From Ilumatobacter coccineus YM16-304 (lineage in GTDB: Bacteria; Actinomycetota; Acidimicrobiia; Acidimicrobiales; Ilumatobacteraceae), in the NCBI RefSeq assembly GCF_000348785.1, contig NC_020520.1:2108001-2172000 (forward strand): a stretch of 64,000 nt of DNA, given 5' to 3'. Positions 1 through 64,000 of this stretch are shown one piece after another. The notes beneath the pieces are model-generated. The model was not told the DNA's origin and searched no databases. It worked only from the letters and a program-made list of their open reading frames with translations. The translations under genes and the position numbers were made by a program. The stretch's first letter is position 1. Each line of letters opens with the position of its first letter.

Positions 1-1
1 C

Positions 2-1627
2 GAGGCGGCGTTCCTTGCCGGTCTCGTCCGGTCGCCGTCGGGCTTCGACCCGATCAACGAACCCGAGCGCAGCCGTGCTCGCTGGTTGCAGGTGCTCGAT
101 CGGCTCGTCGACGAGGGCGTCGAGACCGAGGTTCCGGGTCAGTTCATCACCGAGGAGTTCGGCGCCGAGCTCGAAGAGAGCTTCGACATCCCGTCGCGCG
201 TCAAGTCGATCCCGACCCGCTCCAACGAGCGCACCTACTTCACCGAAGCGCTGCGTGACTACCTGCTCAACAAGACCGACATCCTCGGTGAGACGTACGC
301 CGAGCGCTACAACCAGCTGTTCCGCGGCGGGTTGCGGATTCACACGACGCTCGACTCCTCGATGCAACAGGCGGCCGAGATCGCTCGCCGTGACAAGCTG
401 CCCGACACCGCCGGACAGTTCGACGCGGCGCTCGTGTCGCTCGACGTCGAGACCGGGGCGGTCCGGGCGATGGTCGGCGGTGCCGGCTTCAAGCCGAACG
501 AGCGCGAGGTCAACATGGCGCTCAGCCCTCGCCAGACCGGCTCGAGCATCAAGTTCTTCATCCTCGCCGCGGCCGTCCAGGCCGGCGCGCAAGCGGGCGA
601 CCTCATCGACGGTCGTCGTGGCTGCCGCCTCCCGACCAACAACCCCGACGAGCCGGTGTTCCAGATCAACGGTGGCGTCTCCGGGTTCATCGGCAACCTC
701 AACCAGATCACGGCGAGCTCCATCAACTGTGGGTTCGCTCGCCTGTCGCAGATCGTCGGCCTCAACCGCGTGGTCGACACCACGTACCGCATGGCCGAGT
801 CCGCCTACCTCTACGCCGGGCAGCCGGCCGACGAGCGGCTTCCGATCGAGCCGTTCGCGAGTTTCGCAACGGGCGCCAACGAGATGACGCCGCTCGACAT
901 GGCGTCGGGGATCCAGACCGTGGCCAACGAGGGCGTGCACAAGGAGCCCTTCTTCGTCGAGTACATCAACAGCGCCGACGGCGAGCGTCGCTACACGCAC
1001 TTCGATCCGGGTACGTCGGTGCTCGATCGTGACGCGGCGCTCGAAACGGTGCAGATCATGAAGGGCGTCATCCGCGGTGGCACCGGACGCGATGCGGCGC
1101 TCGAACTCGACCGGCCGGCGTTCGGCAAGACGGGTACCCAGCAAGACAACACCAATGCGTGGTTCGTGGGCGGTTCCAAGCAGCTCGCCACGGCGGTGTG
1201 GGTCGGCGACCCCGACGCCTACACGCCGATGGTCGGCATTCCCGAGTTCCAGCAGGTCGGCGTTCCGAAGGTGCAGGGCGGCACGTTCCCGGCCGACATC
1301 TGGAAGGCGTTCATGGACCCGGCGCACGCCGCGCTGCCCGTCGAGGACTGGGACGACCCGGCACCGCCCGAGCGGGCGAACGCGCGACTGGTGCTTCCGG
1401 GCACCGAGTGCTCGGTCACCGTCGTCGGATTCGAGCCCGTCGAGGTGGAGGTCGACCCCGATGCCGAGCCGACCACCACGGTCGAAGGCGCCGAACCGGT
1501 CGAGCCCGAGCTGGTGCCGATCACGGTCAAGGACGATCTGGGCACCACCATCCCGCCCGACATCCTCGACCCGAACCACCCGCTCCCGTCGGTGCCGGCC
1601 TCGCAGCAGGTCGATCCCTGCTTCTGA
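2..1627 (+). CDS. Class A penicillin-binding protein (transglycosylase/transpeptidase), 5' partial
   Basis: The reading frame is open from base 2 and its start lies outside the window. The first visible residues (EAAFLAGLVRSPSGFDP) match the end of a GT51 peptidoglycan glycosyltransferase domain. The transpeptidase domain follows, with the acylation motif SSIK (Ser codon near 542), SIN (about 719-727) and KTG (1127-1135). The enzyme would polymerise lipid II and cross-link peptides on the outer face of the membrane. After the catalytic domain comes an acidic, Pro/Thr-rich tail of about 80 residues ending in a Cys-Phe pair. No PASTA repeat is visible. It is followed after 49 bp by a zinc-ribbon protein with no obvious functional link. 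Confidence 0.93.
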   Translation, partial: EAAFLAGLVRSPSGFDPINEPERSRARWLQVLDRLVDEGVETEVPGQFITEEFGAELEESFDIPSRVKSIPTRSNERTYFTEALRDYLLNKTDILGETYAERYNQLFRGGLRIHTTLDSSMQQAAEIARRDKLPDTAGQFDAALVSLDVETGAVRAMVGGAGFKPNEREVNMALSPRQTGSSIKFFILAAAVQAGAQAGDLIDGRRGCRLPTNNPDEPVFQINGGVSGFIGNLNQITASSINCGFARLSQIVGLNRVVDTTYRMAESAYLYAGQPADERLPIEPFASFATGANEMTPLDMASGIQTVANEGVHKEPFFVEYINSADGERRYTHFDPGTSVLDRDAALETVQIMKGVIRGGTGRDAALELDRPAFGKTGTQQDNTNAWFVGGSKQLATAVWVGDPDAYTPMVGIPEFQQVGVPKVQGGTFPADIWKAFMDPAHAALPVEDWDDPAPPERANARLVLPGTECSVTVVGFEPVEVEVDPDAEPTTTVEGAEPVEPELVPITVKDDLGTTIPPDILDPNHPLPSVPASQQVDPCF

Positions 1628-1676
1628 TGCAACCGGCCGTCGCAGGTCGTCCGTCGACCTGGCATGATGGCGAGCG

Positions 1677-2435
1677 ATGACGACCGATCCCGAGGCCACC
1701 GAATCGTCCGAGCCAGCAGCCGAGGTCAGCCCGGCGGAGCGCATCGCTGCGTTGCAGGCGGCCGACACCGAGATCGACCAGCTGGTCCACCGTCGTGAAC
1801 GACTGCCCGAACGCGAGTCGCTCGCGACCGCGTCGGCGGCGATGAAGGCGTGGGAAGCGAAGCGTGCATCGATGCGCAACCGCCTCGACGAACTCACCGG
1901 CGTGATCGAGAAGGCCGAGAGCGAAGCCGCCGAACTCCGACAGCACAAAGAACGCCTCGAAGCCCAGATGAAGACGGTCATCGCCCCACGCGAAGCCGAG
2001 GCGCTGATGCACGAGATGTCGACGCTCGACGAGCAGCGCGATGCGGTCGAGACCGTCGAGCTCGAAGCGCTCGAGGAGCAAGCGGCGCTCGATGACGATC
2101 TCACGGTTCACCTCGGGTTGGAGGCAGCGCATCGTGACACGATGAGCCGCGCCGACGAGGTGCTCGCCGGTGTGGTGGCCGAGATCGACGCCGAGATCGC
2201 CGCCATCACGGTGCGCCGTGACGCCGCCCGCGCCGAGCTGAGCGACGGGCTGTTGGCGCGCTACGACCGGGTTCGCACCGCGTCAGGCGTCGCGGTGGCG
2301 ACGCTCAGCGGGCACCGGTGCGAGGGATGCCACCTCGACCTGTCGGCCGCCGAGATCGACGATGTCAAGGACGAAGCGGCTGCGAACGGCGGCATTGCCG
2401 ACTGCCCGCAGTGCGGCCGCATGCTCGTCGTCTGA
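1677..2435 (+). CDS. Coiled-coil protein with C-terminal C4-type zinc ribbon
   Basis: A 252-residue cytosolic protein. Residues about 20-190 are rich in Glu, Ala, Arg and Leu and form a long antiparallel coiled coil. The C-terminal 40 residues carry CEGC and CPQC pairs about 30 residues apart, a zinc-ribbon knuckle pair. This is the architecture of the CT398/FlgZ-like zinc-ribbon family common in actinobacteria, often annotated as a putative nucleic-acid-binding protein. The exact role is unknown. The start ATG is preceded by CATGAT at 1663-1668, eight bases upstream, and by no ribosome-binding site, so a leaderless transcript is plausible. The next gene follows after 12 bp. Confidence 0.85.
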   Translation: MTTDPEATESSEPAAEVSPAERIAALQAADTEIDQLVHRRERLPERESLATASAAMKAWEAKRASMRNRLDELTGVIEKAESEAAELRQHKERLEAQMKTVIAPREAEALMHEMSTLDEQRDAVETVELEALEEQAALDDDLTVHLGLEAAHRDTMSRADEVLAGVVAEIDAEIAAITVRRDAARAELSDGLLARYDRVRTASGVAVATLSGHRCEGCHLDLSAAEIDDVKDEAAANGGIADCPQCGRMLVV

Positions 2436-2447
2436 GCGAGGCCTGCC

Positions 2448-2936
2448 GTGTTCTTCTGGTTCATCGCCACGGCCGTGTTCGCGGTCGGTTTCGTCTTCCG
2501 GGACCCGAGGTTTGACAATCGACTGTTGATCGTCGGCTCGGTGCTGCCGTTGCTCGATGGCATCTTCGGCGGCGCTCGGGCGCTGCACTCGATCACGGTG
2601 AGCATCGCGCTCCTCGTCGTGCTGATGCTGGCCACATCGGGCCGCAAACCGATCCGCAAGATGCTGCTCGGCATCCCGATCGGCATGTTCATGCACCTCG
2701 TGTTCGACGCCGCTTGGAACGACACCGACACGTTCTGGTGGCCGTTCACCGGCTTCGAGTTCGCCGACGCCGAGTTCCCGATCGCGGCCCGCGGTTGGTG
2801 GAGCGTGGTGCTCGAGGCGCTCGGAGTCGCCGGGTGCGTGTGGCTGCTTCGTCACAACCAGCTCGGCGACGCCGCTCGCCGGCGCCACTTCTTCTCGACC
2901 GGGCAGCTCTCGGCGGTGCCCGAACGCTTCGGTTGA
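2448..2936 (+). CDS. DUF457/YdjM-like integral membrane protein, putative metal-dependent hydrolase
   Basis: A 162-residue protein starting at GTG with about four hydrophobic segments. The motifs LHS (near residue 47), MHLVFDAAW (H-x3-D, near residue 84) and FWWPF follow the pattern of the DUF457 family of inner-membrane putative hydrolases. In that family the His and Asp residues are conserved and proposed to bind metal. The substrate is unknown. It lies 12 bp after the zinc-ribbon gene and is probably co-transcribed. Family assignment rests on motif spacing only. Confidence 0.6.
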   Translation: MFFWFIATAVFAVGFVFRDPRFDNRLLIVGSVLPLLDGIFGGARALHSITVSIALLVVLMLATSGRKPIRKMLLGIPIGMFMHLVFDAAWNDTDTFWWPFTGFEFADAEFPIAARGWWSVVLEALGVAGCVWLLRHNQLGDAARRRHFFSTGQLSAVPERFG

Positions 2937-2984
2937 TCGGTCGTCGTTGTCGGCGCCGGCTCCTGGATATGGCACACTCGACAT

Positions 2985-3554
2985 GTGTTGATCCTGCTGC
3001 GTCATGGGCGAACCGAAGCCAACAAGGCGGGGCTGCTCCAGGGTCGCCTCGACCAAGACCTCGACGACCTCGGCCGTCTCCAGGCCGAGCGCTCGGCAGC
3101 GAAGATCCTCGGTGATGCCGACGTCGACGCGGTGATCGCCAGCCCCCTCAAACGGGCACAGCAGACCGCTGCGGCGTTCGGCAAGCCGGTCGAGACCGAC
3201 GAGCGGTGGATCGAACTCTCGTACGGCGTGTACGAAGGTGTGCCGCATGCCGACGTCCCGTCGGAGGTGTGGAACACCTGGCTGAACGACTTCGACTTCG
3301 TGCCCGATGGGGGAGAGTCGCTGTCGACGCTCGACGCTCGGGTGCGCGGCGCCTGCGACGACCTGATCGAGCGGGCCGTCGATCAGAACATCGTGGTGGT
3401 GAGCCACGTGTCGCCGATGAAGTCGGCCGTCGGTTGGGCGCTCGGCACCGACATCGGCATCTCGTGGAACTGCCATCTCGACCACGCCAGCATCTGCACC
3501 ATCGGGTTCCGCGGTCGACGCCCGATCCTGCAGACCTTCAACCACACCGCCTGA
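2985..3554 (+). CDS. Histidine phosphatase family protein (phosphoglycerate mutase-like)
   Basis: A 189-residue enzyme beginning MLILLRHGRTEAN, with the RHG catalytic histidine at residues 6-8 and the second catalytic His in VVSHVSP near residue 138. The region after RHG (LLQGRLDQDLDDLGRLQA) is typical of the cofactor-independent phosphatase branch. Such proteins hydrolyse phosphate esters, but the substrate cannot be read from sequence. The GTG start at 2985 has CACACT (2973-2978) six bases upstream and no Shine-Dalgarno sequence, which suggests leaderless expression. A short GC hairpin follows the stop. Confidence 0.85.
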   Translation: MLILLRHGRTEANKAGLLQGRLDQDLDDLGRLQAERSAAKILGDADVDAVIASPLKRAQQTAAAFGKPVETDERWIELSYGVYEGVPHADVPSEVWNTWLNDFDFVPDGGESLSTLDARVRGACDDLIERAVDQNIVVVSHVSPMKSAVGWALGTDIGISWNCHLDHASICTIGFRGRRPILQTFNHTA

Positions 3555-3560
3555 CGCTGT

Positions 3561-3578
3561 CCGGGGCTGCCAGCCCGG
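3561..3578 (+). terminator. Weak GC hairpin after the histidine phosphatase gene
   Basis: CCGGGGCT and AGCCCGG can pair around a three-base loop with one bulged G, seven bases after the stop codon. There is no U-run. The facing gene ends at 3801, so this could help separate two convergent units. The rest of 3579-3800 contains no gene or RNA that I recognise. Confidence 0.3.
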
Positions 3579-3800
3579 CGCTGCAGGGCTCGTTCCCTTC
3601 GAAAACCGCGTCGTACGTCAGAACACCGTTCCGTACCCAGGGTGAGCCAGTTCGGTGCCCTGGCGATTCGGAGTCGAGTCGAGGGTGACGAGGCCACGTC
3701 GCTGGCACGCGAACACAGCGAGATGCGCGCATCTCTCGATGCTTGATCACATCTCATCTGCACCTCACAACCTGCGCCTGCTTGCCCGACCCGTGGTGGA

Positions 3801-5024
3801 TCAGGCGGCGGTTTGTCGGCCTGGCGGGCCGGTTGTCTGGATCCGGCCGTCGGGGAGGGTGAGTGTGAGTTCGCGGTTCGGTCCGAGTTCGACGATCCAG
3901 TCGTTGTTGTGGATCTTGGTGTGGTGGACGGCGCAGACGGGAAGCAGGTTGTCGAGGTCGGTGCGGCCGCCGTTGCGCCACCACACGATGTGGTGGAGTT
4001 TGCAGCGGTCGTAGCTCGTGGCGCAGCCGGGTATCGCACAACCCGAGTACAGCGCTCGCAGCGCCCGTCGTTGCGCTCGGTTGGCGAGACGGGTGGATCT
4101 GCCGAGGTCGAGGCGACCGGGTGCGTGGATGACCACGCCGTTGCGGACGACGATGCCGGTGACGTCGGCCGCTCCGGCGAGTTCGGCGAGCACCCGCGGC
4201 GGGAGTTCGACCGGAATCGCGAATTCCACGGCTGGCCCGTTACCTGCTGGTGGGGCGTCGGCGTCGATGACGGCCACGTACCCGGGGCGACCGCTCCCGG
4301 CGGGGCTGCCCTTGCCGTCGAGGAGGTGTGCGAGTGTGTGGGCGGCGAGGAACTTGTTCTTCTCGACCGGGTCGGTCGGGCAGTGCTCTGGCACCCGCTC
4401 AGCGAACAAGGATTGGGTGGCGGTGTCGAGTTTGGCGGCGAGCGACACTCCGGTGACGGGGTCGAATCGGCCGCGGATGTTCCACATGCCGTCGAGGTCG
4501 ACCCACGTCGACAGTCGAGTGTTCTTCTTCTGGCGGGCGAGGCGATCGTCGCCGTCGTCGGATTGGAGTTTCTTGATCTCGAGATCGAGGCGCTTGCCGA
4601 ACTGTTCGATCGTGCCGTGCTCGGCAACCCCCGCGAGCTGATCAGCACGGTCCAGGAACTCGGCGCGCTGCTCGTCGTCGTCGAGCCGCTTCGACCCACG
4701 CGTGACCGCATCGACATGACCGGCGGTGATCGCACCCTCGGCGAGCGAGTCGGCAAGCGTGGGTGTGGCGGCCAAGGTGTCGGATCGCTCTTTGGTCTTG
4801 GTGGCAGCACCGACCGAACATCGATTGGTGTCGGCAATAGTCGCCTCGGGAAACGAATCGACCCGTGACAGTTGGGCGACCAGACGCGCCTCGTGCGCAT
4901 CAGCCCATGCCCGAATCGAACGCACATCGACCAACGCCGCAGCCACCTGCACGCGCTCGGCATTTGCATGAGCGAGCACCGCGGCCACGTTTGCCACCCG
5001 CTTGCCGATCACCACCGAACTCAT
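3801..5024 (-). CDS. DUF222 domain protein with C-terminal HNH endonuclease domain (13E12-like)
   Basis: A 407-residue protein. The N-terminal two thirds match DUF222, the helical domain found almost only in actinobacteria, often in many copies per genome. Near residues 330-380 there is an HNH nuclease motif: C-x4-C in the CAIPGC segment, HHIVWWRNGG, then TDLDNLLPVC and HHTKIH. It therefore probably binds metal and cuts nucleic acid, but the biological role of this family is not established. The ATG is preceded on its strand by TACGTT (complement of 5031-5036) six bases upstream. It is monocistronic and lies downstream of rnpB on the same strand. There are no repeat ends, so it is not obviously mobile. 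Confidence 0.88.
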   Translation of the reverse strand: MSSVVIGKRVANVAAVLAHANAERVQVAAALVDVRSIRAWADAHEARLVAQLSRVDSFPEATIADTNRCSVGAATKTKERSDTLAATPTLADSLAEGAITAGHVDAVTRGSKRLDDDEQRAEFLDRADQLAGVAEHGTIEQFGKRLDLEIKKLQSDDGDDRLARQKKNTRLSTWVDLDGMWNIRGRFDPVTGVSLAAKLDTATQSLFAERVPEHCPTDPVEKNKFLAAHTLAHLLDGKGSPAGSGRPGYVAVIDADAPPAGNGPAVEFAIPVELPPRVLAELAGAADVTGIVVRNGVVIHAPGRLDLGRSTRLANRAQRRALRALYSGCAIPGCATSYDRCKLHHIVWWRNGGRTDLDNLLPVCAVHHTKIHNNDWIVELGPNRELTLTLPDGRIQTTGPPGRQTAA

Positions 5025-5110
5025 GTTCTCAACGTACGCGATGGGTGTATCAGAGTTGAGAAACGGGCATCTACCTGCGGTGATGACGAACTCGCCGGAA
5101 GAACAGGTGA

Positions 5111-5137
5111 CCCCGGCGCTGCTACAACAGCCCGGGG
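5111..5137. terminator. Strong hairpin between the HNH gene and rnpB
   Basis: CCCCGG, one unpaired C, and GCTG pair with CAGC and CCGGGG around a six-base loop. It lies about 65 bases beyond the rnpB-proximal hairpin in the direction of rnpB transcription, and upstream of the HNH gene promoter. It could be a second stop for rnpB transcripts. There is no U-tract. Confidence 0.4.
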
Positions 5138-5201
5138 TCTGGCCGGAAGCCCGTGGAGGCCGCCGACACGCTCACCGTACCGGCTCGGCTGAGCGTTGCG
5201 A

Positions 5202-5232
5202 CCGGACGCTTTGTCAGAGACAAACCGTCCGG
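5202..5232 (-). terminator. TTTGTC-core hairpin at the 3' end of rnpB
   Basis: Outer arms CCGGACG (5202-5208) and CGTCCGG (5226-5232) and inner arms TTTGTC and GACAAA enclose an AGA loop, with one C-C mismatch between inner and outer stems. It starts five bases after the inferred 3' end of RNase P RNA, so it most likely terminates that transcript. A longer version of the same sequence occurs twice at 13753-13813. Confidence 0.6.
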
Positions 5233-5237
5233 TGAGT

Positions 5238-5617
5238 GCAATGGCGAGGTGGCCTGTAAGCGGGGTTCTGTAGGTGTCGGACCGAAGTCCGGCGCCCGGT
5301 GGCCATCCATCTGTGCGGTCTACCCGGAAGAAACGGACGGGCCGCCCATCTTCCTGCTCGACCTTGCTCCGAGTGGGGTTTACCGAGCCGACGCCGTCAC
5401 CGACGCCGCTGGTGCGCTCTTACCGCACCGTTTCAGCCTTGCCTGTGAACCGTTCACCTCGAAAGGCGAACGATTCCATCGGCGGTCTCTCTCTGTTGCA
5501 CGTCCGTCAGGTCGCCCCGACCTGGCTCGCGCCAGCACTCTGCCCGGTGGAGCCCCGACTTTCCTCGACACGTCGACGAACCGTCGTGCCGCGACCACCC
5601 GGTCACCTCACCATTGC
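5238..5617 (-). ncRNA. rnpB: RNase P RNA (type A), catalytic RNA for tRNA 5' maturation
   Basis: Read on the minus strand, the region contains the bacterial RNase P RNA landmarks in order: GAGGAAAGTC near the 5' end, then the block GTGCAACAGAGAGAGACCGC, then GGTGCGGTAAGAGCGCACC, then CGGTAAACCCCACTCGGAGC, and AGAACCCCGCTTACA near the 3' end. The ends were set by helix P1: GCAATGGTGAGGTGACC at the 5' end pairs with GGCCACCTCGCCATTGC at the 3' end. This gives about 380 nt, normal for an actinobacterial type A RNA. It processes tRNA precursors together with the RnpA protein, which is not in this window. Confidence 0.95.
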
Positions 5618-5653
5618 AGCCCGGAGCGTACCGGCAGCGCTGTGCAAGTCAGG
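5618..5653 (-). promoter_or_regulatory. Likely rnpB promoter
   Basis: On the minus strand TACGCT (complement of 5625-5630) lies seven bases before the inferred RNA 5' end at 5617. No good -35 is evident. The nine bases CAAGTCAGG occur at 5645-5653 and again 20 bp further upstream at 5665-5673. Confidence 0.5.
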
Positions 5654-5679
5654 CCGGGTCAGACCAAGTCAGGAGCGGA

Positions 5680-6507
5680 TCAGGCGGAGCAGGAGAGTTC
5701 GTTGTAGACGAAGCTGTTGTCGGCCGGCGTCTGGAACACATAGCTCGTGCGAACGCCGTTCGCGTCGGCAGGCCCGGCCTTGATCTCGACCTGCGAGGTC
5801 TGCGCGAACGTCGACGGCACCGCGAACTGACGGATCTGGCCGTTGACGTCGGGAGCGACGTCTTCGCCGACGAGCGCCGGCGAGATGTAGGCGTCGGGGC
5901 CGTCGGCGGCGATGGCGAGCACAGCGGCGTGGCGTGCTTCGAGCGCAGCGGCCTCGGCGTGCGCGACACGGGCCTCGACCGACTCGGCCGACGATGCCAA
6001 CTCCTGATGCGACGCAGCAGCGAAGCTCTCGAGTGCCGTGGCGATGGCCAGGACGTCGGCGGTCACGAGGGCCGGATCGTCGTGCGCTCCGAGCGCCTCG
6101 ACGAGCGGAGCGACGAGACGCTCCATGAACCAGTCGTTCGGGCAGTCCCAGGCTTCGCCGCCCGCGGCTTCGGTGAGCGAGACCATCTCGGCGGCCGTGG
6201 CCTGGTGGTCTTCGATCAAGCGCTCGACGGTGGGTCGAAGGGCGTCGGGCAGCGCACCGTCGAGACCGAGGACGGTCTCGAACACGGCGACCGCGGTGTA
6301 TTCGAGCGACGACGCGGTGCGGAGGAGCACGGCTTCGTCGACTGCGAGGTCGGGGAGCGGTTCGACGACCGGAGCGTTGCCGACTCGGCCCGCTTCGTCG
6401 CTGCCACCGACGTTCTCGCCGCACGCGGCGACGAGCGCGCCGAGCGACACGGCGAGTCCGCCGAACTTGAGTGCATCGCGGCGGGTCGTGGGGGTCGAGA
6501 TGTGCAT
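5680..6507 (-). CDS. Tat-exported ferritin-like lipoprotein
   Basis: A 275-residue protein. The N-terminus reads TRRDALKFGG, then a hydrophobic stretch and LVAAC. This is a twin-arginine signal ending in a lipobox, so the mature protein should be a membrane-anchored lipoprotein outside the cell. Residues about 55-220 are helical with Glu and His at four-helix-bundle spacing (LEYTAVAVFE, EDHQATAAEM, HQEL, EARHAAVLA), matching the ferritin-like domain family. A C-terminal segment of about 50 residues ends in ELSCSA. Iron or redox function is likely but unproven. The ATG shares one base with the stop of the preceding ferritin-like gene, so the pair is translationally coupled. Confidence 0.8.
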   Translation of the reverse strand: MHISTPTTRRDALKFGGLAVSLGALVAACGENVGGSDEAGRVGNAPVVEPLPDLAVDEAVLLRTASSLEYTAVAVFETVLGLDGALPDALRPTVERLIEDHQATAAEMVSLTEAAGGEAWDCPNDWFMERLVAPLVEALGAHDDPALVTADVLAIATALESFAAASHQELASSAESVEARVAHAEAAALEARHAAVLAIAADGPDAYISPALVGEDVAPDVNGQIRQFAVPSTFAQTSQVEIKAGPADANGVRTSYVFQTPADNSFVYNELSCSA

Positions 6508-7121
6508 CAGGCGTCGCCTCCGAGTGCGAGAGCGGGCTGGTCGTTGCCGAACAGCGTGTCGAGGTCGTCGACGCCGAGCACGGCGGCGAGCACCGTCGCA
6601 TGACGTGCTTCGGTGACCAGGATCGACGTGGTCAGGGTGATCGCATCGGCGCTCTCGTACTCGCCGAGCAGCGCGGTGTGCGTGGCCACGGCGGTCTGCT
6701 CGAGGCCGTGCGCCGCAGCAGCGAAGTCGCTCCCGGCGAAGTCGGCGGCCAGAGCGTCGAAGACCTCGGCGTTGCGCTTGTCGTCGCTGGCCGACAGACC
6801 GGTGGCACCGGCGATGGCCTGTGCGTACGCCTCGTGGTTCTCGGCCATGATGCTCACAGCGGAGGCGAGATCGCCCGACGGGTTGGCGGCGACCTGTGAC
6901 CGGTACAGGTCACGAGCGGTGAGCTCGAGGCCCAGTGCCTCGGCGAGCAGCGCCATGTCGGCATCGGTCGGCTGGTTGGCCTGGTCGGAAGCGGCCAGAG
7001 TGGTCTGAGCGGAGAGCATTGCAGCTGCGGCACCGGCGAGTCCGGCAACGCCTGCCATGCCGATCAGGTTGCGTCGCCCGATGGCCGCGTTGGCGGCAGG
7101 CTCAGCGATTTCGAGATCCAC
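6507..7121 (-). CDS. Exported ferritin-like protein, first gene of the pair
   Basis: About 204 residues from the GTG at 7121, which is preceded by AAAGGA with nine-base spacing. An in-frame ATG at 7145 would add eight residues but lacks a well-placed ribosome-binding site. The N-terminus has GRRNLIGMAGVAGLAGAAAA, a Tat-like signal without a lipobox cysteine, so the protein is probably released or periplasmic-like. The helical domain carries LELTARDLY, AENHEAYAQAI and TEARHATVL, with the carboxylate/His pattern of the ferritin-like family. It is the paralogue and operon partner of the downstream lipoprotein. A hairpin upstream of the start may control expression. Confidence 0.75.
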   Translation of the reverse strand: MDLEIAEPAANAAIGRRNLIGMAGVAGLAGAAAAMLSAQTTLAASDQANQPTDADMALLAEALGLELTARDLYRSQVAANPSGDLASAVSIMAENHEAYAQAIAGATGLSASDDKRNAEVFDALAADFAGSDFAAAAHGLEQTAVATHTALLGEYESADAITLTTSILVTEARHATVLAAVLGVDDLDTLFGNDQPALALGGDA

Positions 7122-7151
7122 GTGGGAGGGTCCTTTCGAGGTCATGCGACT

Positions 7152-7178
7152 GACAGCCTTCCCCCTGGGGAGGCTGTC
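7152..7178 (-). promoter_or_regulatory. Leader hairpin upstream of the ferritin-like operon
   Basis: GACAGCCT (7152-7159) pairs with AGGCTGTC (7171-7178), with further C/G pairing inside. On the transcribed strand a purine-rich stretch resembling a ribosome-binding site lies within the stem. A possible -10, TAGAAT, lies just upstream on the minus strand, which would place the hairpin at the 5' end of the mRNA. It could instead terminate the FGGY kinase transcript ending at 7231. Confidence 0.45.
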
Positions 7179-7230
7179 GACCAATTCTAGGGTGAACGAT
7201 GGTCGGATCAGGGGATTCATCCAAGGGGAA

Positions 7231-8715
7231 TCAGAACTCCAACGCCGAGAGTTCCGGATGCCACTCGCCGGCCCGTTCGAGGGCATCGCCCCAGCGTGAG
7301 CGCAGTGCCGCGCGGTCGACGGTGGGGGCGGGAGCGACGGTGTGTGCCGGGTTCCACAGTGATTCGATGTCGGAGACGTCGGTCCAGGTGCCGATGGCGA
7401 GCCCGGCGAGGAATGCCGCTCCGACGGTCGTGGCGTCGGACACTGGCGACACTTCGACCTGCCTGCCGGTCACGTCGGCGAGGGTCTGGACGAGGGTCGG
7501 ATTGGCCGACATGCCGCCGTCGATCCGCAGTGTGTCGACCTCGACGCCGGTGTCGGAGGTGGCGGCGTCGAGCAGGTCGGCGCTGCGCTGAGCGATGCCG
7601 TCGAGCACGGCCCGCACGATGTGCGACCGCTCGGTCCCTCGCGTGAGGCCGAGCAGTGTTCCGCGTGCGCCGTAGTCCCACCGGGGCGTGCCCAGCCCGA
7701 GCAGCGCCGGGACGTAGACGACGCCGCCGGCATCGGCGCAACCCGATGCCACGTCGTGACTCTCGGCGGGAGTGTCGATGAGCCGGAGGTCGTCGCGGAG
7801 CCACTCGATGTTGGTGCCCGCCGACAGCATGATCCCCTCGGCGCCCCACGAGAGCGCGCCGTCGAGTTGCCACGTGGGCAGGGCGTAGGTTCCGGCGTCG
7901 TTGCGGGCGATCTCGGTGGGAGCTGGGGCGCCGGTGAACATGTCGAGCATGCCGCCGGTGCCGAGCGTCAACTTGGCCAGCCCGGCACGAGTGCACGCCT
8001 GCCCGATCAACGAACCCTGCTGGTCGCCGACGAGCGCCGCGATCGGCGGTGAACCGGGAAGCGCGGCCGCCGCGGCGATCACACCGGAGGAGTCGACCAC
8101 CTGAGGGAGCACGCTGTGCGGGATGCCGAACGCGTCGAGGCGATCATCGGCCCACGACGACCCGTCGGCCGTGCGCATGCCGGTGGTGGTGGTCGACATG
8201 TTGGTCCCGTCCGACACGTGCACGGCACCGTCGGTCAGGACCCACGCGATCCAACTGTCGACCGTGCCGAATGCGAGATCGGTCGGGGCGGAGTCGCCGA
8301 GCCCGCCGAGAATCGACGCCAGTTTGGTGATCGACTGGTTCGGAGCGATGTTCCAGCCGCGTTCGGCCTTGGCCGTGATGCACTCGGTGATCGTGCGCAG
8401 ATCCTGCCACCCCAACCCCATCGCGACGGGCTCGCCGCTCGCTCGGTCCCACACCACGGTCGACGCGCGCTGACACGTGATGCCCACGGCGTCGACGGGT
8501 CGGTCGAGACGTCCCAGCACGCTGTGCGCCGCTTCGAGCACCTTGTCGGCCATCAGCCGAGCGTCGAACTCGACGAGGCCGTCGAACGGAACCGACGGCG
8601 GATTGGGCCGGTACTCGATGTCGACGATGCGCAGTTGCTCGTCGACCACCGCGGCGCGCAGCCCCGTGGTGCCGACGTCGATCACGAGGATCCGGGCGGC
8701 CGATGGCGTCGTCAT
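7231..8715 (-). CDS. FGGY-family carbohydrate kinase, substrate unknown
   Basis: A 494-residue, two-domain kinase. The N-terminal ATPase loop VIDVGTTGLRAAVVD begins near residue 11. The catalytic Asp is in GDQQGSLIGQ, and the C-terminal GG-rich phosphate site is present (DGGMSANPTLVQ). Overall it resembles glycerol kinase, but the glycerol-binding NQRET motif reads CQRAS, so the glutamate that contacts glycerol is replaced by alanine. The Trp of GWQDLRT is kept. A different polyol or sugar substrate is likely. The ATG overlaps the stop of the upstream membrane-protein gene (ATGA). A canonical glycerol kinase is encoded separately at 25144-26649. Confidence 0.85.
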   Translation of the reverse strand: MTTPSAARILVIDVGTTGLRAAVVDEQLRIVDIEYRPNPPSVPFDGLVEFDARLMADKVLEAAHSVLGRLDRPVDAVGITCQRASTVVWDRASGEPVAMGLGWQDLRTITECITAKAERGWNIAPNQSITKLASILGGLGDSAPTDLAFGTVDSWIAWVLTDGAVHVSDGTNMSTTTTGMRTADGSSWADDRLDAFGIPHSVLPQVVDSSGVIAAAAALPGSPPIAALVGDQQGSLIGQACTRAGLAKLTLGTGGMLDMFTGAPAPTEIARNDAGTYALPTWQLDGALSWGAEGIMLSAGTNIEWLRDDLRLIDTPAESHDVASGCADAGGVVYVPALLGLGTPRWDYGARGTLLGLTRGTERSHIVRAVLDGIAQRSADLLDAATSDTGVEVDTLRIDGGMSANPTLVQTLADVTGRQVEVSPVSDATTVGAAFLAGLAIGTWTDVSDIESLWNPAHTVAPAPTVDRAALRSRWGDALERAGEWHPELSALEF

Positions 8716-9164
8716 CGGCGTGACGACGGCACCACGCCGCGCATCTGCAGTCGGTTGCCCAGAAACCCACCGATGATGCCGCACAGCAGCACCACCGAGA
8801 AGGTGAAGAAGATGCCGAACCACGGCACCTCGGTGCCGCGTGCGAGTCGGACGACGACGAACACGACCTCGACGACCAGAAACGTGGCGGCGGCGGTGAC
8901 CACCGCATGACTCAGCGGCGTACCGGTGCGCTGTACCCATGCTGCGCATCCGGCGCCGACCACGAAGAAGAACAGGAAGATCACGAAGAACAGACCGTTG
9001 AGTCCGCCGCTGTCGCTCCCGACGACCGCGGCCAACACGCGGAACGGCACCGCGAGGGTGACGCACACCATCGCCCCGGCGCGCAGCGCGTCGAGATCCC
9101 ACCGTCCGGGCATCACCGATCGGATCGTGTCGAGGCGCTCGGACTCGGCGTTGGGGTCGTCCAC
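8712..9164 (-). CDS. Four-helix integral membrane protein of unknown function
   Basis: A 150-residue protein with about four hydrophobic segments (near residues 28-50, 55-75, 85-105 and 113-140), a short acidic N-terminus and a basic C-terminus. I recognise no family. It overlaps the FGGY kinase by four bases, so the two are translationally coupled and could share a function such as uptake or sensing of the kinase substrate; that is inference from position only. The GTG start has CACGAT (complement of 9171-9176) six bases upstream, consistent with a leaderless mRNA. Confidence 0.65.
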   Translation of the reverse strand: MDDPNAESERLDTIRSVMPGRWDLDALRAGAMVCVTLAVPFRVLAAVVGSDSGGLNGLFFVIFLFFFVVGAGCAAWVQRTGTPLSHAVVTAAATFLVVEVVFVVVRLARGTEVPWFGIFFTFSVVLLCGIIGGFLGNRLQMRGVVPSSRR

Positions 9165-9318
9165 GCCCCGATCGTGTCACCCCGAGACCGCCGGAGCGAA
9201 CTTTCTCGTCGAACTCTCGAACTTTCACGTCGATCCGGCGTGTCACCCGAACGCGACGCGGGCCACTGCGGCGCCGAGCCGGTCGGAGCCTGACGGAATC
9301 CGGCAGACTCGACACCAG

Positions 9319-9759
9319 ATGAGTTCCCCCGCGTCACGCCCTCCGAATCTCCCGCTGTCCGACTCGCGCACTCATGGCCACCTCACCGATGCGCTCGCCT
9401 CCGCCGGAGTCACCGCACTCCGGCTGCTCTGGTTCGCGCAGCAGGCCGACGTCGAGGGGCGACCCGCCGACGCGCGTCGTTTCCGCTCCACTGCCGACGA
9501 CGTCACCAGCAATGCGTTCGGACTCCTCGAACATCTCGCCGACGTGGGCGACCCGCTCACCGGGCTCCCGATCGACGACACCGACGAACACCTCGCGGCC
9601 GGTGTCGCCGGCGAACGACTCGCCGGCGACGCGCTCGCCGCCGCTGCCTCCACCGCGCGAGACGAGGGATTCGCCGACGTCGCGGACTGGTTCGTCACGC
9701 TCTCGGAGGCCGCCGAGCGCCACGCGAGCAAGCTGTCGAGCCCGAACAACGGTTCGTGA
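9319..9759 (+). CDS. Rubrerythrin-like protein lacking most diiron ligands
   Basis: A 146-residue protein that follows rubrerythrin along its length: LTDAL..., FAQQADVEGRPADARRFRSTA, AFGLLEHLADVGDPLTG, then AGERLAGD and EGFADVADWF. The residues that bind iron in rubrerythrins are mostly changed. The first-helix GES site reads SAG, and the E-x-x-H site of the second helix reads DDVTSN. Only Glu residues in AGER and EAAERH remain in the second half. No rubredoxin domain is present. It is therefore probably not a normal peroxidase and may be structural or regulatory. It precedes an Fe-S oxidoreductase gene by 99 bp, an arrangement seen with true rubrerythrins. Confidence 0.72.
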   Translation: MSSPASRPPNLPLSDSRTHGHLTDALASAGVTALRLLWFAQQADVEGRPADARRFRSTADDVTSNAFGLLEHLADVGDPLTGLPIDDTDEHLAAGVAGERLAGDALAAAASTARDEGFADVADWFVTLSEAAERHASKLSSPNNGS

Positions 9760-9858
9760 CGAAGAAGTTGCCGATTTCGCGGTGATCCGGCCGTGATCCG
9801 GTGACACTCGGGGCATCGCTGCCGTACGCTGATCGCCAGTGCCACCAGCGAGTATCCG

Positions 9859-11178
9859 ATGACCCCGGTCGACGACCCGAACCACGACCTGTACCTCGAC
9901 GAGGCCGCGACGCGTAGCGAGATGGCGCGGGTCTTCGACGTGTGCAACAGCTGTCGCCGGTGCGTCGACCTGTGTTCGTCGTTCCCGACGCTGTTCGAGA
10001 TGCTCGACCGCTTCGACGACCACGCGGCCGGCAACATGACGCCCGCCCAGCAGGACGCGGTGGTCGACGCCTGCTTCCAGTGCACGCTGTGCTCGGTGGG
10101 CTGCCCGCACGGTCCCGGCACCGACGACGCCGTCGACATGCCGCGGCTGATGCTCCGTGCCACGGCCATGCAACTCGACAACGGGCACCGAGGCACCCGA
10201 GACAAGATCACCGCACAGTTCCTCGGGCGCGCCGACCTCGTGGGTCGGCTCAACACCCGCACCGCTGCGGCGGCCAACAAGGTCGTCGAAGCCCCTGCCG
10301 GCTCGTGGCTCCGCAGACTGCACTCCCGCCTCACCGGCATCACGGCGACCCGACGGCTCCCGACCTACGCCACCGAGCGCTTCAGCACCTGGTTCGCTCG
10401 CCGGCCGCGCATCACGATGCAGAAGAAGCAGGCCTCGGTCACGCTGTTCCCGACCTGCCTCGTGGAGTACCAGGCGACCGACGTCGGCAAGGATCTCGTC
10501 AAGGTGTACGAGCGCAACGGCATCGAATGCGGTGTGTCGAACGCCAAGTGCTGCGGAGCCCCGTGGCTCCACGCCGGCGAGGTCGACCGCTTCGCCAAGT
10601 TGGCAGCGCACAACGTCGCCACCCTCGCCGACGAGGTCCGCTCGGGCACCCCGATCGTGGTGCCGCAGCCGACGTGCAGCCACGTCGTCAAACACCACTA
10701 CGCCGAGCACGTGCCGGAGTCGTCACGCGCCGACGCCGAACTCGTCGCGGCGCACACCTACGACGCCGCCGAGTACCTGATGATGTTGCACCGCGGCGAC
10801 GACTACGTGCTCGACACCGATTTCACCGGTTCCGTCCCGCGGACGATCACGTATCACGCTCCGAGTCACCTCCGCTCGCAGGAGACGGGTCTCACGAGTC
10901 GCGACCTCATGCGGCTCACCGGGGCGCGCATCGCAGTCATCCAGCAGAGCGCCGGAATCGAGAGCCTGTGGGGGTATCGGGCCGCCGACGACACCATCGC
11001 GAGCGATCAGGCGCGACGGTTCATCAGCGCCGTCGAACGAGTGCACGCGCAACAGTCGGGCGCGGTCGCCGGTGACTGCCATCTCGCCAACACGGTGATC
11101 GCCGAACACACCGAGCTCGTCGCCGTGCACCCGATTCAGATCATCGCTCGCGCGTACGGCATCCCCGGCTCCTCCTGA
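9859..11178 (+). CDS. Fe-S oxidoreductase (two 4Fe-4S clusters plus CCG domain), GlpC/GlcF-like
   Basis: A 439-residue protein. Two ferredoxin-type cluster sites lie near the N-terminus: C-x2-C-x2-C-x3-C in CNSCRRCVDLC and again in CFQCTLCSVGCP. The C-terminal half has a CCG cysteine-rich domain (KCCGAPWLH). The second repeat keeps the surrounding pattern (GIESLWGYRA) but has no cysteine at the usual place, then DCHLANT. Members of this family pass electrons in complexes such as anaerobic glycerol-3-phosphate dehydrogenase or glycolate oxidase. No dehydrogenase subunit is nearby, so the partner is unknown. It is probably linked with the rubrerythrin-like gene upstream. Confidence 0.82.
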   Translation: MTPVDDPNHDLYLDEAATRSEMARVFDVCNSCRRCVDLCSSFPTLFEMLDRFDDHAAGNMTPAQQDAVVDACFQCTLCSVGCPHGPGTDDAVDMPRLMLRATAMQLDNGHRGTRDKITAQFLGRADLVGRLNTRTAAAANKVVEAPAGSWLRRLHSRLTGITATRRLPTYATERFSTWFARRPRITMQKKQASVTLFPTCLVEYQATDVGKDLVKVYERNGIECGVSNAKCCGAPWLHAGEVDRFAKLAAHNVATLADEVRSGTPIVVPQPTCSHVVKHHYAEHVPESSRADAELVAAHTYDAAEYLMMLHRGDDYVLDTDFTGSVPRTITYHAPSHLRSQETGLTSRDLMRLTGARIAVIQQSAGIESLWGYRAADDTIASDQARRFISAVERVHAQQSGAVAGDCHLANTVIAEHTELVAVHPIQIIARAYGIPGSS

Positions 11179-11413
11179 TCGCGCCGGACGTCGTGATCGG
11201 TGCGGCGTCGCCGCGTCGGCTGACGGGAGCGAACGGGTCGAGCGGAGCGGCCGCACGGCGCCGACATCCGACGCCCTCAGGGCCATCTCGGGCGGTCGGC
11301 CCAGCTCAGCGCGGTCGGTGCGACGCCCCGACAAGTGCCGGACTGTCGTCAGAATGTCTCAAAGTTTCCTCTGGCGCGCGGGCGAATCGCGATCTATGGT
11401 CGCGTTTCATCAA

Positions 11414-11434
11414 GGCGAGCAGGGGGTGCTCGCC
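11414..11434 (+). promoter_or_regulatory. Perfect hairpin in the whiB leader
   Basis: GGCGAGCA and TGCTCGCC pair perfectly around a GGGGG loop, 35 bases before the GTG start. A possible -10, TATGGT, lies at 11395-11400, so the hairpin would be in the 5' untranslated region. The rest of 11179-11413 holds nothing else I can identify. Confidence 0.45.
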
Positions 11435-11469
11435 ACCTACAGCCAGATGACCAATGGGGGTCTTGGAAC

Positions 11470-11718
11470 GTGTCGCTACAACAGGTGGACGAAGCGAAGT
11501 GGTTCGATCTCGGTGCTTGCCGAGGTCTCGAAGCGGCGATCTTCTATCCAGATGACGAAGAGAGTGCAGTCTCGGCGAAAGCCGTCTGCGAATCCTGCCA
11601 CGTGAAGGTGTCGTGTCTCGAGCACGCGCTCGCCAACCGGGAGAAGGCCGGCGTGTGGGGCGGCGCCACCGAGCGCGACCGCCGACGCATCGTGCGCCAG
11701 CGCCGCAAGTCGGCCTAG
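11470..11718 (+). CDS. WhiB-family Fe-S transcriptional regulator
   Basis: An 82-residue protein with the four conserved cysteines of the family at residues 17, 40, 43 and 49 (C, then CESC, then C after five residues). These bind a 4Fe-4S cluster. The GVWGG turn at residues 61-65 and the basic C-terminus (RDRRRIVRQRRKSA) are the WhiB DNA-binding elements. WhiB proteins act with the primary sigma factor to control division, redox or antibiotic responses in actinobacteria; which subclass this is cannot be decided here. The GTG was chosen because the homologous region begins there; a G-rich stretch about 12 bases upstream could serve as ribosome-binding site. Confidence 0.9.
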   Translation: MSLQQVDEAKWFDLGACRGLEAAIFYPDDEESAVSAKAVCESCHVKVSCLEHALANREKAGVWGGATERDRRRIVRQRRKSA

Positions 11719-11845
11719 CCAGTCACCGGCCGTCGAACCGCTCGTTCGCCCGGCCGTCGAGATCAGCACTGCCCGCGAACTTGCCCATCGTCGCGCCCGA
11801 ATCGATGCACCGGGGCTCCGCTCCGGCGGCCTACCATCTGCCCGT

Positions 11846-12904
11846 ATGTCTGCACTCGAGAAACATGGTGGCTGGCCGCGGTTGATCGGTGACCTGCTCG
11901 CCGGAAACGACCTGAGTGCCGATGCTGCGGGTGCGGCGATGACCGAGATCCTGTCGGGATCGGCGACCCCGGCACAGATCGCCGGATTCGTGGTCGCGCT
12001 GCGCGCGAAGGGCGAGTCGAGTGACGAACTGGCAGCGATGCTGCGCGTCGCACTCGTCGCCGGTGCGGCCGTGCCGCTCACCGAAGCCGAACGCGCCGAC
12101 GCCATCGACGTGGTCGGCACTGGTGGCGACGGATCGCATTCGATCAACGTGTCGACCATGGCGGCCATCGTCGCCGCCGGCGCCGGCGTGCCGGTGTGCA
12201 AACACGGCAATCGTTCGGCGTCGTCGAAGTGCGGCACGGCCGACGTGCTCGAGTTGCTCGGCGTCGCCATCGAGCAGACCCCCGACGGCGTGGCCGCGTG
12301 CCTGCGCGAAGCCGGCATCGCGTTCTGCATGGCGCCGATGTTCCATCCGGCATTCCGTTTCGCCGGCCCACCGCGCCGTGAGATGGGCGTGCCGACCGTC
12401 TTCAACCTGCTCGGCCCGATGGCCAACCCGGGCCGCGTCAAGCGGCAGTTGATCGGCGTCGCCGACCCGGCGTTCGCCCGACCGATGATCGAAGCGCTGC
12501 GCACACAGGGCCTCACCTCGGCCTGGGTCGTGCACGGCGACGGACTCGACGAACTCACGACCGCCGGCACCTCCGACGTACTCGAACTGAGCGGCGGCGA
12601 GATCTCGTCGTTCACCGTCGACCCGTCGGCGCTCGGCCTGGCCCCGGCCACCGCTCGTGATCTGCGTGGCGGCGAACCCGAGGAGAACGCCGAGGCGGTG
12701 CGCCGCGTGCTCGCCGGTGACGCCGGTCCGCACCGCGACGTCGTCCTCCTCAACGCAGCGGCAGCGCTCGTCGTGGCGGGCCGCGCCGACGATCTCGTCG
12801 CCGGACTCGACCAAGCTGCAGCAGCGATCGACAGCGGAGCGGCGCAGCGGTCGCTCGACGCATTCGTCACCGTGTCGCAGGCACAACCGCAGGCGGCGAG
12901 TTGA
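11846..12904 (+). CDS. trpD: Anthranilate phosphoribosyltransferase
   Basis: A 352-residue enzyme that transfers the phosphoribosyl group from PRPP to anthranilate in tryptophan synthesis. The PRPP/Mg motif is present (DVVGTGGDG, about residues 92-100), followed by NVSTMAAIVAAGAGVPVCKH and GNRSASSKCGTADVLELLG, all diagnostic for TrpD. Length is normal. No other trp gene is adjacent. The ATG has TACCAT (11832-11837) eight bases upstream and no Shine-Dalgarno, so it is probably leaderless. Its stop overlaps the TTG start of the homoserine kinase gene, giving a two-gene amino-acid operon. Confidence 0.95.
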   Translation: MSALEKHGGWPRLIGDLLAGNDLSADAAGAAMTEILSGSATPAQIAGFVVALRAKGESSDELAAMLRVALVAGAAVPLTEAERADAIDVVGTGGDGSHSINVSTMAAIVAAGAGVPVCKHGNRSASSKCGTADVLELLGVAIEQTPDGVAACLREAGIAFCMAPMFHPAFRFAGPPRREMGVPTVFNLLGPMANPGRVKRQLIGVADPAFARPMIEALRTQGLTSAWVVHGDGLDELTTAGTSDVLELSGGEISSFTVDPSALGLAPATARDLRGGEPEENAEAVRRVLAGDAGPHRDVVLLNAAAALVVAGRADDLVAGLDQAAAAIDSGAAQRSLDAFVTVSQAQPQAAS

Positions 12905-13752
12905 CCACCTCCGGTCTCACGGTCAGGGCCCCGGCGTCGTCGGCCAACCTCGGCGCCGGGTTCGACATCTTCGGCATGGCCGTCGGTCTCCATGCCGACA
13001 TCGGCACGGGGGACGCTCCCGACGGAGCGCAGCAGATCGACGAGCACCATCCCGCCCGTGAGGCCTTCGCGCTGCTCGGCGGCACCGGGCCGATCTGGCT
13101 GCGTTGCAACATTCCGATGGCACGCGGTCTCGGGTTCAGTGGTGCGGTCCGTGTGGCGGGTGCCGCGCTCGCGGTGTGCCAACTCGCAGCCGACCCGACC
13201 CAGGCCGTCGCCGAACGCTCGAACGACATCCTCGACGTCACGACCCGACTCGAAGGCCACGGTGACAACGTCGCCGCCTCGCTGTTCGGTGGCGTCACCG
13301 CCTACGTCGACCCCGAAGCACGGCCGTTCGCCGTCGGGCCGGTCCTCGGGTCCGCCCGGTTCGTGGCCTGGATCCCCGACGTGACGACCTCGACCGACAA
13401 GTCACGCAAGACGCTCGCGCCGATGGTCGATCGGGCCTCGGCGGTGTTCAACATCGGACGGGCCGTCCAGTTCGCGCTCGCCTTCGCGCACGACGACCCG
13501 GCGATGCTCGTCGACGCCACCGCTGATCGCCTGCACCAATCGGCGCGACTCCCGCTCGTCCCCGGCGCCGCCGAGGCCATCGCAACCGGTGTCGCAGCGG
13601 GAGCCTGGTGTGCGTGGCTCTCCGGAAGCGGGCCGACGGTCGGGATGCTGGCCGGCCCCGAGGTCGCCGACGAGGTGGCTGCCAGCCTTCCCGACGGCGG
13701 CCACACCAAGGTGCTCCCCATCGACCCGAACGGCGCCCACCTCCTCACCTGA
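12901..13752 (+). CDS. thrB: Homoserine kinase (GHMP family)
   Basis: A 283-residue GHMP kinase that phosphorylates homoserine in threonine synthesis. The N-terminus TVRAPASSANLGAGFDIFG is typical of ThrB. The GHMP phosphate loop PMARGLGFSGAVR lies near residues 75-87, and the C-terminal LSGSGPT motif near residue 240. The start is TTG, overlapping the trpD stop (TTGA), which indicates coupled translation. It is slightly shorter than many homologues but all motifs are present. It ends just before a tandem hairpin that separates it from a convergent gene. Confidence 0.88.
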   Translation: MTTSGLTVRAPASSANLGAGFDIFGMAVGLHADIGTGDAPDGAQQIDEHHPAREAFALLGGTGPIWLRCNIPMARGLGFSGAVRVAGAALAVCQLAADPTQAVAERSNDILDVTTRLEGHGDNVAASLFGGVTAYVDPEARPFAVGPVLGSARFVAWIPDVTTSTDKSRKTLAPMVDRASAVFNIGRAVQFALAFAHDDPAMLVDATADRLHQSARLPLVPGAAEAIATGVAAGAWCAWLSGSGPTVGMLAGPEVADEVAASLPDGGHTKVLPIDPNGAHLLT

Positions 13753-13783
13753 CGGACGCTTTGTCTCAGAGACAAACCGTCCG
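13753..13783. terminator. TTTGTCTC-core hairpin, copy A of a tandem pair
   Basis: CGGACG and CGTCCG form the outer stem; TTTGTCTC and GAGACAAA form the inner stem around a single A. It starts on the base after the thrB stop codon. With its neighbour it probably acts as a bidirectional terminator between convergent genes. Confidence 0.6.
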
Positions 13784-13813
13784 CCCGGTTTGTCTCTGAG
13801 ACAAAGCGGGCGG
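13781..13813. terminator. TTTGTCTC-core hairpin, copy B of a tandem pair
   Basis: CCGCCCG and CGGGCGG form the outer stem; TTTGTCTC and GAGACAAA form the inner stem around a single T. It shares CCG (13781-13783) with copy A and ends on the base before the stop codon of the minus-strand exonuclease gene. The outer arms differ in sequence from copy A but keep their pairing, so the hairpin itself appears to be maintained. Confidence 0.6.
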
Positions 13814-15487
13814 TCAGGCGGCGCGGGGGATGGGCGGGATCTCGGTGGTGGCGTGGACGGGGAACGACCAGGCGCCGCTGCACGAGACGTGCAACTGCTC
13901 GGCCCGCTTGTCGAAGAACTTGGCCAAGCACAGCGCCTCGTCGGCGTGCACGCGGGGCGTGGGGCGGCCCGACTCGATCACGTCGAGCGCTTCGATCGGG
14001 AGCGCAGCCGTGAGGCGCCCGGCCGCACGGACGTCGACCAACCGGCCGGCCGACACGACCCACGTCGTGTCGCCGAGCGTGACCTCGGCATCACCGATCT
14101 CGCCGAGCGCCCGGAGCAGTGAGGTTCGTCGAATGGCTCCCAACACGGCCGACAAGCGGTCACGTGTCATCGCCGCTTCTTCGAATCGCTGCTGGCCCGC
14201 CAGGTCGGTCATCCGGCTCCGGAGCGCGTCGACGACGTACGCCGGATCACCGAACATCGCTCGCTTCGCCTGCTCGACGCACGCTGCGTACTCGCGGGCG
14301 TCGGCCGTGCCCGAACACGGGCAGTGCGCCACACCCAACTGAGCGGCGCTGCACACCGGGGCACTCGGATCGGGCCGGTGATCGCGCGCCAACCGTTGCG
14401 TACACCGGCGTAGCGGCAGTGCCGTGTGCAGCCCGTCGACCACCAGGGCGGCCATCTTGCGTGACGGGAGCGGGCCGAGGTGGACGCCGGTCTTCGCCGG
14501 GTTCTTCACGACCGACAGCCGTGGCCAGGGCGATTCGGTGTCGAGTTTGACGTAGCAGTACTTCGCCGCCGTGGTGCCGCGCCGGTTGTAGCGCGGCATC
14601 GACGTGCCGATGATGCGTGTCTCGACGATCTCGGCGGTCAGCGGATCGGGGAGTTCGATGTGCGTCACCGTCTTCATCTCGCGCAGCATCGGGCCGATCT
14701 TGCGCCGGTCGTCGCTTCCGAAATAGCTCCGCACCCGCTGGCGCAGGTTGGTCGCCTTGCCGACGTAGAGCACACGGTCGGCCGGATCGCGGAACATGTA
14801 GACACCCGGGGTGCGGGGGAGTGCCGCCGTCTGCTTCAGCTTGGCCGCGTTGGGATGCCCGCCGATCTTGCCCAGCGCGACCAGATCGTCGAGACCGAGC
14901 ACGCCCAGACCCGCGGCTCGCTCGATGAGCAGATGCAGTAGGTCGACGGTGGCGAGCGCGTCGTCGAGCGCTCGGTGGCTGGGCTGGTGCTCGAATCGGT
15001 AGCGCGAGGCGAGCGTGCCGAGTTTGCAGTTGGGCACCTCGTCACGCACGAGGCGACGAGCGAGGGGCACGGTGTCGATGACCGTGCCCGACCACGCCGG
15101 TCGATCGGCCCGGCGGAGCGCGGCGCGGATGAACCCCATGTCGAACGCCGAGTTGTGGGCGACGATCACCGAATCACCGATGAAGCTCAGCAGCGACGGC
15201 AACACGCTCTCGATCCGAGGTGCCGGTGCGACGAGCGAGTTCGTGAGCCCGGTGAGCACCGTGATCTGCGGCGGGATCGCCTTGCCCGGATTGACGAGCG
15301 TCTGAAACGTGCCGAGACGTTCGCCACCGCGTACCTTGACGGCACCGATCTCGGTGATCATGTCGTCGTTGCGGTTGCCGCCGGTGGTCTCGAGGTCGAG
15401 CACGCAGAACGTGACCTCGCAGAGAGGTACGCCCAGTTCATCGAACGAACGTTGCAGATTTTGGTGAGAACCGGCCCCAACTGGCAT
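13814..15487 (-). CDS. DEDDh exonuclease fused to GIY-YIG (UvrC-like) nuclease
   Basis: A 557-residue fusion. Residues about 25-190 form a DnaQ-type 3'-5' exonuclease with all acidic sites (VLDLETTG, HNSAFDMGF, HRALDDA). From about residue 215 a GIY-YIG domain begins (PGVYMFRDPADRVLYVGKATNLRQR), then a UvrC-like region and a UVR-like segment (RFEEAAMTRDRLSAV). Such fusions are known in actinobacteria and are thought to work in DNA repair, with the GIY-YIG part resembling Cho/UvrC. No UvrA/B-dependent neighbours are present. The ATG at 15487 is the only plausible start before motif I. It ends against the tandem hairpin it shares with thrB. Confidence 0.88.
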   Translation of the reverse strand: MPVGAGSHQNLQRSFDELGVPLCEVTFCVLDLETTGGNRNDDMITEIGAVKVRGGERLGTFQTLVNPGKAIPPQITVLTGLTNSLVAPAPRIESVLPSLLSFIGDSVIVAHNSAFDMGFIRAALRRADRPAWSGTVIDTVPLARRLVRDEVPNCKLGTLASRYRFEHQPSHRALDDALATVDLLHLLIERAAGLGVLGLDDLVALGKIGGHPNAAKLKQTAALPRTPGVYMFRDPADRVLYVGKATNLRQRVRSYFGSDDRRKIGPMLREMKTVTHIELPDPLTAEIVETRIIGTSMPRYNRRGTTAAKYCYVKLDTESPWPRLSVVKNPAKTGVHLGPLPSRKMAALVVDGLHTALPLRRCTQRLARDHRPDPSAPVCSAAQLGVAHCPCSGTADAREYAACVEQAKRAMFGDPAYVVDALRSRMTDLAGQQRFEEAAMTRDRLSAVLGAIRRTSLLRALGEIGDAEVTLGDTTWVVSAGRLVDVRAAGRLTAALPIEALDVIESGRPTPRVHADEALCLAKFFDKRAEQLHVSCSGAWSFPVHATTEIPPIPRAA

Positions 15488-15568
15488 CCCGGTCAGTCAA
15501 CACGAACAGATGTACCCACGTCAAGATCAACTCGGGGGTCGGCGTGAACGACCATGTAGCGTGAGGTC

Positions 15569-16807
15569 ATGACGGACATCGAGCACCGCCACCTGCGGTC
15601 GGCGCTCGACTTCGCGGTCATGATCGCCGCCGAAGGGCAGAAGCGACGCCCGCCGATTCCGTTCCCCAAAGAACTCAAACCGTTCTTCAACAAGCGGCGC
15701 GTCCCCACGTCGGCGCTCGGTCGAGTGCGTCGCGCCATCGAGTCCGACGCAGAGTTCCGACGGGTGCTCTCGCACGGTGCGATCCCCGAACTCGTCGACG
15801 AGGTCGGCCGTCTCTGGCTCACGCAGCCCGCCGGCTGGGAAGTCGAGGTCGCGTCGTTGATCGCTGCCGCAGACGAGGCGAAGGCGTCTCGCGACGCGGT
15901 GCAGGCGCTCAAGCGTGCCGAGAAGCGTCGTGACGCTGCCGAACTGGCAGCGGTGCGCACCCGTGCCGAACTCGTGCAGCGCGACGAGATCATCGCGGGG
16001 CACGCCACCGAGATCGACGAGTTGCGAGCCGAGTTGGCCAAGGTCGCCGAGGAGGCGGCGGAACTGCGTGCCGAACTCATCGACAGTCGCAACGAGGTCC
16101 GTCACGCGCGTGATCGCGAGCGGGCTGCTGCGGGGAAACTCGAAGCGGCCATTCGCGATCGCGATCGAGCGCTCGACGATCGACGTGACGCCACGGCGGT
16201 GCGCGACGACGTGTTGGCAACCCGTGTCGACTCGATCGGATCGGTCGTCGAGATCGCCCAGATCACCGAAGCAGCCGAAGCGGCCCAAGCGCTCGCCAAC
16301 CGACTCGAATCACTCCTGCCTCAGCAACCCGACGACGCCGCGTCCGAGGCGATCGCCCGCCCCGCCCAGCGCACGCCGATGTCGCTGCCGGGTGGTGTGC
16401 TCTCGTCGTCAGCCGAGGCGGGAGAGCACTTCGCTCGCTCCGATGCGGCGATCGTGGTCGACGGCTACAACGTGTCGAAACTGGCGTGGCAGTCGCGCAC
16501 ACTCGAGCAGCAGCGCAACGCGTTGCTCGACGCCGTCGAGAACCTGGCCCGACGCTTCGGCACCGACATCACCGTGATCTTCGACGGTGCGTCGATCGTC
16601 GGCGCCCATGCCGCACGCCGCCGACTCGTGCGGGTCGTCTACTCACCAGAAGGGGTCATCGCCGACGACCTGATCCGTGACGAGGTGCGGCGTCTGCCGA
16701 CCAGCCGTGCGGTCGTGGTGGTCACCAACGACAACGAGATCATCCGCGATGTTCGAGCCGAGGGTGCCAACACGTTGCCGAGCAACGCGTTCATCGCCAT
16801 CCTCTGA
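15569..16807 (+). CDS. Coiled-coil protein with C-terminal NYN (YacP-like) nuclease domain
   Basis: A 412-residue protein in three parts: an N-terminal globular region (1-105), a long Glu/Arg/Ala coiled coil (105-235), and a C-terminal NYN/PIN-like domain (about 290-412). The last carries the expected acidic residues in VVDGYNVSK, VIFDGA, DDLIRDEV and VVTNDNEI. Family members related to YacP/Rae1 cut RNA, in some bacteria on the ribosome. RNA cleavage here is inferred from the conserved acidic residues. The ATG has TAGCGT (15557-15562) six bases upstream. It is divergent from the exonuclease gene, with 81 bp between them. Confidence 0.82.
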   Translation: MTDIEHRHLRSALDFAVMIAAEGQKRRPPIPFPKELKPFFNKRRVPTSALGRVRRAIESDAEFRRVLSHGAIPELVDEVGRLWLTQPAGWEVEVASLIAAADEAKASRDAVQALKRAEKRRDAAELAAVRTRAELVQRDEIIAGHATEIDELRAELAKVAEEAAELRAELIDSRNEVRHARDRERAAAGKLEAAIRDRDRALDDRRDATAVRDDVLATRVDSIGSVVEIAQITEAAEAAQALANRLESLLPQQPDDAASEAIARPAQRTPMSLPGGVLSSSAEAGEHFARSDAAIVVDGYNVSKLAWQSRTLEQQRNALLDAVENLARRFGTDITVIFDGASIVGAHAARRRLVRVVYSPEGVIADDLIRDEVRRLPTSRAVVVVTNDNEIIRDVRAEGANTLPSNAFIAIL

Positions 16808-16865
16808 CATCGACGTTCGCCCTGTCACAACACGACGCCACGCCGAACTCTCCCGCCGACTCCTT

Positions 16866-16893
16866 CCCGCCACCCGCCACCCGCCGCCCGCCA
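16866..16893 (+). repeat. Short tandem repeat of a CGCCACC-like heptamer
   Basis: Four imperfect tandem copies of a seven-base CGCCACC/CGCCGCC unit between two genes. It may be only low-complexity GC-rich DNA. Confidence 0.45.
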
Positions 16894-16929
16894 CTACTTT
16901 CCCGCCGCTCGCCTCTGCCTCTCCGACAC

Positions 16930-18099
16930 ATGCTCGACGACACTCCCACCCACGACGAGCACGACGAGACGCCGGACGACGACACCGCGAGCGGATCGAG
17001 TCCCTCGTACGAACAGACGCCGCTGCCGTTCGACCCGGGTGAGCTTCCGGCCGGCTTCGACCCGCTCATCGTCCACCCGATCGTCGCCACCGGCGAGACC
17101 GGGGCGATCGAACGGCCCGGCGACGACCGCCCCGCCTGGGTGATCGGCATCTTCTTCGCCGCGTTCTGTGCGCTCATCTCGGGACTCGTCACCGTGGCCA
17201 TCACCCGCGACGACCCTGCGACCACCGGGAGTACCGCCGACGCCGACGCACCGACGAACGTCGAGGCGCCCGCAGCCGACGAGTCGGCGTCCGACACGCC
17301 TGCCGGTGACACGACGGTCGACGAGACCCCGGTCGAGATCGAGCAGGGCCCGGCCGAGACACCGATCGACGCCCAGCCCACCGACAGCGCCCCCGCCGAC
17401 GACCACTCGCTCGACGACCCACGCCTGCCCGATCTGGGATTCGCCAGCATCGATGGCACGGCGTTCGCGATCGAATCCGGATGTGCGACGCACCTCCCAC
17501 TCGCTCCGGCCGACTCCGACACGCAGGTGTCGTCGTACTTCTTCCGCACCGACAGCGGCGAACAGCGAGTCATCGACCGTCGATTCGGCGAACTCGACGC
17601 CGAGGGTGCCCGGCTGACCGGTGTCGACGCCGAGTTCGTCAGCGTCGACGACCTCGGATCCAACGGGGCCTTCGTGGCCACGTTCCGCGACGCCGACGGC
17701 AACACCGTCGACGTCGCCGTCAACCCCGGTGCCGAGCACGACAGCGATTGCTCCGACTCGATCGTCACCAACGAGCCGGCGCAGTTCGCCTTCCCGTACA
17801 CACAGATCGTGATGTTCGTGTGCGCGGACGGGTCGCAGGGGAGCGACCTGTTCGCAGCAGGCACCGCATCCGAAGGCGGCCGCTTCACCGCGCAGGCCAA
17901 CGGCGACGACACGGTGACGCTCACCTACCGGTCCGACACCGGTGAGGCCGAGTACGTCGACCCTGCCGCGCTCAGCTTCGAGAGCGAGGGGCGGCTCGGC
18001 TACTCGGGGGTCGTCTCGAACGGCGTCGACTCGCTCGACATCACCGTCGACTTCGAGATCGCCCGAGCGGCCCCCTGCACTGCCGCTGACCTGGCCTGA
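16930..18099 (+). CDS. Single-pass membrane protein with acidic linker and unknown extracytoplasmic domain
   Basis: A 389-residue protein. The first 60 residues are acidic and disordered. One transmembrane helix follows (AWVIGIFFAAFCALISGLV, about 64-82). Then comes an Asp/Thr/Ala-rich linker to about 155, and a C-terminal domain of about 230 residues rich in beta-type sequence with four cysteines, which could form disulphides outside the cell. I recognise no family. The start lies 122 bp after the NYN gene with no clear promoter, so co-transcription is possible. Composition matches its neighbours. Confidence 0.7.
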   Translation: MLDDTPTHDEHDETPDDDTASGSSPSYEQTPLPFDPGELPAGFDPLIVHPIVATGETGAIERPGDDRPAWVIGIFFAAFCALISGLVTVAITRDDPATTGSTADADAPTNVEAPAADESASDTPAGDTTVDETPVEIEQGPAETPIDAQPTDSAPADDHSLDDPRLPDLGFASIDGTAFAIESGCATHLPLAPADSDTQVSSYFFRTDSGEQRVIDRRFGELDAEGARLTGVDAEFVSVDDLGSNGAFVATFRDADGNTVDVAVNPGAEHDSDCSDSIVTNEPAQFAFPYTQIVMFVCADGSQGSDLFAAGTASEGGRFTAQANGDDTVTLTYRSDTGEAEYVDPAALSFESEGRLGYSGVVSNGVDSLDITVDFEIARAAPCTAADLA

Positions 18100-18157
18100 C
18101 GCGCTGGGTAACACGGGCCCCGCAACTCTGTGACACCCCCGTGCGCATGATGGTCGC

Positions 18158-18418
18158 ATGTTCTCCCAGGACGACTTCACCCTCGATTGCCACACCTGCC
18201 AGGCCGCCAACACCACGGCCTGCACCGACTGCATCGTGTCGCACCTGCTGGCGAACGACGACGGTCCGATCGATCTCCAACCGGTGCCGCTCCATATGCC
18301 CGTCTCCGCCGTCGATCGAGCGGTCGGCATGTTCGGGCGAGCCGGGCTCGTCGACGACGACCCCGTGTTCGTGAGCCAGCGCGAGTTCGACAGCGCCGAC
18401 GTGCACGCCATGGCCTGA
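18158..18418 (+). CDS. Small four-cysteine protein, unknown function
   Basis: An 86-residue protein with C11-x2-C14-x7-C22-x2-C25 near its N-terminus, a spacing suited to zinc or an Fe-S cluster. The C-terminal half (DRAVGMFGRAGLVDDD) is a short helix-turn segment. Small proteins of this style occur widely in actinobacteria without an assigned role. The ATG has CATGAT (18146-18151) six bases upstream and no ribosome-binding site. The next gene, queG, has its own upstream hexamer, so the two may be independently expressed. Metal binding is inferred from spacing. Confidence 0.75.
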   Translation: MFSQDDFTLDCHTCQAANTTACTDCIVSHLLANDDGPIDLQPVPLHMPVSAVDRAVGMFGRAGLVDDDPVFVSQREFDSADVHAMA

Positions 18419-18497
18419 GCGCTCCGCCACGGCGCCGGCCCGAGGCGCGGTCACCGGCCACCGCCGCTGCACGACAGGTGTCGCGTACGCTGCGAAC

Positions 18498-19571
18498 GTG
18501 GCCCGTCGGAAACAGTTCGCCGAGATGCCCACGCTCGACGAGATCCGCCAGACCGTCGCCGAGTTCGACATCACCCACGTCGGTGTCGCCGCCGCCGACG
18601 TCCTCGCCGACACCCGCTCGACCCTGATCAGTCGCAAGGCCGCCGGGCTCAACGACACGATGGAGTTCACCTATCGCAATCCCGAGCGCTCCACCGACCC
18701 GGCACGGGCGGTCGAAGGGGCCCGGTCGGTGATCGTGGCCGCGCGGCCCTACCTCACCGACACCGATCCCGAGCCGCCGAACTCCGGCCCACATGCCCGC
18801 GTCGGTCGGTACGCGTGGAGCGACCACTACGCACCGCTGCGCGCCGGCTTGCGCGTCGTGGCCAAGCAACTCAAAGCCGCCGGACACCGAGCAGTCGTGT
18901 TCGCCGACGACAACTCGATCGTCGACCGGGCGATCGCCCACCGTGCCGGACTCGGTTGGTTCGGCAAGAACGCCAACCTCCTGCTCCCCGGCGCCGGCAG
19001 CTTCTTCGTGCTCGGGTCGCTCATCACCACCGCCGACTACGAACACCAGCACACCACCGCCAACGACGGCTGCGGATCGTGCACCCGCTGCATCGCAGAC
19101 TGCCCGACCGCGGCGATCGTCGCGCCCGGCGTGATCGACGCCGCCAAGTGCCTGAGCTGGATCATGCAGAAGCCGGGGACCATTCCGCTGGAGTTCCGCG
19201 AAGCGATGCACGATCGCATCTACGGCTGCGACGACTGCCAAGACGTCTGCCCGATCTCGATCCGGCTCGGCAAGCGCAACACGATCGCGCTCGACCCCAC
19301 CGTGCAGGCGTGGGTCGACGCGCTCGCCCTGCTCGACGCCGACGACGACTGGATCGCCGACCGCTACGGCTACTGGTACATCGCCGGCCGAGAGATGCGG
19401 TGGCTACGCCGCAACGCGCTCGTGGTGATCGGCAACGTCGGCGATCCGGCCGACACCCACGTACGTTCGATGGTCGAGCGCTACCGTGCTGACCCCGACC
19501 CGATCCTCGCCGAGCACGCCACCTGGGCGGCGCGACGCCTCGATCAACGACACCTGCCGACTGCGCCATGA
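18498..19571 (+). CDS. queG: Epoxyqueuosine reductase
   Basis: A 357-residue enzyme that reduces epoxyqueuosine to queuosine in tRNA, using cobalamin and two 4Fe-4S clusters. The cluster motifs are CGSCTRCIADCP and CDDCQDVCP, separated as in known QueG proteins. The N-terminal cobalamin-binding half (GVAAADVLADTRSTL, RNPERSTDPARAVEGARSVI) is typical. The C-terminal segment (LRRNALVVIGNVGDP) is the HEAT-like repeat found in some members. The GTG start has TACGCT (18486-18491) six bases upstream. Its stop overlaps the ATG of the glycosyltransferase gene (ATGA). Confidence 0.93.
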   Translation: MARRKQFAEMPTLDEIRQTVAEFDITHVGVAAADVLADTRSTLISRKAAGLNDTMEFTYRNPERSTDPARAVEGARSVIVAARPYLTDTDPEPPNSGPHARVGRYAWSDHYAPLRAGLRVVAKQLKAAGHRAVVFADDNSIVDRAIAHRAGLGWFGKNANLLLPGAGSFFVLGSLITTADYEHQHTTANDGCGSCTRCIADCPTAAIVAPGVIDAAKCLSWIMQKPGTIPLEFREAMHDRIYGCDDCQDVCPISIRLGKRNTIALDPTVQAWVDALALLDADDDWIADRYGYWYIAGREMRWLRRNALVVIGNVGDPADTHVRSMVERYRADPDPILAEHATWAARRLDQRHLPTAP

Positions 19572-20689
19572 AACATCTGCTCGTCACCAACGACTACCCA
19601 CCCAAGATCGGCGGCATCCAGTCGCTGCTGTGGGAGTGGTGGCGACGCCTGCCGGCCGACAAGTTCGCGGTGCTCACCAGCCCGTACGAAGGAACCGCCG
19701 AGTTCGATGCGGGTGAGCCCTACCGCATCGAGCGCACGCGCGAGCCGGTCCTGCTCCCGCATCCGTGGATGGTCAAGCGGATCAACGACCTCGCCGACGA
19801 CGTCGGTGCCGACCTGGTCGTGCTCGATCCGGCGGTGCCCCTCGGGCTCGTCGGCCCCTCGCTGAAGTTGCCGTACGACCTCGTGCTCCACGGCGCCGAA
19901 GTCACCGTCCCCGGCCGTCTCCCGGGCTCCAAACAAGCACTCGCCTACACGCTGCGTCGGGCCCGCGGCATCATTGCCGCCGGCAGCTATCCCGCGGCCG
20001 AAGCCGAACACGCGGCGGGCCGTGAACTGCCCACCACGATCGTTCCGTGTGGCGTCGACCCCGACCGCTTCACCGTGCTCAGCGACAGCCAACGCGCCGA
20101 GGCCCGCGAGCACTTCGGTATCCCGAACGACGCGGAAGTCATCATCGGCATCTCCCGCCTCGTGCCGCGCAAGGGCTTCGACACGGCGATCCGAGCGGTC
20201 AACCGGCTCAAGCACCGCCGCCCCGATCTCCTCTTGGTCATCGGCGGCACCGGCCGCGAGTCCGAGCGGCTGCAGCGCCTCGCCGACGAACTCGACGCCC
20301 CCGTCAAGTTCATGGGACGCATCGAGAACGACGATCTTCCCCGCTTCTACGGGTGCGGCGACCTCTACACGATGCTCTGCCGCAACCGCTGGGGAGGCCT
20401 GGAGCAGGAGGGATTCGGCATCGTCTTCATCGAGGCAGCATCGTGCGGCATCCCACAGGTCGCCGGCGACTCGGGCGGCGCCGCCGAAGCGGTCGCACAC
20501 GGCGAGACCGGGCTCGTCATCTCCGAGCCCGAGAACGTCCAAGACGTCGCCGACGCCTACGAACAACTCCTCGACGACGACGAACTGCGACGGTCGATGG
20601 CGATCCGGTCGCGTGAACGCGTCGAGACCGACTTCGCCTACGACGTGCTCGCCAAACGCCTCGGCGACGCACTCGGCGTGTACGACTGA
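19568..20689 (+). CDS. GT4 family glycosyltransferase, PimB/MshA-like
   Basis: A 373-residue GT-B enzyme. The N-terminus has NDYPPKIGGIQ, the glycine loop of GT4 enzymes. The C-terminal half has ISRLVPRKGFD and the nucleotide-sugar motif EGFGIVFIEAASCG (E-x7-E, about residues 280-293). It resembles actinobacterial mannosyltransferases such as PimB', which transfer mannose from GDP-mannose to phosphatidylinositol mannosides. The donor and acceptor are not determined by sequence alone. It overlaps queG by four bases, so it is in the same transcript although the functions are unrelated. Confidence 0.85.
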   Translation: MKHLLVTNDYPPKIGGIQSLLWEWWRRLPADKFAVLTSPYEGTAEFDAGEPYRIERTREPVLLPHPWMVKRINDLADDVGADLVVLDPAVPLGLVGPSLKLPYDLVLHGAEVTVPGRLPGSKQALAYTLRRARGIIAAGSYPAAEAEHAAGRELPTTIVPCGVDPDRFTVLSDSQRAEAREHFGIPNDAEVIIGISRLVPRKGFDTAIRAVNRLKHRRPDLLLVIGGTGRESERLQRLADELDAPVKFMGRIENDDLPRFYGCGDLYTMLCRNRWGGLEQEGFGIVFIEAASCGIPQVAGDSGGAAEAVAHGETGLVISEPENVQDVADAYEQLLDDDELRRSMAIRSRERVETDFAYDVLAKRLGDALGVYD

Positions 20690-20755
20690 CGTGTGCACCC
20701 GTCACACCCGCCGAGACCCTCGGCCGAGCACGGTTTGCAGATACCGTTGACGCCA

Positions 20756-21286
20756 GTGAACGAGCCGCAGCGATCTCACGACGGAGGCGACATCATCGTT
20801 CGCGCCAACCTCGTCGGCACGCTGGCCTTCGTCGTCACCGCAACGATCGCCGCAGCACTCTTCACGACCGGCGTCCAATGGCTCGGAGCGGTCACCGCCA
20901 TGACCCTGTTCGTCGGCGGTATCGCCGCCTTCATCTGGTCGTTCTGGAACGCGGTGCAACGCAGCCGCGGCGAGCAGGTCGCCGTCACCCAGCTCTACAT
21001 GCTCGCCGGTGGGGTCGCCCCGCCCGCCGTTCGCAAGCTGATGACCTCGCTGCTCGCCGTCCAGATCGTCACCGGTCTGGCCACGGCCTTCGCTCGCCCG
21101 AACAACTCCGACGGCAGCCCGGGCACCTCCTTGGCGCTCGGCGTACTCGTCCCGATGTTCGGACTCGGAATGAACGGGCTCTGGGCAGCGTTCCACGGAA
21201 CGTACGCCGCCCGGCCCACCGACGAAACTCGCTCAAGTGTGACCACATCGGGTGGCTCCATCGACAAGAATGAGGAACATGGCTGA
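20756..21286 (+). CDS. Small integral membrane protein, unknown function
   Basis: About 176 residues with four hydrophobic segments (near 20-40, 45-67, 98-115 and 130-150). I recognise no family. The GTG at 20756 is preceded by TACCGT (20742-20747) eight bases upstream; an upstream in-frame start at 20693 would overlap that hexamer and lacks support. Its last codons overlap the start of the SRPBCC gene, including that gene's GAGGA ribosome-binding site, so the two are coupled. It may assist the lipid or ligand-binding SRPBCC partner, but this is speculation. Confidence 0.65.
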   Translation: MNEPQRSHDGGDIIVRANLVGTLAFVVTATIAAALFTTGVQWLGAVTAMTLFVGGIAAFIWSFWNAVQRSRGEQVAVTQLYMLAGGVAPPAVRKLMTSLLAVQIVTGLATAFARPNNSDGSPGTSLALGVLVPMFGLGMNGLWAAFHGTYAARPTDETRSSVTTSGGSIDKNEEHG

Positions 21287-21713
21287 GACCGCGACAGAGA
21301 CGATCACCATCGACGCTTCCCCCGACGAGGTGTGGAACGTGGCGGTCGACCTCGAGAAGTACCCGGAGTGGGCCCGCGACATCAAAGACGTCACGATCCA
21401 CGCCACCGACAGCGACGGACGCCCGAGCGAAGTCGAGTTCCGCGCCTCGGCCCTGGGCCGCAGCACGCACTACACCCTGCAGTACCGCTACGGCGACGAG
21501 CCGCGCCAACTCGGCTGGTCGATGATCCGCGGCGACATCCAGCGCTCGATCGACGGTGCCTTCACCTTCGTCCCGACCGCCGACGGCAAGACCGAGGTCC
21601 GCTACGACCTGGCGATCGACCTCGTGGTTCCGCTGCCCGGCTTCGTGAAGCGCCGCGCCGAGGTCCGCATCCTCAACACGGTTCGTGAACTGAAGGTCCG
21701 CGCCGAGGCGTGA
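21279..21713 (+). CDS. SRPBCC (START/Bet v 1-like) family protein
   Basis: A 144-residue single-domain protein beginning with the SRPBCC signature TITIDASPDEVWNVAVDLEKYPEW. The fold forms a deep hydrophobic cavity; actinobacterial members include polyketide cyclases and lipid carriers, but the ligand is unknown here. The ATG at 21279 has GAGGA four bases upstream and overlaps the stop of the preceding membrane-protein gene by eight bases. Its own stop overlaps the GTG of the ROK kinase gene, so three genes form one coupled unit. Confidence 0.85.
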   Translation: MAETATETITIDASPDEVWNVAVDLEKYPEWARDIKDVTIHATDSDGRPSEVEFRASALGRSTHYTLQYRYGDEPRQLGWSMIRGDIQRSIDGAFTFVPTADGKTEVRYDLAIDLVVPLPGFVKRRAEVRILNTVRELKVRAEA

Positions 21714-22657
21714 CCGCCATCGGCCGCCGCGTCGGCATCGACGTCGGCGGAACCAAGGCATTGGGCGTCGCGCTCGACGCCGACGGAGAGGTGGTGGCCG
21801 AAGACCGTCGCCCGACACCGCGCGGCGACGGCAGCATCGACGCATTGCTCGACACCCTCGTCGAGTTGGCCGAATCGCTCGGGGTCGACGCAGACCTCGG
21901 CATCGGCGTGCCCGGTCTCGTCACGCGAGACGGCCGCCTGCGAGCCGCGCCCAACCTCGACGGTGTCGCCGACCTGCCGATCGGCGAGCTGCTGGGGGAG
22001 CGGTTGGGCTTCGACGTTCGCGTCGACAACGACGCCACCTGCGCCACGGTCGCCGAGTGGCGCAACGGCGTCGGGATCGGAACCGACGATCTGCTGCTCG
22101 TCACGCTCGGCACCGGCATCGGCGGCGGCGTGGTCGCCAACGGCACGCTGCAGCGGGGCACGAACGGGTTCGCCGGTGAGTTCGGCCACATGGTCGTCGA
22201 CCCGCACGGTCCACGCTGTCCGTGCGGTCGACAGGGCTGCTGGGAGCGGTACGCCTCGGGCTCGGGGCTGGCCATGCTGGCTCGCGAAGCCGCCACCGGA
22301 CACCGCCTCCGTGCGGTGGTCGAACACGCCGACGGCGACGCACAAGCGGTCCGTGGCGAACACGTCATGGCCGCAGCGCTCGACGGCGACACCGAAGCGC
22401 TCGCGGTGATCGACGACTTCGGTCGATGGGTGGCGCTCGGCCTGTCGAACCTCACCAACGTCTTCGACCCCGAGATCTTCGTGCTCGGCGGTGGGCTCGC
22501 CGCCGGCGCCGAGCTCTACCTCGAACCGATCACCCGCTGGTACGGCGAACTGCTCTACCAGCCGCACCTTCGCCCGCTCCCGCGGATCGAGTTCGCTCGA
22601 TGGGGGCCGCTCGCCGGGGCCGTCGGCGCCGCGTTGCTGTCGAGCATCCCCGACTGA
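21710..22657 (+). CDS. ROK-family sugar kinase, probable glucokinase
   Basis: A 315-residue ROK protein. The ATP loop is intact (GIDVGGTKALGVALD), the catalytic Asp is in RVDNDATCATVAEW, and GTGIGGGVVANG and the zinc-site segment GEFGHM...CPCGRQGCWE are present. No N-terminal helix-turn-helix domain is found, so it is an enzyme rather than a repressor. Length and motifs best fit a glucokinase that makes glucose-6-phosphate, feeding the phosphofructokinase encoded 5 kb away. The GTG start overlaps the SRPBCC stop (GTGA). Confidence 0.85.
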   Translation: MTAIGRRVGIDVGGTKALGVALDADGEVVAEDRRPTPRGDGSIDALLDTLVELAESLGVDADLGIGVPGLVTRDGRLRAAPNLDGVADLPIGELLGERLGFDVRVDNDATCATVAEWRNGVGIGTDDLLLVTLGTGIGGGVVANGTLQRGTNGFAGEFGHMVVDPHGPRCPCGRQGCWERYASGSGLAMLAREAATGHRLRAVVEHADGDAQAVRGEHVMAAALDGDTEALAVIDDFGRWVALGLSNLTNVFDPEIFVLGGGLAAGAELYLEPITRWYGELLYQPHLRPLPRIEFARWGPLAGAVGAALLSSIPD

Positions 22658-22685
22658 GAGCGTGGGATCAGCGCAGTCGGCGCGC

Positions 22686-23189
22686 TCAGTGTTTGACGAA
22701 GGCCGCGCGCGAGGCCTCGATCTCGCGCCAGGCGGCGTCGCGACCGCCCATGCCCTCCGACGACGAGTGCTTGTCGGGTTCGAGCGCCTTGTACACGTTG
22801 AAGAAGTGCTGGATCTCGGCGACCAGTTGCGGCGTGAGGTCGGCGATGTCGTGCACGTTGTCGAAGCGGGGCTCCTTCGGCGGAACGCAGATCAACTTGG
22901 CGTCTTCCCCGGCTTCGTCCTGCATGTACAGCACGCCGACCGGACGCGCTTCGCAGATGACGCCGGGATAGACCGGCTCGTCGTTGAGGACCAACGCATC
23001 CAACGGGTCGCCGTCGCCGGCCAGCGTGTCGGCGATGAAGCCGTAGTCAGCCGGATACGTGGTGGCGGTGAACAGGCGGCGATCGAGGTACACCTTGCCG
23101 GTGTCGTGGTCGATCTCGTACTTGTTGCGGCTCCCGCGAGGGATCTCGATGATGACGTGAATGCAGTCGGCAGCCGGCTGTGGTGACAT
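22686..23189 (-). CDS. ppa: Inorganic pyrophosphatase (family I)
   Basis: A 167-residue soluble pyrophosphatase. It contains the family signature DGDPLDALVL (about residues 54-63) with the metal-binding aspartates, and IPRGSRNKYEID near the N-terminus. It hydrolyses PPi released by biosynthesis. The ATG at 23189 was chosen over an upstream ATG at 23243 because TAGCCT (complement of 23197-23202) lies seven bases before it and the upstream residues have no homologous character. It is divergent from the aminotransferase gene, only 56 bp away, so the two promoters are almost back to back. Confidence 0.93.
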   Translation of the reverse strand: MSPQPAADCIHVIIEIPRGSRNKYEIDHDTGKVYLDRRLFTATTYPADYGFIADTLAGDGDPLDALVLNDEPVYPGVICEARPVGVLYMQDEAGEDAKLICVPPKEPRFDNVHDIADLTPQLVAEIQHFFNVYKALEPDKHSSSEGMGGRDAAWREIEASRAAFVKH

Positions 23190-23245
23190 GTTTGTGAGGC
23201 TAACTGGTCGGCGTTGCCGGGCCTTCGACGGATAGGTTCTCACCC

Positions 23246-24451
23246 ATGGAGTTCCGCCGGATCGAAAACCTGCCGCCGTACGTCTTTTCCATCATCAATG
23301 GACTCAAGATCGAGGCACGTCGCGCAGGCGCAGACGTGGTGGATCTCGGCTTCGGCAACCCCGACATGCCGTCTCCCGACGTGGCGGTGCGCAAGCTCGC
23401 CGAGGCCGCGCAGAACCCGCGCAACCACCGGTACTCGCTGAGCCGCGGCCTCCCGAAGCTGCGCGAAGCCATCGCCGGCTACTACAAGAACAAGTGGGAC
23501 GTCGACCTCGATCCCGAACTCGAGATCACCAACACGATCGGGGCCAAAGAGGGCTTCAGCCACCTCATGTGGGTGCTGCTCGAACGAGGCGACGCTGCGA
23601 TCGTGCCGACGCCCAGCTACCCGATCCACATCTACGGGCCGCTGTTCGCCGGAGCCGACCTCCGCCAGGTGCCGATGAAGTTCCTCGCCGACCCGTCCGA
23701 CCGCGAGAACTTCTCCGACGACTTCATGGAGAGCCTCCACAACGCGTATGACGTCGGCTGGCCCAAGCCGCGCGTGCTCGTCGTGTCGTTCCCGCACAAC
23801 CCGACCGGCGCCATCGTCGATCTCGACTTCATGCAGCGCGTCGTCGACTTCTGTCGCGAACGCGACATGGTCGTCGTCAACGACTTCGCCTACGCCGACA
23901 TCGGCTTCGACGGCCACAAGCCGCCGAGCATCCTGCAGGCCGAGGGAGCGAAGGAATGCGCCGTCGAGTTGTACTCGATGACCAAGTCGTTCCAGATGGC
24001 CGGCTGGCGCTCGGCGTTCCTGCTCGGCAACAAGGAAGTCGTCCAAGCGCTCGTCAAGCTCAAGAGCTACCTCGACTACGGCATGTTCCAGCCCGTCCAG
24101 ATCGCCGCGACCGTCACGATCAACGAAGCACAGGACTTCCCCGATCAGGTCCGCGACATCTACGAGTCGCGCTGTGACACCCTCATCGACGGCCTCAGCC
24201 GCATCGGCTGGGACATGCCCAAGCCCGGTGGCTCAATGTTCGTGTGGGGGCCGATCCCCGAGCCGTACGCCGACATGGATTCCGTCGAGTTCTGCTCGCA
24301 CGTCGTCCGTGAAGCCGACGTGGCGTTGTCGCCCGGCGTCGGCTTCGGCCCCGGCGGTGAAGGGTTCATCCGGTTCGGTCTGATCGAGAACGAGAAGCGC
24401 ATCAACCAGGCGGTGCGAAACCTCAAGGCCGGTTTGCCGAAACTCGGCTGA
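23246..24451 (+). CDS. PLP-dependent class I/II aminotransferase (AlaC-like)
   Basis: A 401-residue fold-type I aminotransferase. The PLP lysine is in YSMTKSFQMAGWR (about residue 248). FGNPDMPSP, HRYSLSRGLPKLREAI and FPHNPTGAIVD are the usual substrate and cofactor motifs. Overall it resembles the AlaC/alanine-pyruvate group and LL-diaminopimelate aminotransferase; alanine or a branched amino acid is the most likely substrate. The ATG has TAGGTT (23233-23238) seven bases upstream. It is followed after 23 bp by an ACT-domain gene that may sense amino acids. Confidence 0.88.
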   Translation: MEFRRIENLPPYVFSIINGLKIEARRAGADVVDLGFGNPDMPSPDVAVRKLAEAAQNPRNHRYSLSRGLPKLREAIAGYYKNKWDVDLDPELEITNTIGAKEGFSHLMWVLLERGDAAIVPTPSYPIHIYGPLFAGADLRQVPMKFLADPSDRENFSDDFMESLHNAYDVGWPKPRVLVVSFPHNPTGAIVDLDFMQRVVDFCRERDMVVVNDFAYADIGFDGHKPPSILQAEGAKECAVELYSMTKSFQMAGWRSAFLLGNKEVVQALVKLKSYLDYGMFQPVQIAATVTINEAQDFPDQVRDIYESRCDTLIDGLSRIGWDMPKPGGSMFVWGPIPEPYADMDSVEFCSHVVREADVALSPGVGFGPGGEGFIRFGLIENEKRINQAVRNLKAGLPKLG

Positions 24452-24474
24452 AACACCCTCCTCGTACCCTCCGC

Positions 24475-25092
24475 ATGATGGTCACCATCGTCATTCGTGT
24501 CTGGATGCCCGATCGTCCCGGCGCGCTCGGGCAGGTGGCGAGTCGCATCGGTGCGGTGCGCGGTGACGTCCTCGGCATCGAGATCCTCGAGCACGGCGTC
24601 GAGCAGGTCATCGACGAACTCACCGTCGCGCTTCCCGACATCGATCTCGTTCCGCTGCTGCTGCAAGAGGTCGACGACGTCGACGGCGTGTCGGTCGAGT
24701 CGGTCCGCACCGTCGACCCCGATCGCATCGACCCCAACCTGTCGACGCTGGCCGCCGGTGCCGCGCTCGCCGAGAGTTCGTCCGACGAGCGTCTCGAGGT
24801 GCTGTGCCAGGGAGTCCACCGCGTGGTCGAAGCCGACTGGGCCGTCGTGCTCCGCGGCTCGGAGGTCATTGCGCAGGAGGGCGACACACCCGAAGTCGCG
24901 TGGCTCGTGGCGTTTCTCGCCGGCAGCGAGCACCTCAGCGAAACCGACGAGACGCTGCCCGGTGACCTGGTGTGGGGACACATGGTCACCTCGGGGTTGA
25001 CGGTGGCGGCGGGCCGCACCGACCCGCCGATCCACGAACGCGAACGCATCCGCATCTCGCTGCTCGCCCGCCTCGCCGACGCCCTCCTCTGA
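24475..25092 (+). CDS. ACT-domain protein
   Basis: A 205-residue protein. Residues 1-75 form an ACT domain (VTIVIRVWMPDRPGALGQVASRIGAV), the usual amino-acid-binding regulatory module. The remaining 130 residues form a second domain with GAF-like character, of unknown ligand. There is no DNA-binding or catalytic domain. Two adjacent ATG codons are possible starts (24475 and 24478); the second is seven bases after TACCCT at 24465-24470. Position after an aminotransferase suggests amino-acid sensing, but this is inference. Confidence 0.78.
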   Translation: MMVTIVIRVWMPDRPGALGQVASRIGAVRGDVLGIEILEHGVEQVIDELTVALPDIDLVPLLLQEVDDVDGVSVESVRTVDPDRIDPNLSTLAAGAALAESSSDERLEVLCQGVHRVVEADWAVVLRGSEVIAQEGDTPEVAWLVAFLAGSEHLSETDETLPGDLVWGHMVTSGLTVAAGRTDPPIHERERIRISLLARLADALL

Positions 25093-25143
25093 CGGTCCGG
25101 CTGCGCCTGTTGGCTGCGTCAGCCGAGCGGCTCATCGACGGTG

Positions 25144-26649
25144 TCAGGATTCCCAGTGGCGGGAACGCTCGACGGCGCGGAGCCAGTTGGCGTGCAGCGC
25201 GTCACCGGCGGCGCGATCGGTGGTGGGTTCGAACTGTGCATCGAGCGTCCACGCCGCACCGATGTCGTCGGTCGACGCCCACACGCCCTCGGCCAGCCCG
25301 GCCAGGAACGCAGCGCCGAGTGCCGTCGTCTCCTGCTCGACGGGACGCTGCACCGTCACGCCGAGCTGATCGGCCTGGAACTGGCACAGCAGATCCATCA
25401 CCGCGGCGCCACCATCGACGCGCAGATCGATGATCGGCGTACCGCTGGCCGCAACCATCGCATCGACGACGTCACGCGTCTGATACGCCATCGACTCCAC
25501 CGTGGCCCGCACGATCTCGGCCCGACCCGTGCCGCGTGTGATCCCGACGATGGCCCCACGGGCATACGGATCCCACCACGGTGACCCGAGGCCGGTGAGC
25601 GCCGGGACGAAGTAGACACCGCCGGTGTCGGTAACCGACTCGGCGAGGGGTCCGGTCTCGCCAGCGTCGTCGATGATGTTCAGCCCGTCGCGCAACCACT
25701 GGATCGCCGCTCCCGTCACGAAGATCGCCCCTTCGAGCGCGTAGTGCGTCGTGCCGTCGGCGAGCGTCCACGCCACGGTGGTGAGCATGCCGGCGGTCGG
25801 CGGCGGACACGTCTCGCCCACGTTGAGCAGCACGAACGAGCCGGTGCCGTACGTGTTCTTCGCCATCCCGGGTTCGACACAGGCCTGGCCGAACAACGCC
25901 GCCTGCTGGTCGCCCGCCACCCCGCTCACGGGGATCCCGGCCGGCACACCGCACGCGTCGGACGTCACCCCGATCCGGCCGCTCGACGCGACGATCGTCG
26001 GCAGCGCGTCGATGGGCACGCCCAACAGATCACACAGGTCGGGGTCCCACGCCCGCGAGCGGATGTCGCAGAGCATCGTCCGGCTCGCGTTGGTGACATC
26101 GGTGGCGAACACCTCGCCACCGGTCAGGTTCCAGATCAGCCAGGCGTCGATCGTGCCGAGCGCCAGGTCGCCGTCGTTCGGAATGTCTCGGTGCTCGAGC
26201 AACCAGGCGAACTTGGTGCCCGAGAAGTACGGGTCGAGCACGAGACCGGTTCGCTCGCGGACCAGGTCGAGGTGACCGGCTGCTTCGAGTTCGTCACAGC
26301 GATGCGCGGTCCGGCGGTCTTGCCACACGATGGCGGTGCCGTACGGCTTGCCGGTCGCCCGATTCCAGGCCACAACCGTCTCGCGCTGATTGGTGATGCC
26401 GATCGCGGCGACGCGGTCGCGCCCCACCTCGGCGACCACCTCGGTCAGGGTGGCGACGACCGCTGCCCAGATCTCGTCCGCGTCGTGTTCGACCCAGCCC
26501 GGCTCGGGATAGTGCTGGGTGAACTCCCGGTACGACGCCACGGTGGGGGAGTCGTCGGTGAAGACCGCTCGACTGCGCACCCCGGTGGTGCCAGCGTCGA
26601 TCGCGATGACGCAGTCGGCAGTGGTCGTGTCGGTGTTCGGCTCGCTCAC
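25144..26649 (-). CDS. glpK: Glycerol kinase
   Basis: About 501 residues. It phosphorylates glycerol to glycerol-3-phosphate. The glycerol-binding motifs are intact: GITNQRETVVAWN, AIVWQDRRT and GDQQAALFGQ with the catalytic Asp. AKNTYGTGSF follows. This contrasts with the FGGY paralogue at 7231-8715. The GTG at 26649 is favoured because TACTGT (complement of 26657-26662) lies seven bases upstream; a GTG at 26658 would add three residues. No glpF or glpD is adjacent, so it seems to be monocistronic. Confidence 0.94.
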   Translation of the reverse strand: MSEPNTDTTTADCVIAIDAGTTGVRSRAVFTDDSPTVASYREFTQHYPEPGWVEHDADEIWAAVVATLTEVVAEVGRDRVAAIGITNQRETVVAWNRATGKPYGTAIVWQDRRTAHRCDELEAAGHLDLVRERTGLVLDPYFSGTKFAWLLEHRDIPNDGDLALGTIDAWLIWNLTGGEVFATDVTNASRTMLCDIRSRAWDPDLCDLLGVPIDALPTIVASSGRIGVTSDACGVPAGIPVSGVAGDQQAALFGQACVEPGMAKNTYGTGSFVLLNVGETCPPPTAGMLTTVAWTLADGTTHYALEGAIFVTGAAIQWLRDGLNIIDDAGETGPLAESVTDTGGVYFVPALTGLGSPWWDPYARGAIVGITRGTGRAEIVRATVESMAYQTRDVVDAMVAASGTPIIDLRVDGGAAVMDLLCQFQADQLGVTVQRPVEQETTALGAAFLAGLAEGVWASTDDIGAAWTLDAQFEPTTDRAAGDALHANWLRAVERSRHWES

Positions 26650-26690
26650 CCTGAGCACAGTAGTGCCGACGGCGGCGACGCCACCGGAAC

Positions 26691-26823
26691 GTCAGCGGGC
26701 GCGTCGCTGTGATGCTGGAGGCTCCGCTGCGGCGCGGGACTTCGGGTCAGCGGCGGCGCTTCGCTGTGATGCTGGTGGCTCCGCTGCGGCGCTGCACGTT
26801 TCGCGTCAGCGGCGGCGCTTCGC
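26691..26823 (+). repeat. Imperfect tandem repeat with copies of a gene's 3' end
   Basis: Two near-identical units of 55 and 59 bases begin GTCAGCGG (26691 and 26746) and share a GTGATGCTG-G-GGCTCCGCTGCGGCGC body. A third partial copy starts at 26805. The third copy holds the stop codon and last arginine codons of the minus-strand membrane protein gene, so the repeat seems to be a duplicated gene tail between that gene and glpK. Confidence 0.6.
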
Positions 26824-27162
26824 CTTGGGGCGGTTGATGCCGGTCGAGGTGCGGCTCGTCACCGGCGGGCGCTTGCGAGGTGCCGGTCCGTCGTCGGTGT
26901 CGGAATCACCCGACGACTTCTTGCGTGGCTCGGCGCGCGGCGTGCGCAGTTCTTTGAGCGACTTGCGCTGATAACCGAACTTGGCGAGCACGAAACCGAA
27001 CGCCAGATACAGCGGCCCGCTGACGAGCAATCCGGCGAGCGCACCCACCAACCCGCGGTCGCGGAAGGCCACCACGAGGATGATCGCCATGATCCCGACA
27101 TAGATCACCCATTCGCGCATCAAGCGCTGCCAAGGAACCGGTCGACTGCTATCCCAACCCAT
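26806..27162 (-). CDS. Small membrane protein with basic C-terminal tail
   Basis: A 118-residue protein with two hydrophobic segments (about residues 17-35 and 38-62), then a Lys/Arg/Pro-rich tail of about 50 residues ending in KAKRRR. The start context LMREWVIYVG is typical of small DUF4229-like actinobacterial membrane proteins, but I cannot confirm the family. The basic tail should lie in the cytoplasm. The stop codon is inside the third copy of a tandem repeat. It diverges from pfkA, with 52 bp between starts. Confidence 0.65.
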   Translation of the reverse strand: MGWDSSRPVPWQRLMREWVIYVGIMAIILVVAFRDRGLVGALAGLLVSGPLYLAFGFVLAKFGYQRKSLKELRTPRAEPRKKSSGDSDTDDGPAPRKRPPVTSRTSTGINRPKAKRRR

Positions 27163-27214
27163 TCTCGCCAGTCAATCAGCAAACCGAGGCGAGATTGCCT
27201 CTACGATCGGGCTC

Positions 27215-28249
27215 GTGCGTGTCGGAATCCTCACAGGTGGCGGTGATTGCCCCGGTCTCAACGCAGTGATCAGAGCGGCGGTGCGAAAGGGCGAACGCCA
27301 CTACGGCGATGAACTGGTCGGCTTTCTCGACGCCTGGGACGGAGTGCGCGACCGGCGCACCACACCGCTCAGCGTCGAGTCGATGCGGGGGATGCTCCCA
27401 CGGGGCGGCACCGTGCTCGGCACCCGCCGAGGCAGCCCGTTCGAGACCGACGACGGCGTCGAGCACGTCAAACAGTCGATGTCCGACTTCGGCCTCGACG
27501 GCCTGATCGTGATCGGCGGCAACGGCAGCCTCTCGATCGCCTGCCGGCTGCACGCCGAACACGGCATCCCGATCGTCGGTGTCCCCAAGACGATCGACAA
27601 CGACATCGAAGGCACCGACCTCACGTTCGGCTTCACCACCGCAGTACAGATCGCGACCGACGCGATCGACCGCCTCCACACCACGGCCGAGAGCCACGAC
27701 CGAGTCATGGTCGTCGAGGTGATGGGTCGGCACACGGGCTGGATCGCCACGCACGCCGGCATCGCCGGCGGTGCGACCGCAGTGCTCATCCCCGAGATTC
27801 CGTTCGACATCAGCGAACTCTGCGAACGCCTCACCCGTCGCCACGAACGCGGACGGTTCGCCTCGATCGTCGTCGTGGCCGAAGGCGCCGAGCCGGCCGC
27901 CGGCACGCTCGAGATGGAAGAGAAGGTCTACGACCGGTTCGGCCACGTCGTGCTCGGCGGCGTCGCGACACGCATCGCCCACGCGATCGCCGAGCAGACC
28001 GGGTTCGAGACGCGAGTGGTCCAACTGGGTCACGTCCAACGCGGCGGCACGCCCACCGCGTTCGACCGCGTGCTCTCGACGAGGTTCGGCGTTGCCGCGA
28101 TCGACGCGGTGCACGCGCAGGAGTGGGGCAAGATGACCGTGCTGCGCGGCGAGAACATCGAACTCGAAGACCTCACCGTGGCGGTCGGCAAGACCCGCAC
28201 CGTCGACATGGAACTCTTCGACGGCGTCGCCTCCCACTTCTTCGCCTGA
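27215..28249 (+). CDS. pfkA: 6-phosphofructokinase (group III, probable ATP or mixed phosphoryl donor)
   Basis: A 344-residue enzyme starting GTG: VGILTGGGDCPGLNAVIR. It converts fructose-6-phosphate to fructose-1,6-bisphosphate. The phosphoryl-donor site reads GGNGS and VPKTIDNDI. Compared with E. coli PfkA numbering, Gly104 is kept (ATP-type), Gly124 is Lys (as in PPi-dependent and actinobacterial group III enzymes), and Asp103 is Asn, which is unusual. The catalytic TIDND and EVMGRHTGW motifs are intact. The GTG has TACGAT (27202-27207) seven bases upstream. A glucokinase-like ROK gene lies 4.6 kb upstream. Confidence 0.93.
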   Translation: MRVGILTGGGDCPGLNAVIRAAVRKGERHYGDELVGFLDAWDGVRDRRTTPLSVESMRGMLPRGGTVLGTRRGSPFETDDGVEHVKQSMSDFGLDGLIVIGGNGSLSIACRLHAEHGIPIVGVPKTIDNDIEGTDLTFGFTTAVQIATDAIDRLHTTAESHDRVMVVEVMGRHTGWIATHAGIAGGATAVLIPEIPFDISELCERLTRRHERGRFASIVVVAEGAEPAAGTLEMEEKVYDRFGHVVLGGVATRIAHAIAEQTGFETRVVQLGHVQRGGTPTAFDRVLSTRFGVAAIDAVHAQEWGKMTVLRGENIELEDLTVAVGKTRTVDMELFDGVASHFFA

Positions 28250-28320
28250 TCCGACCACCCGCTGCGCACGGCGCTCGACCCGCACAGCGGTCGACGTTGA
28301 AGTGTTGCCGAGCGTGAGCG

Positions 28321-28920
28321 TCAGGACGACGGCAGCGCAGTGAACGGCGGTTGCGACGTCTCGAGGAACCCGGGGTAGTCGTAGATGCTCAGCGCCGCGT
28401 CGACGAGTCGCCCGTCGCCCGTCGGCCACGCCTGATTGACGCCCTCGACCTGGATGCGTACCCGTTCGACCCCGTCGAGCTCGGACGCGGTCGCCACGAT
28501 CTGAGCCAGCGCGAACCGCACACCGTCGTCGCTCAGCCCGCTCAGCCCGTTGCTCACGTCGATCGTGAGCCGCGTGCCGACCGTTCGAGCCGACAGCAAC
28601 TCGAGCTCGCTCGGAATCGCGGTACCGAGCGACGCTTCGACCTCGTCGGCGTTCGGGCCGGAGATGAGCGAACGCAGCAGCTCCTCGGTGCCACCCGAGT
28701 CCTGGCGCGGCACGGCACGCAGGCGACGCTGCTCGTCGTCGTCGGGGGGAGTGAGCAGGTAGATCCGGTTGGCGCCGGTCGCCGCATCGCCGGTGGCCAC
28801 ATCGCCGAAGTCACCGATGAGGTCTTCGGGAATGTCGCGAGGCGACGAGTCCTCCCGGATCGCGCAGCCGGCAGCGACACCGACCAGGAGCACGACGATC
28901 ATCGTCTTGAGGAGGCGCAT
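28321..28920 (-). CDS. GerMN-domain lipoprotein, reduced LpqB-like
   Basis: A 199-residue lipoprotein. The signal peptide ends in the lipobox VAAGC (Cys near residue 19). The mature region holds a single GerMN domain (RIYLL, LRSLISGP, LGTAIPSELELLSART, RLTIDVSNGL). Its place after a response regulator and a sensor kinase matches lpqB in the mtrA-mtrB-lpqB operon of actinobacteria, but full LpqB is about 580 residues with a beta-propeller. Here only the GerMN part remains. LpqB modulates MtrB activity, so this small version may do the same outside the membrane. The ATG shares one base with the kinase stop. Confidence 0.82.
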   Translation of the reverse strand: MRLLKTMIVVLLVGVAAGCAIREDSSPRDIPEDLIGDFGDVATGDAATGANRIYLLTPPDDDEQRRLRAVPRQDSGGTEELLRSLISGPNADEVEASLGTAIPSELELLSARTVGTRLTIDVSNGLSGLSDDGVRFALAQIVATASELDGVERVRIQVEGVNQAWPTGDGRLVDAALSIYDYPGFLETSQPPFTALPSS

Positions 28921-30359
28921 CAGTCGGTCAACTCCGTGGCCAGCAGTTCGATCACGAAACGCGCTCCCGACTCGCCGTCGAGGCGATCTTCGACCCACAC
29001 CCGTCCGCCGTGCATCCGCACGTGTTCGTCGACGAGCGACAGCCCGAGTCCGGCACCTTCGCTGCCCGTACGCCTGCCGGCACCACCGCCGCGAGCGAAC
29101 CGCTCGAAGATCAGCGAGCGTTCCTCCTCGGCCACGCCGGCACCTCGGTCTTCGACCGCGATCATGAGATGCGACATCCGCTCGTCGGGTTCGTTCGGAA
29201 TCGACATCGAGATCTCGGGCTCGCCACCGCCGTAGGCACGGGCATTGTCGATCAGGTTGGCGATCACGCGGGCGAGGCGGCGCTTGTCGCCACGGATCAG
29301 CGCGAGCTCGGCGCGTTCGCTGACATGGATCGGCGTCGACGGCAGCGAGCTCACCGCCACCGCCTGCCGCACGAACTCGGCGGCGAGGAGCTCTTCCATG
29401 TGCAAGCGGATGGCGCCGGCGTCGAACCGGGAGATCTCGAGCAGGTCTTCGACGAGCCCCTGGAACCGGACGACGTCGCTCGACAACAAGTCGAGCGCCG
29501 CTTGGGCGCGCTCGGGAATGTCGTCACGACGCGCTTCCATGACCTCCACCGAGGCCGACAGCGTCATGAGCGGCGAACGCAGCTCGTGACTCACGTCGGA
29601 CGCGAAACGGGCATCGCGCTCGACGCGCTTCTCGAGCGCCTCGGCCATGTCGTTGAACGACTCGGTGAGCACGCTGAGGTCGGGATCGTCGGTGGTCTCG
29701 AGGCGAGTGTCGAGTCGACCGCCGGCGATCGCCGACGCAGCCTGCGCAGCCGTGCCGAGCGGTCGGACGGCGCGGCGCGCCGCGAAGATGCCGAGCAGCA
29801 CGCCGAGTCCGGTGCTGATCAACGCCGCCAGGATGAGCGACAACCGGAAACTCGACAACGACGCTTCGACATCGTCGAGGCTGAAGAACTCGAAGTACGA
29901 GCCGACGGGCGGCACCGACCAGCCCACCACGATGTTGAGTTCGTCGCCGATGCGGACGAGTTGACGGGCCGAGCCACCTTCACCGATGACGCGGTCGAAG
30001 AGCTCGGGCGGGATGTCGTTCTGACTGAACGTTCCGCCACCGCCGTAGAACTCGCCGCGGTACTCGATGAGGAAGCGCTGCACGCCGATGGTGTCGAGCG
30101 CGGTGAGCGCGGGTGCCGGGTCGGTGGGCAGCGTGGTGCCGAGGTCACGACGCACGCCCTGCGCGTTGCGGAGGGACCTGCTGATGGCGGTCTCGTCGCG
30201 TTCTTGCACGAGGTTCGACCGGGCGAGGCCGTACGTGGTGATCGCCAGGAACATCGACAGCGCGATCGAGCCGAGGGTGATGATCAGCAGGATGCGTCGG
30301 CGCAGACCGAGCGCGGCCGGGCGAGAACGATGAAAGAGACGGCGGATCGGGCCGATCAT
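28920..30359 (-). CDS. Membrane sensor histidine kinase, MtrB-like
   Basis: A 479-residue kinase with two transmembrane helices (about 22-44 and 170-195) flanking an extracytoplasmic sensor of about 125 residues. A HAMP domain follows (RRAVRPLGTAAQAASAIAGG). The phospho-acceptor box is SHELRSPLMTLSAS (His near 258), with N box NLIDNA and G boxes DRGAG and GAGLGLSLV. It would phosphorylate the response regulator encoded 21 bp upstream. The order regulator-kinase-GerMN lipoprotein supports an MtrAB-like system that controls cell wall and division in actinobacteria. The stop overlaps the lipoprotein ATG (TGATG). Confidence 0.88.
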   Translation of the reverse strand: MIGPIRRLFHRSRPAALGLRRRILLIITLGSIALSMFLAITTYGLARSNLVQERDETAISRSLRNAQGVRRDLGTTLPTDPAPALTALDTIGVQRFLIEYRGEFYGGGGTFSQNDIPPELFDRVIGEGGSARQLVRIGDELNIVVGWSVPPVGSYFEFFSLDDVEASLSSFRLSLILAALISTGLGVLLGIFAARRAVRPLGTAAQAASAIAGGRLDTRLETTDDPDLSVLTESFNDMAEALEKRVERDARFASDVSHELRSPLMTLSASVEVMEARRDDIPERAQAALDLLSSDVVRFQGLVEDLLEISRFDAGAIRLHMEELLAAEFVRQAVAVSSLPSTPIHVSERAELALIRGDKRRLARVIANLIDNARAYGGGEPEISMSIPNEPDERMSHLMIAVEDRGAGVAEEERSLIFERFARGGGAGRRTGSEGAGLGLSLVDEHVRMHGGRVWVEDRLDGESGARFVIELLATELTD

Positions 30360-30380
30360 GACGGCGCCACGATCTCCGGG

Positions 30381-31061
30381 TCAGGTCTGGAGGCGATAGC
30401 CGAGGCCGCGCACCGTGACGACGTGGCGCGGGTTGGCAGGATCGCTTTCGACCTTGGTGCGCAGTCGGCGGATGTGCACGTCGACGAGCCGACCGTCGCC
30501 GAAGTAGTCGTAGCCCCACACCTTGTCGAGCAGCGCTTCACGGCTGAGCACCTTGCCGGGGCTCTCGGCGAGTTCGCAGAGCAGGCGGAACTCGGTCTTG
30601 GTGAGGTGCACCTCGGCGCCTTCGCGCAGCACCTTGCCTTCGTCGGGGATGAGTTCGAGGTCACCGAACACGAGCCGAGCATGACCAGGAGCACCGGGGC
30701 GGATACGACGCAGCAGCGCACGGATACGGGCCGACAACTCCTTGGGAGCGAACGGCTTGGTGAGGTAGTCGTCGGCGCCCGCTTCGAGCCCGGCGACCAC
30801 GTCGTGCGTGTCGTTGCGGGCGGTGACCATGACGACCGGGACGTCGCTGGTGCGGCGCAGTGTGCGGCACAGTTCGAATCCGTCGATGCCCGGCAGCATG
30901 ATGTCGATCAGGACGACGTCGGGTGACGACCGCTGAAAGAGGTCGATGGCTTCTTCGCCACTCTCGGCTTCATCGACGATCCACCCTTCGTCTTCGAGGG
31001 CGAGCTTGACCGCGGATCGGATTCGCTCGTCGTCTTCGACCGCAAGGATTCGTGTACCCAC
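30381..31061 (-). CDS. OmpR-family response regulator, MtrA-like
   Basis: About 226 residues. The receiver domain has DDER near the N-terminus, phospho-acceptor Asp in DVVLIDIMLPG and KPF (LTKPFAPKEL). The C-terminal winged-helix domain includes LTKTEFRLLCELAESPGKVLSRE and a VDVHIRRLRTKVE recognition region. The GTG at 31061 was chosen because CATCAT (complement of 31068-31073) lies six bases upstream; an ATG at 31079 would add six residues. It is the first gene of the regulator-kinase-lipoprotein operon. Confidence 0.88.
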   Translation of the reverse strand: MGTRILAVEDDERIRSAVKLALEDEGWIVDEAESGEEAIDLFQRSSPDVVLIDIMLPGIDGFELCRTLRRTSDVPVVMVTARNDTHDVVAGLEAGADDYLTKPFAPKELSARIRALLRRIRPGAPGHARLVFGDLELIPDEGKVLREGAEVHLTKTEFRLLCELAESPGKVLSREALLDKVWGYDYFGDGRLVDVHIRRLRTKVESDPANPRHVVTVRGLGYRLQT

Positions 31062-31127
31062 GCCCCCATGATGCCGCATTTCACCTGCTCGCGACGAACA
31101 TGCGGGCAATTTGTGGCAGAACGTTTG

Positions 31128-32012
31128 CTACGACGGGGTCTGGATGCGCTTCCGAAGCGTGTCGTGGAGGCCGTGACCTGCCGCGAGAACGCCTGCGGGC
31201 GCACGCACGTCGAGCTCGTTTCCGGCGAATGTGGTGACGATCCCACCCGCTTCGCGAACGATGAGCACTCCGGCAGCGACGTCCCACGAGCTGATGAACT
31301 CCTCGAAGTAGGCATCGACGCGTCCGGCCGCGACGAACGCGAGGTCGAGCGCCGCCGAACCCATGCGGCGGATGTCGCGTACGTGGGGGAGCACCCGGGC
31401 GATGCGCTCGGCCTGCTCGACCCGGTGCTGATCGAGGTGGTAGCTGAATCCGGTGGCGACGAGTGATGTCGTCGAGTCGGTGGCGGTCGAGACCTCGATC
31501 GGGTCGTCGCCGAGCCAGGCCCCGGCACCTCGTGCGGCACTGAACAGCGCCGTGTCGCGGTCGCCGAGCGGCGGCGAGTAGACCGCGCCGACCACCGGAT
31601 CACCACGATGGAGCAGACCGATCGACGTGCACCAGCCCGGTAGGTCGTAGACGAAGTTGACCGTCCCGTCGATCGGGTCGATGTGCCACTCGAAGTCGTT
31701 GGTGCCGCGGTGGTTGGCGCCTTCCTCGCCGACGATCGAGTCGTCGGGCCGTTCGGATCGGAGTCGCTCGACCACCAGTGCTTCGGTCTCTCGATCGAAC
31801 TGTGTGACCGGGTCGACCGCGCTCGACTTCGTGTCGTGCGCGGCTCGCTTGCCAGGACCGAGCGCGGATCGGGCCGCTTGCGCGTGGCTGCCCGCCTCGA
31901 ACGCGATGTCGACGGCGAGGTGGCGGAGTTCGTCGAGCTCCGACGCTGACGGGTTCGATGATCCGGTGTCCGCGGACCCAGTGTCGGCGGATCCGGTGTC
32001 GGGCCCGCTCAT
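31128..32012 (-). CDS. Inositol monophosphatase family protein
   Basis: A 294-residue Mg-dependent phosphatase. The metal motifs are EEGANHRG, then WHIDPIDGTVNFVYDLP, and the C-terminal SWDVAAGVLIVREAGG. Members dephosphorylate inositol-1-phosphate, and in actinobacteria also histidinol phosphate or fructose bisphosphate; the exact substrate is open. The first 20 residues hold three DTGSA-type repeats encoded by 15-base tandem units, a disordered extension not part of the fold. The ATG overlaps the stop of the upstream small membrane-protein gene (ATGA). Confidence 0.87.
   Translation of the reverse strand: MSGPDTGSADTGSADTGSSNPSASELDELRHLAVDIAFEAGSHAQAARSALGPGKRAAHDTKSSAVDPVTQFDRETEALVVERLRSERPDDSIVGEEGANHRGTNDFEWHIDPIDGTVNFVYDLPGWCTSIGLLHRGDPVVGAVYSPPLGDRDTALFSAARGAGAWLGDDPIEVSTATDSTTSLVATGFSYHLDQHRVEQAERIARVLPHVRDIRRMGSAALDLAFVAAGRVDAYFEEFISSWDVAAGVLIVREAGGIVTTFAGNELDVRAPAGVLAAGHGLHDTLRKRIQTPS
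31956..32000 (-). repeat. Three 15-bp in-frame tandem repeats in the inositol phosphatase gene
   Basis: Three copies of a GACACCGGATCCGCC-like unit encode DTGSA, DTGSA and DTGSS. As each is a multiple of three bases, copy number can change without shifting the frame. Confidence 0.7.
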
Positions 32013-32287
32013 GGAGCGTGGCCGGCGCGTTCGCGGTCTTCGACTTCACGCCATTCGCCGAGGGCGCGCATGACGAGCACGGCGACGATCGCCATGCCAC
32101 CGGCCGCGATGAGCGAGCCGACGAGGATGCCGATGCCCTTCGGCAGGCCGCAGTCGCCATCGCACTGCAGTGCGATGAGTGAGTAGCCGATGAGTCCGCC
32201 GGCGAGTCCGCTGAGCAGAATGGCCACGAAGGCACCGGCGCGAACGCCGACTGAGGGCAGGGCCGAGAGCGGCCGAGGCGTCTCCAT
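32009..32287 (-). CDS. Small two-helix membrane protein
   Basis: A 92-residue protein with two hydrophobic segments (about residues 12-32 and 45-70), separated by a short loop holding CDGDC that could form an external disulphide. The ATG at 32287 has TAGATT (complement of 32295-32300) seven bases upstream and no ribosome-binding site; longer forms lack support. It overlaps the phosphatase gene by four bases and would be translated first. I recognise no family. Confidence 0.65.
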   Translation of the reverse strand: METPRPLSALPSVGVRAGAFVAILLSGLAGGLIGYSLIALQCDGDCGLPKGIGILVGSLIAAGGMAIVAVLVMRALGEWREVEDRERAGHAP

Positions 32288-32348
32288 GTGTCGCAATCTA
32301 ACGCCGCCCGGGCGAATCGGTCCGGGTGCCCTGCGGCAGACTGTGACG

Positions 32349-33611
32349 GTGAGTGGCCCCTCGCAGCACCGAACGATCCTGCACGCCGACATGGACGCGT
32401 TCTTCGTGTCGGTCGAGTTGCGTCGGCGGCCTGAGCTGGCCGGTCAACCCGTCGTGGTGGGCGGCACCGGCAACCGCGGCGTCGTCGCCGCGGCGTCATA
32501 CGAAGCGCGTCGGTTCGGGGTGCACTCGGCGCTGCCCTCGTCGGTGGCGAAACGTCGATGCCCTCACGCCGTGTTCCTGCCCGGTGACCACGCCCTCTAC
32601 TCCGAGGTGAGCAAACAGGTCCGCGAGATCTTCGACCGGTTCACGCCCTTGGTCGAGCCGCTCTCGCTCGACGAGGCGTTCCTCGACGTCACCGGCGCGC
32701 TCCGACTCTTCGGCGACGGCCGATCGATCGGACGTCAGATCCGAGCGGCGGTGCGCGACGAACTCGAACTCGGGTGCAGCGTCGGCGTCGCACCCAACAA
32801 GTTCCTCGCGAAGCTCGCATCGGTCGAGGCCAAGCCGATCGCCCACCGAGACCGCATCGAACCGGGCGACGGCGTCACGGTCATCGAACCCGGAACCGAG
32901 CAGGCGTTTCTCGACCCGCTCCCGGTCAAACGGCTGTGGGGCGTGGGCCCGGCCACGCTCGAGAAGCTGCACCGCATCGGCATCGCCAGCGTTGCCGACC
33001 TCCGGCGCGTCGACCTCGCGATTCTGACGACGTCGCTGGGTACGAACCAGGCGCGCCACCTGTCGGCGCTGGCGGCCGGCGCCGACGATCGAGACGTCGA
33101 ACCCGATCGAGATGCGAAGTCGATCGGGCACGAGGAGACCTACCCGGTCGACAAGCACACGCCGCAGGAGGTGCGCCGCGAACTGGTTCGCCTCGTCGAT
33201 GCGGTGACGCAACGGATGAGAAACCAGGGGGTCGGGGCTCGCACCTGGACGCTGAAGGTTCGCTTCGCCGGATTCACGACCATCACGAGATCGATCACGA
33301 CCTCCGACACCGTCGACCAGGCGTACGAGATCATCGACCTCCTCGGGCCGGTGCTCGACGGCATCGATCCGAGCCCCGGCGTCCGCCTCCTCGGCGTGAG
33401 CGGCTCGAACCTCGGTGAACCCGTCGCTCAACTGAGCTTCGACGACATCGCCGTCGACACACCCGACTGGACGGCGACGACCGATGCGCTCGACGAGATT
33501 CGCAGCCGCTTCGGGACCGATGCCATCGGCCCGGCGAGCTCGATCTCACGTGGGCGCATCGACCCGGTGCGGCGCGGCGGGCAACAGTGGGGCCCCGATG
33601 ACCCGTCGTGA
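32349..33611 (+). CDS. dinB: DNA polymerase IV (Y family)
   Basis: About 420 residues. It performs error-prone translesion synthesis. The catalytic motifs HADMDAFFVSVE (start of the palm) and LSLDEAFLDVTG (second acidic pair) are intact. GVAPNKFLAKLAS and the helix-hairpin-helix region LWGVGPATLEKLHRIGI follow, then the little-finger domain. The GTG at 32349 is six bases after CAGACT (32337-32342); a GTG at 32343 is also possible. I see no LexA box. The C-terminus (VRRGGQQWGPDDPS) is long enough for a beta-clamp interaction, but no clear clamp motif can be named. Confidence 0.94.
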   Translation: MSGPSQHRTILHADMDAFFVSVELRRRPELAGQPVVVGGTGNRGVVAAASYEARRFGVHSALPSSVAKRRCPHAVFLPGDHALYSEVSKQVREIFDRFTPLVEPLSLDEAFLDVTGALRLFGDGRSIGRQIRAAVRDELELGCSVGVAPNKFLAKLASVEAKPIAHRDRIEPGDGVTVIEPGTEQAFLDPLPVKRLWGVGPATLEKLHRIGIASVADLRRVDLAILTTSLGTNQARHLSALAAGADDRDVEPDRDAKSIGHEETYPVDKHTPQEVRRELVRLVDAVTQRMRNQGVGARTWTLKVRFAGFTTITRSITTSDTVDQAYEIIDLLGPVLDGIDPSPGVRLLGVSGSNLGEPVAQLSFDDIAVDTPDWTATTDALDEIRSRFGTDAIGPASSISRGRIDPVRRGGQQWGPDDPS

Positions 33612-33747
33612 CGCAGCCGCCCCGGTTGGTGCGGACCGACCGGACAGCGACATGACATGGTGTGGCGAGACGAACGAGTTGCAACGTTTCCGACAGAAGA
33701 TGTTCGGCCGCGTTGAGGAACGCCCGCGGACGTGCGATGATGTAGAA

Positions 33748-34077
33748 GTGCCACTGTCGGAAGACGAACAGCGGATTCTTCGCCAGATCGAAGAAGAACT
33801 GGAGCAGGACCCAACGTTCGCGCAGCGCGGTTACCGCGTCTCGCGTCGTCGCTCGTTCCTGCTCATCGCCGGCCTCGTCGTCGGCCTCGCCGTCACCATC
33901 GGTGGCCTCGCCGTCAGTTTCGTGGTCGCGTTCGTCGGCTTCGTGATCGTGCTCGCCATGGCGGTCATGCTCGAATCCGAGATGCGCCTCATCGGTCGTG
34001 AACGACTCGGCCAACTGCCGATCTCGGCCTGGCTCAGCGGGAACCGTCCCGGTGAGCAGAGCGACGTCCGCGACTGA
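33748..34077 (+). CDS. DUF3040 membrane protein
   Basis: A 109-residue protein starting VPLSEDEQRILRQIEEEL, the hallmark N-terminus of DUF3040, a small actinobacterial family. Two transmembrane segments follow (about 38-58 and 62-80), then a charged C-terminus. Its function is unknown; in many actinobacteria it lies near division or dinB genes, as here. The GTG has GATGAT (33736-33741) six bases upstream. Confidence 0.88.
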   Translation: MPLSEDEQRILRQIEEELEQDPTFAQRGYRVSRRRSFLLIAGLVVGLAVTIGGLAVSFVVAFVGFVIVLAMAVMLESEMRLIGRERLGQLPISAWLSGNRPGEQSDVRD

Positions 34078-34196
34078 GTCGCTCCGTCGTTCCGTCGTTC
34101 CCCCCCCTCCCGGTCGGGCCCAGCCGTTCCGGTCACACGCTCACGAGCACTCGACGCCGAGATCGACGCGTTCGCCCGAGCCCTCGCTGACTGCGG

Positions 34197-36491
34197 TCAC
34201 GCCCAGGTGGTGAAGTACCGGCGAAGCCGGGCGCCGGTCGGCATCGAGTCGGACACCGCCTTCTCGATCTGCCGGCACCACACCGAGCAGTTGCCGATCA
34301 GGGTCGTGCCGTAGGTGCCGTCGGCGCCGAGCGTGTCGGCACCCTCACGGGCATACGTCGCCGCGGTCACCGACTCGGCGAGCGCCGCCATCGGCCGAGC
34401 GGCCATCGGAAAGCCGTCGTGCGTCCGCTGCGCCGTCTCGTCGGGGGTGAGATCGGGCCGGACGTCGACGCCCACCGCCGACACCGCGGCGATCGCCCGC
34501 GCCCAGAGCCGTTGGATCTCGACCGCCGGTTGCTCGTGATGACGCCGCCGGACGCGCCGCGCTACGGCGGGTGCGGCGAGCAGGGCAGCGATGACGAGGA
34601 ACCCGACGAGGAGCCGCCAGGGCGATGACGACGAATCGTCGGGGAGCGGCGCGGCCGTGGTGACCGTCTCGTCCGGAAGGTTCGACGGAAGCGAGTTGCC
34701 GTCGGCGACGGTGGTCGGCGTGGCCCCGCCGCCGAACACGGTGGTCGGGGGAGTGGTCGGCGCCGGAGCCGGCGCGGCGCTGTCGTCGGACGTGTCGGGC
34801 TCGGGGTCGCCACCCGCCGGACCGGTGTCTTGCTGCGGGGCGATACCCGTGTACTCCTCGGCGCCCGGAGCGCCGCGACCGGGCGTCGGCTCGAACGGGA
34901 CCCAGCCCAGACCGTCGAACCACACCTCGGGCCAGGCGTGGGCGTTGCGTCCGAGGACCGAGAACTCGTTGGCGCCGTTGTTCGCCCCCTGCGTGAACCC
35001 GACCGCGACTCGCGACGGAATGCCGACCGCTCGCAGCATCGCGGCGTACGTGCCGGCGAACTGCTCGCAGTACCCGACGCGGTCGTTAAGGAAGTTCTCG
35101 ATCGCGTTGTTGCCGTGCCCCTCCTGGATCTCGAGCGAGTAGGTGAACTCCTCGCGGAACCAGTTCTGCAACGCGAGCGCCGCCTCGTACGGGGTCGTCG
35201 CCGAACCGGTCACCGCGCGGGCGGTGTCGACGACCGACGACGGGAAGTTCTCGGGCAACTCGAGGTAGATCGGATCACCAGGGTCGAGGCTGGAGGCGAC
35301 CGACAGTTGGGCCGACGAGAACCGGGGCGACGCCGACACGATCTCGAACGTGTCGCCCGCCGACAGTTCGTCGCCCGTCTTGACGAGGGTCGCCGCATCG
35401 GCGTTGAAGCGCAGCTCGTCGGATCCGCTGGCCGCGATCGGATCGGCGGCGGCCGGAAGGAGTTGACCGCCGAGCGCCGACACGGTGATGTTCTGACGGA
35501 TCTCGACCGAGCCCGCCGCGGCGACCGACAGTGCGCCGTTCGTCCGTTCGAGTCCGCGTTCGGGAAGGCCCCACGTGCGACCGTCGAACTTCGGGAGTGC
35601 CGACGACCGCCAGTACGAATCGGTCGTGGCCTCGACCACGAACAGTTCGGTCGGCGACTGATTGGTGAGCCGCGACCTGATGTCGACCAGCGGGCTGATG
35701 ACCTCGGTGACGCTGCCGCCGTTGCCGCCCTTGGTCTCGTAGATGGGCTCGGCGTCGGCGCCGGGAATGCGCGGGCCGATGGCGCCGGCGACGACACCGA
35801 CCACCAGCGCGGTCACCACAGCGGCAGGGAGAGCCACACCGATCGTGCGTCGTTTGACGCCGATCGTCGCCGAGCGGGCAGGGGTGTGGTGGGCTCGCAA
35901 CACCACGGTCGCGAGCACGCCGGCGGCGACGAGCACGACGGTGAGTGCGACTCTGCTGCGATCGCTGCCGAGCGCAGCGACGAACACGAACAGCACGCCG
36001 CCAGGCACCAGCGACTCGGCCCGGGCAAAGGCGCGGAACGCGAACGTGTCGGACAGCACGACGGTGGCGGCGACGCCGATCGACGCGAGCACGTCCCACC
36101 CGCCGAGGAACGCGACCGGAGCCACGGCCGTACGGAACTGTTCGCCGACGAGGTCGAGTTCGAGCCGGAACAACTCCCACGTGTCGGACGTGGGCAACAT
36201 CAGCGAGTACGTCGACCGGTAGTACATCGCACCGATCAGCCACACGAGCGCGGCGACGATGATCGGGAACGACGCCCACAGCGGCAGTCGCGCCCGGCGA
36301 AGCACGAGCGACAGCGCGTGACCGGCGATCGCCACGACCGCCAGATTGTCGAAGAAGTCCCAGCCGCTGAACACTCGGGCGAACCCGGCGGCGACGGCGA
36401 GCGAGAACACGGTCAGCGCAGCGCTGGCGACCAGTTCGTCGGCCAACGAATGATCGTCGACGATCTCAGAGGTGACGCGGGGCTCGCTCAT
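34197..36491 (-). CDS. TgpA-like membrane transglutaminase-domain protein (DUF3488 + transglutaminase)
   Basis: A 764-residue protein. The N-terminal part has about seven transmembrane helices in two groups. A large extracytoplasmic region contains a transglutaminase-like domain with the full catalytic triad: Cys in GYCEQFAGT, His in GRNAHAWPEVW, and Asp in WFDGLGWVPFEPTPG. A Pro/Thr-rich linker, one more transmembrane helix (RLLVGFLVIAALLAAPAVA) and a cytoplasmic DUF4129-like tail follow. Such proteins are thought to act on peptides or protein cross-links outside the membrane. It is the last gene of a MoxR-DUF58-transglutaminase operon. The ATG overlaps the DUF58 stop (ATGA). Confidence 0.87.
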   Translation of the reverse strand: MSEPRVTSEIVDDHSLADELVASAALTVFSLAVAAGFARVFSGWDFFDNLAVVAIAGHALSLVLRRARLPLWASFPIIVAALVWLIGAMYYRSTYSLMLPTSDTWELFRLELDLVGEQFRTAVAPVAFLGGWDVLASIGVAATVVLSDTFAFRAFARAESLVPGGVLFVFVAALGSDRSRVALTVVLVAAGVLATVVLRAHHTPARSATIGVKRRTIGVALPAAVVTALVVGVVAGAIGPRIPGADAEPIYETKGGNGGSVTEVISPLVDIRSRLTNQSPTELFVVEATTDSYWRSSALPKFDGRTWGLPERGLERTNGALSVAAAGSVEIRQNITVSALGGQLLPAAADPIAASGSDELRFNADAATLVKTGDELSAGDTFEIVSASPRFSSAQLSVASSLDPGDPIYLELPENFPSSVVDTARAVTGSATTPYEAALALQNWFREEFTYSLEIQEGHGNNAIENFLNDRVGYCEQFAGTYAAMLRAVGIPSRVAVGFTQGANNGANEFSVLGRNAHAWPEVWFDGLGWVPFEPTPGRGAPGAEEYTGIAPQQDTGPAGGDPEPDTSDDSAAPAPAPTTPPTTVFGGGATPTTVADGNSLPSNLPDETVTTAAPLPDDSSSSPWRLLVGFLVIAALLAAPAVARRVRRRHHEQPAVEIQRLWARAIAAVSAVGVDVRPDLTPDETAQRTHDGFPMAARPMAALAESVTAATYAREGADTLGADGTYGTTLIGNCSVWCRQIEKAVSDSMPTGARLRRYFTTWA

Positions 36492-37708
36492 GGTGCCCCA
36501 GATGATGTCGGAGCGGTGAACTGCTCGCCCGGCACGGCACCGGTTGTTTCGTGTCGCTTCCGATGTGCCGCCACGCCCGACCCGCGACCGGTGATCGCCC
36601 GCCACGACGACACCAACTCCGCCTCGGTCCGCGCCGCAGCACCGACCGGACCACGGGGCGCCTCGTCGGTCGTGATCGGCACGACGGTCAGCGTCGGGTC
36701 GACCACCGACGACGCCGCTCGCCAACCGGCCGACCGAGTCGTGCCCGTGACGACGACCAGCAACCCGACGCCTTCGCCCGGATCGCGATCGAGTTGACCG
36801 AACGGTGCGCTCGTCGGCTGGATCTCGGCGAGCAACGCCAGCGCGTGCTCGGCCACGTCGGGGCCGCGCAGGTCGTTGCCGCCGTTGGTGACGAAACGCG
36901 TGGTGAGCCCCGCCGCACCGGCCGACTTGGCCAGGCTGGCCGCAGCGGTGACCCCGCGTTCGAATGACGCCGCATCGGCATACGACGCCAGATCGGCATC
37001 GAACACGATGAGCACACGGCGCAGACCCTCGACCGCATACTCCTTCACCAGCAGCGTCTCGGACCGCGCCGACGCACGCCAGTGGATCGAACGCGGCTCG
37101 TCGCCGTCGGCGTACTCGCGCAGCGAATGGAACTCGCCCGGCCCGAGCCGTCGAGCCGTCGCCATCAACTGGCGGCCGAGCGGACCGCTGCCCAACGTCG
37201 GGATGTCGAGCAGGTGAGCTCGCGGCGCCACCGTGACCGTGTCGGTGCCGGCGACCGGCCGGAACCGTCGAGCGATCCCCAGCGGATCGCGGACCTCACT
37301 CGTGAGCGGGCCGAGGTGCACGAGGCCGCGGGTCGACGTCGGCAGGCGATACCCCGCGCCGGCCTGCGACCGGGCGGCCATCGGCTCGACGCCGAGGCGG
37401 GCAGCGTTCTCGGGCGCATGCGTGCGGCCGATCCGCTCGTGAAGCGTGAAGCGAGTCGAGCGAACGACACCGTGATGGGTGAGTTGCAGATCGACACGAC
37501 CGACATCGCCCGCCACCAGCACCTTCGGATGGATCCAACGCGTGCCCGTGACCGACGGAGCACGAAGCGACACGAACACCAGCGCGACCACGACCGCAGC
37601 CAGGAACCCGGCACCGATCACGAACAACTCGATCACACCGAACATGCGCCCGATGACGAGCGCAGCGACGCCGGCCACCGCGGCGACGATGCCCTGACGC
37701 GTCAGCAC
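36488..37708 (-). CDS. DUF58 family membrane-associated protein
   Basis: About 406 residues. Two transmembrane helices near the N-terminus (AAVAGVAALVIGRM and FVIGAGFLAAVVVAL) are followed by a beta-rich region and a VWA-like C-terminal domain. The DUF58 core motif GPGEFHSLREYADGDEPRSIHW is intact. The GTG at 37708 was chosen because GAGG lies ten bases upstream and family members start close to LTRQG. An ATG at 37831 would overlap the moxR gene. It probably acts as a partner of the MoxR ATPase, as in other operons of this type. Confidence 0.85.
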   Translation of the reverse strand: MLTRQGIVAAVAGVAALVIGRMFGVIELFVIGAGFLAAVVVALVFVSLRAPSVTGTRWIHPKVLVAGDVGRVDLQLTHHGVVRSTRFTLHERIGRTHAPENAARLGVEPMAARSQAGAGYRLPTSTRGLVHLGPLTSEVRDPLGIARRFRPVAGTDTVTVAPRAHLLDIPTLGSGPLGRQLMATARRLGPGEFHSLREYADGDEPRSIHWRASARSETLLVKEYAVEGLRRVLIVFDADLASYADAASFERGVTAAASLAKSAGAAGLTTRFVTNGGNDLRGPDVAEHALALLAEIQPTSAPFGQLDRDPGEGVGLLVVVTGTTRSAGWRAASSVVDPTLTVVPITTDEAPRGPVGAAARTEAELVSSWRAITGRGSGVAAHRKRHETTGAVPGEQFTAPTSSGAP

Positions 37709-37769
37709 GAACGCACCGCCTCGACTCGTTCGATTGAGGACGCCATGGTCGATCGAGACCCGATCGCCG

Positions 37770-38786
37770 TCAGGAACGAGCGACCGGGACGGGAACGGCC
37801 TGGAAGACCTCAAGGATCGCGTCGTCGGCACTCAGCTGGGAACCAGCGTCGTTGCGCATCACGATGCGGTGGCTCAGCGCCGCCACACCCACGGCCTTGA
37901 CGTCGTCGGGCGTCGCGTAGTTGCGGCCGCGAGCAGCAGCGTGAGCGCGAGCGCCCGCAGCGAGTTGCAACGTCGCCCGAGGCGACAATCCGAGCTCGAT
38001 CGACGGATGGCGACGGCTCGCCTCGGAGATGTCGACGAGATACGACTTCAACGCACTCGCCATGTAGACCGACTTGACCGCGTCGATCATCCCGAGGACC
38101 TCCTCGGCCGACACGACAGGGGAGAGGGAACGGATCACGTCGCTCGATCCCTGATCGTCGAGCATCTGCATCTCGGCCGTTCGGCCCGGATACCCGATCG
38201 AGATACGCAACAGGAACCGGTCGAGCTGACTCTCGGGCAGGCGGTAGGTGCCCTCCTGCTCGACCGGGTTCTGCGTGGCGATGACCATGAACGGCGGAGC
38301 GAGCGTACGGCTCTCACCATCGACGGTGACCTGACGCTCCTCCATTGCTTCGAGCAACGCCGACTGCGTCTTCGGCGACGCCCGGTTGATCTCGTCGGCG
38401 AGCAGGATGTTGGCGAACAACGGCCCCGGCTCGAACCGGAACGTCTCGGTCGAGCGCTGATAGATGCTGATGCCGACCAGATCGGTCGGCAGGAGATCGG
38501 GCGTGAACTGCACACGCTTCCACGAACAGTCGACCGACGCCGACAACGCCTTGGCCAGACTCGTCTTGCCCACCCCGGGCACGTCCTCGACGAGCAGATG
38601 GCCTTCGGCCAGCAGACAGATGACCGCCAACTCGATCGCCTCGGGCTTGCCGTGGATCACCTGAGCGATGTTGTCGGTGATCGCCTGGAAGAGGCCGGCA
38701 AAGCCCCGAGGGGCGACGTCGGCCGCCGCTGGACCACCGCCGTTCTGCGGAGAGGTGGCGTCGCCAGCGAAAGTATCCGTCGTCAC
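37770..38786 (-). CDS. MoxR-family AAA+ ATPase
   Basis: A 338-residue AAA+ protein. Walker A is EDVPGVGKTSLAKAL, Walker B is ILLADEINRASPKTQSALLEAM, and sensor 1 is ATQNPVEQEGTYRLPESQLDRF, all typical of MoxR. It is thought to act as a chaperone that assembles or activates VWA-domain proteins such as the DUF58 partner encoded next. The GTG has TAACCT (complement of 38794-38799) seven bases upstream, which makes this the head of the operon. Confidence 0.92.
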   Translation of the reverse strand: MTTDTFAGDATSPQNGGGPAAADVAPRGFAGLFQAITDNIAQVIHGKPEAIELAVICLLAEGHLLVEDVPGVGKTSLAKALSASVDCSWKRVQFTPDLLPTDLVGISIYQRSTETFRFEPGPLFANILLADEINRASPKTQSALLEAMEERQVTVDGESRTLAPPFMVIATQNPVEQEGTYRLPESQLDRFLLRISIGYPGRTAEMQMLDDQGSSDVIRSLSPVVSAEEVLGMIDAVKSVYMASALKSYLVDISEASRRHPSIELGLSPRATLQLAAGARAHAAARGRNYATPDDVKAVGVAALSHRIVMRNDAGSQLSADDAILEVFQAVPVPVARS

Positions 38787-38883
38787 GGTCGGAAGGTTAG
38801 ACGCGAAGTGCCCGGAGATGTCGTCGGCTCACGGTCACCGCCGCATAGGGTTGCCGAACCATGGTGATGCACGGCAGACCAGC

Positions 38884-39834
38884 ATGAGCAGCGACGATCG
38901 CCGAGTCCGCGAGATGACCGACGCCACCCGCCCCACCGACCGATCCGCAGCGCGACCCGACGGGCCCGTGCTCGCCATCGCGATCGAACCGGGCCGACTC
39001 GCCGTCGGACTCGTCGACACCGACGGCAACGTCCTCGTCCGCGACCGCGTGTCGATGCCGACCCGCGACGTGTGGCGTTCGCTCGAGCGACTCGTCCGGC
39101 GCGTGCTCGCCGCTGCCGGATCACCCGACGACTACGTCGCCGTCGGCGTCAGCTGCGTCGGACCCATCGACCTCCAGTCGGGCACGGTGTCGCCACCGCA
39201 CGTGCCGTCGTGGCTCAACTTCGCCATCGTCGAACACGTGGAGGCGCTCACCGGTCGCCCGGTCATCCTCGACAGCGCCGGGGGAGCAGCCGCCGAAGCC
39301 GAACGCTGGCTCGGCGAAGCCACCTCCACCCCGAGCTTCATGGCCATCGTCGCCGACGCCGTCGTCGACTCGGCCGTCGTACTCGGCGGCATCCGTCTCT
39401 CGGGCTCACACGGCAACGCCGGATCGATCGCCCACAGCAACGTCGACCCCGGCGGCCTCGAATGCTGGTGCGGTGCTCGCGGCTGCCTCGACCCCTACCT
39501 CTCGACGATCGCGCTCGAAGCCGAGATGAACCGCCCGCTGCGCCGCGCCAACCCCTCGATCATCGAACGCGCCGGCATGATGCTCGGTCGGGCGATCTCG
39601 TCGACCGCCGCCATGGTCGACATCGACACCGTGTACGTCACCGGCAGCGTCATCGACGCATTCGGCGACGCCGTACTCGACACCTGCCGGCGCGAAATCA
39701 AACAACGCTCACGGCTCGGCTACGTCGCCGACCTCGAACTGATCGAACCGGTCGAACACATCTCGATGCTCGTCCGCGCCGCATCGCTCGCCGTCGGCAC
39801 ACGAGACACCCCAGATCGAGTTACCGATCGGTAA
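38884..39834 (+). CDS. ROK-family protein with degenerate ATP-binding motif
   Basis: A 316-residue protein that keeps the ROK fold markers in the second half: HGNAGSIAHSNVDPGG and the zinc-site CWCGARGCLDPYLS. The N-terminal ATP-phosphate motif, normally DxGGTK, reads AIEPGRLAVGLVD, so the diglycine and lysine are gone. The catalytic region reads ILDSAGGAAAEAE instead of NDxNAAAxxE; one Asp is in register. No helix-turn-helix is present. It may be a non-catalytic sugar sensor. A palindromic operator candidate overlaps its stop codon, just before the acyl-CoA dehydrogenase gene. Confidence 0.75.
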   Translation: MSSDDRRVREMTDATRPTDRSAARPDGPVLAIAIEPGRLAVGLVDTDGNVLVRDRVSMPTRDVWRSLERLVRRVLAAAGSPDDYVAVGVSCVGPIDLQSGTVSPPHVPSWLNFAIVEHVEALTGRPVILDSAGGAAAEAERWLGEATSTPSFMAIVADAVVDSAVVLGGIRLSGSHGNAGSIAHSNVDPGGLECWCGARGCLDPYLSTIALEAEMNRPLRRANPSIIERAGMMLGRAISSTAAMVDIDTVYVTGSVIDAFGDAVLDTCRREIKQRSRLGYVADLELIEPVEHISMLVRAASLAVGTRDTPDRVTDR

Positions 39835-39835
39835 C
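39820..39835. promoter_or_regulatory. 16-bp perfect palindrome, candidate TetR-family operator
   Basis: GTTACCGATCGGTAAC is a perfect inverted repeat. It lies 22 bp before the acyl-CoA dehydrogenase ATG and 9 bp before the TACGGT hexamer at 39845-39850, so a bound repressor would block the promoter. TetR-type regulators often control acyl-CoA dehydrogenases. No TetR gene lies in this window. Confidence 0.6.
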
Positions 39836-39857
39836 GAGGGTTGCTACGGTGGCCGCC

Positions 39858-41078
39858 ATGCAGCCGTCGTACACCGCAGAAGCCGAGGCCTACCGTGAGA
39901 AGGTCCAGGCATTCCTCGCCGAAAAACTCCCGTCCAACTGGGAAGGCACCGGCAAGCTCGAAGGCGAAGAACTCGACGAGTTCATCGCCAACTGGCGCAA
40001 CACCCTCTACGAAGCCCGCTACCTCGCACCCGGCTGGCCCGCCGAGTACGGCGGCGGCGGCCTGACCGCCACCGAACAGGTCATCCTCGCCGAAGAGTTC
40101 ACCAAGGCCGGCGTGCCCAGCGGCGGACCCAACGACGCGTTCAGCATCCAGATGCTCGGCAACACCCTCCTCATGTGGGGCACCGACGAACAGAAGGCCT
40201 ACTACCTGCCCCGCCTCCTCAAAGGCGACGACACCTGGTGCCAGGGCTACTCCGAGCCCGACGCCGGCTCCGACCTCGGCAACGTCGGCCTCCGCGCCGA
40301 ACTCGACGGCGACGAGTGGATCCTCAACGGACAGAAGATCTGGACCTCGGCCGGCCACCTCGCCGACCACATCTTCACGCTCACGCGCACCGATCCCGAC
40401 GGGCCGAAGCACAAGGGCATCTCCTTCATGCTCGTCCCGATGGACCAGCCCGGCATCGAAGTCCGCCCGATCAAGATGATCAGCGGCGACAGCGAATTCA
40501 ACGAAGTGTTCTACACCGACGCCCGCGTCCCGAAAGACAACATCGTCGGCGGCCTCAACAACGGTTGGGCCGTGGCCATGTCGCTCCTCGGATTCGAACG
40601 AGGCGAAGCAGCAGCGACCGCACCCATCCGCTTCGAAGCCGAATTCGACCGCCTCAAGGCCATGGCCCAAGAGCGCGGCGTCACCGACGACCCCAAGATC
40701 CGCCAGAAGCTCGCCTGGTGCCACTCGCAGGTGCGCATCATGAAGTTCAACGGCATGCGCGTGCTCACCCAGTTCCTCGCCGGCCACCACCCCGGACCCG
40801 ACGCCGCGATCGGCAAGCTCTTCTGGAGCGAGTACCACAAGATCGTCACCGAACTCGCCGTCGACATCATGGGCGCCGACGCACTCGTCATCGAAGGACG
40901 CAAGCCGCCGTCATCGTTCGGCGCCGACGACCCCGGCGCACCCAACGTCTCGGGCTCGTGGGTCAACACGTTCCTCAACGCTCGCGCCGGCACCATCTAC
41001 GCCGGCTCCAGCCAGGTGCAGCGCAACATCATCGGCGAGATGATCCTCGGCCTCCCCAAAGAACCCCGGCCGTCATGA
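39858..41078 (+). CDS. Acyl-CoA dehydrogenase
   Basis: A 406-residue flavoprotein of the acyl-CoA dehydrogenase family. It contains the FAD/substrate motifs CQGYSEPDAGSDLGNV and the flavin loop WILNGQKIWTSAGHLADH; AGTIYAGSSQVQRNIIGE near the C-terminus is typical. The long N-terminal segment and size suggest it belongs to the FadE group acting on branched, cyclic or steroid-derived chains; the exact substrate cannot be assigned. The ATG has TACGGT seven bases upstream, just after the palindromic operator candidate. A terminator-like hairpin follows. Confidence 0.92.
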   Translation: MQPSYTAEAEAYREKVQAFLAEKLPSNWEGTGKLEGEELDEFIANWRNTLYEARYLAPGWPAEYGGGGLTATEQVILAEEFTKAGVPSGGPNDAFSIQMLGNTLLMWGTDEQKAYYLPRLLKGDDTWCQGYSEPDAGSDLGNVGLRAELDGDEWILNGQKIWTSAGHLADHIFTLTRTDPDGPKHKGISFMLVPMDQPGIEVRPIKMISGDSEFNEVFYTDARVPKDNIVGGLNNGWAVAMSLLGFERGEAAATAPIRFEAEFDRLKAMAQERGVTDDPKIRQKLAWCHSQVRIMKFNGMRVLTQFLAGHHPGPDAAIGKLFWSEYHKIVTELAVDIMGADALVIEGRKPPSSFGADDPGAPNVSGSWVNTFLNARAGTIYAGSSQVQRNIIGEMILGLPKEPRPS

Positions 41079-41105
41079 CCCGCCCACCCGCCCGCGTCGC
41101 TCCAA

Positions 41106-41127
41106 GCAATCGCCCGGGGGCGATTGC
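41106..41127 (+). terminator. Terminator-like hairpin after the acyl-CoA dehydrogenase gene
   Basis: GCAATCGCCC (41106-41115) pairs perfectly with GGGCGATTGC (41118-41127) around a two-base loop, 27 bases after the stop. A CTTT run follows shortly after. It is a better terminator candidate than most in this window. Confidence 0.6.
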
Positions 41128-41180
41128 GTCGCTTTCAGTGCCTGCGGCGCTGACGACGTGCTGTGATGCAGGCGGTGGCG

Positions 41181-41210
41181 GTGTGGGTGCCGGTGTGGGT
41201 GCCGGTGTGA
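41181..41210 (+). repeat. 12-bp tandem repeat (GTGTGGGTGCCG), two and a half copies
   Basis: Two exact tandem copies of a twelve-base unit and part of a third lie just before the GTG of the next small gene. They may be simple low-complexity DNA. Confidence 0.6.
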
Positions 41211-41220
41211 TGGTGAATTC

Positions 41221-41469
41221 GTGATTCGTGCCGGACTCGCGGTGCTGCGGCGGCCGTCGCTGTGGCCGACCGCGCTTCGCCAGATGCGGCGGACCGCGCC
41301 GCCTGGTTGGTGGAAGCGGCGACCGTTCCTGCCCGTGCCGTCGGGGGAGTACCTGCGGTTCCGGCTGATCACGCAGTACGGCGATCCCGAGCATGCATGG
41401 GAACCCGACGATGTGGTGAACTATCTCCGATGGTGCCGCAACTTCGAGGCGGGGAAATACCCCGGCTGA
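41221..41469 (+). CDS. Small conserved-style protein, unknown function
   Basis: An 82-residue basic protein starting GTG. The sequence RRPSLWPTALRQMRR, then PPGWWKRRPFLPVPSGEYLRFRL and NYLRWCRNFEAGKYPG resembles small proteins of unknown function that occur widely in actinobacteria. Its tryptophans and arginines are in the first half. The gene for an HNH protein starts 32 bp downstream. No domain with a known role is evident. Confidence 0.7.
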   Translation: MIRAGLAVLRRPSLWPTALRQMRRTAPPGWWKRRPFLPVPSGEYLRFRLITQYGDPEHAWEPDDVVNYLRWCRNFEAGKYPG

Positions 41470-41501
41470 CACCGCCAGGAGTGGCTGAGTAGGGTCGCTC
41501 C

Positions 41502-41999
41502 ATGTCCAGCGCGCTCGTCCTCAACGCCAGCTATGAGCCGCTGTCCGTCGTGTCGTCACGGCGCGCCACCTGCCTCGTGCTCGCCGACAAGGCCGACCTG
41601 CTCGAAGGCGACGGCAGCGTGCTGCACTCCGAGTCACTCGAACTCGCCTGCCCGTCGGTGATCCGACTCCGCTACATGGTGAAGGTGCCCTACGTGCGAC
41701 GCGTCGCACTGTCGCGTCGCGCCATCTTCGCTCGCGACGACCATCGCTGTCAGTACTGCGGCGACCGGGCCGACTCGATCGACCACGTCTTCCCGCGGTC
41801 GCGTGGCGGCGGCAACACCTGGGAGAACGTCGTGGCCGCATGCCGCCCGTGCAACATGGGCAAGCGCGACCGCACGCCGGAGGAAGCGGGCATGCGCCTC
41901 GCCCGCCCGTGCCGCCCGCCGCGCTCAACCGCATGGGTCGTCGTGTCGACGAGCGCGATGCCCGACACCTGGCGCCAGTACATCCCACTGGCGTCCTGA
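41502..41999 (+). CDS. HNH endonuclease family protein
   Basis: A 165-residue protein. The HNH motif is clear: CQYCGDRADSIDHVFPRSRGG, NTWENVVAACRPCN with two CxxC zinc pairs. The N-terminus VLNASYEPLSVVSSRRA is the conserved start of a small actinobacterial and cyanobacterial HNH family of unknown function. It is encoded close to the mraZ promoter but transcribed separately. The ATG has TAGGGT (41490-41495) six bases upstream. Confidence 0.9.
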   Translation: MSSALVLNASYEPLSVVSSRRATCLVLADKADLLEGDGSVLHSESLELACPSVIRLRYMVKVPYVRRVALSRRAIFARDDHRCQYCGDRADSIDHVFPRSRGGGNTWENVVAACRPCNMGKRDRTPEEAGMRLARPCRPPRSTAWVVVSTSAMPDTWRQYIPLAS

Positions 42000-42189
42000 C
42001 CCGACCAGTCCCGCGCGTTCCGTCGCGTTCATGTCGCGTCCATGTCGCGTCCGGCACGGCGCGATCTCTCGAAGCGTCGCCGCGGGTCGACGCGCGGCCG
42101 CACGCGCCACACGCTGGGGTTCATCGACAGTGTGCGTGACATTTTCGGCGTCGATCACGTCGGTGCTCGTGGGAGCGGCGGGGGAGATG

Positions 42190-42246
42190 TGGGGGGAATG
42201 TGGGGAATATGGTTGACGATGGGGGAGTTTGGGGGCATCATTGGGG
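42190..42246 (+). promoter_or_regulatory. MraZ-box: TGGGG repeats at about 10-bp period
   Basis: TGGGG starts at 42190, 42201, 42220, 42230 and 42242, with a weaker TGGTT at 42210. The spacing of about ten bases places the repeats on one face of the helix. E. coli MraZ binds TGGGN repeats separated by five bases, so these are probable binding sites for the MraZ encoded 50 bases downstream. Confidence 0.75.
42213..42241 (+). promoter_or_regulatory. Probable mraZ operon promoter
   Basis: TTGACG (42213-42218) and CATCAT (42236-42241) are 17 bp apart and lie inside the MraZ-box ladder. The -35 is close to consensus, and the -10 matches the leaderless-type hexamers of this window. A repressor on the TGGGG repeats would overlap both elements. 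Confidence 0.55.
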
Positions 42247-42297
42247 CCGCCGGGGGAGCTGACCCGTTGATTCCGGCATGGCAGACGCACGGGTCAC

Positions 42298-42753
42298 GTG
42301 GCAGAAAGCGGTACGACGGTGTTCACCGGTGTGCACGAGCGACAGCTCGACGAACGAGGACGAGTGGCGCTGCCGTCATCGTTTCGTTCCAGCATCGGCG
42401 AGCACTGCTACCTGACCTTCGGTGAAGACGCCTGCGTCAAGGTGCTGAGCGAGTCGGCCTTCCGGACCGAAGCCGAGAAGATGATCGACGACGTCAACGC
42501 CGGGCGCGTGTCTCGCAGCCGGCAGCGTGCCTACGCCTCGTCGGTGCTCACCGTGTCCCCCGACAAGCAGGGACGGATCCTGCTCGACGCCAAGTTGCGT
42601 GACTACGCCGGCATCGACGTGAACCAACCCGTGGTCGTCGTGGGCGTCCTCGACCGCATCGAAGTGTGGGATCCCGTCCAATTCGAGAACGAAGAAGCGT
42701 CGGGCAAGGACGAACTCGCCGGCGCGACCAGTGGACCGGAGCAAGCATCATGA
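42298..42753 (+). CDS. mraZ: MraZ transcriptional regulator
   Basis: A 151-residue protein with two SpoVT/AbrB-type repeats, each with the DxxxR motif: LDERGRVALPSSF and SPDKQGRILLD. MraZ binds its own promoter and regulates the dcw cluster. The GTG at 42298 is taken as start; a GTG at 42319 would give the usual short MFxG-type N-terminus and is also plausible. The gene is first in the dcw operon, and its stop overlaps the rsmH ATG (ATGA). TGGGG repeats upstream suggest autoregulation. Confidence 0.93.
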   Translation: MAESGTTVFTGVHERQLDERGRVALPSSFRSSIGEHCYLTFGEDACVKVLSESAFRTEAEKMIDDVNAGRVSRSRQRAYASSVLTVSPDKQGRILLDAKLRDYAGIDVNQPVVVVGVLDRIEVWDPVQFENEEASGKDELAGATSGPEQAS

Positions 42754-43724
42754 CCACGTTCGAACACGACCCGGTGATGGTCGACGAGATCACCGAGATC
42801 TTCCGCGACGTTCCCTCGGGGACGATCGTCGACGCGACGCTCGGCGGTGGCGGCCACACGGCAGCGCTGCTGTCGAGCCGCCCCGACCTCGACGTCATCG
42901 GGATCGACCAGGATTCGGTGGCGATCGCTGCGGCGATCGCACGACTCACCGAGTTCGCCGACCGAGTGAAGACCAGCAAGCGTCGCTTCGACGAGTTCGA
43001 CGAGGCGCTCGCCGACCACGGCGTGACCGAGATCAGCGGCGCCCTGTTCGACCTCGGCGTGTCGTCGCCGCAACTCGACGAAGCCGACCGTGGCTTCTCG
43101 TACCGCAACGACGGCCCGGTCGACATGCGGATGAACAGCGAGCAGCAGTGGTCGGCCGACGACGTCGTCAACGGCTACGACGAGCACGAACTCGCCCGCA
43201 TCATCAAGTTGCACGGCGACGAACGCTTCGCCAAGCGGATCGCCAAAGCCATCGTCGCGGCACGCCCCGTGCAGACCACGACCGAACTCGCCGAGATCGT
43301 CACGTCGGCCATTCCGGCACCGGCCCGACGCACCGGCGGACACCCTGCCAAGCGGACGTTCCAGGCCATCCGCATCGAGGTCAACAACGAACTCGACGTG
43401 CTCCCGAGAGCGCTCGACCAGGCGGTCGAGGCGACCGTGCCCGGCGGACGCGTCGCCGTGCTCTCGTACCACTCGGGCGAAGACCGCATCGTGAAACAAC
43501 GGTTCGCGCTGGCCGCCGGCGCCTGCGACTGCCCGCACGACCTCCCGTGCGTGTGCGGAGCGATCCAGACCGTGCGCATCGTCCGCGGCGTCGCCAAACG
43601 AGCGTCGACCGAGGAGGCCGAACGCAACCGGCGGGCCAAGAGCGCACTGCTACGAGTGATCGAGAAGATCGAGCCGATTCGCAAGAGCGACGGCCGCCCG
43701 GTGTCGGCCGAGGATCACGGCTGA
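42750..43724 (+). CDS. rsmH: 16S rRNA (cytosine-1402-N4)-methyltransferase
   Basis: A 324-residue SAM-dependent enzyme that methylates C1402 in the ribosome decoding centre. The SAM motif is VDATLGGGGHT, with the RsmH signatures GALFDLGVSSPQLDEADRGFS and NDGPVDMRM. FQAIRIEVNNEL, then SYHSGEDRIVK, complete the pattern. Length is normal. The ATG was chosen because it overlaps the mraZ stop. It is the second gene of the dcw operon. Confidence 0.96.
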   Translation: MTTFEHDPVMVDEITEIFRDVPSGTIVDATLGGGGHTAALLSSRPDLDVIGIDQDSVAIAAAIARLTEFADRVKTSKRRFDEFDEALADHGVTEISGALFDLGVSSPQLDEADRGFSYRNDGPVDMRMNSEQQWSADDVVNGYDEHELARIIKLHGDERFAKRIAKAIVAARPVQTTTELAEIVTSAIPAPARRTGGHPAKRTFQAIRIEVNNELDVLPRALDQAVEATVPGGRVAVLSYHSGEDRIVKQRFALAAGACDCPHDLPCVCGAIQTVRIVRGVAKRASTEEAERNRRAKSALLRVIEKIEPIRKSDGRPVSAEDHG

Positions 43725-44215
43725 TGGCGGTCCCACTCCGGAGCCGTGCTCCCAAGAAGCAGTCGATCTCGACAGGACGCAAGAGCCAGCGCACGCCGAA
43801 GCTGAGCGTGGTCGCCCCGCGCCGTCGTCGATGGCCCGCGATCTTCGTCGGCATCGCCATCTTCGTCGTCATCGGCGGCATGCTCGGTGCCGCGGTGTTC
43901 CACACCCAACTCGCCCAGCGGCAACTCGAGATCGACGGACTCGAGCGCAGCGTCGACGAGGCGCGCGAACGGTTCGGGGCGCTGCGTCGCGACCGGGCGG
44001 TGTTGCGCTCGCCCGAACGGATCGCCGACGAGGCCACCCGACTGGGCATGGTCCGCGGCACCACCAACGAGTTCGTCTCGATCGACCCCGACGCGCTCGC
44101 TCGCCAGATCGCCGCCGGCGGGGTCGTGTCGGGCGACGTGGTCCGCGTGCTCGACGACGCCGACCCGCTCGACCAGTTCCGCGACGTCAAGGCCGTGTCG
44201 GCGGGGCAGCCATGA
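43724..44215 (+). CDS. FtsL-like cell division protein
   Basis: A 163-residue bitopic protein. A basic cytoplasmic N-terminus of about 40 residues is followed by one transmembrane helix (PAIFVGIAIFVVIGGMLGAAV) and a coiled-coil extracytoplasmic region (RQLEIDGLERSVDEARERFGALRRD) with leucine spacing. This architecture and the position between rsmH and ftsI identify it as FtsL-like; sequence identity in this family is always low. It would form a complex with FtsQ at the septum. The ATG overlaps the rsmH stop by one base, and its stop overlaps the ftsI ATG. Confidence 0.8.
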   Translation: MAVPLRSRAPKKQSISTGRKSQRTPKLSVVAPRRRRWPAIFVGIAIFVVIGGMLGAAVFHTQLAQRQLEIDGLERSVDEARERFGALRRDRAVLRSPERIADEATRLGMVRGTTNEFVSIDPDALARQIAAGGVVSGDVVRVLDDADPLDQFRDVKAVSAGQP

Positions 44216-46317
44216 GCCGTCGGACACCGATGGTCAAAGACGTCGGCGCCGCCAAGCGCGCCGGCGCGTCACGAACGCAGAGTTCACCGAAGCGCAGCGG
44301 CTCGAAACAGCACGGTCGAAGCCGGGCAGCCGCCGGACGGTCGAGCGCGACCACGACGAAGCGCCGCACCGCCGGCAAGCGAGAGCGAGTCGTCGCCGAC
44401 GACGGACGACGCGACCGGAGCGGCCGACGTGTCGCCACGACGCGCAGCCCGTCCGAGACACGTCGTCGTCGCTCGACGCCCACACCGCCCCGCGGTCTCA
44501 CCCGTCGCAGCAAGCCGCGCACTCGGGCCGAACGCCGCGACGCCGTGCGCAGCCGGATCACCGCACCGTCGCCGCAGCTGCGCGCCCAGGACCGCAAGGC
44601 CGGTCGACCGCGCCGCCGCCTGATCGCCGCGTTGCTCGGCCTCGTTGCACTGCTCGCCCTCATCGCCGGACGAGTCGTGCTGCTCCAGACCTCGAAGGCC
44701 GACTCGCTGCGCACCGCAGGTGCCGCACAGTGGACCCGGACCGAGCAGATCGCCGCGAACCGCGGCACGATCTTCGACCGCCACGGCAACGAGCTCGCCA
44801 TGTCGGTGCCGGCTGCTGCGATCTCGATCAACCCGAAGCTGCTCGAGAACGGCCCGGCAACCGTCCAGTTGCTCGACGACCTGCTCGACCTCTCCGACGA
44901 GAAGACCGCAGAGCTCCTCGAGGAGGTCAACGCGGAGGAGAAGCGCGGCTTCGTCTACGTCGCTCGTCAGGTCGACGACACGATCGGCGACCACATCGCC
45001 TCGCTCGGCATGGCCGGCATCAACGTCGACCCCGAGACGATCCGCGTCATGCCCGGGGGCACCACCGGCCGCAGTGTGCTCGGCCGGACCGACATCGACG
45101 GCGTCGGCGCATCGGGCCTCGAATTGCAGTACGACGACGTCCTCACCGGAACCGGCGGCGAACTCTCCCGCGAGATCGCACCCGGCGGCCGTACGATCCC
45201 CGGCACCGAGACCGTGTCGGTCGAACCGGTCGACGGCGACGATCTCGTGCTCACGATCGACCGCTCGCTGCAGTTCCAGACCGAGGAGCGCATGCGCGAA
45301 CAGGTCGCCGAACTCGGCGCACGCGGCGGACTCGCCGTGGTCATGGACGTCGACTCCGGCGAGATCCTGGCCAACGTCTCGATCCGTCGTGACGACGAGA
45401 CGGGCGAACCGGAAGTGACGAGCGGCAACTACGTCGCCGTCGACAGCTACGAGCCCGGTTCGGTCGCCAAGGTCATCACCATCGCCGGTGCGCTCAACGA
45501 AGGCGTCGTCACGCCCGACACGACGTTCGAGGTCCCGTGGCGCAAGCAGTACTACGACGACCTCCTCAAGGACTCCCACGAGCACCCGACCGACCCGATC
45601 ACGGTGTCGCAGATCCTCATCGAGTCGTCGAACATCGGCACGATCACCGTGCAGGAACAGATGGGACGCTTCGTCCACTACGACTACATGGAGGCCTTCG
45701 GACTCGGCGAGCGGACGGCGCTCGACTACCCGGGCGAATCGCCGGGCATCTTCAAAGACGTCGACGAACTGTGGGGCTCGGAGCGCGTGACCGTCGCCTA
45801 CGGCCAGGGCATGTCGAGCACGCCCATCCAGATGGTCGCCGCGGTCAACACGATCGCCAACGGCGGCACCTACGTGGCGCCCCGCCTGGTCAGCGAGACC
45901 GTCGGCCCCGACGGCAGCAGCACGATGATGCCGGCGTCGGAGACGCGCCGAGTGGTGTCGGAAACCGCCGCAGCACAGACGACCGAGATGATGCGCCGAG
46001 TGGTGTGTGAAGGCACGGCCACGCGAGCACAGGTGGAGGGGCTGTCGATCGCCGGCAAGACCGGCACCGCGTTCAAGGCGGCCGACAACGGCACCTACTA
46101 CGACGAGAACGGTGACCGCGTCTACTACTCGAGTTTCGTCGGCTTCTTCCCGGCCGAAGACCCGCAGGTGACCGTCCTCATCGCCGTCGACCAGCCGCCC
46201 GCCGGTTCCGGTGGTCGCTTCGGCGGCACCGCAGCAGCGCCCGTGTTCGCCGAACTCGCCCCGTCGCTCATCCACGAGCTCGACATCCAACCCCCCGAAG
46301 ACTCCGGCGGCTGCTGA
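44212..46317 (+). CDS. ftsI: Septal peptidoglycan transpeptidase (class B PBP, FtsI)
   Basis: A 701-residue class B penicillin-binding protein. A long, very basic N-terminal cytoplasmic region (about 140 residues, many Arg/Lys) is followed by one transmembrane helix (LIAALLGLVALLALIAGRVVL). The dimerisation domain begins EQIAANRGTIFDRHGNELA. Transpeptidase motifs are SVAK (in YEPGSVAKV), SSN (in IESSNIGT) and KTG (in GKTGTAFKA). No PASTA domain is present. It cross-links septal wall with FtsW. It overlaps ftsL by four bases, and murE begins one base after its stop. Confidence 0.93.
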   Translation: MSRRTPMVKDVGAAKRAGASRTQSSPKRSGSKQHGRSRAAAGRSSATTTKRRTAGKRERVVADDGRRDRSGRRVATTRSPSETRRRRSTPTPPRGLTRRSKPRTRAERRDAVRSRITAPSPQLRAQDRKAGRPRRRLIAALLGLVALLALIAGRVVLLQTSKADSLRTAGAAQWTRTEQIAANRGTIFDRHGNELAMSVPAAAISINPKLLENGPATVQLLDDLLDLSDEKTAELLEEVNAEEKRGFVYVARQVDDTIGDHIASLGMAGINVDPETIRVMPGGTTGRSVLGRTDIDGVGASGLELQYDDVLTGTGGELSREIAPGGRTIPGTETVSVEPVDGDDLVLTIDRSLQFQTEERMREQVAELGARGGLAVVMDVDSGEILANVSIRRDDETGEPEVTSGNYVAVDSYEPGSVAKVITIAGALNEGVVTPDTTFEVPWRKQYYDDLLKDSHEHPTDPITVSQILIESSNIGTITVQEQMGRFVHYDYMEAFGLGERTALDYPGESPGIFKDVDELWGSERVTVAYGQGMSSTPIQMVAAVNTIANGGTYVAPRLVSETVGPDGSSTMMPASETRRVVSETAAAQTTEMMRRVVCEGTATRAQVEGLSIAGKTGTAFKAADNGTYYDENGDRVYYSSFVGFFPAEDPQVTVLIAVDQPPAGSGGRFGGTAAAPVFAELAPSLIHELDIQPPEDSGGC

Positions 46318-46318
46318 G

Positions 46319-47809
46319 ATGGCACTGAACGCTGCGGCGGTCGCCGACGCAGTCCGAGCGGTCGGTGTCAGGTGCGAACTCATCGGTGACGGCAGCGTCG
46401 AGGTGATCGGGGCGACACACGACTCGCGCGCCGTCGAGCACGGCTCGATGTTCGCCTGCTTGCGTGGTGCGGCGTTCGACGGTCACACGTTCGCCGACTC
46501 GGCCGTCGCCGCGGGAGCGAGCGCACTGCTCGTCGACCACGAACTGACCGGCGCAACCGGCGCGACCCAACTCGTCGTCGACGACACGCGCATCGCCGTC
46601 GGGCCCGCCGCCGCCGCCGTGTACGGGCACCCCAGCGACGCCCTCGTCACCGTCGGCATCACCGGCACCAACGGCAAGACCACCACGGCGCAGCTCGTCG
46701 CGACGATCCTCGACGACGTGGGACACCGCACCGGCGTGATCGGAACCCTCCACGGGCCGCGCACGACCCCGGAAGCCGCAGACCTGCAACAGACGCTCGC
46801 CGGATTCGTGACCGACGGCAACACCGCAGCGGTGATGGAAGTGTCGTCGCACGCGCTCGCGCTGCACCGCGTCGACGGCACGACGTTCGACGTCGTCGCG
46901 TTCACCAACTTCGGCCAGGACCACCTCGACCTCCACGAGACCGTCGAGGAGTACTTCCGCGCCAAGTCGATGCTGTTCGACCGATCGTTCGCACCGATCG
47001 CCGTGGTCAACGTCGACGACCCCCACGGCCGCGTGCTGGCCGACGTGCTCACCGACCGCACCGGCGACGACTCGATGCGTGTCGTCGAGATCTCGGTCGA
47101 CGAGGTCACCGACGTGGCGGTCGAAGCCGGACGCCACTCGTACCGATGGCGTGGCCACGACGTCGACGTGCCGATCGGAGGCGACTTCAACGTCGCCAAC
47201 TCGCTCGCAGCGCTCACCATCGCCGCCGAACTCGGCATCGACCTCGACGCGGCCGTCGCCGGCGTCGCACGCCTGTCGACCGTGCCCGGCCGTTTCGAAC
47301 GCGTCGAGAGCGCTGCGGCCGACCGACGCGGCATCAGCGTCGTGGTCGACTACGCGCACACCCCCGACGGTCTCGAGCAGTTGCTGATGTCGGCTCGACG
47401 CGTGGTCGGCCCCGATCATCGGGTCATCGTCACGTTCGGGTGCGGCGGTGACCGTGACCGCGACAAGCGTCCGGCGATGGGCGACGTGAGCTCGCGACTG
47501 GCCGACCGGACCATCGTGACCTCCGACAACCCGCGAACCGAAGATCCCGCCCGGATCATCGATGACGTCCTGTCGGGGGTCGGCGAGGAGTACCGTTCCT
47601 CGACGACTTCGAATCCAGACCGCCGAGCCGCAATCGCTGAAGCGCTCGATGTCGCCGAACGTGGCGACATCGTCCTCATCGCCGGCAAGGGCCACGAAGC
47701 CACGCAAGACCTCGGAGACGTCGTCATCGACTTCGACGACCGCCGCGTGGCGATGGCTCTGCTCGACGCCGACGCACCTCTCGCTGAAGAAAGAACGCAC
47801 ACATCGTGA
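46319..47809 (+). CDS. murE: UDP-MurNAc-tripeptide synthetase (meso-DAP-adding)
   Basis: A 496-residue ATP-dependent ligase. The P-loop is TGTNGKTTTAQLV, with EVSSHALALHRVDG and NFGQDHLDLH (Mur ligase signatures). The specificity motif reads DNPRTEDP, matching meso-diaminopimelate-adding enzymes rather than lysine-adding ones. It adds the third residue of the stem peptide. The gene follows ftsI by one base, and its stop overlaps the mraY GTG start. In most actinobacteria murF would come next, but here mraY follows directly. Confidence 0.95.
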   Translation: MALNAAAVADAVRAVGVRCELIGDGSVEVIGATHDSRAVEHGSMFACLRGAAFDGHTFADSAVAAGASALLVDHELTGATGATQLVVDDTRIAVGPAAAAVYGHPSDALVTVGITGTNGKTTTAQLVATILDDVGHRTGVIGTLHGPRTTPEAADLQQTLAGFVTDGNTAAVMEVSSHALALHRVDGTTFDVVAFTNFGQDHLDLHETVEEYFRAKSMLFDRSFAPIAVVNVDDPHGRVLADVLTDRTGDDSMRVVEISVDEVTDVAVEAGRHSYRWRGHDVDVPIGGDFNVANSLAALTIAAELGIDLDAAVAGVARLSTVPGRFERVESAAADRRGISVVVDYAHTPDGLEQLLMSARRVVGPDHRVIVTFGCGGDRDRDKRPAMGDVSSRLADRTIVTSDNPRTEDPARIIDDVLSGVGEEYRSSTTSNPDRRAAIAEALDVAERGDIVLIAGKGHEATQDLGDVVIDFDDRRVAMALLDADAPLAEERTHTS

Positions 47810-48861
47810 TCGCCATCATCCTGGCCGCAGCCATCTCCACCGTCGCCTCCCTGTTCGGCACGCGTGCGCTCATCGTGTTCTTCCGCAACCGAGGTCAGGG
47901 TCAGCCGATCCTCGGGAAGGAAGACCTCGGTCCCGAACATCACATGGCCAAACAGGGCACACCGACCATGGGCGGCATCGCCATCGTCGGTGCGGCGTTC
48001 CTCGGCTGGTTGGTCGCGCACGTGCGCGGCGACTTCCCGTTCGCCACCCAGTCGCTCATCATGTGGGCAGGCGTCGCCTTCATGGCGCTGATGGGATTCC
48101 TCGACGACTACATCAAGGTGCGCAAGCGTCACAACCGCGGCATCTTCTGGAAGCAGAAGAACTACATCACCATGGCGGCGAGCTTCGGCATGGCCTGGTG
48201 GCTCGTCGTCGGCACCGGCATCTCGGAATCGATCTCGATCACCCGCGCCGAGGAGTTCGGGTTCGAAGTCCCCACGATCGTGTGGATCCTCTGGGCCGGG
48301 GCGATCATCTGGGCGACGACCAACGCCGTCAACGTCACCGACGGACTCGACGGCCTCGCCGCCGGTTCGGCTCTCATGGGCTTCGGAGCGTTCGTCATCA
48401 TCGCCTACCTCACCTTCCGCAACGCCGACCTGTACCCCTCGGTCGTCAACCCGCTCGACCTCGGCGTGTTCGCCGCAGCGTTCGGCGGCGGCTGCCTCGG
48501 CTTCCTGTGGTGGAACGCCGCTCCCGCCCGCATCTTCATGGGCGACGTCGGAGCGCTGGCCATCGGTGCCGCGCTGGCCTTCCTCGCCCTCACGACGAAC
48601 ACCCATCTCCTCATCGTGCTGCTCTGTGCCATCAACGTGATGGAAGCCGGTTCGGTCGCCTTGCAGATGGGCGTCTTCAAGGCCTCGGGGCGCAAGAAGC
48701 GACTGTTCCGCATGTCGCCGATCCACCACCACTTCGAACTCATGGGATGGCCCGAGACCACCGTCATCATCCGCTTCTGGCTGATCTCGGCCATCGCGGT
48801 CGGGCTCGCGCTCGCCATCTTCATCGCCGACTTCTCGAGCCTCTCGAACGGTGGCCTGTGA
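47806..48861 (+). CDS. mraY: Phospho-MurNAc-pentapeptide transferase
   Basis: A 351-residue polytopic membrane enzyme that attaches MurNAc-pentapeptide phosphate to undecaprenyl phosphate, producing lipid I. About ten transmembrane segments are visible. The catalytic motifs are intact: PTMGGIAIV, FLDDYIKV, NVTDGLDGLAAG, and the C-terminal IHHHFELMGW. The GTG start overlaps the murE stop (GTGA), and its own stop overlaps the murD start in the same way. Confidence 0.96.
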   Translation: MIAIILAAAISTVASLFGTRALIVFFRNRGQGQPILGKEDLGPEHHMAKQGTPTMGGIAIVGAAFLGWLVAHVRGDFPFATQSLIMWAGVAFMALMGFLDDYIKVRKRHNRGIFWKQKNYITMAASFGMAWWLVVGTGISESISITRAEEFGFEVPTIVWILWAGAIIWATTNAVNVTDGLDGLAAGSALMGFGAFVIIAYLTFRNADLYPSVVNPLDLGVFAAAFGGGCLGFLWWNAAPARIFMGDVGALAIGAALAFLALTTNTHLLIVLLCAINVMEAGSVALQMGVFKASGRKKRLFRMSPIHHHFELMGWPETTVIIRFWLISAIAVGLALAIFIADFSSLSNGGL

Positions 48862-50312
48862 CCGCTGCTGATTCACCGACTGCGCTGGTCTACGGGCTCG
48901 CCGTCGCCGGTCAGGCGACCGCACGGGCACTGCTGCGACGCGGCTACACCGTGGTCGTCGCCGACGACGTCGTCACCGACGAACGCCGACACGTGGCCAC
49001 CGAACTGGGTGTCGAACTGCTCGACGCCCCGACCGCCGAACAGTTGCGCGAGGTCGTCGCCGCCTGCTCGATCGTCAGCCCCGCACCCGGCATCCCCGAG
49101 ACGCACCGGCTCATCGAGGTCAGCAACGAACTCGGCGTCGAACTGGTGTCGGAGATCGAGCTCGCCTATCGGTGGGAGCAGCAGCGCGAGGGCGGACCTC
49201 GGCCGTTCCTCGCCGTCACCGGCACCGACGGCAAGACCACGACCACGCTGATCGCGGTGGGCATGCTCCGCGCCGCCGGGCTGTCGACGATCGATGCTGG
49301 CAACACCGACACACCGCTCGTCGACGCGATCGACGACGACGGCTTCGACGCCTTCGTCGTCGAGTGTGCGAGCTTCCGTCTCGCCTGGACGCCGTCGTTC
49401 CGGGCCGACGCAGCCGTGTGGCTGAACCTCGCACCCGACCACCTCAACTGGCACCGCTCGATGGACAGCTACCGGGCGGCCAAGTTCCAGATCTGGGCGA
49501 ACCAGCGATCCGACGACACCGCCATCGGGTTCGTGAGCGACGCCACCGTGATCGCATGCCTCGACGGGGCGCCGGCGCGGCACCGGACGTTCGGTGCCGA
49601 CGACGCCGACTACACGGTGCGAGACGGCGCACTCGTCGGGCCGGCCGGCCCGATCTGCGAGATCGCGACCATGCGACGCAGCCTGCCGCACGACATCACC
49701 AACGCACTCGCCGCCGCAGCCCTCGTGCTCGAATCGGGCCTGGCCACACCGGGCGACGTCGCACGAGCACTCGAGACGTTCGTCGGTCCGCCGCATCGGC
49801 TCGAACACGTCGGGCGATGGAACGGCATCGACTGGTTCAACGACTCGAAGGCGACGACGCCGCACGCCGCCGCCGTGGCGATCAAGGCGTTCGACCACAT
49901 CGTGCTGATCGCCGGCGGCAAAGACAAGTACGTCGACCTCGCCGAAATGGCGACCGACGCCGACCGAGTCGACACCGTCATCGCCATCGGGCAGACCACC
50001 GACAAGATCGTCGACGCATTCGCATCGGTCGATCGCATCGAACGCCGCGCGACCTTGACCGAAGCGGTCGAGCTCGCCGCGTCGATCGCCACCCCAGGAC
50101 AGACCGTGTTGCTCTCGCCCGGCTGCGCCAGCCTCGACCAGTACCCCTCGTTCGAGGCGCGCGGCGACGAGTTCCGCACACTCGTCCTCGCCCTCCACGA
50201 TCCGGACGCCGCGTCGACGACTGCAACCCCGATGCCAACGTCTGCAACCCCGACTCCGACGGACTCGCCATCGAGCCCGCCATCGCCTTCGAACCAAGGA
50301 CGACGCCCATGA
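48858..50312 (+). CDS. murD: UDP-MurNAc-L-alanine:D-glutamate ligase
   Basis: A 484-residue Mur ligase that adds D-Glu. The P-loop reads VTGTDGKTTTTL; the usual Asn of GTNGK is replaced by Asp. The ELSSFQL signature reads ECASFRL, and NLAPDHLNWH and FNDSKATTPHA are present. The C-terminal 35 residues are a Thr/Pro/Ser-rich tail (repeats of T-P and S-P) beyond the normal enzyme end. It starts at GTG overlapping the mraY stop and overlaps the ftsW ATG at its end. Confidence 0.92.
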   Translation: MTAADSPTALVYGLAVAGQATARALLRRGYTVVVADDVVTDERRHVATELGVELLDAPTAEQLREVVAACSIVSPAPGIPETHRLIEVSNELGVELVSEIELAYRWEQQREGGPRPFLAVTGTDGKTTTTLIAVGMLRAAGLSTIDAGNTDTPLVDAIDDDGFDAFVVECASFRLAWTPSFRADAAVWLNLAPDHLNWHRSMDSYRAAKFQIWANQRSDDTAIGFVSDATVIACLDGAPARHRTFGADDADYTVRDGALVGPAGPICEIATMRRSLPHDITNALAAAALVLESGLATPGDVARALETFVGPPHRLEHVGRWNGIDWFNDSKATTPHAAAVAIKAFDHIVLIAGGKDKYVDLAEMATDADRVDTVIAIGQTTDKIVDAFASVDRIERRATLTEAVELAASIATPGQTVLLSPGCASLDQYPSFEARGDEFRTLVLALHDPDAASTTATPMPTSATPTPTDSPSSPPSPSNQGRRP

Positions 50313-51589
50313 CCTCGGCACTCACCGTCAACGACCGCCGCCAAGCCGCTCTCGACCGGCTCGCCGACAAGGGCGTACGCCCGCCCCGCACCCGCACCAA
50401 GCCGCAGCGAGCGACCCGGACACCGAGCCGACTGCGCGCCATCGCCCGGACCGACGGCGACTCGACCGTGCGTCGTGAACGCCTCGGCGCACCGCCCGGA
50501 ACCTGGTACGGCATCATCGCCGTCGTCGCCGTGTTTGTGATGCTCGGCCTCGTGATGGTGCTCTCGGCCTCCGCCGTCACGCAGGCCAACCAGGGCAACT
50601 CGCCGTACTCCGTGTTCCTCCGGCAGTCGATGTGGGCCGGGTTCGGTCTCATCGGCCTCGTTGCCATGGCGCGCATCCCGTACCGGATGTGGCGCAAGTT
50701 CGTCGTGCCGATCGGGCTGATCGGCGTCGCGGCGATGCTCGGGCCCTTCGCCCCGGGAATCGGAGCGAACGTCAACGGCGCCAACGCCTGGATCCGCGTG
50801 GCCGGCTTCTCGGTCCAGCCATCGGAGTTCCTGAAGCTCGCCGTGGTGATCCTCGCCGCCGACCTGCTCACCCGACGCCAGCACGCGATGAACCACCGCA
50901 GCGGCACCCTCTACCCGTTGGCCGGGATCGCCGCGGTCGGCGCCGGACTCTGCCTCGCTCAGAAAGACCTCGGCTCGGCCATCGTGCTCGGGTCGATCGT
51001 CTTCGCGATCGCCTGGATCGCCGGCGTGCCGTTCACGCCGCTCGCCACGATGGGCGCGCTCTCGACGGCGGTCGGCGCAGCGTTCGTCGTGTCGAGCCAG
51101 GCCCGCCTCGACCGGTTCACCGCCTTCCTCGACCCCGACGGCACGAAAGACCACCTCGGCTGGCAGATGAGCCAGGCCGCGATCAGCATCGCCAGCGGCG
51201 GACCAGCCGGATCCGGCATCGGCGGCAGCAACACCAAGACCGGCTACCTGCCGTACGCCCACAGCGACTTCATCTTCGCGATCGTCGCCGACGAACTCGG
51301 CATGATCGGGGCCGGCACCGTGATCGGCGGCTTCGCCATGCTCGTCCTGTTCGGCGTGCAGACCGCACTGGCCGCACCGGATCGCTTCGGCATGCTCCTC
51401 GCCGGCGGGATCGCCGCCTGGTTCGGTGTGCAGGCGATCATCAACCTCGGCGGCGTCACCGGCGTCATGCCGGTGACCGGTCTCACGCTGCCCTTCTTCT
51501 CGGCGGGTGGCAGTTCGCTGTTCGTCTCGATGGCCGCGGCAGGGTTGCTCTTGAGCGTGACCCGACGCATCGGCGTCCGCGGGGCCTGA
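50309..51589 (+). CDS. ftsW: Septal peptidoglycan polymerase (SEDS family, FtsW)
   Basis: A 426-residue polytopic protein of the SEDS family. A basic cytoplasmic N-terminus of about 60 residues precedes about ten transmembrane segments. SEDS motifs include VQPSEFLKLAVV, AQKDLGSAIV (the loop with the catalytic Asp) and YAHSDFIFAIVADELG. GGVTGVMPVTGLTLPFFSAGGSS lies near the end. It polymerises lipid II with FtsI. It overlaps the murD stop by four bases. Confidence 0.94.
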   Translation: MTSALTVNDRRQAALDRLADKGVRPPRTRTKPQRATRTPSRLRAIARTDGDSTVRRERLGAPPGTWYGIIAVVAVFVMLGLVMVLSASAVTQANQGNSPYSVFLRQSMWAGFGLIGLVAMARIPYRMWRKFVVPIGLIGVAAMLGPFAPGIGANVNGANAWIRVAGFSVQPSEFLKLAVVILAADLLTRRQHAMNHRSGTLYPLAGIAAVGAGLCLAQKDLGSAIVLGSIVFAIAWIAGVPFTPLATMGALSTAVGAAFVVSSQARLDRFTAFLDPDGTKDHLGWQMSQAAISIASGGPAGSGIGGSNTKTGYLPYAHSDFIFAIVADELGMIGAGTVIGGFAMLVLFGVQTALAAPDRFGMLLAGGIAAWFGVQAIINLGGVTGVMPVTGLTLPFFSAGGSSLFVSMAAAGLLLSVTRRIGVRGA

Positions 51590-51591
51590 CC

Positions 51592-52707
51592 GTGTCGACG
51601 TTCGCTGTCGTCACCGGGGGAGGCACCGCCGGCCACGTTCTGCCCGCGCTCGCCGTCGCCGACGCGCTCGTGGCAGCAGGGCACGATCCGAGCGAACTGC
51701 ACTACGTCGGCTGCGAGCGTGGCATCGAGACCGACATCGTTCCCGACACCGCATACGACCACACCTTCTTCGACGTCGTCGGCTTCCAACGCAGCCTGAG
51801 CCGTCGCAACCTCGGGTTCGTCCCGAAGATGTGGAACGCCCGACGGGCGGCGATCCGCCTGCTCGAGACCCTGCGTCCGAAGGTCGTCGTGTCGGTCGGC
51901 GGCTACGCGAGCATGCCCGCGGTCTTCGCCGCCCGCAAGCTCGACATCCCGGTCGTCGTCGTGTCGTACGACCGCCGACCGGGTCGCGCCAGCACGGTCG
52001 CTGCCAGACGTGCGGCCGTCTGCGCCGTCGCCTTCGAGAACTCGCCGCTGCCCCGTGCCGAGATGACGGGGGCACCGGTTCGCCAGGCGATCCTCGACGT
52101 CGATCGGGTCGCAGGACGCGACGCCGCTCGCAGGTCGCTCGGCATCGCCGACGACCGATTCCTCGTCGCTGTCATGGGCGGTTCGCTCGGTTCCGGCGTG
52201 CTGAACGACGCGATCAGCCGCATCGTCGCGGACCACGCCGACGATACGACGCTCGCCATCCGGCAGGTCGCCGGCGAACGGTTCGCCGACTCGATCACCT
52301 CGGCCGGCGACGGATCATCGGGCATCCACCACCAGGTGATCGGGTACGAATCCGACATGCCGGCCGTCTATGCGGCTGCCGACCTCCTCGTCGGGCGCGG
52401 CGGTGCGAGCACCGTGCACGAGGTGGCCGTCACCGGAAGCCCGGCCGTCCTGGTGCCGTGGAGCGGCGCCGCCGACGATCACCAGCGTGGCAACGTCGAG
52501 TGGCTCAGCGAGGCAGGCGCCGCCGTGCTGCTCACCGAGGACGACGTCGCCGACGGGGGACTGGAGCGCGAGATCGTTCGCCTCCGCCGCGACCCCGCCG
52601 CCCTCGCCGCGTTGTCGGCAGCAGCGTCCGACCGAGGCGAGGTGCACAGATCGGGCGCATTGGCCCACGTGATCGAACGAGTCGCCCTAACCTCTCCAAC
52701 ACTGTGA
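51592..52707 (+). CDS. murG: UDP-GlcNAc transferase (lipid II synthesis), divergent MurG
   Basis: A 371-residue GT28 enzyme adding GlcNAc to lipid I to form lipid II. Position between ftsW and murC and the two-domain motifs support MurG: TGGGTAGHVLPALAVA (usually GGTGGH), SVGGYASMP, GGSLGS (usually GGSQGA), GRGGASTVHE (usually RSGAxTxxE), and DDHQRGN. The HEQN acceptor-site motif is replaced by VSYD. It is thus clearly homologous but unusual at the acceptor pocket. GTG start two bases after the ftsW stop; its stop overlaps the murC GTG. Confidence 0.88.
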   Translation: MSTFAVVTGGGTAGHVLPALAVADALVAAGHDPSELHYVGCERGIETDIVPDTAYDHTFFDVVGFQRSLSRRNLGFVPKMWNARRAAIRLLETLRPKVVVSVGGYASMPAVFAARKLDIPVVVVSYDRRPGRASTVAARRAAVCAVAFENSPLPRAEMTGAPVRQAILDVDRVAGRDAARRSLGIADDRFLVAVMGGSLGSGVLNDAISRIVADHADDTTLAIRQVAGERFADSITSAGDGSSGIHHQVIGYESDMPAVYAAADLLVGRGGASTVHEVAVTGSPAVLVPWSGAADDHQRGNVEWLSEAGAAVLLTEDDVADGGLEREIVRLRRDPAALAALSAAASDRGEVHRSGALAHVIERVALTSPTL

Positions 52708-54185
52708 CGACCCCCTCCGCCACCACACCGGCATCGGTCTCATCGACTGCCGCCACCGACCTGCTCGCCCCGCGCCGTCCGGTTCCCGAGGCGCCCCTCG
52801 ACCTGTCGATTCCGCATCGACTCCACGTCGTCGGCGTCGGTGGACCCGGCATGAGCGCCATCGCCATCGCGCTGGCCGAGATGGGACACGACGTCTCTGG
52901 ATCCGACCTCCGCGAGCATCCGGTGCTCGAACGGGTCCGTGCCGCCATGGCGACGGTGCACATCGGCCACGACCGCTCGTACGTCCACGGCGTCGACGCC
53001 GTCACGGCGTCGACCGCGATCCCCGAGCGCAACATCGAACTCGACGAGGCCCGCACCACCGGCGTCACGGTGCTCCGGCGAGCCGGGATGCTGGCGTCGA
53101 TCTGTGCGCAGGCCAAGTCGATCGCGGTGGCGGGCACACACGGCAAGACCACCTCGACGTCGATGCTCATGCTGATGCTCGCCGAGGCGGGTCTGCGTCC
53201 CAACTTCGTCGTCGGCGGCGACGTCACCGACGTCGGCACCGGGGCCCAGTGGACGGGCGGCGAATGGTTGGTGGTCGAGGCCGACGAGAGCGACGGCACT
53301 CACCTCGAACTCCCGCTCCACGGCACCATTCTCACCAACGTCGAGGTCGACCATCTCGACCACTACGGATCGCTCGACGCCATCATCGACTCGTTCGACC
53401 GGTACCTGGCGCAGATCCCCGGCCCGAAGGTCGTGTCGGCCGACGACCCCGTCGCCGCCCGACTGGCACGCCGCCACGACGCCATCACGTTCGGCACCGC
53501 CGGCGACGCTCAGGTGCGAGCGGTCGACATCCGAGTCGAGTCGGGCGCCTCGATGTTCCGCGTCGAACGCACCGTCCCCGATGGCCCGCCGACCGTGCTC
53601 GGCGAGATCGAACTGCCGATGCGTGGCCTCTACAACGTGCTCAACGCGACGGGTGCCATCGCCATGGCGCTCGAACTCGGCGTCGACTTCGACGACATCC
53701 GCATCTCACTCGCCAAGTTCGGTGGCGTCGCCCGACGCTTCGACGTGCGCGGATCCGACGGCGGAGCGACGTTCGTCGACGACTACGCCCACCTGCCGTC
53801 CGAGATCCGGGCGGTACTCGGCGGAGCGCGCCACAGCGGTGACGGATGGAAGCGCGTGATCGCGGTGTTCCAACCGAACCGCTACAACCGGATCTCCGAG
53901 ATCTGGCAGGAGTACGCCGACGCGTTCGGCGACGCCGACCTGATCGTCCTCACCGACATCTACGCGTCGGGCACGACGCCGATCCCCGGGGTGACCGGCA
54001 AGCTCATCGTCAACGCGGTCGCCGAAGCGAACCCCGGCAAGCGCGTCGTCTGGCTGCCGAAGCGTGACGACCTGATCAGCTTCGTCGCCGGCGAGGCACG
54101 CGACGGCGACGTCGTCGTGTCGATGGGATGCGGTGACATCGCGTCGTTCCCGTCGGAGGTGCTCGATGCACGCCAGCGTCGCTGA
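52704..54185 (+). CDS. murC: UDP-MurNAc:L-alanine ligase
   Basis: A 493-residue Mur ligase that starts the stem peptide. The N-terminal Rossmann domain is HVVGVGGPGMSAIAIALAEMGH and the P-loop AVAGTHGKTTSTSML. EADESDGTHLEL and NVEVDHLDHYGS are the expected signatures, as is FQPNRYNRI near the C-terminus. About 35 Thr/Ala/Ser-rich residues precede the fold. It starts at GTG overlapping the murG stop, and murB begins inside its last 20 bases. Confidence 0.95.
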   Translation: MTTPSATTPASVSSTAATDLLAPRRPVPEAPLDLSIPHRLHVVGVGGPGMSAIAIALAEMGHDVSGSDLREHPVLERVRAAMATVHIGHDRSYVHGVDAVTASTAIPERNIELDEARTTGVTVLRRAGMLASICAQAKSIAVAGTHGKTTSTSMLMLMLAEAGLRPNFVVGGDVTDVGTGAQWTGGEWLVVEADESDGTHLELPLHGTILTNVEVDHLDHYGSLDAIIDSFDRYLAQIPGPKVVSADDPVAARLARRHDAITFGTAGDAQVRAVDIRVESGASMFRVERTVPDGPPTVLGEIELPMRGLYNVLNATGAIAMALELGVDFDDIRISLAKFGGVARRFDVRGSDGGATFVDDYAHLPSEIRAVLGGARHSGDGWKRVIAVFQPNRYNRISEIWQEYADAFGDADLIVLTDIYASGTTPIPGVTGKLIVNAVAEANPGKRVVWLPKRDDLISFVAGEARDGDVVVSMGCGDIASFPSEVLDARQRR

Positions 54186-55143
54186 GCCCATCGCCGATCG
54201 CATCGAGGCGGCAGCCGCCGTGCTCGGGTCGCTCGCCCGACGCGACGTCCCGCTCGCCCCGTTCACCACGTACAAGGTCGGAGGGTCGGCCGCGCTCTTC
54301 GCCGAGGTCACCTCGATCGACGATCTCGCGATCGTCGCCCGGGCGCTCGGTGCATCGCAGTTGCCGCTCCTGATCGTCGGACGCGGGTCGAACCTGCTGG
54401 TGAACGATGCGGGCTTCGCCGGCATCGCCGTCTCGATCGCCGAGATCTCGATGTCGATCGACATCGACGAGCAGACCGGCATCGTCGACGCCGGGAGCGG
54501 CGTGCTGCTCCCCGTGCTCGCTCGACGCACCGTCAAGGCCGGCCTGACCGGCTTCGAATGGGCCGTCGGCGTGCCGGGCTCCGTCGGTGGGGCCGTCAAG
54601 ATGAACGCAGGCGGTCACGGCTCCGACATCTCGGCGTCGCTCATCGACGTGACCGTCGCCGACCTCGCAGCCGCGGGCGACGCGCCCGACGCCGGACTGC
54701 GCCTCGACACGATCGCCGCCGCCGACATCGGACTGCGGTTCCGGGGGAGTGCGCTACCGGCGACGTCCGTCGTCGTCTCGGCGAGGCTGCAACTCGCCAC
54801 GGGCGCCGATCCGGAGGCGGGAGACCGCGAACTCAGCGAGATCGTCGCCTGGCGGCGCGCCAATCAGCCCGGTGGGCAGAACGCCGGCTCGGTGTTCGTC
54901 AACCCGGTCCCCGGCGAGGTCAGCGCCGGCGCGCTCATCGACGAGATCGGACTCCGCGGACACCGCATCGGGTCGGCGAGCGTCTCCGACAAGCACGCCA
55001 ACTTCATCCAGGCCGATGTCGACGGCAGCGCGAACGACGTCGTCGACCTCATGAAGTTCGTGCGTCAGCGGGTGCTCGACGAAACGGGCTACGCGCTGCG
55101 CAGCGAGATCAAACTCATCGGATTCGAGGAACCATGGGACTGA
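54166..55143 (+). CDS. murB: UDP-N-acetylenolpyruvoylglucosamine reductase
   Basis: A 325-residue FAD enzyme making UDP-MurNAc. FAD motifs include TTYKVGGSA, LIVGRGSNLLV, and GFEWAVGVPGSVGGAVKMNAGGHG. The C-terminal AGSVFVNP and SDKHANFI motifs are catalytic or structural. The ATG at 54166 lies within the end of murC; an ATG at 54133 is less likely, as it adds only basic residues unlike the family. It overlaps the ftsQ ATG by ten bases. Confidence 0.93.
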   Translation: MHASVAEPIADRIEAAAAVLGSLARRDVPLAPFTTYKVGGSAALFAEVTSIDDLAIVARALGASQLPLLIVGRGSNLLVNDAGFAGIAVSIAEISMSIDIDEQTGIVDAGSGVLLPVLARRTVKAGLTGFEWAVGVPGSVGGAVKMNAGGHGSDISASLIDVTVADLAAAGDAPDAGLRLDTIAAADIGLRFRGSALPATSVVVSARLQLATGADPEAGDRELSEIVAWRRANQPGGQNAGSVFVNPVPGEVSAGALIDEIGLRGHRIGSASVSDKHANFIQADVDGSANDVVDLMKFVRQRVLDETGYALRSEIKLIGFEEPWD

Positions 55144-56450
55144 TTCGACGCCGCAAGAAGAACCAGCCAGAACCGGATCGTTTCGGCGACGACGGCTTCG
55201 GTGACGGCGACGTCCGCATCATCGGGCCGGCATCGTCGTCGGCCGACGAGACCGGCGAGTTGGTCTCCGACGTCGAGCTCGACGGGACGCCCGGAGGCTC
55301 GGTTCTCGACGAACTGTCGATGGCGTTCGACGACGTCGACGACCCCGAGGTCGACGTGCTCACCAGCAGGGTTCCGGTGACCGGGGCGCACCAGCGTGGG
55401 GCACCTGCGACCGAATCGATCGACGTCGTCAGTGCCGGCGAACCAGAACCCGAGCCACGGAGCAAGCGATCGAAACGCAAGGGCGCCGAGTCGAGCGACG
55501 ATGAGCCCGCTCGAGACGCCGCGACGATCTCGATCGGCGGCGACGACGATCTCCCCGACGCCGTGTATCTCGACGAGGCCATCGGTCTGGGTGGCGACGG
55601 CACGGTGTTCATCGACGACGACGGCCGCGGCGACGCGATCATGCCGCAAGACGCCACCGGGCCCGGCATCGAACCCCGACTCCGCCAGCGGCGGATCGGC
55701 GTGCGGCGCGCCGAGGGGCGCCGACGACTCAAGTGGGTCGCCATCATCGGCGTCGTGCTCGTCCTGCTCATCGGTGTCCTCGCCGTGCTCGGGTCGGGGC
55801 TGTTTTCGGTCGACGACGTCACCGTGTCGGGCCAGCGCTATGCCGACGACGCCGTGGTGCAAGAGGTCATCGACGATCTCGTCGGTACCCCGACGCTGCT
55901 CGTCGACACGGCCGCCGCCGAGCGGCGCCTCGAAGAGATCGCGTGGGTCGAGTCGGCGCGGGTCCGTACCGATTTCCCCAGCTCAGCGTCCATCGAACTG
56001 CGTGAACGCGTGCCGCTGGCGACCATTCGCGGGGCCGACGAGCGCTACCGCATCCTCGACCGCGAAGGGCGCGTCCTCGCGATCGAAACCGGTCAACCGG
56101 TCGCCCCGGTGCTGATCTCCGGGCCCGGCACGCTCGACCTCGAGGTGGGGCAGTTCGCCGACGTCGGGTACGCCGCGGCGTCGACACTCGTGACCAAGCT
56201 GACCCCCGAGGTCCGATCACGGCTCGTGTCGATCAGCGCCACGCCCGACGGCTCCGACATTCGCCTGATCCTGCGCAACGAACTGATCAACGGCGACCCG
56301 GCACCCGACATCGAAGTGCGGCTCGGCGCAGCGATCGGCGACAACGAACAGTTCGAACGACTGGTCCGCCTCGAGCGTGTTCTCGACGACATCGACGGCG
56401 GCGGAACGACCATCATCGACGTCTCGACCGACGAGGCGACCGAACGCTGA
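55134..56450 (+). CDS. ftsQ: FtsQ division protein with long acidic N-terminal extension
   Basis: A 438-residue bitopic protein. Residues 1-195 are cytoplasmic, rich in Asp, Glu and Gly with a basic patch (SKRSKRKG), and much longer than the usual 30-100 residues. One transmembrane helix follows (WVAIIGVVLVLLIGVLAVLG), then the POTRA domain (SVDDVTVSGQRYADDAVVQ) and a beta domain (ELRERVPLATIRG). FtsQ recruits FtsL and FtsB at the septum. The extension could bind other division factors. It is the last gene before ftsZ's own leader region. Confidence 0.9.
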   Translation: MGLIRRRKKNQPEPDRFGDDGFGDGDVRIIGPASSSADETGELVSDVELDGTPGGSVLDELSMAFDDVDDPEVDVLTSRVPVTGAHQRGAPATESIDVVSAGEPEPEPRSKRSKRKGAESSDDEPARDAATISIGGDDDLPDAVYLDEAIGLGGDGTVFIDDDGRGDAIMPQDATGPGIEPRLRQRRIGVRRAEGRRRLKWVAIIGVVLVLLIGVLAVLGSGLFSVDDVTVSGQRYADDAVVQEVIDDLVGTPTLLVDTAAAERRLEEIAWVESARVRTDFPSSASIELRERVPLATIRGADERYRILDREGRVLAIETGQPVAPVLISGPGTLDLEVGQFADVGYAAASTLVTKLTPEVRSRLVSISATPDGSDIRLILRNELINGDPAPDIEVRLGAAIGDNEQFERLVRLERVLDDIDGGGTTIIDVSTDEATER

Positions 56451-56504
56451 CCTGCTCGGATCGCGCAGACGGCCGTGCTGCGGCGCTAGCGTCCCTCAAC
56501 GGTG

Positions 56505-56554
56505 CTGGCAGACCTGCCAGAATGCGCCAAGACATGTCGTCCATCGCGGACGAC
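56505..56554 (+). promoter_or_regulatory. Two inverted repeats in the ftsZ leader
   Basis: CTGGCA and TGCCAG (56505-56520) form one inverted repeat with a four-base spacer. GTCGTCC and GGACGAC (56536-56542 and 56548-56554) form another with a five-base spacer. They lie 60-110 bases before the ftsZ start, in a 162-base gap that is the longest between mraZ and ftsZ. They may be operators or RNA hairpins. Confidence 0.4.
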
Positions 56555-56612
56555 GTCAGATCGAGAACTCCATGTACACACCACCGAAACAAATGAGCTG
56601 GGAGACCTACTG

Positions 56613-57728
56613 ATGGTCGGCACGCCACAGAATTACCTCGCCGTGATCAAGGTCGTCGGCGTCGGCGGCGGCGGCGTCAACGCCGTCAATCGCATGATCG
56701 ACGCTGGCCTGAAGGGCGTCGAGTTCATCGCCGTCAACACCGATGCCCAGGCGCTGCTCATGAGTGACGCCGACGTCAAGCTCGACATCGGCCGGGATCT
56801 CACGCGAGGCCTCGGCGCCGGCAGCGACCCGGAAGTCGGTCGTGAAGCCGCCGAATCGCACCGCGACGAGATCGAAGAGATGGTGCGTGGCGCCGACATG
56901 GTGTTCATCACCGCCGGTGAAGGCGGCGGTACCGGCACCGGTGCCGCTCCGGTCATCGCCGAGATCTCTCGTGAAGCCGGCGCCCTGACCATCGGTGTCG
57001 TCACCCGCCCGTTCTCGTTCGAAGGACGCCGCCGCTCGGTCCAGGCCGACAACGGTGTGCAGCGCCTGAAGGAGAAGGTCGACACGCTGATCGTCATCCC
57101 GAACGATCGACTCCTCACCGTCGCCAACGACAAGACGAGCGTGCTCAATGCGTTCAAGATGGCCGACGAAGTCCTCCTGCAGGGTGTGTCGGGCATCACC
57201 GGCCTCATCACCACGCCGGGACTCATCAACACCGACTTCGCCGACGTCAAGGCGGTCCTCGCCGACGCCGGTACCGCCCTCATGGGCATCGGCCAGGCCA
57301 GCGGCGACGAGCGCGCTGTGTCGGCTGCCAAGGCGGCCATCTCGAGCCCGCTGCTCGAATCGGCCATCGACGGCGCCCGCGGCGTGCTGCTCAACATCAC
57401 CGGCCCGTCGAGCATGGGTCTGTTCGAGATGAACGCTGCTGCCGAGATCATCCACGGCGTGGCCCACCAAGACGCGCTCATCATCTTCGGTACGGTCGTC
57501 GACGACGAGATGGGCGACGAAGTCCGCGTCACGGTCATCTCGGCCGGGTTCGACCGCGTCGACGGCACCGGGTACACCCCGGCTGCATCGTCGTCGTCGG
57601 AGCCCGCTCCCGACCAGCCGCGCACGACCCCGACGCGCATCACCGAACTCTTCGGCGATTCCGACGAGCCCGATCCGCTGGCTGACGATGACGACGACGA
57701 TTTCGACGTCCCGTCGTTCCTCAAGTAG
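56613..57728 (+). CDS. ftsZ: Cell division GTPase FtsZ
   Basis: A 371-residue tubulin-like GTPase forming the Z ring. GTP motifs include [22 protein letters not shown], and the signature [10 protein letters not shown]. The T7 loop reads [10 protein letters not shown]. The short acidic C-terminal linker ends [12 protein letters not shown], the conserved peptide that binds SepF and other partners. The ATG at 56613 has GGGAG nine bases upstream; an upstream in-frame ATG at 56502 lacks support and precedes non-homologous residues. It is preceded by its own leader region with two inverted repeats. Confidence 0.97.
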
Positions 57729-57785
57729 CGGACCGTCCGCAACCGGTCGATCTCGGCCGGTCGAGCACCGAGCGCACGCCGTCGC

Positions 57786-58532
57786 GTGCTGACCCTGCTC
57801 GATCGTCGCGTCGCCGGACGGCGTTTCGTCGTCGCGGCGAGTGAACGAAGCGACGGCGACGTCCATCCGCACCACGTGGCGCCCGACGTACTCGCCGACC
57901 GCCAGCGGTCGATCACCGGCCGTCGATGGTCGATGGTCGACCAGTGCCACGGCACCGCGGTGCACCGCATCGACGCCGAGCGCGAGATCCCGACACACGC
58001 CGAGTCCGGTGAAGACGAACTGGTCGTGGCCGACGTGCAGCGAGCCGACGCGCCGGGAACGCACGTCGCCATGTGGGCCGCCGACTGTGCGGTCGTCGTC
58101 CTCGCCGGTTCGTCCGGCAACCTCGTCGCGGTGCACGCCGGGTGGCGTGGCCTGGCAGACGGCGCGATCGACGTCGCCTGTGACGAACTCGGTGACACCG
58201 CCATCGCTGCGGTGCTCGGCCCGACGATCCATCCGTGCTGCTACGGGTTCGGCGGTGACGACCTCGCCCGCGTCGCCGAGGCGGTCGGCGCCGAACCCTC
58301 CGCCATCACAGGAACCACCACGAGCGGCCGCCGCGCGCTCGATGTCCCGCTGGCCGTGCGAACCGCCCTCGCCCGCCGTGGCGTCGAACTCCATGCCGTC
58401 GGTCCGTGTACCGGTTGCGACGATCGCTGGTTCTCGCATCGCGTCCGACGCGACCGGGGCCGACATGCCACGATCGGGTGGATGGACGCCGAGCACGATC
58501 ACGACGAACCGGCGAGGGCACATGGGGTCTGA
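57786..58532 (+). CDS. pgeF: Laccase-domain purine nucleosidase/phosphorylase (YfiH/PgeF family)
   Basis: A 248-residue protein of the multicopper polyphenol oxidase/DUF152 family. The zinc-site residues are visible: His in DQCHGT, Cys in WAADCAVV, and His in AVHAGWRGL. Family members phosphorolyse or deaminate adenosine; in E. coli YfiH also edits peptidoglycan precursors by hydrolysing L-Ser attached in error, which may explain its stable place after ftsZ. The start is GTG. It overlaps the next gene by 11 bases. Confidence 0.9.
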   Translation: MLTLLDRRVAGRRFVVAASERSDGDVHPHHVAPDVLADRQRSITGRRWSMVDQCHGTAVHRIDAEREIPTHAESGEDELVVADVQRADAPGTHVAMWAADCAVVVLAGSSGNLVAVHAGWRGLADGAIDVACDELGDTAIAAVLGPTIHPCCYGFGGDDLARVAEAVGAEPSAITGTTTSGRRALDVPLAVRTALARRGVELHAVGPCTGCDDRWFSHRVRRDRGRHATIGWMDAEHDHDEPARAHGV

Positions 58533-59208
58533 CGCTCCTCGACCCGCCCTCACCGTCGACGTCGTGGTCGAACGACTGGCGGCGCTCGACGAGCGCATCG
58601 ACAGCGTGTCGAGAGCTCGCGAGCAGCCCATCACGGTCACCGCGGTCACCAAGGGCTTCGCCGCCGACGTGATCCGGGTCGCCGCCGACGCCGGCTTCTC
58701 CGCGGTGGGGGAGAACTACGCACAGGAGTTGCTCGGCAAGGTCGACACGCTCGACGCACTGGGTGAGCGGCGACCCACCGTCGAGTTCATCGGTCGGCTG
58801 CAGTCGAACAAGGTCCGCCAACTCGTCGACGTCGTCGACCTGTGGGCGAGCGTCGACCGGCCGTCGCTCGTCGCCGAGATCGCCAAGCGAGCGCCGGGCG
58901 CTCGCATCCTGGTCCAGGTCAACTCGACGGGGGAAGACGGCAAGGGTGGTTGTGCGCTCGGCGACACCGCTGCACTGGTCGAACGCGCCCGGGAGGCCGG
59001 CCTCGACGTGGCCGGGTTGATGACCGTCGGTCCGACCGGCGAGCCGCCCGAGGCCGCCCGCCCCGGTTTCGAGGCGGTACGGCGACTCGTCGACGAGCTC
59101 GGCCTCGAGGTGTGCTCGATGGGGATGAGCGGCGACATCGAGGTCGCCGTCGCCGCCGGATCGACCAATGTTCGCGTCGGGACCGCCCTGTTCGGCAGCC
59201 GGGCATGA
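58522..59208 (+). CDS. PLP homeostasis protein (YggS/PLPBP family)
   Basis: A 228-residue single-domain TIM-barrel protein that binds pyridoxal phosphate through Lys in AVTKGF (near residue 44). Other signatures are GENYAQELLGK, HFIG-like EFIGRLQSNK, and MGMSGDIEVAVAAGSTNVRVG. It controls PLP levels and amino-acid pools but has no known enzymatic turnover. The ftsZ-pgeF-yggS-sepF order is typical of actinobacteria. The ATG overlaps the pgeF stop. Confidence 0.93.
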   Translation: MGSDAPRPALTVDVVVERLAALDERIDSVSRAREQPITVTAVTKGFAADVIRVAADAGFSAVGENYAQELLGKVDTLDALGERRPTVEFIGRLQSNKVRQLVDVVDLWASVDRPSLVAEIAKRAPGARILVQVNSTGEDGKGGCALGDTAALVERAREAGLDVAGLMTVGPTGEPPEAARPGFEAVRRLVDELGLEVCSMGMSGDIEVAVAAGSTNVRVGTALFGSRA

Positions 59209-59351
59209 TGCTCGTGGTCCGCTGTTCGACGGTCGCTGCGAGTGCCGCCGAGCCGACCCGGCGACGTCGACGCGGCACGCACGCGTGTTCGAAGTTCCTT
59301 GCGCAGCGCAGCAATGCCGCTCGTGTCCACCGAATTGCCACTGTGTCGGGC

Positions 59352-59373
59352 TAAAGTCCGGGCGCTCAGGAGG
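59352..59373 (+). promoter_or_regulatory. Possible -10 (TAAAGT) and ribosome-binding site for sepF
   Basis: TAAAGT (59352-59357) is AT-rich and about 27 bases before the start, and GGAGGAAG lies just before the ATG. No good -35 at standard spacing was found. The 170-base gap from 59209 holds no other feature I can support. Confidence 0.4.
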
Positions 59374-59378
59374 AAGAA

Positions 59379-60008
59379 ATGTCACTCTGGAAACGGACCA
59401 TGGACTACCTCGGTCTCGGTCCCGACGATGCGTACGACGACTACGACGGATACGACGAGCCGGAACCCCCGGCTCGACAGCAGCGCGCCCAGCGCGACGT
59501 CGAACCCGCCGATCAGCGCGCCCCTCGCGGGAACCGTGGCGGGTGGGAGCCCGAGGGTGAGCCGACGGTGCGCACCGTTGCTCCTCGACCGAGCTTCCCC
59601 TCCAAAGACTTCGACGCATCGGCGGCGGCCCGGCGGCCGTCGATGCAGCAACCGCACCAGTCTCCCGGACGTGGTGCCGACGACAGCGGCGTGCACATCC
59701 GCCCGAGCCAACCCGAACAACCCGCTCCGCAACCGCAGCTTCGCAGCATCCCAGGAGGATCCATGGAGCCCCACACCGTTCGCCCCCGCCGCTTCGACCA
59801 GGCGCAGGAAGTGGCCGACGCCTTCAAGAACGGCATGCCGGTCATCATGAATCTCGAAGGCACCGAACGCGATGTCGCACGCCGACTGATCGACTTCGCG
59901 AGCGGCATCTGTTACGCGCTCGATGGCACGATGGAGAAGGTGGCGACCGGCGTCTACCTGCTCAAGCCGCCGGCACGACCGCAGCGCTACGACGAATACG
60001 ACGACTGA
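59379..60008 (+). CDS. sepF: Cell division protein SepF
   Basis: A 209-residue protein that tethers FtsZ to the membrane. The N-terminal MSLWKRTMDYLGLG is the membrane-binding amphipathic helix. A linker of about 110 residues rich in Pro, Gln, Asp and Arg follows. The C-terminal core (HTVRPRRFDQAQEVADAF, VIMNLEGTERDVARRLIDF, SGICYALDGTMEKV) is the dimerising FtsZ-binding domain. The linker is longer than in Bacillus but usual for actinobacteria. The ATG has a strong GGAGG ribosome-binding site. Confidence 0.95.
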   Translation: MSLWKRTMDYLGLGPDDAYDDYDGYDEPEPPARQQRAQRDVEPADQRAPRGNRGGWEPEGEPTVRTVAPRPSFPSKDFDASAAARRPSMQQPHQSPGRGADDSGVHIRPSQPEQPAPQPQLRSIPGGSMEPHTVRPRRFDQAQEVADAFKNGMPVIMNLEGTERDVARRLIDFASGICYALDGTMEKVATGVYLLKPPARPQRYDEYDD

Positions 60009-60055
60009 CGAACACGACGACTGACTTCCCTCGGGAAAGAACGTAGAGGATCACC

Positions 60056-61033
60056 ATGGACATCAGCCCACAACGAGTGCGCACCGCTGAGTTCAAGACC
60101 GTCAAGAAAGGTCTCGACCCCGACGAAGTGCGGGCGTTCCTCGAGGAGGTCGCCGCCGAGCTCGAACGAGCGCAGAACCAGTCGACGGCGATGGAAGCCC
60201 GCGCCCGGGCCGCGGTCGCTCGACTCCAGGAGATCTCCGAGGCGACGCCGGCAGCACCCGCCGACGGTGCCGTCGAGCCTGCGCCCGCCGTGGCCGCAGT
60301 GCCCGAGCCCGCCGCCGACGTCGTTCCCTCGGTCGACCAGGCCGAGACGATCAGCCGCACGCTGTTGCTCGCTCAGCGCACGGCCGACACCGCCATTGCC
60401 GAAGCAGAGGCCGAAGCAGCCCGTCTGCGGACCGAAGCCGAAGCCGAGGCCACGAAGACCATCGCGAGCGCGCAGGAGATCAGCGAACGCCTGTCGACCG
60501 AAGCCCGCGAAGAAGCGCGCAAGCAGGGCGAGGCCGAGCGGATCCAGGTCGAGAGCGAAGTCAATGCGCTGCTCGCCCGTCGTGACTTCCTCGAATCCGA
60601 CGTCGACCACCTGCAGACGTTCCTCGTCGACGAGCGCAACCGGCTCCGCGAGGCCGCCAACGACATCCTCGAACTCGTCGAGCGCGTGCCGGCCGGCCTC
60701 GGAGAAGTGCGCCGACCGTTGCTGTCGGCCTCCGACGACGACGAACTCATCGCCGCGACGTCGGCCACCAGTGCCGGCGCCGCACCCGAGTCTGCGGCTG
60801 CCGAGCCCGCAGCGGAGCATCTCGTGACCCAGGAGATGCCGTCGATCGGCAGCGAGCGCGCCGCGAGCGACGCTGACGCTGGTGATGCGGCTGCCGACGA
60901 CGACGGCGGCTTCGACTGGTCGGGGGAGTCCGACGACACCGACGCTGACGCCAGTGATGACGACCCGCTCGTCATCCAGACCGACATCTCCGACGAGGGC
61001 CCGACCGGGTTCTCGTACGACAAGAACCGCTGA
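60056..61033 (+). CDS. DivIVA/Wag31-like polar growth and division protein
   Basis: A 325-residue protein. The N-terminal DivIVA domain ([32 protein letters not shown], about 1-50) binds curved membrane. A long coiled coil follows (about 100-230, Glu/Ala/Arg-rich), interrupted by a Pro/Ala linker at 65-95, and an acidic disordered tail of about 80 residues. In actinobacteria DivIVA (Wag31) directs polar growth and septum placement. AGAGGATC upstream is a ribosome-binding site. The gene lies between sepF and ileS; the yggT membrane gene often found there is absent. Confidence 0.9.
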
Positions 61034-61104
61034 CCGCCGGCGCCGCCGAACGGCGCGCGAACCTCCTGCGTTCAGGGGCCGTCGCGTCGGTAGCCTTGAC
61101 CGAC

Positions 61105-64000
61105 GTGGCATACCCGAACGTCGACCCGCAGCCAGACTTCCCAGCCCTCGAGCGCACGATTCTCGACCGCTGGGAGCGAGACGAGACGTTCGAAGCCTCG
61201 ATTGCGCAGCGCGAGGCCGGCGAGAACGGTGAGAACGAGTTCGTCTTCTACGACGGCCCGCCGTTCGCCAACGGACTCCCGCACTACGGGCACCTGCTGA
61301 CCGGGTACGTCAAAGACGCCATCCCGCGCTACCAGACCATGCGCGGCAAGCGCGTCGAGCGTCGCTTCGGCTGGGACTGCCACGGCTTGCCCGCCGAGGT
61401 CAAGGCCGAACAAGAACTCGGCATCTCCGGGCACCCCGAGATCGCCGCGTTCGGCATCGACAAGTTCAACGACGCCTGCCGGGCGAGCGTGCTGCAGTAC
61501 ACCGACGACTGGCGCAGCTACGTGACCCGTCAAGCTCGCTGGGTCGACTTCGACAACGACTACAAGACGCTCGACCTCTCGTACATGGAGAGCGTGATGT
61601 GGGCGTTCAAGACCCTGCACGACAAGGGGCTCATCTACGAAGGCTTCCGCGTGCTCGCGTACTGCTGGCGCTGCGAGACCCCGCTGTCGAACACCGAGAC
61701 CCGCATGGACGACACCTACCAGGATCGCCAGGACCCGGCGCTCACGGTCGGTTTCGAACTCGACACCGGCGAGAAGGTGCTGGCCTGGACCACCACGCCG
61801 TGGACGCTCCCGTCGAACCTCGCACTCGCCGTGGGCCCCGACATCGACTACGTCGTCGCCGAACAGGACGGCCAGCGGTACATCATCGCCGAAGCGCTCC
61901 TGCCCAACTACGCCGCCGAACTCGGTGAGGCCGAGATCGTCGAACGCATGAAGGGCACCGACCTGCTCGGACGCCGCTACACGCCGCTGTTCGACTATTT
62001 CGCTGATGCCACTCAGCATGGCACCGAGCAGGCGTTCCAGATCATCGCCGCCGACTTCGTGTCGGTCGACGACGGTACGGGCATCGTGCACATGGCGCCG
62101 GGCTTCGGCGAAGACGACCAGATCGCGTGCAACGAGGCCGGCATTCCGACGCTGTGCCCGATGGACGAGCACGGCCAGTACACCGCCGAGATCAGCGACT
62201 ACGTCGGACGTCACGTGTTCGACGCCAACCCCGACATCATCCGGGCGCTCAAAGACCGCGGCAGTCTCGCCGAGGGCGGTCCGGTCGTGCGCCACGCCAC
62301 CTACGACCACTCGTACCCGCACTGCTGGCGCTGCGCCGAGCCCCTCGTCTACCGCGCCGTGTCGTCGTGGTTCGTCGAGGTCACGAAGTTCCGTGACCGC
62401 ATGGTCGAACTCAACGAGCAGATCACCTGGCAGCCCGCGCACATCAAGGAGGGCAGCTTCGGCAAGTGGATCGCCAACGCCCGCGACTGGGCGATCAGTC
62501 GCAACCGCTTCTGGGGATCACCGATCCCGGTGTGGAAGTCCGACAACCCCGACTTCCCGCGCCTCGACGTGTACGGCTCGCTCGAGCAACTCCAGGCCGA
62601 CTTCGGCGTGGAGGTCACCGACCTGCACCGCCCGACGATCGACGACCTGGTGCGCCCGAACCCCGACGACCCGTCGGGGGAGTCGATGATGCGGCGCGTG
62701 CCCGAAGTGCTCGACTGCTGGTTCGAGTCGGGTTCGATGCCCTTCGCCCAAGTGCACTACCCGTTCGAGAACACCGAGTGGTTCGAGAACCACTATCCCG
62801 GCGACTTCATCGTCGAGTACATCGGCCAGACCCGCGGCTGGTTCTACACCCTCCACGTGTTGGCCACGGCCCTGTTCGACCGTCCGGCGTTCTCGTCGTG
62901 CGTGAGCCACGGCATCGTGCTCGGCGACGACGGCCAGAAGATGTCGAAGTCGCTCAACAACTATCCCGACCCCGTCGAGATGTTCGACAGCCACGGCGCC
63001 GATGCCATGCGCTGGCACCTGCTGAGCTCGTCGATCCTGCGCGGCAGCGACGGCATGGTCACCGAAGCCGGCATGCGCGAAACCGTCCGCCAGGTGCTGC
63101 TCCCGCTGTGGAACTCGTGGTACTTCCTGACGCTGTACGCCAACGCCGGCGGCCATCAGGGAACGGTGCGCACCGACTCGACCAACGTGCTCGACCGCTA
63201 CATCCTCGCGAAGACCCGCGACCTCACGGCCGACATGACCGAGTCGATGGACGCCTACGACCTGTTCGGCGCCTGCCAGCACGTGCGCACGTATCTCGAC
63301 GTGCTCACGAACTGGTACGTACGCCGCAGCCGCAGCCGCTTCTGGGAGGGCGACCACGATGCGATCGACACGCTGCACACGGTGCTGTCGACGCTGACGC
63401 GCCTCGCTGCTCCGCTCCTGCCGTTCATCTCCGAGGCGATCTCCGACGGGCTGCACGGCGACGAGTCGAGCGTCCACCTGGCCGACTGGCCCGCTGTCGA
63501 CGAGTTGCCGGCCGACGACGAACTCGTCGCGTCGATGGACCTCGCTCGCGACGTGTGCTCGTCGACGCTGTCGGTGCGCAAGGCGCATCAGCGGCGCGTT
63601 CGGCTCCCGCTCTCGTCGGTGACCGTTGCGTCGCCCGACGCCGAGCGACTCGCCGATTTCGCCGGCCTGATCGCCGACGAAGTCAACGTGCGCCACGTCG
63701 AACTCACCTCCGACGTGTCGTCGGTGGCGTCCGAAGAACTCAAGCTGGTGCCCGCCAAGCTGGGGCCGCGTCTGGGCAAAGACGTCCAGACCGTGATCAA
63801 GGCGCACAAGCAGGGCGACTGGAGCGTCGACGGTGACGTCGTGGTCGTCGGCGGCGTCGAACTGGTCGAGGGCGAGTACACGCTCGAGCAGGTGGCGTCC
63901 GACGATCAGGCGAGCACCGGACTCGGCAGTCATGCCGGCGTCGTCGCGCTCGACATCGTCGTCACCCCCGAACTCGAACTCGAAGGTCGCGCACGCGACC
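61105..64000 (+). CDS. ileS: Isoleucyl-tRNA synthetase (IleRS type 2), 3' partial
   Basis: The first 965 codons of a class I synthetase; the 3' end lies outside the window. The signature HYGH (61282-61293) is the HIGH motif in [16 protein letters not shown], and KMSKS is at 62938-62952 ([13 protein letters not shown]). WDCHGLPAE and the editing-domain region ([18 protein letters not shown]) are intact. The sequence is of the eukaryote-like type 2 found in many actinobacteria, which is generally less sensitive to mupirocin. The GTG has TAGCCT (61091-61096) eight bases upstream and no ribosome-binding site, so it is probably transcribed on its own. Confidence 0.96.

Follow-up and report, generated by a model that had tools for sequence, protein, structure and literature searches.

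The tandem hairpins between the thrB-like gene and the facing exonuclease gene of Ilumatobacter coccineus YM16-304 are very probably copies of a dispersed palindrome, here called family A, that goes with an HUH tyrosine transposase of the RAYT type (REP/TIR-associated) whose gene is on the same chromosome. The gene for this transposase lies between two copies of the palindrome, 1.6 Mb from the window, by which we mean the whole stretch of 64,000 nucleotides that was analysed (bases 2108001–2172000 of the genome, which is one contig of 4,830,181 bp). This location changed the explanation relative to the original prediction, which had proposed a lineage-specific terminator or repeat family between two convergent genes.

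At the window site (Table 1), two copies of the palindrome have the trinucleotide CCG (13781–13783) in common and together make up the entire 61-bp gap, just as the original prediction had described it. Searching the window for the core of the palindrome with up to three mismatches gave 2 matches, compared to 0.07 per shuffled sequence. The site near the RNase P RNA gene (rnpB) carries an imperfect copy; a further GC-rich hairpin was seen by eye close to it, at about 5110–5140.

Table 1. Positions of the genes and repeats discussed in the text. Plain numbers refer to the window; G000:C1 denotes the complete I. coccineus chromosome.
Feature	Position	Strand	Description
thrB-like homoserine kinase, left host gene	12901..13752	+	stop codon TGA at 13750-13752; TIGR00191 132 bits, under cut-off of 168
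Palindromic repeat, copy 1	13753..13783	A-centred on +	CGGACGC-TTTGTCTCAGAGACAAA-CCGTCCG; abuts thrB stop codon
Palindromic repeat, copy 2	13781..13813	A-centred on -	CCGCCCGG-TTTGTCTCTGAGACAAA-GCGGGCGG; rare CCGCCCG arm variant; abuts exonuclease stop codon
DEDD exonuclease / UvrC-like GIY-YIG protein, right host gene	13814..15487	-	NF005907 above cut-off; ORF end at 13814
Imperfect third copy	5202..5232		2-bp deletion in core; 8 bp past 3' end of RNase P RNA gene (rnpB; 5241-5610, - strand)
Family A Y1_Tnp (HUH, single tyrosine) transposase gene	G000:C1:3756449-3757294	-	281 aa; PF01797
Family B (CATCSGGTGTC; CGTCATCCGGTGTCWGACACCGGATGACG) at its Y1_Tnp locus (L112)	G000:C1:2039123-2040070		independent of family A

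The two hairpins had been drawn with one-base loops, which cannot form in RNA. Instead, the 69-nt RNA of 13750–13818 is predicted to fold into a single long hairpin, in which copy 1 pairs with copy 2 (-48.9 kcal/mol; z -9), and the other strand of the same segment, taken as RNA, has a predicted fold of -47 kcal/mol. No Rfam model reached its gathering score in 13400–14200; the sole matches, to microRNA models below gathering, were regarded as chance similarities to a perfect hairpin.

Hairpins of such predicted strength, and an imperfect copy directly downstream of rnpB, are in line with a different explanation, namely that selection maintains the palindromes as terminators of transcription, factor-independent and possibly bidirectional, with a hairpin core that is conserved. 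We consider this unlikely as the main explanation. The scan of 13400–14200 found no U-tract after the hairpin, which agrees with what had been noted before and counts against a terminator of this kind, and a terminator alone leaves the bracketed transposase unexplained.

The core, TTTGTCTCWGAGACAAA, occurs in 53 exact copies in the 4.83-Mb genome, always with A or T as its middle base, so that the hairpins of the window are indeed members of a repeat family. Allowing one mismatch raised the number to 55, while a reversed-pattern control gave 0. As one mismatch added only two copies, the 17-bp core is very uniform. Alignment of the 53 copies, which had been chosen as exact core matches, gave CCGGACGS-core-SCGTCCGG (where S stands for G or C) as the consensus, 33 bp in length; the elements themselves are 31–33 bp long.

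The outer stem had been thought to change in both arms in a compensatory manner. Neither part of this proposal held genome-wide. The outer arms are nearly constant across the 53 copies; the CCGCCCG 5' arm (read on the A-centred strand) is a rare variant present in three of them, and only one of the three, copy 2 of the window, has the matching 3' arm. The bases 5' and 3' of the core were G/C in 30 copies, C/C in 17, C/G in 3 and G/G in 3, which leaves these positions unpaired in 20 of 53 copies, where 21.5 would be expected if the two sides were independent. Pairing beside the core is thus not kept, which argues against terminators maintained by selection. In the flank counts of the 53 copies there was neither a GTAG or GTGG foot nor a clear tetranucleotide as a target-site motif, and the enrichment that these flanks do show is explained by abutting stop codons. 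At one place, G000:C1:4392813 and 4392850, a family B and a family A copy adjoin each other in the same gap.

The protein encoded between the two inverted family A copies (one copy 1 bp after the stop codon, the other 30 bp before the start codon) matches the Y1_Tnp model PF01797 above cut-off (E 4e-10). It also matches the NCBIfam model for REP-associated tyrosine transposases (E 4e-15), with 55.8 bits, below the 80-bit cut-off. Its motifs are GNHYH and YVHRNA, the latter in place of the class-2 motif Y---NP, and the same exchange of NP for NA was found in its congener relatives (YVHRNA in G002b and G003, YIHLNA in G004b). No HTH model was listed at E ≤10 for the protein, which carries a C-terminal extension. 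A comparison with solved structures gave no convincing sequence match, the two transposase entries having E values of 0.09 and 0.18.

The nearest relatives of the family A transposase, one in G004, two in G002 and one in G003, are 55–59% identical to it. The genes of the relatives at L124 (G002) and L125 (G003) lie between palindromes of 25–35 bp that are W-centred but have a different sequence. Over their aligned parts, the family A, G002b and G003 transposases are 58–68% identical. In a protein search of 395 genomes of the class, matches outside the own genome were found in 8 genomes (33–50% identical), and a palindrome scan of the transposase loci in these 8 genomes found no family A flanks.

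A search for Y1_Tnp genes in the ten genomes of the genus found five in I. coccineus, four of them over cut-off, and matches in 8 of the 10 genomes. The genus has 16 Y1_Tnp matches, whose loci were all fetched; 14 of them had repeats on both sides, in 13 cases inverted and in one case as direct 36-bp arrays. The two others are L120, which is cut by the contig end, and L123. The 14 include all four remaining Y1_Tnp genes of I. coccineus, each flanked by a repeat other than family A. The gene at L111 1811–3104 (G000:C1:3741884-3743177) has 36-bp direct repeats on both sides rather than single palindromes, and further repeat types flank the genes at L113 (1350–1432 and 2347–2429) and L114 (1876–1919 and 2816–2950). 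The core motifs of the L113 and L114 repeats gave 6–7 and 16 matches, respectively, in the fetched I. coccineus DNA.

Counts of the palindromes across the ten genomes show that, for three families, repeat abundance tracks the presence of the transposase that the repeats bracket, with few stray copies. The 53 copies of family A are confined to I. coccineus. Family B (forward/reverse counts) was found 57/51 times in I. coccineus and 95/101 times in G001, in both of which it brackets a Y1_Tnp gene, 4/3 times in G006, 1/0 times in G002 and in none of the six other genomes; the stray copies are thus the 4 of G006, a genome lacking any Y1_Tnp match, and the single one of G002, where no cognate was seen. 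Many of the family B copies listed for G001 lie at contig ends. The CAAAGTTGTG family occurs 71/69 times in G002 and 79/79 times in G003, brackets a Y1_Tnp gene in both and is absent from the eight others. A fourth family, ACACTTGGGGTC, with the perfect palindrome ACACTTGGGGTCWGACCCCAAGTGT, has 30 copies in the fragmented assembly of G004 and none in the other nine genomes. No tie to a transposase was seen for this family, the sole copy on a Y1_Tnp contig being about 1.6 kb from the gene (L120). In a tree of the transposases (26 rows of 28 loci, L113 and L137 being left out), enzymes with similar palindromes are sisters: that of family B pairs with that of G001 (100/99) and G002b pairs with G003 (100/99).

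The presence of the core was then compared more widely. The original prediction of a lineage-specific family was borne out: there are 0 exact copies in the nine congeners, and 220 other genomes of the same taxonomic family contain one match, with one mismatch, in a single genome. The thrB/exonuclease pair has orthologues in 8 of the 9 congeners, with the core in none. Their gaps measure 3, 8, 22, 34 and 86 bp, two are about 550 bp long and one pair was called as overlapping. The simplest reading of these sequences is that family A would have been gained in the I. coccineus lineage. Terminators kept by selection fit less well with congeners that lack the core at the same place.

At two other sites the orthologous gaps were inspected. 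At site 127210, congener G008 lacks the core, but its orthologous gap contains inverted repeats of other kinds (by eye). At site 131036, the matched flanks are separated by about 690 bp in congener G006, which thus offers no clean empty site. In G008, the orthologous convergent gap (L154; G008:C169:8428-8595) holds different inverted repeats, by eye of the CGGTGAGTTTGCG type, as if the niche had been reused. A low-complexity segment at L029 (about 7866–7933), apparently coding for a threonine-rich C-terminal tail, had dozens of matches spread over four congeners.

A scan of a collection with one genome per species (84,980 species, the own genome possibly absent) returned 11 stretches with the core, 8 from one uncultured Olsenella and 3 single ones elsewhere. 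In this metagenome-assembled genome, Olsenella sp. RUG161, from a distant actinobacterial lineage, the TTTGTCTCWGAGACAAA core is dispersed; its arms often resemble GGGGACGGAGCAC, and the copies often form clusters (L088–L091, L093, L094, L097, L098, L142). The genome has two Y1_Tnp genes, one of which lies between inverted repeats with a TTTGTCTC core. Over 154 aa, the transposases of Ilumatobacter and Olsenella have about 40% identity, and the tree places them far from each other. Given this distance, the core common to the two repeats may reflect convergence rather than shared descent.

The location of the copies relative to genes was analysed with gene positions from our own gene caller rather than from an annotation. 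Of the 53 family A copies, 18 lie between convergent genes, 27 between tandem and 8 between divergent ones, and the corresponding numbers in control DNA (328 junctions, including the window itself) are 51, 229 and 48. Convergent gaps are over-represented, both for family A (17 of 52 junctions, with the two window copies counted as one; p 0.006) and for family B (15 of 47 clusters; p 0.012), relative to 51 of 328 in the control. For the distance to stop codons, 51 of the 53 copies were kept, leaving out the two in the window. In tandem gaps, the upstream stop codon is no more than 5 bp away for 12 of 27 family A copies, where even placement predicts 3.1; more copies are nearer to the stop than to the next start, by 22 to 5 for family A and, in clusters, by 27 to 1 for family B. 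Overlap of more than 10 bp with a called gene was found for 8 of 55 family B copies (one by 383 bp), and one family A copy overlaps by 19 bp.

This clustering at gene 3' ends bears on several explanations. Both the convergent excess and the closeness to upstream stops in tandem gaps are what would be expected of terminators. Against terminators stand the 8 copies in divergent gaps, and the convergent gaps themselves, where 14 of 16 family A copies lie close to stops but 13.0 would do so by even placement, the high expectation being due to the shortness of those gaps. Copies would also be expected past stop codons if they were merely tolerated at such places, and Di Nocera et al. (PMC3733652) describe REPs of other bacteria in similar places.

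Of the 55 copies found at up to one mismatch, 53 have a perfect core of 17 bp, which could also suggest the operator of a DNA-binding regulator. We regard this as very improbable, as the copies are mostly at gene 3' ends and not before starts, the conserved outer arms and the bracketed transposase would remain unexplained, and the nine congeners have no exact copy.

DNA uptake sequences, such as the DUS of Neisseria and the USS of Haemophilus, often occur as paired inverted copies that serve as terminators. The constant core and the inverted pairs that follow genes recall this arrangement, but the half-site TTTGTCTC was found 126 times within full cores and only 3 times otherwise, compared to about 10 expected by composition, and all 3 of these sit in imperfect full copies. 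This census covered 1.10 Mb of fetched I. coccineus DNA (1.04 Mb distinct), chosen partly around copies. With only about 55 copies per genome in addition, it is highly improbable that the core serves as an uptake sequence.

We assigned each copy a direction by its middle base, taking base 1 as the origin and the middle of the genome as the terminus, with noisy support from GC skew. The A-centred strand coincided with the inferred lagging-strand template in 33 of 53 family A copies (p 0.098, not significant alone), in 37 of 55 family B copies among those listed (p 0.014) and in 70 of 108 for both together, again with family B represented by the copies listed (p 0.003). After thinning to one copy per 200 bp and removal of the transposase-flanking copies, which left 95 of 108, the ratio was 63 of 95 (p 0.002). 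Shifting the terminus gave Fisher p values of 0.05–0.10 for A and 0.016–0.05 for B. The data thus provide moderate evidence for a strand bias by replichore in this one genome. The direction of family A copies has no tie to the strand of the gene (14 of 27), which is a further point against terminators, and family B has a weak tie (21 of 32). Quentin et al. (PMC6006769) describe IS608 and ISDra2, two members of the IS200/IS605 family, as having the lagging-strand template for their target, so the bias fits a similar enzyme acting on single strands.

Taken as products of the transposase, the repeats could have arisen as follows. We infer that the enzyme copies them: it would recognise the palindrome as single-stranded DNA, and its catalytic tyrosine would cut and join it. 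New copies would be placed into single-stranded stretches of the lagging-strand template at replication, this being the presumed acting strand. The copies surviving today would be those where harm was small, which is mainly just past stop codons and, most of all, where two genes converge. Selection may have added a role as terminator or mRNA end.

What appeared to be a terminator oddity has become a transposase–repeat set within a finished genome that can be compared with nine congeners. The family A, G002b and G003 systems have the same palindrome build with different sequences, and so form a natural series for the choice of repeat by enzyme. Lineage-specific gains of 3'-end hairpins could be used to ask about effects on transcription ends. 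A broader scheme, which we put forward as a rather long shot, is that the non-GTAG RAYT-like transposases of Ilumatobacter and their species-private perfect palindromes would supply a ready set of 3'-end elements or terminators (barriers between convergent genes), laid on the lagging-strand template and replaced when specificity shifts.

We noticed no paper describing family A among the open-access papers searched. RAYTs have reportedly been grouped by Bertels and colleagues in 2017. In the published account of the I. coccineus YM16-304 chromosome (PMC3910706), the terms 'repeat', 'transposase' and 'palindrom' were not found. Among the known kinds of repeat-associated transposases, the REPtron (REP/RAYT), as described in parts of Nunvar et al. 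(2010; PMC2817692), shares with family A a transposase between two inverted palindromes, a genome-specific pairing and extragenic copies. Unlike the REPtron palindromes, family A is nearly perfect and lacks the GT[AG]G foot, and without a GTAG foot it is not a GTAG REP.

TnpA-Y1 subclass 2.1 resembles the family A enzyme in its NH[YF]H motif, its extra C-terminal region and the lack of GTAG, judging from sections of Quentin et al. (2018; PMC6006769), where the subclass is suggested to be the counterpart of TIRYT and no REP-like sequences are reported near 2.1 genes. The family A transposase differs in lying beside dispersed palindromes, in having YVHRNA for Y---NP and in that no HTH domain was detected in it. 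If the enzyme does belong to subclass 2.1, it would add dispersed palindromes to a type that had no REP-like neighbours in one survey.

The best fit is with TIRYT/TIRtron. In the sections of Di Nocera et al. (2013; PMC3733652) on these elements, TIRYTs are RAYT relatives with non-GTAG inverted repeats, some of them self-complementary, that form moderately abundant dispersed families; the term 'actinobacteria' is absent from the main text. What differs from that description is that several Ilumatobacter congeners have a W-centred palindrome of their own, present in about 50–100 copies, and that a strand bias is seen in one genome. What the two have in common is the basic arrangement, an HUH tyrosine transposase between inverted repeats without a GTAG foot.
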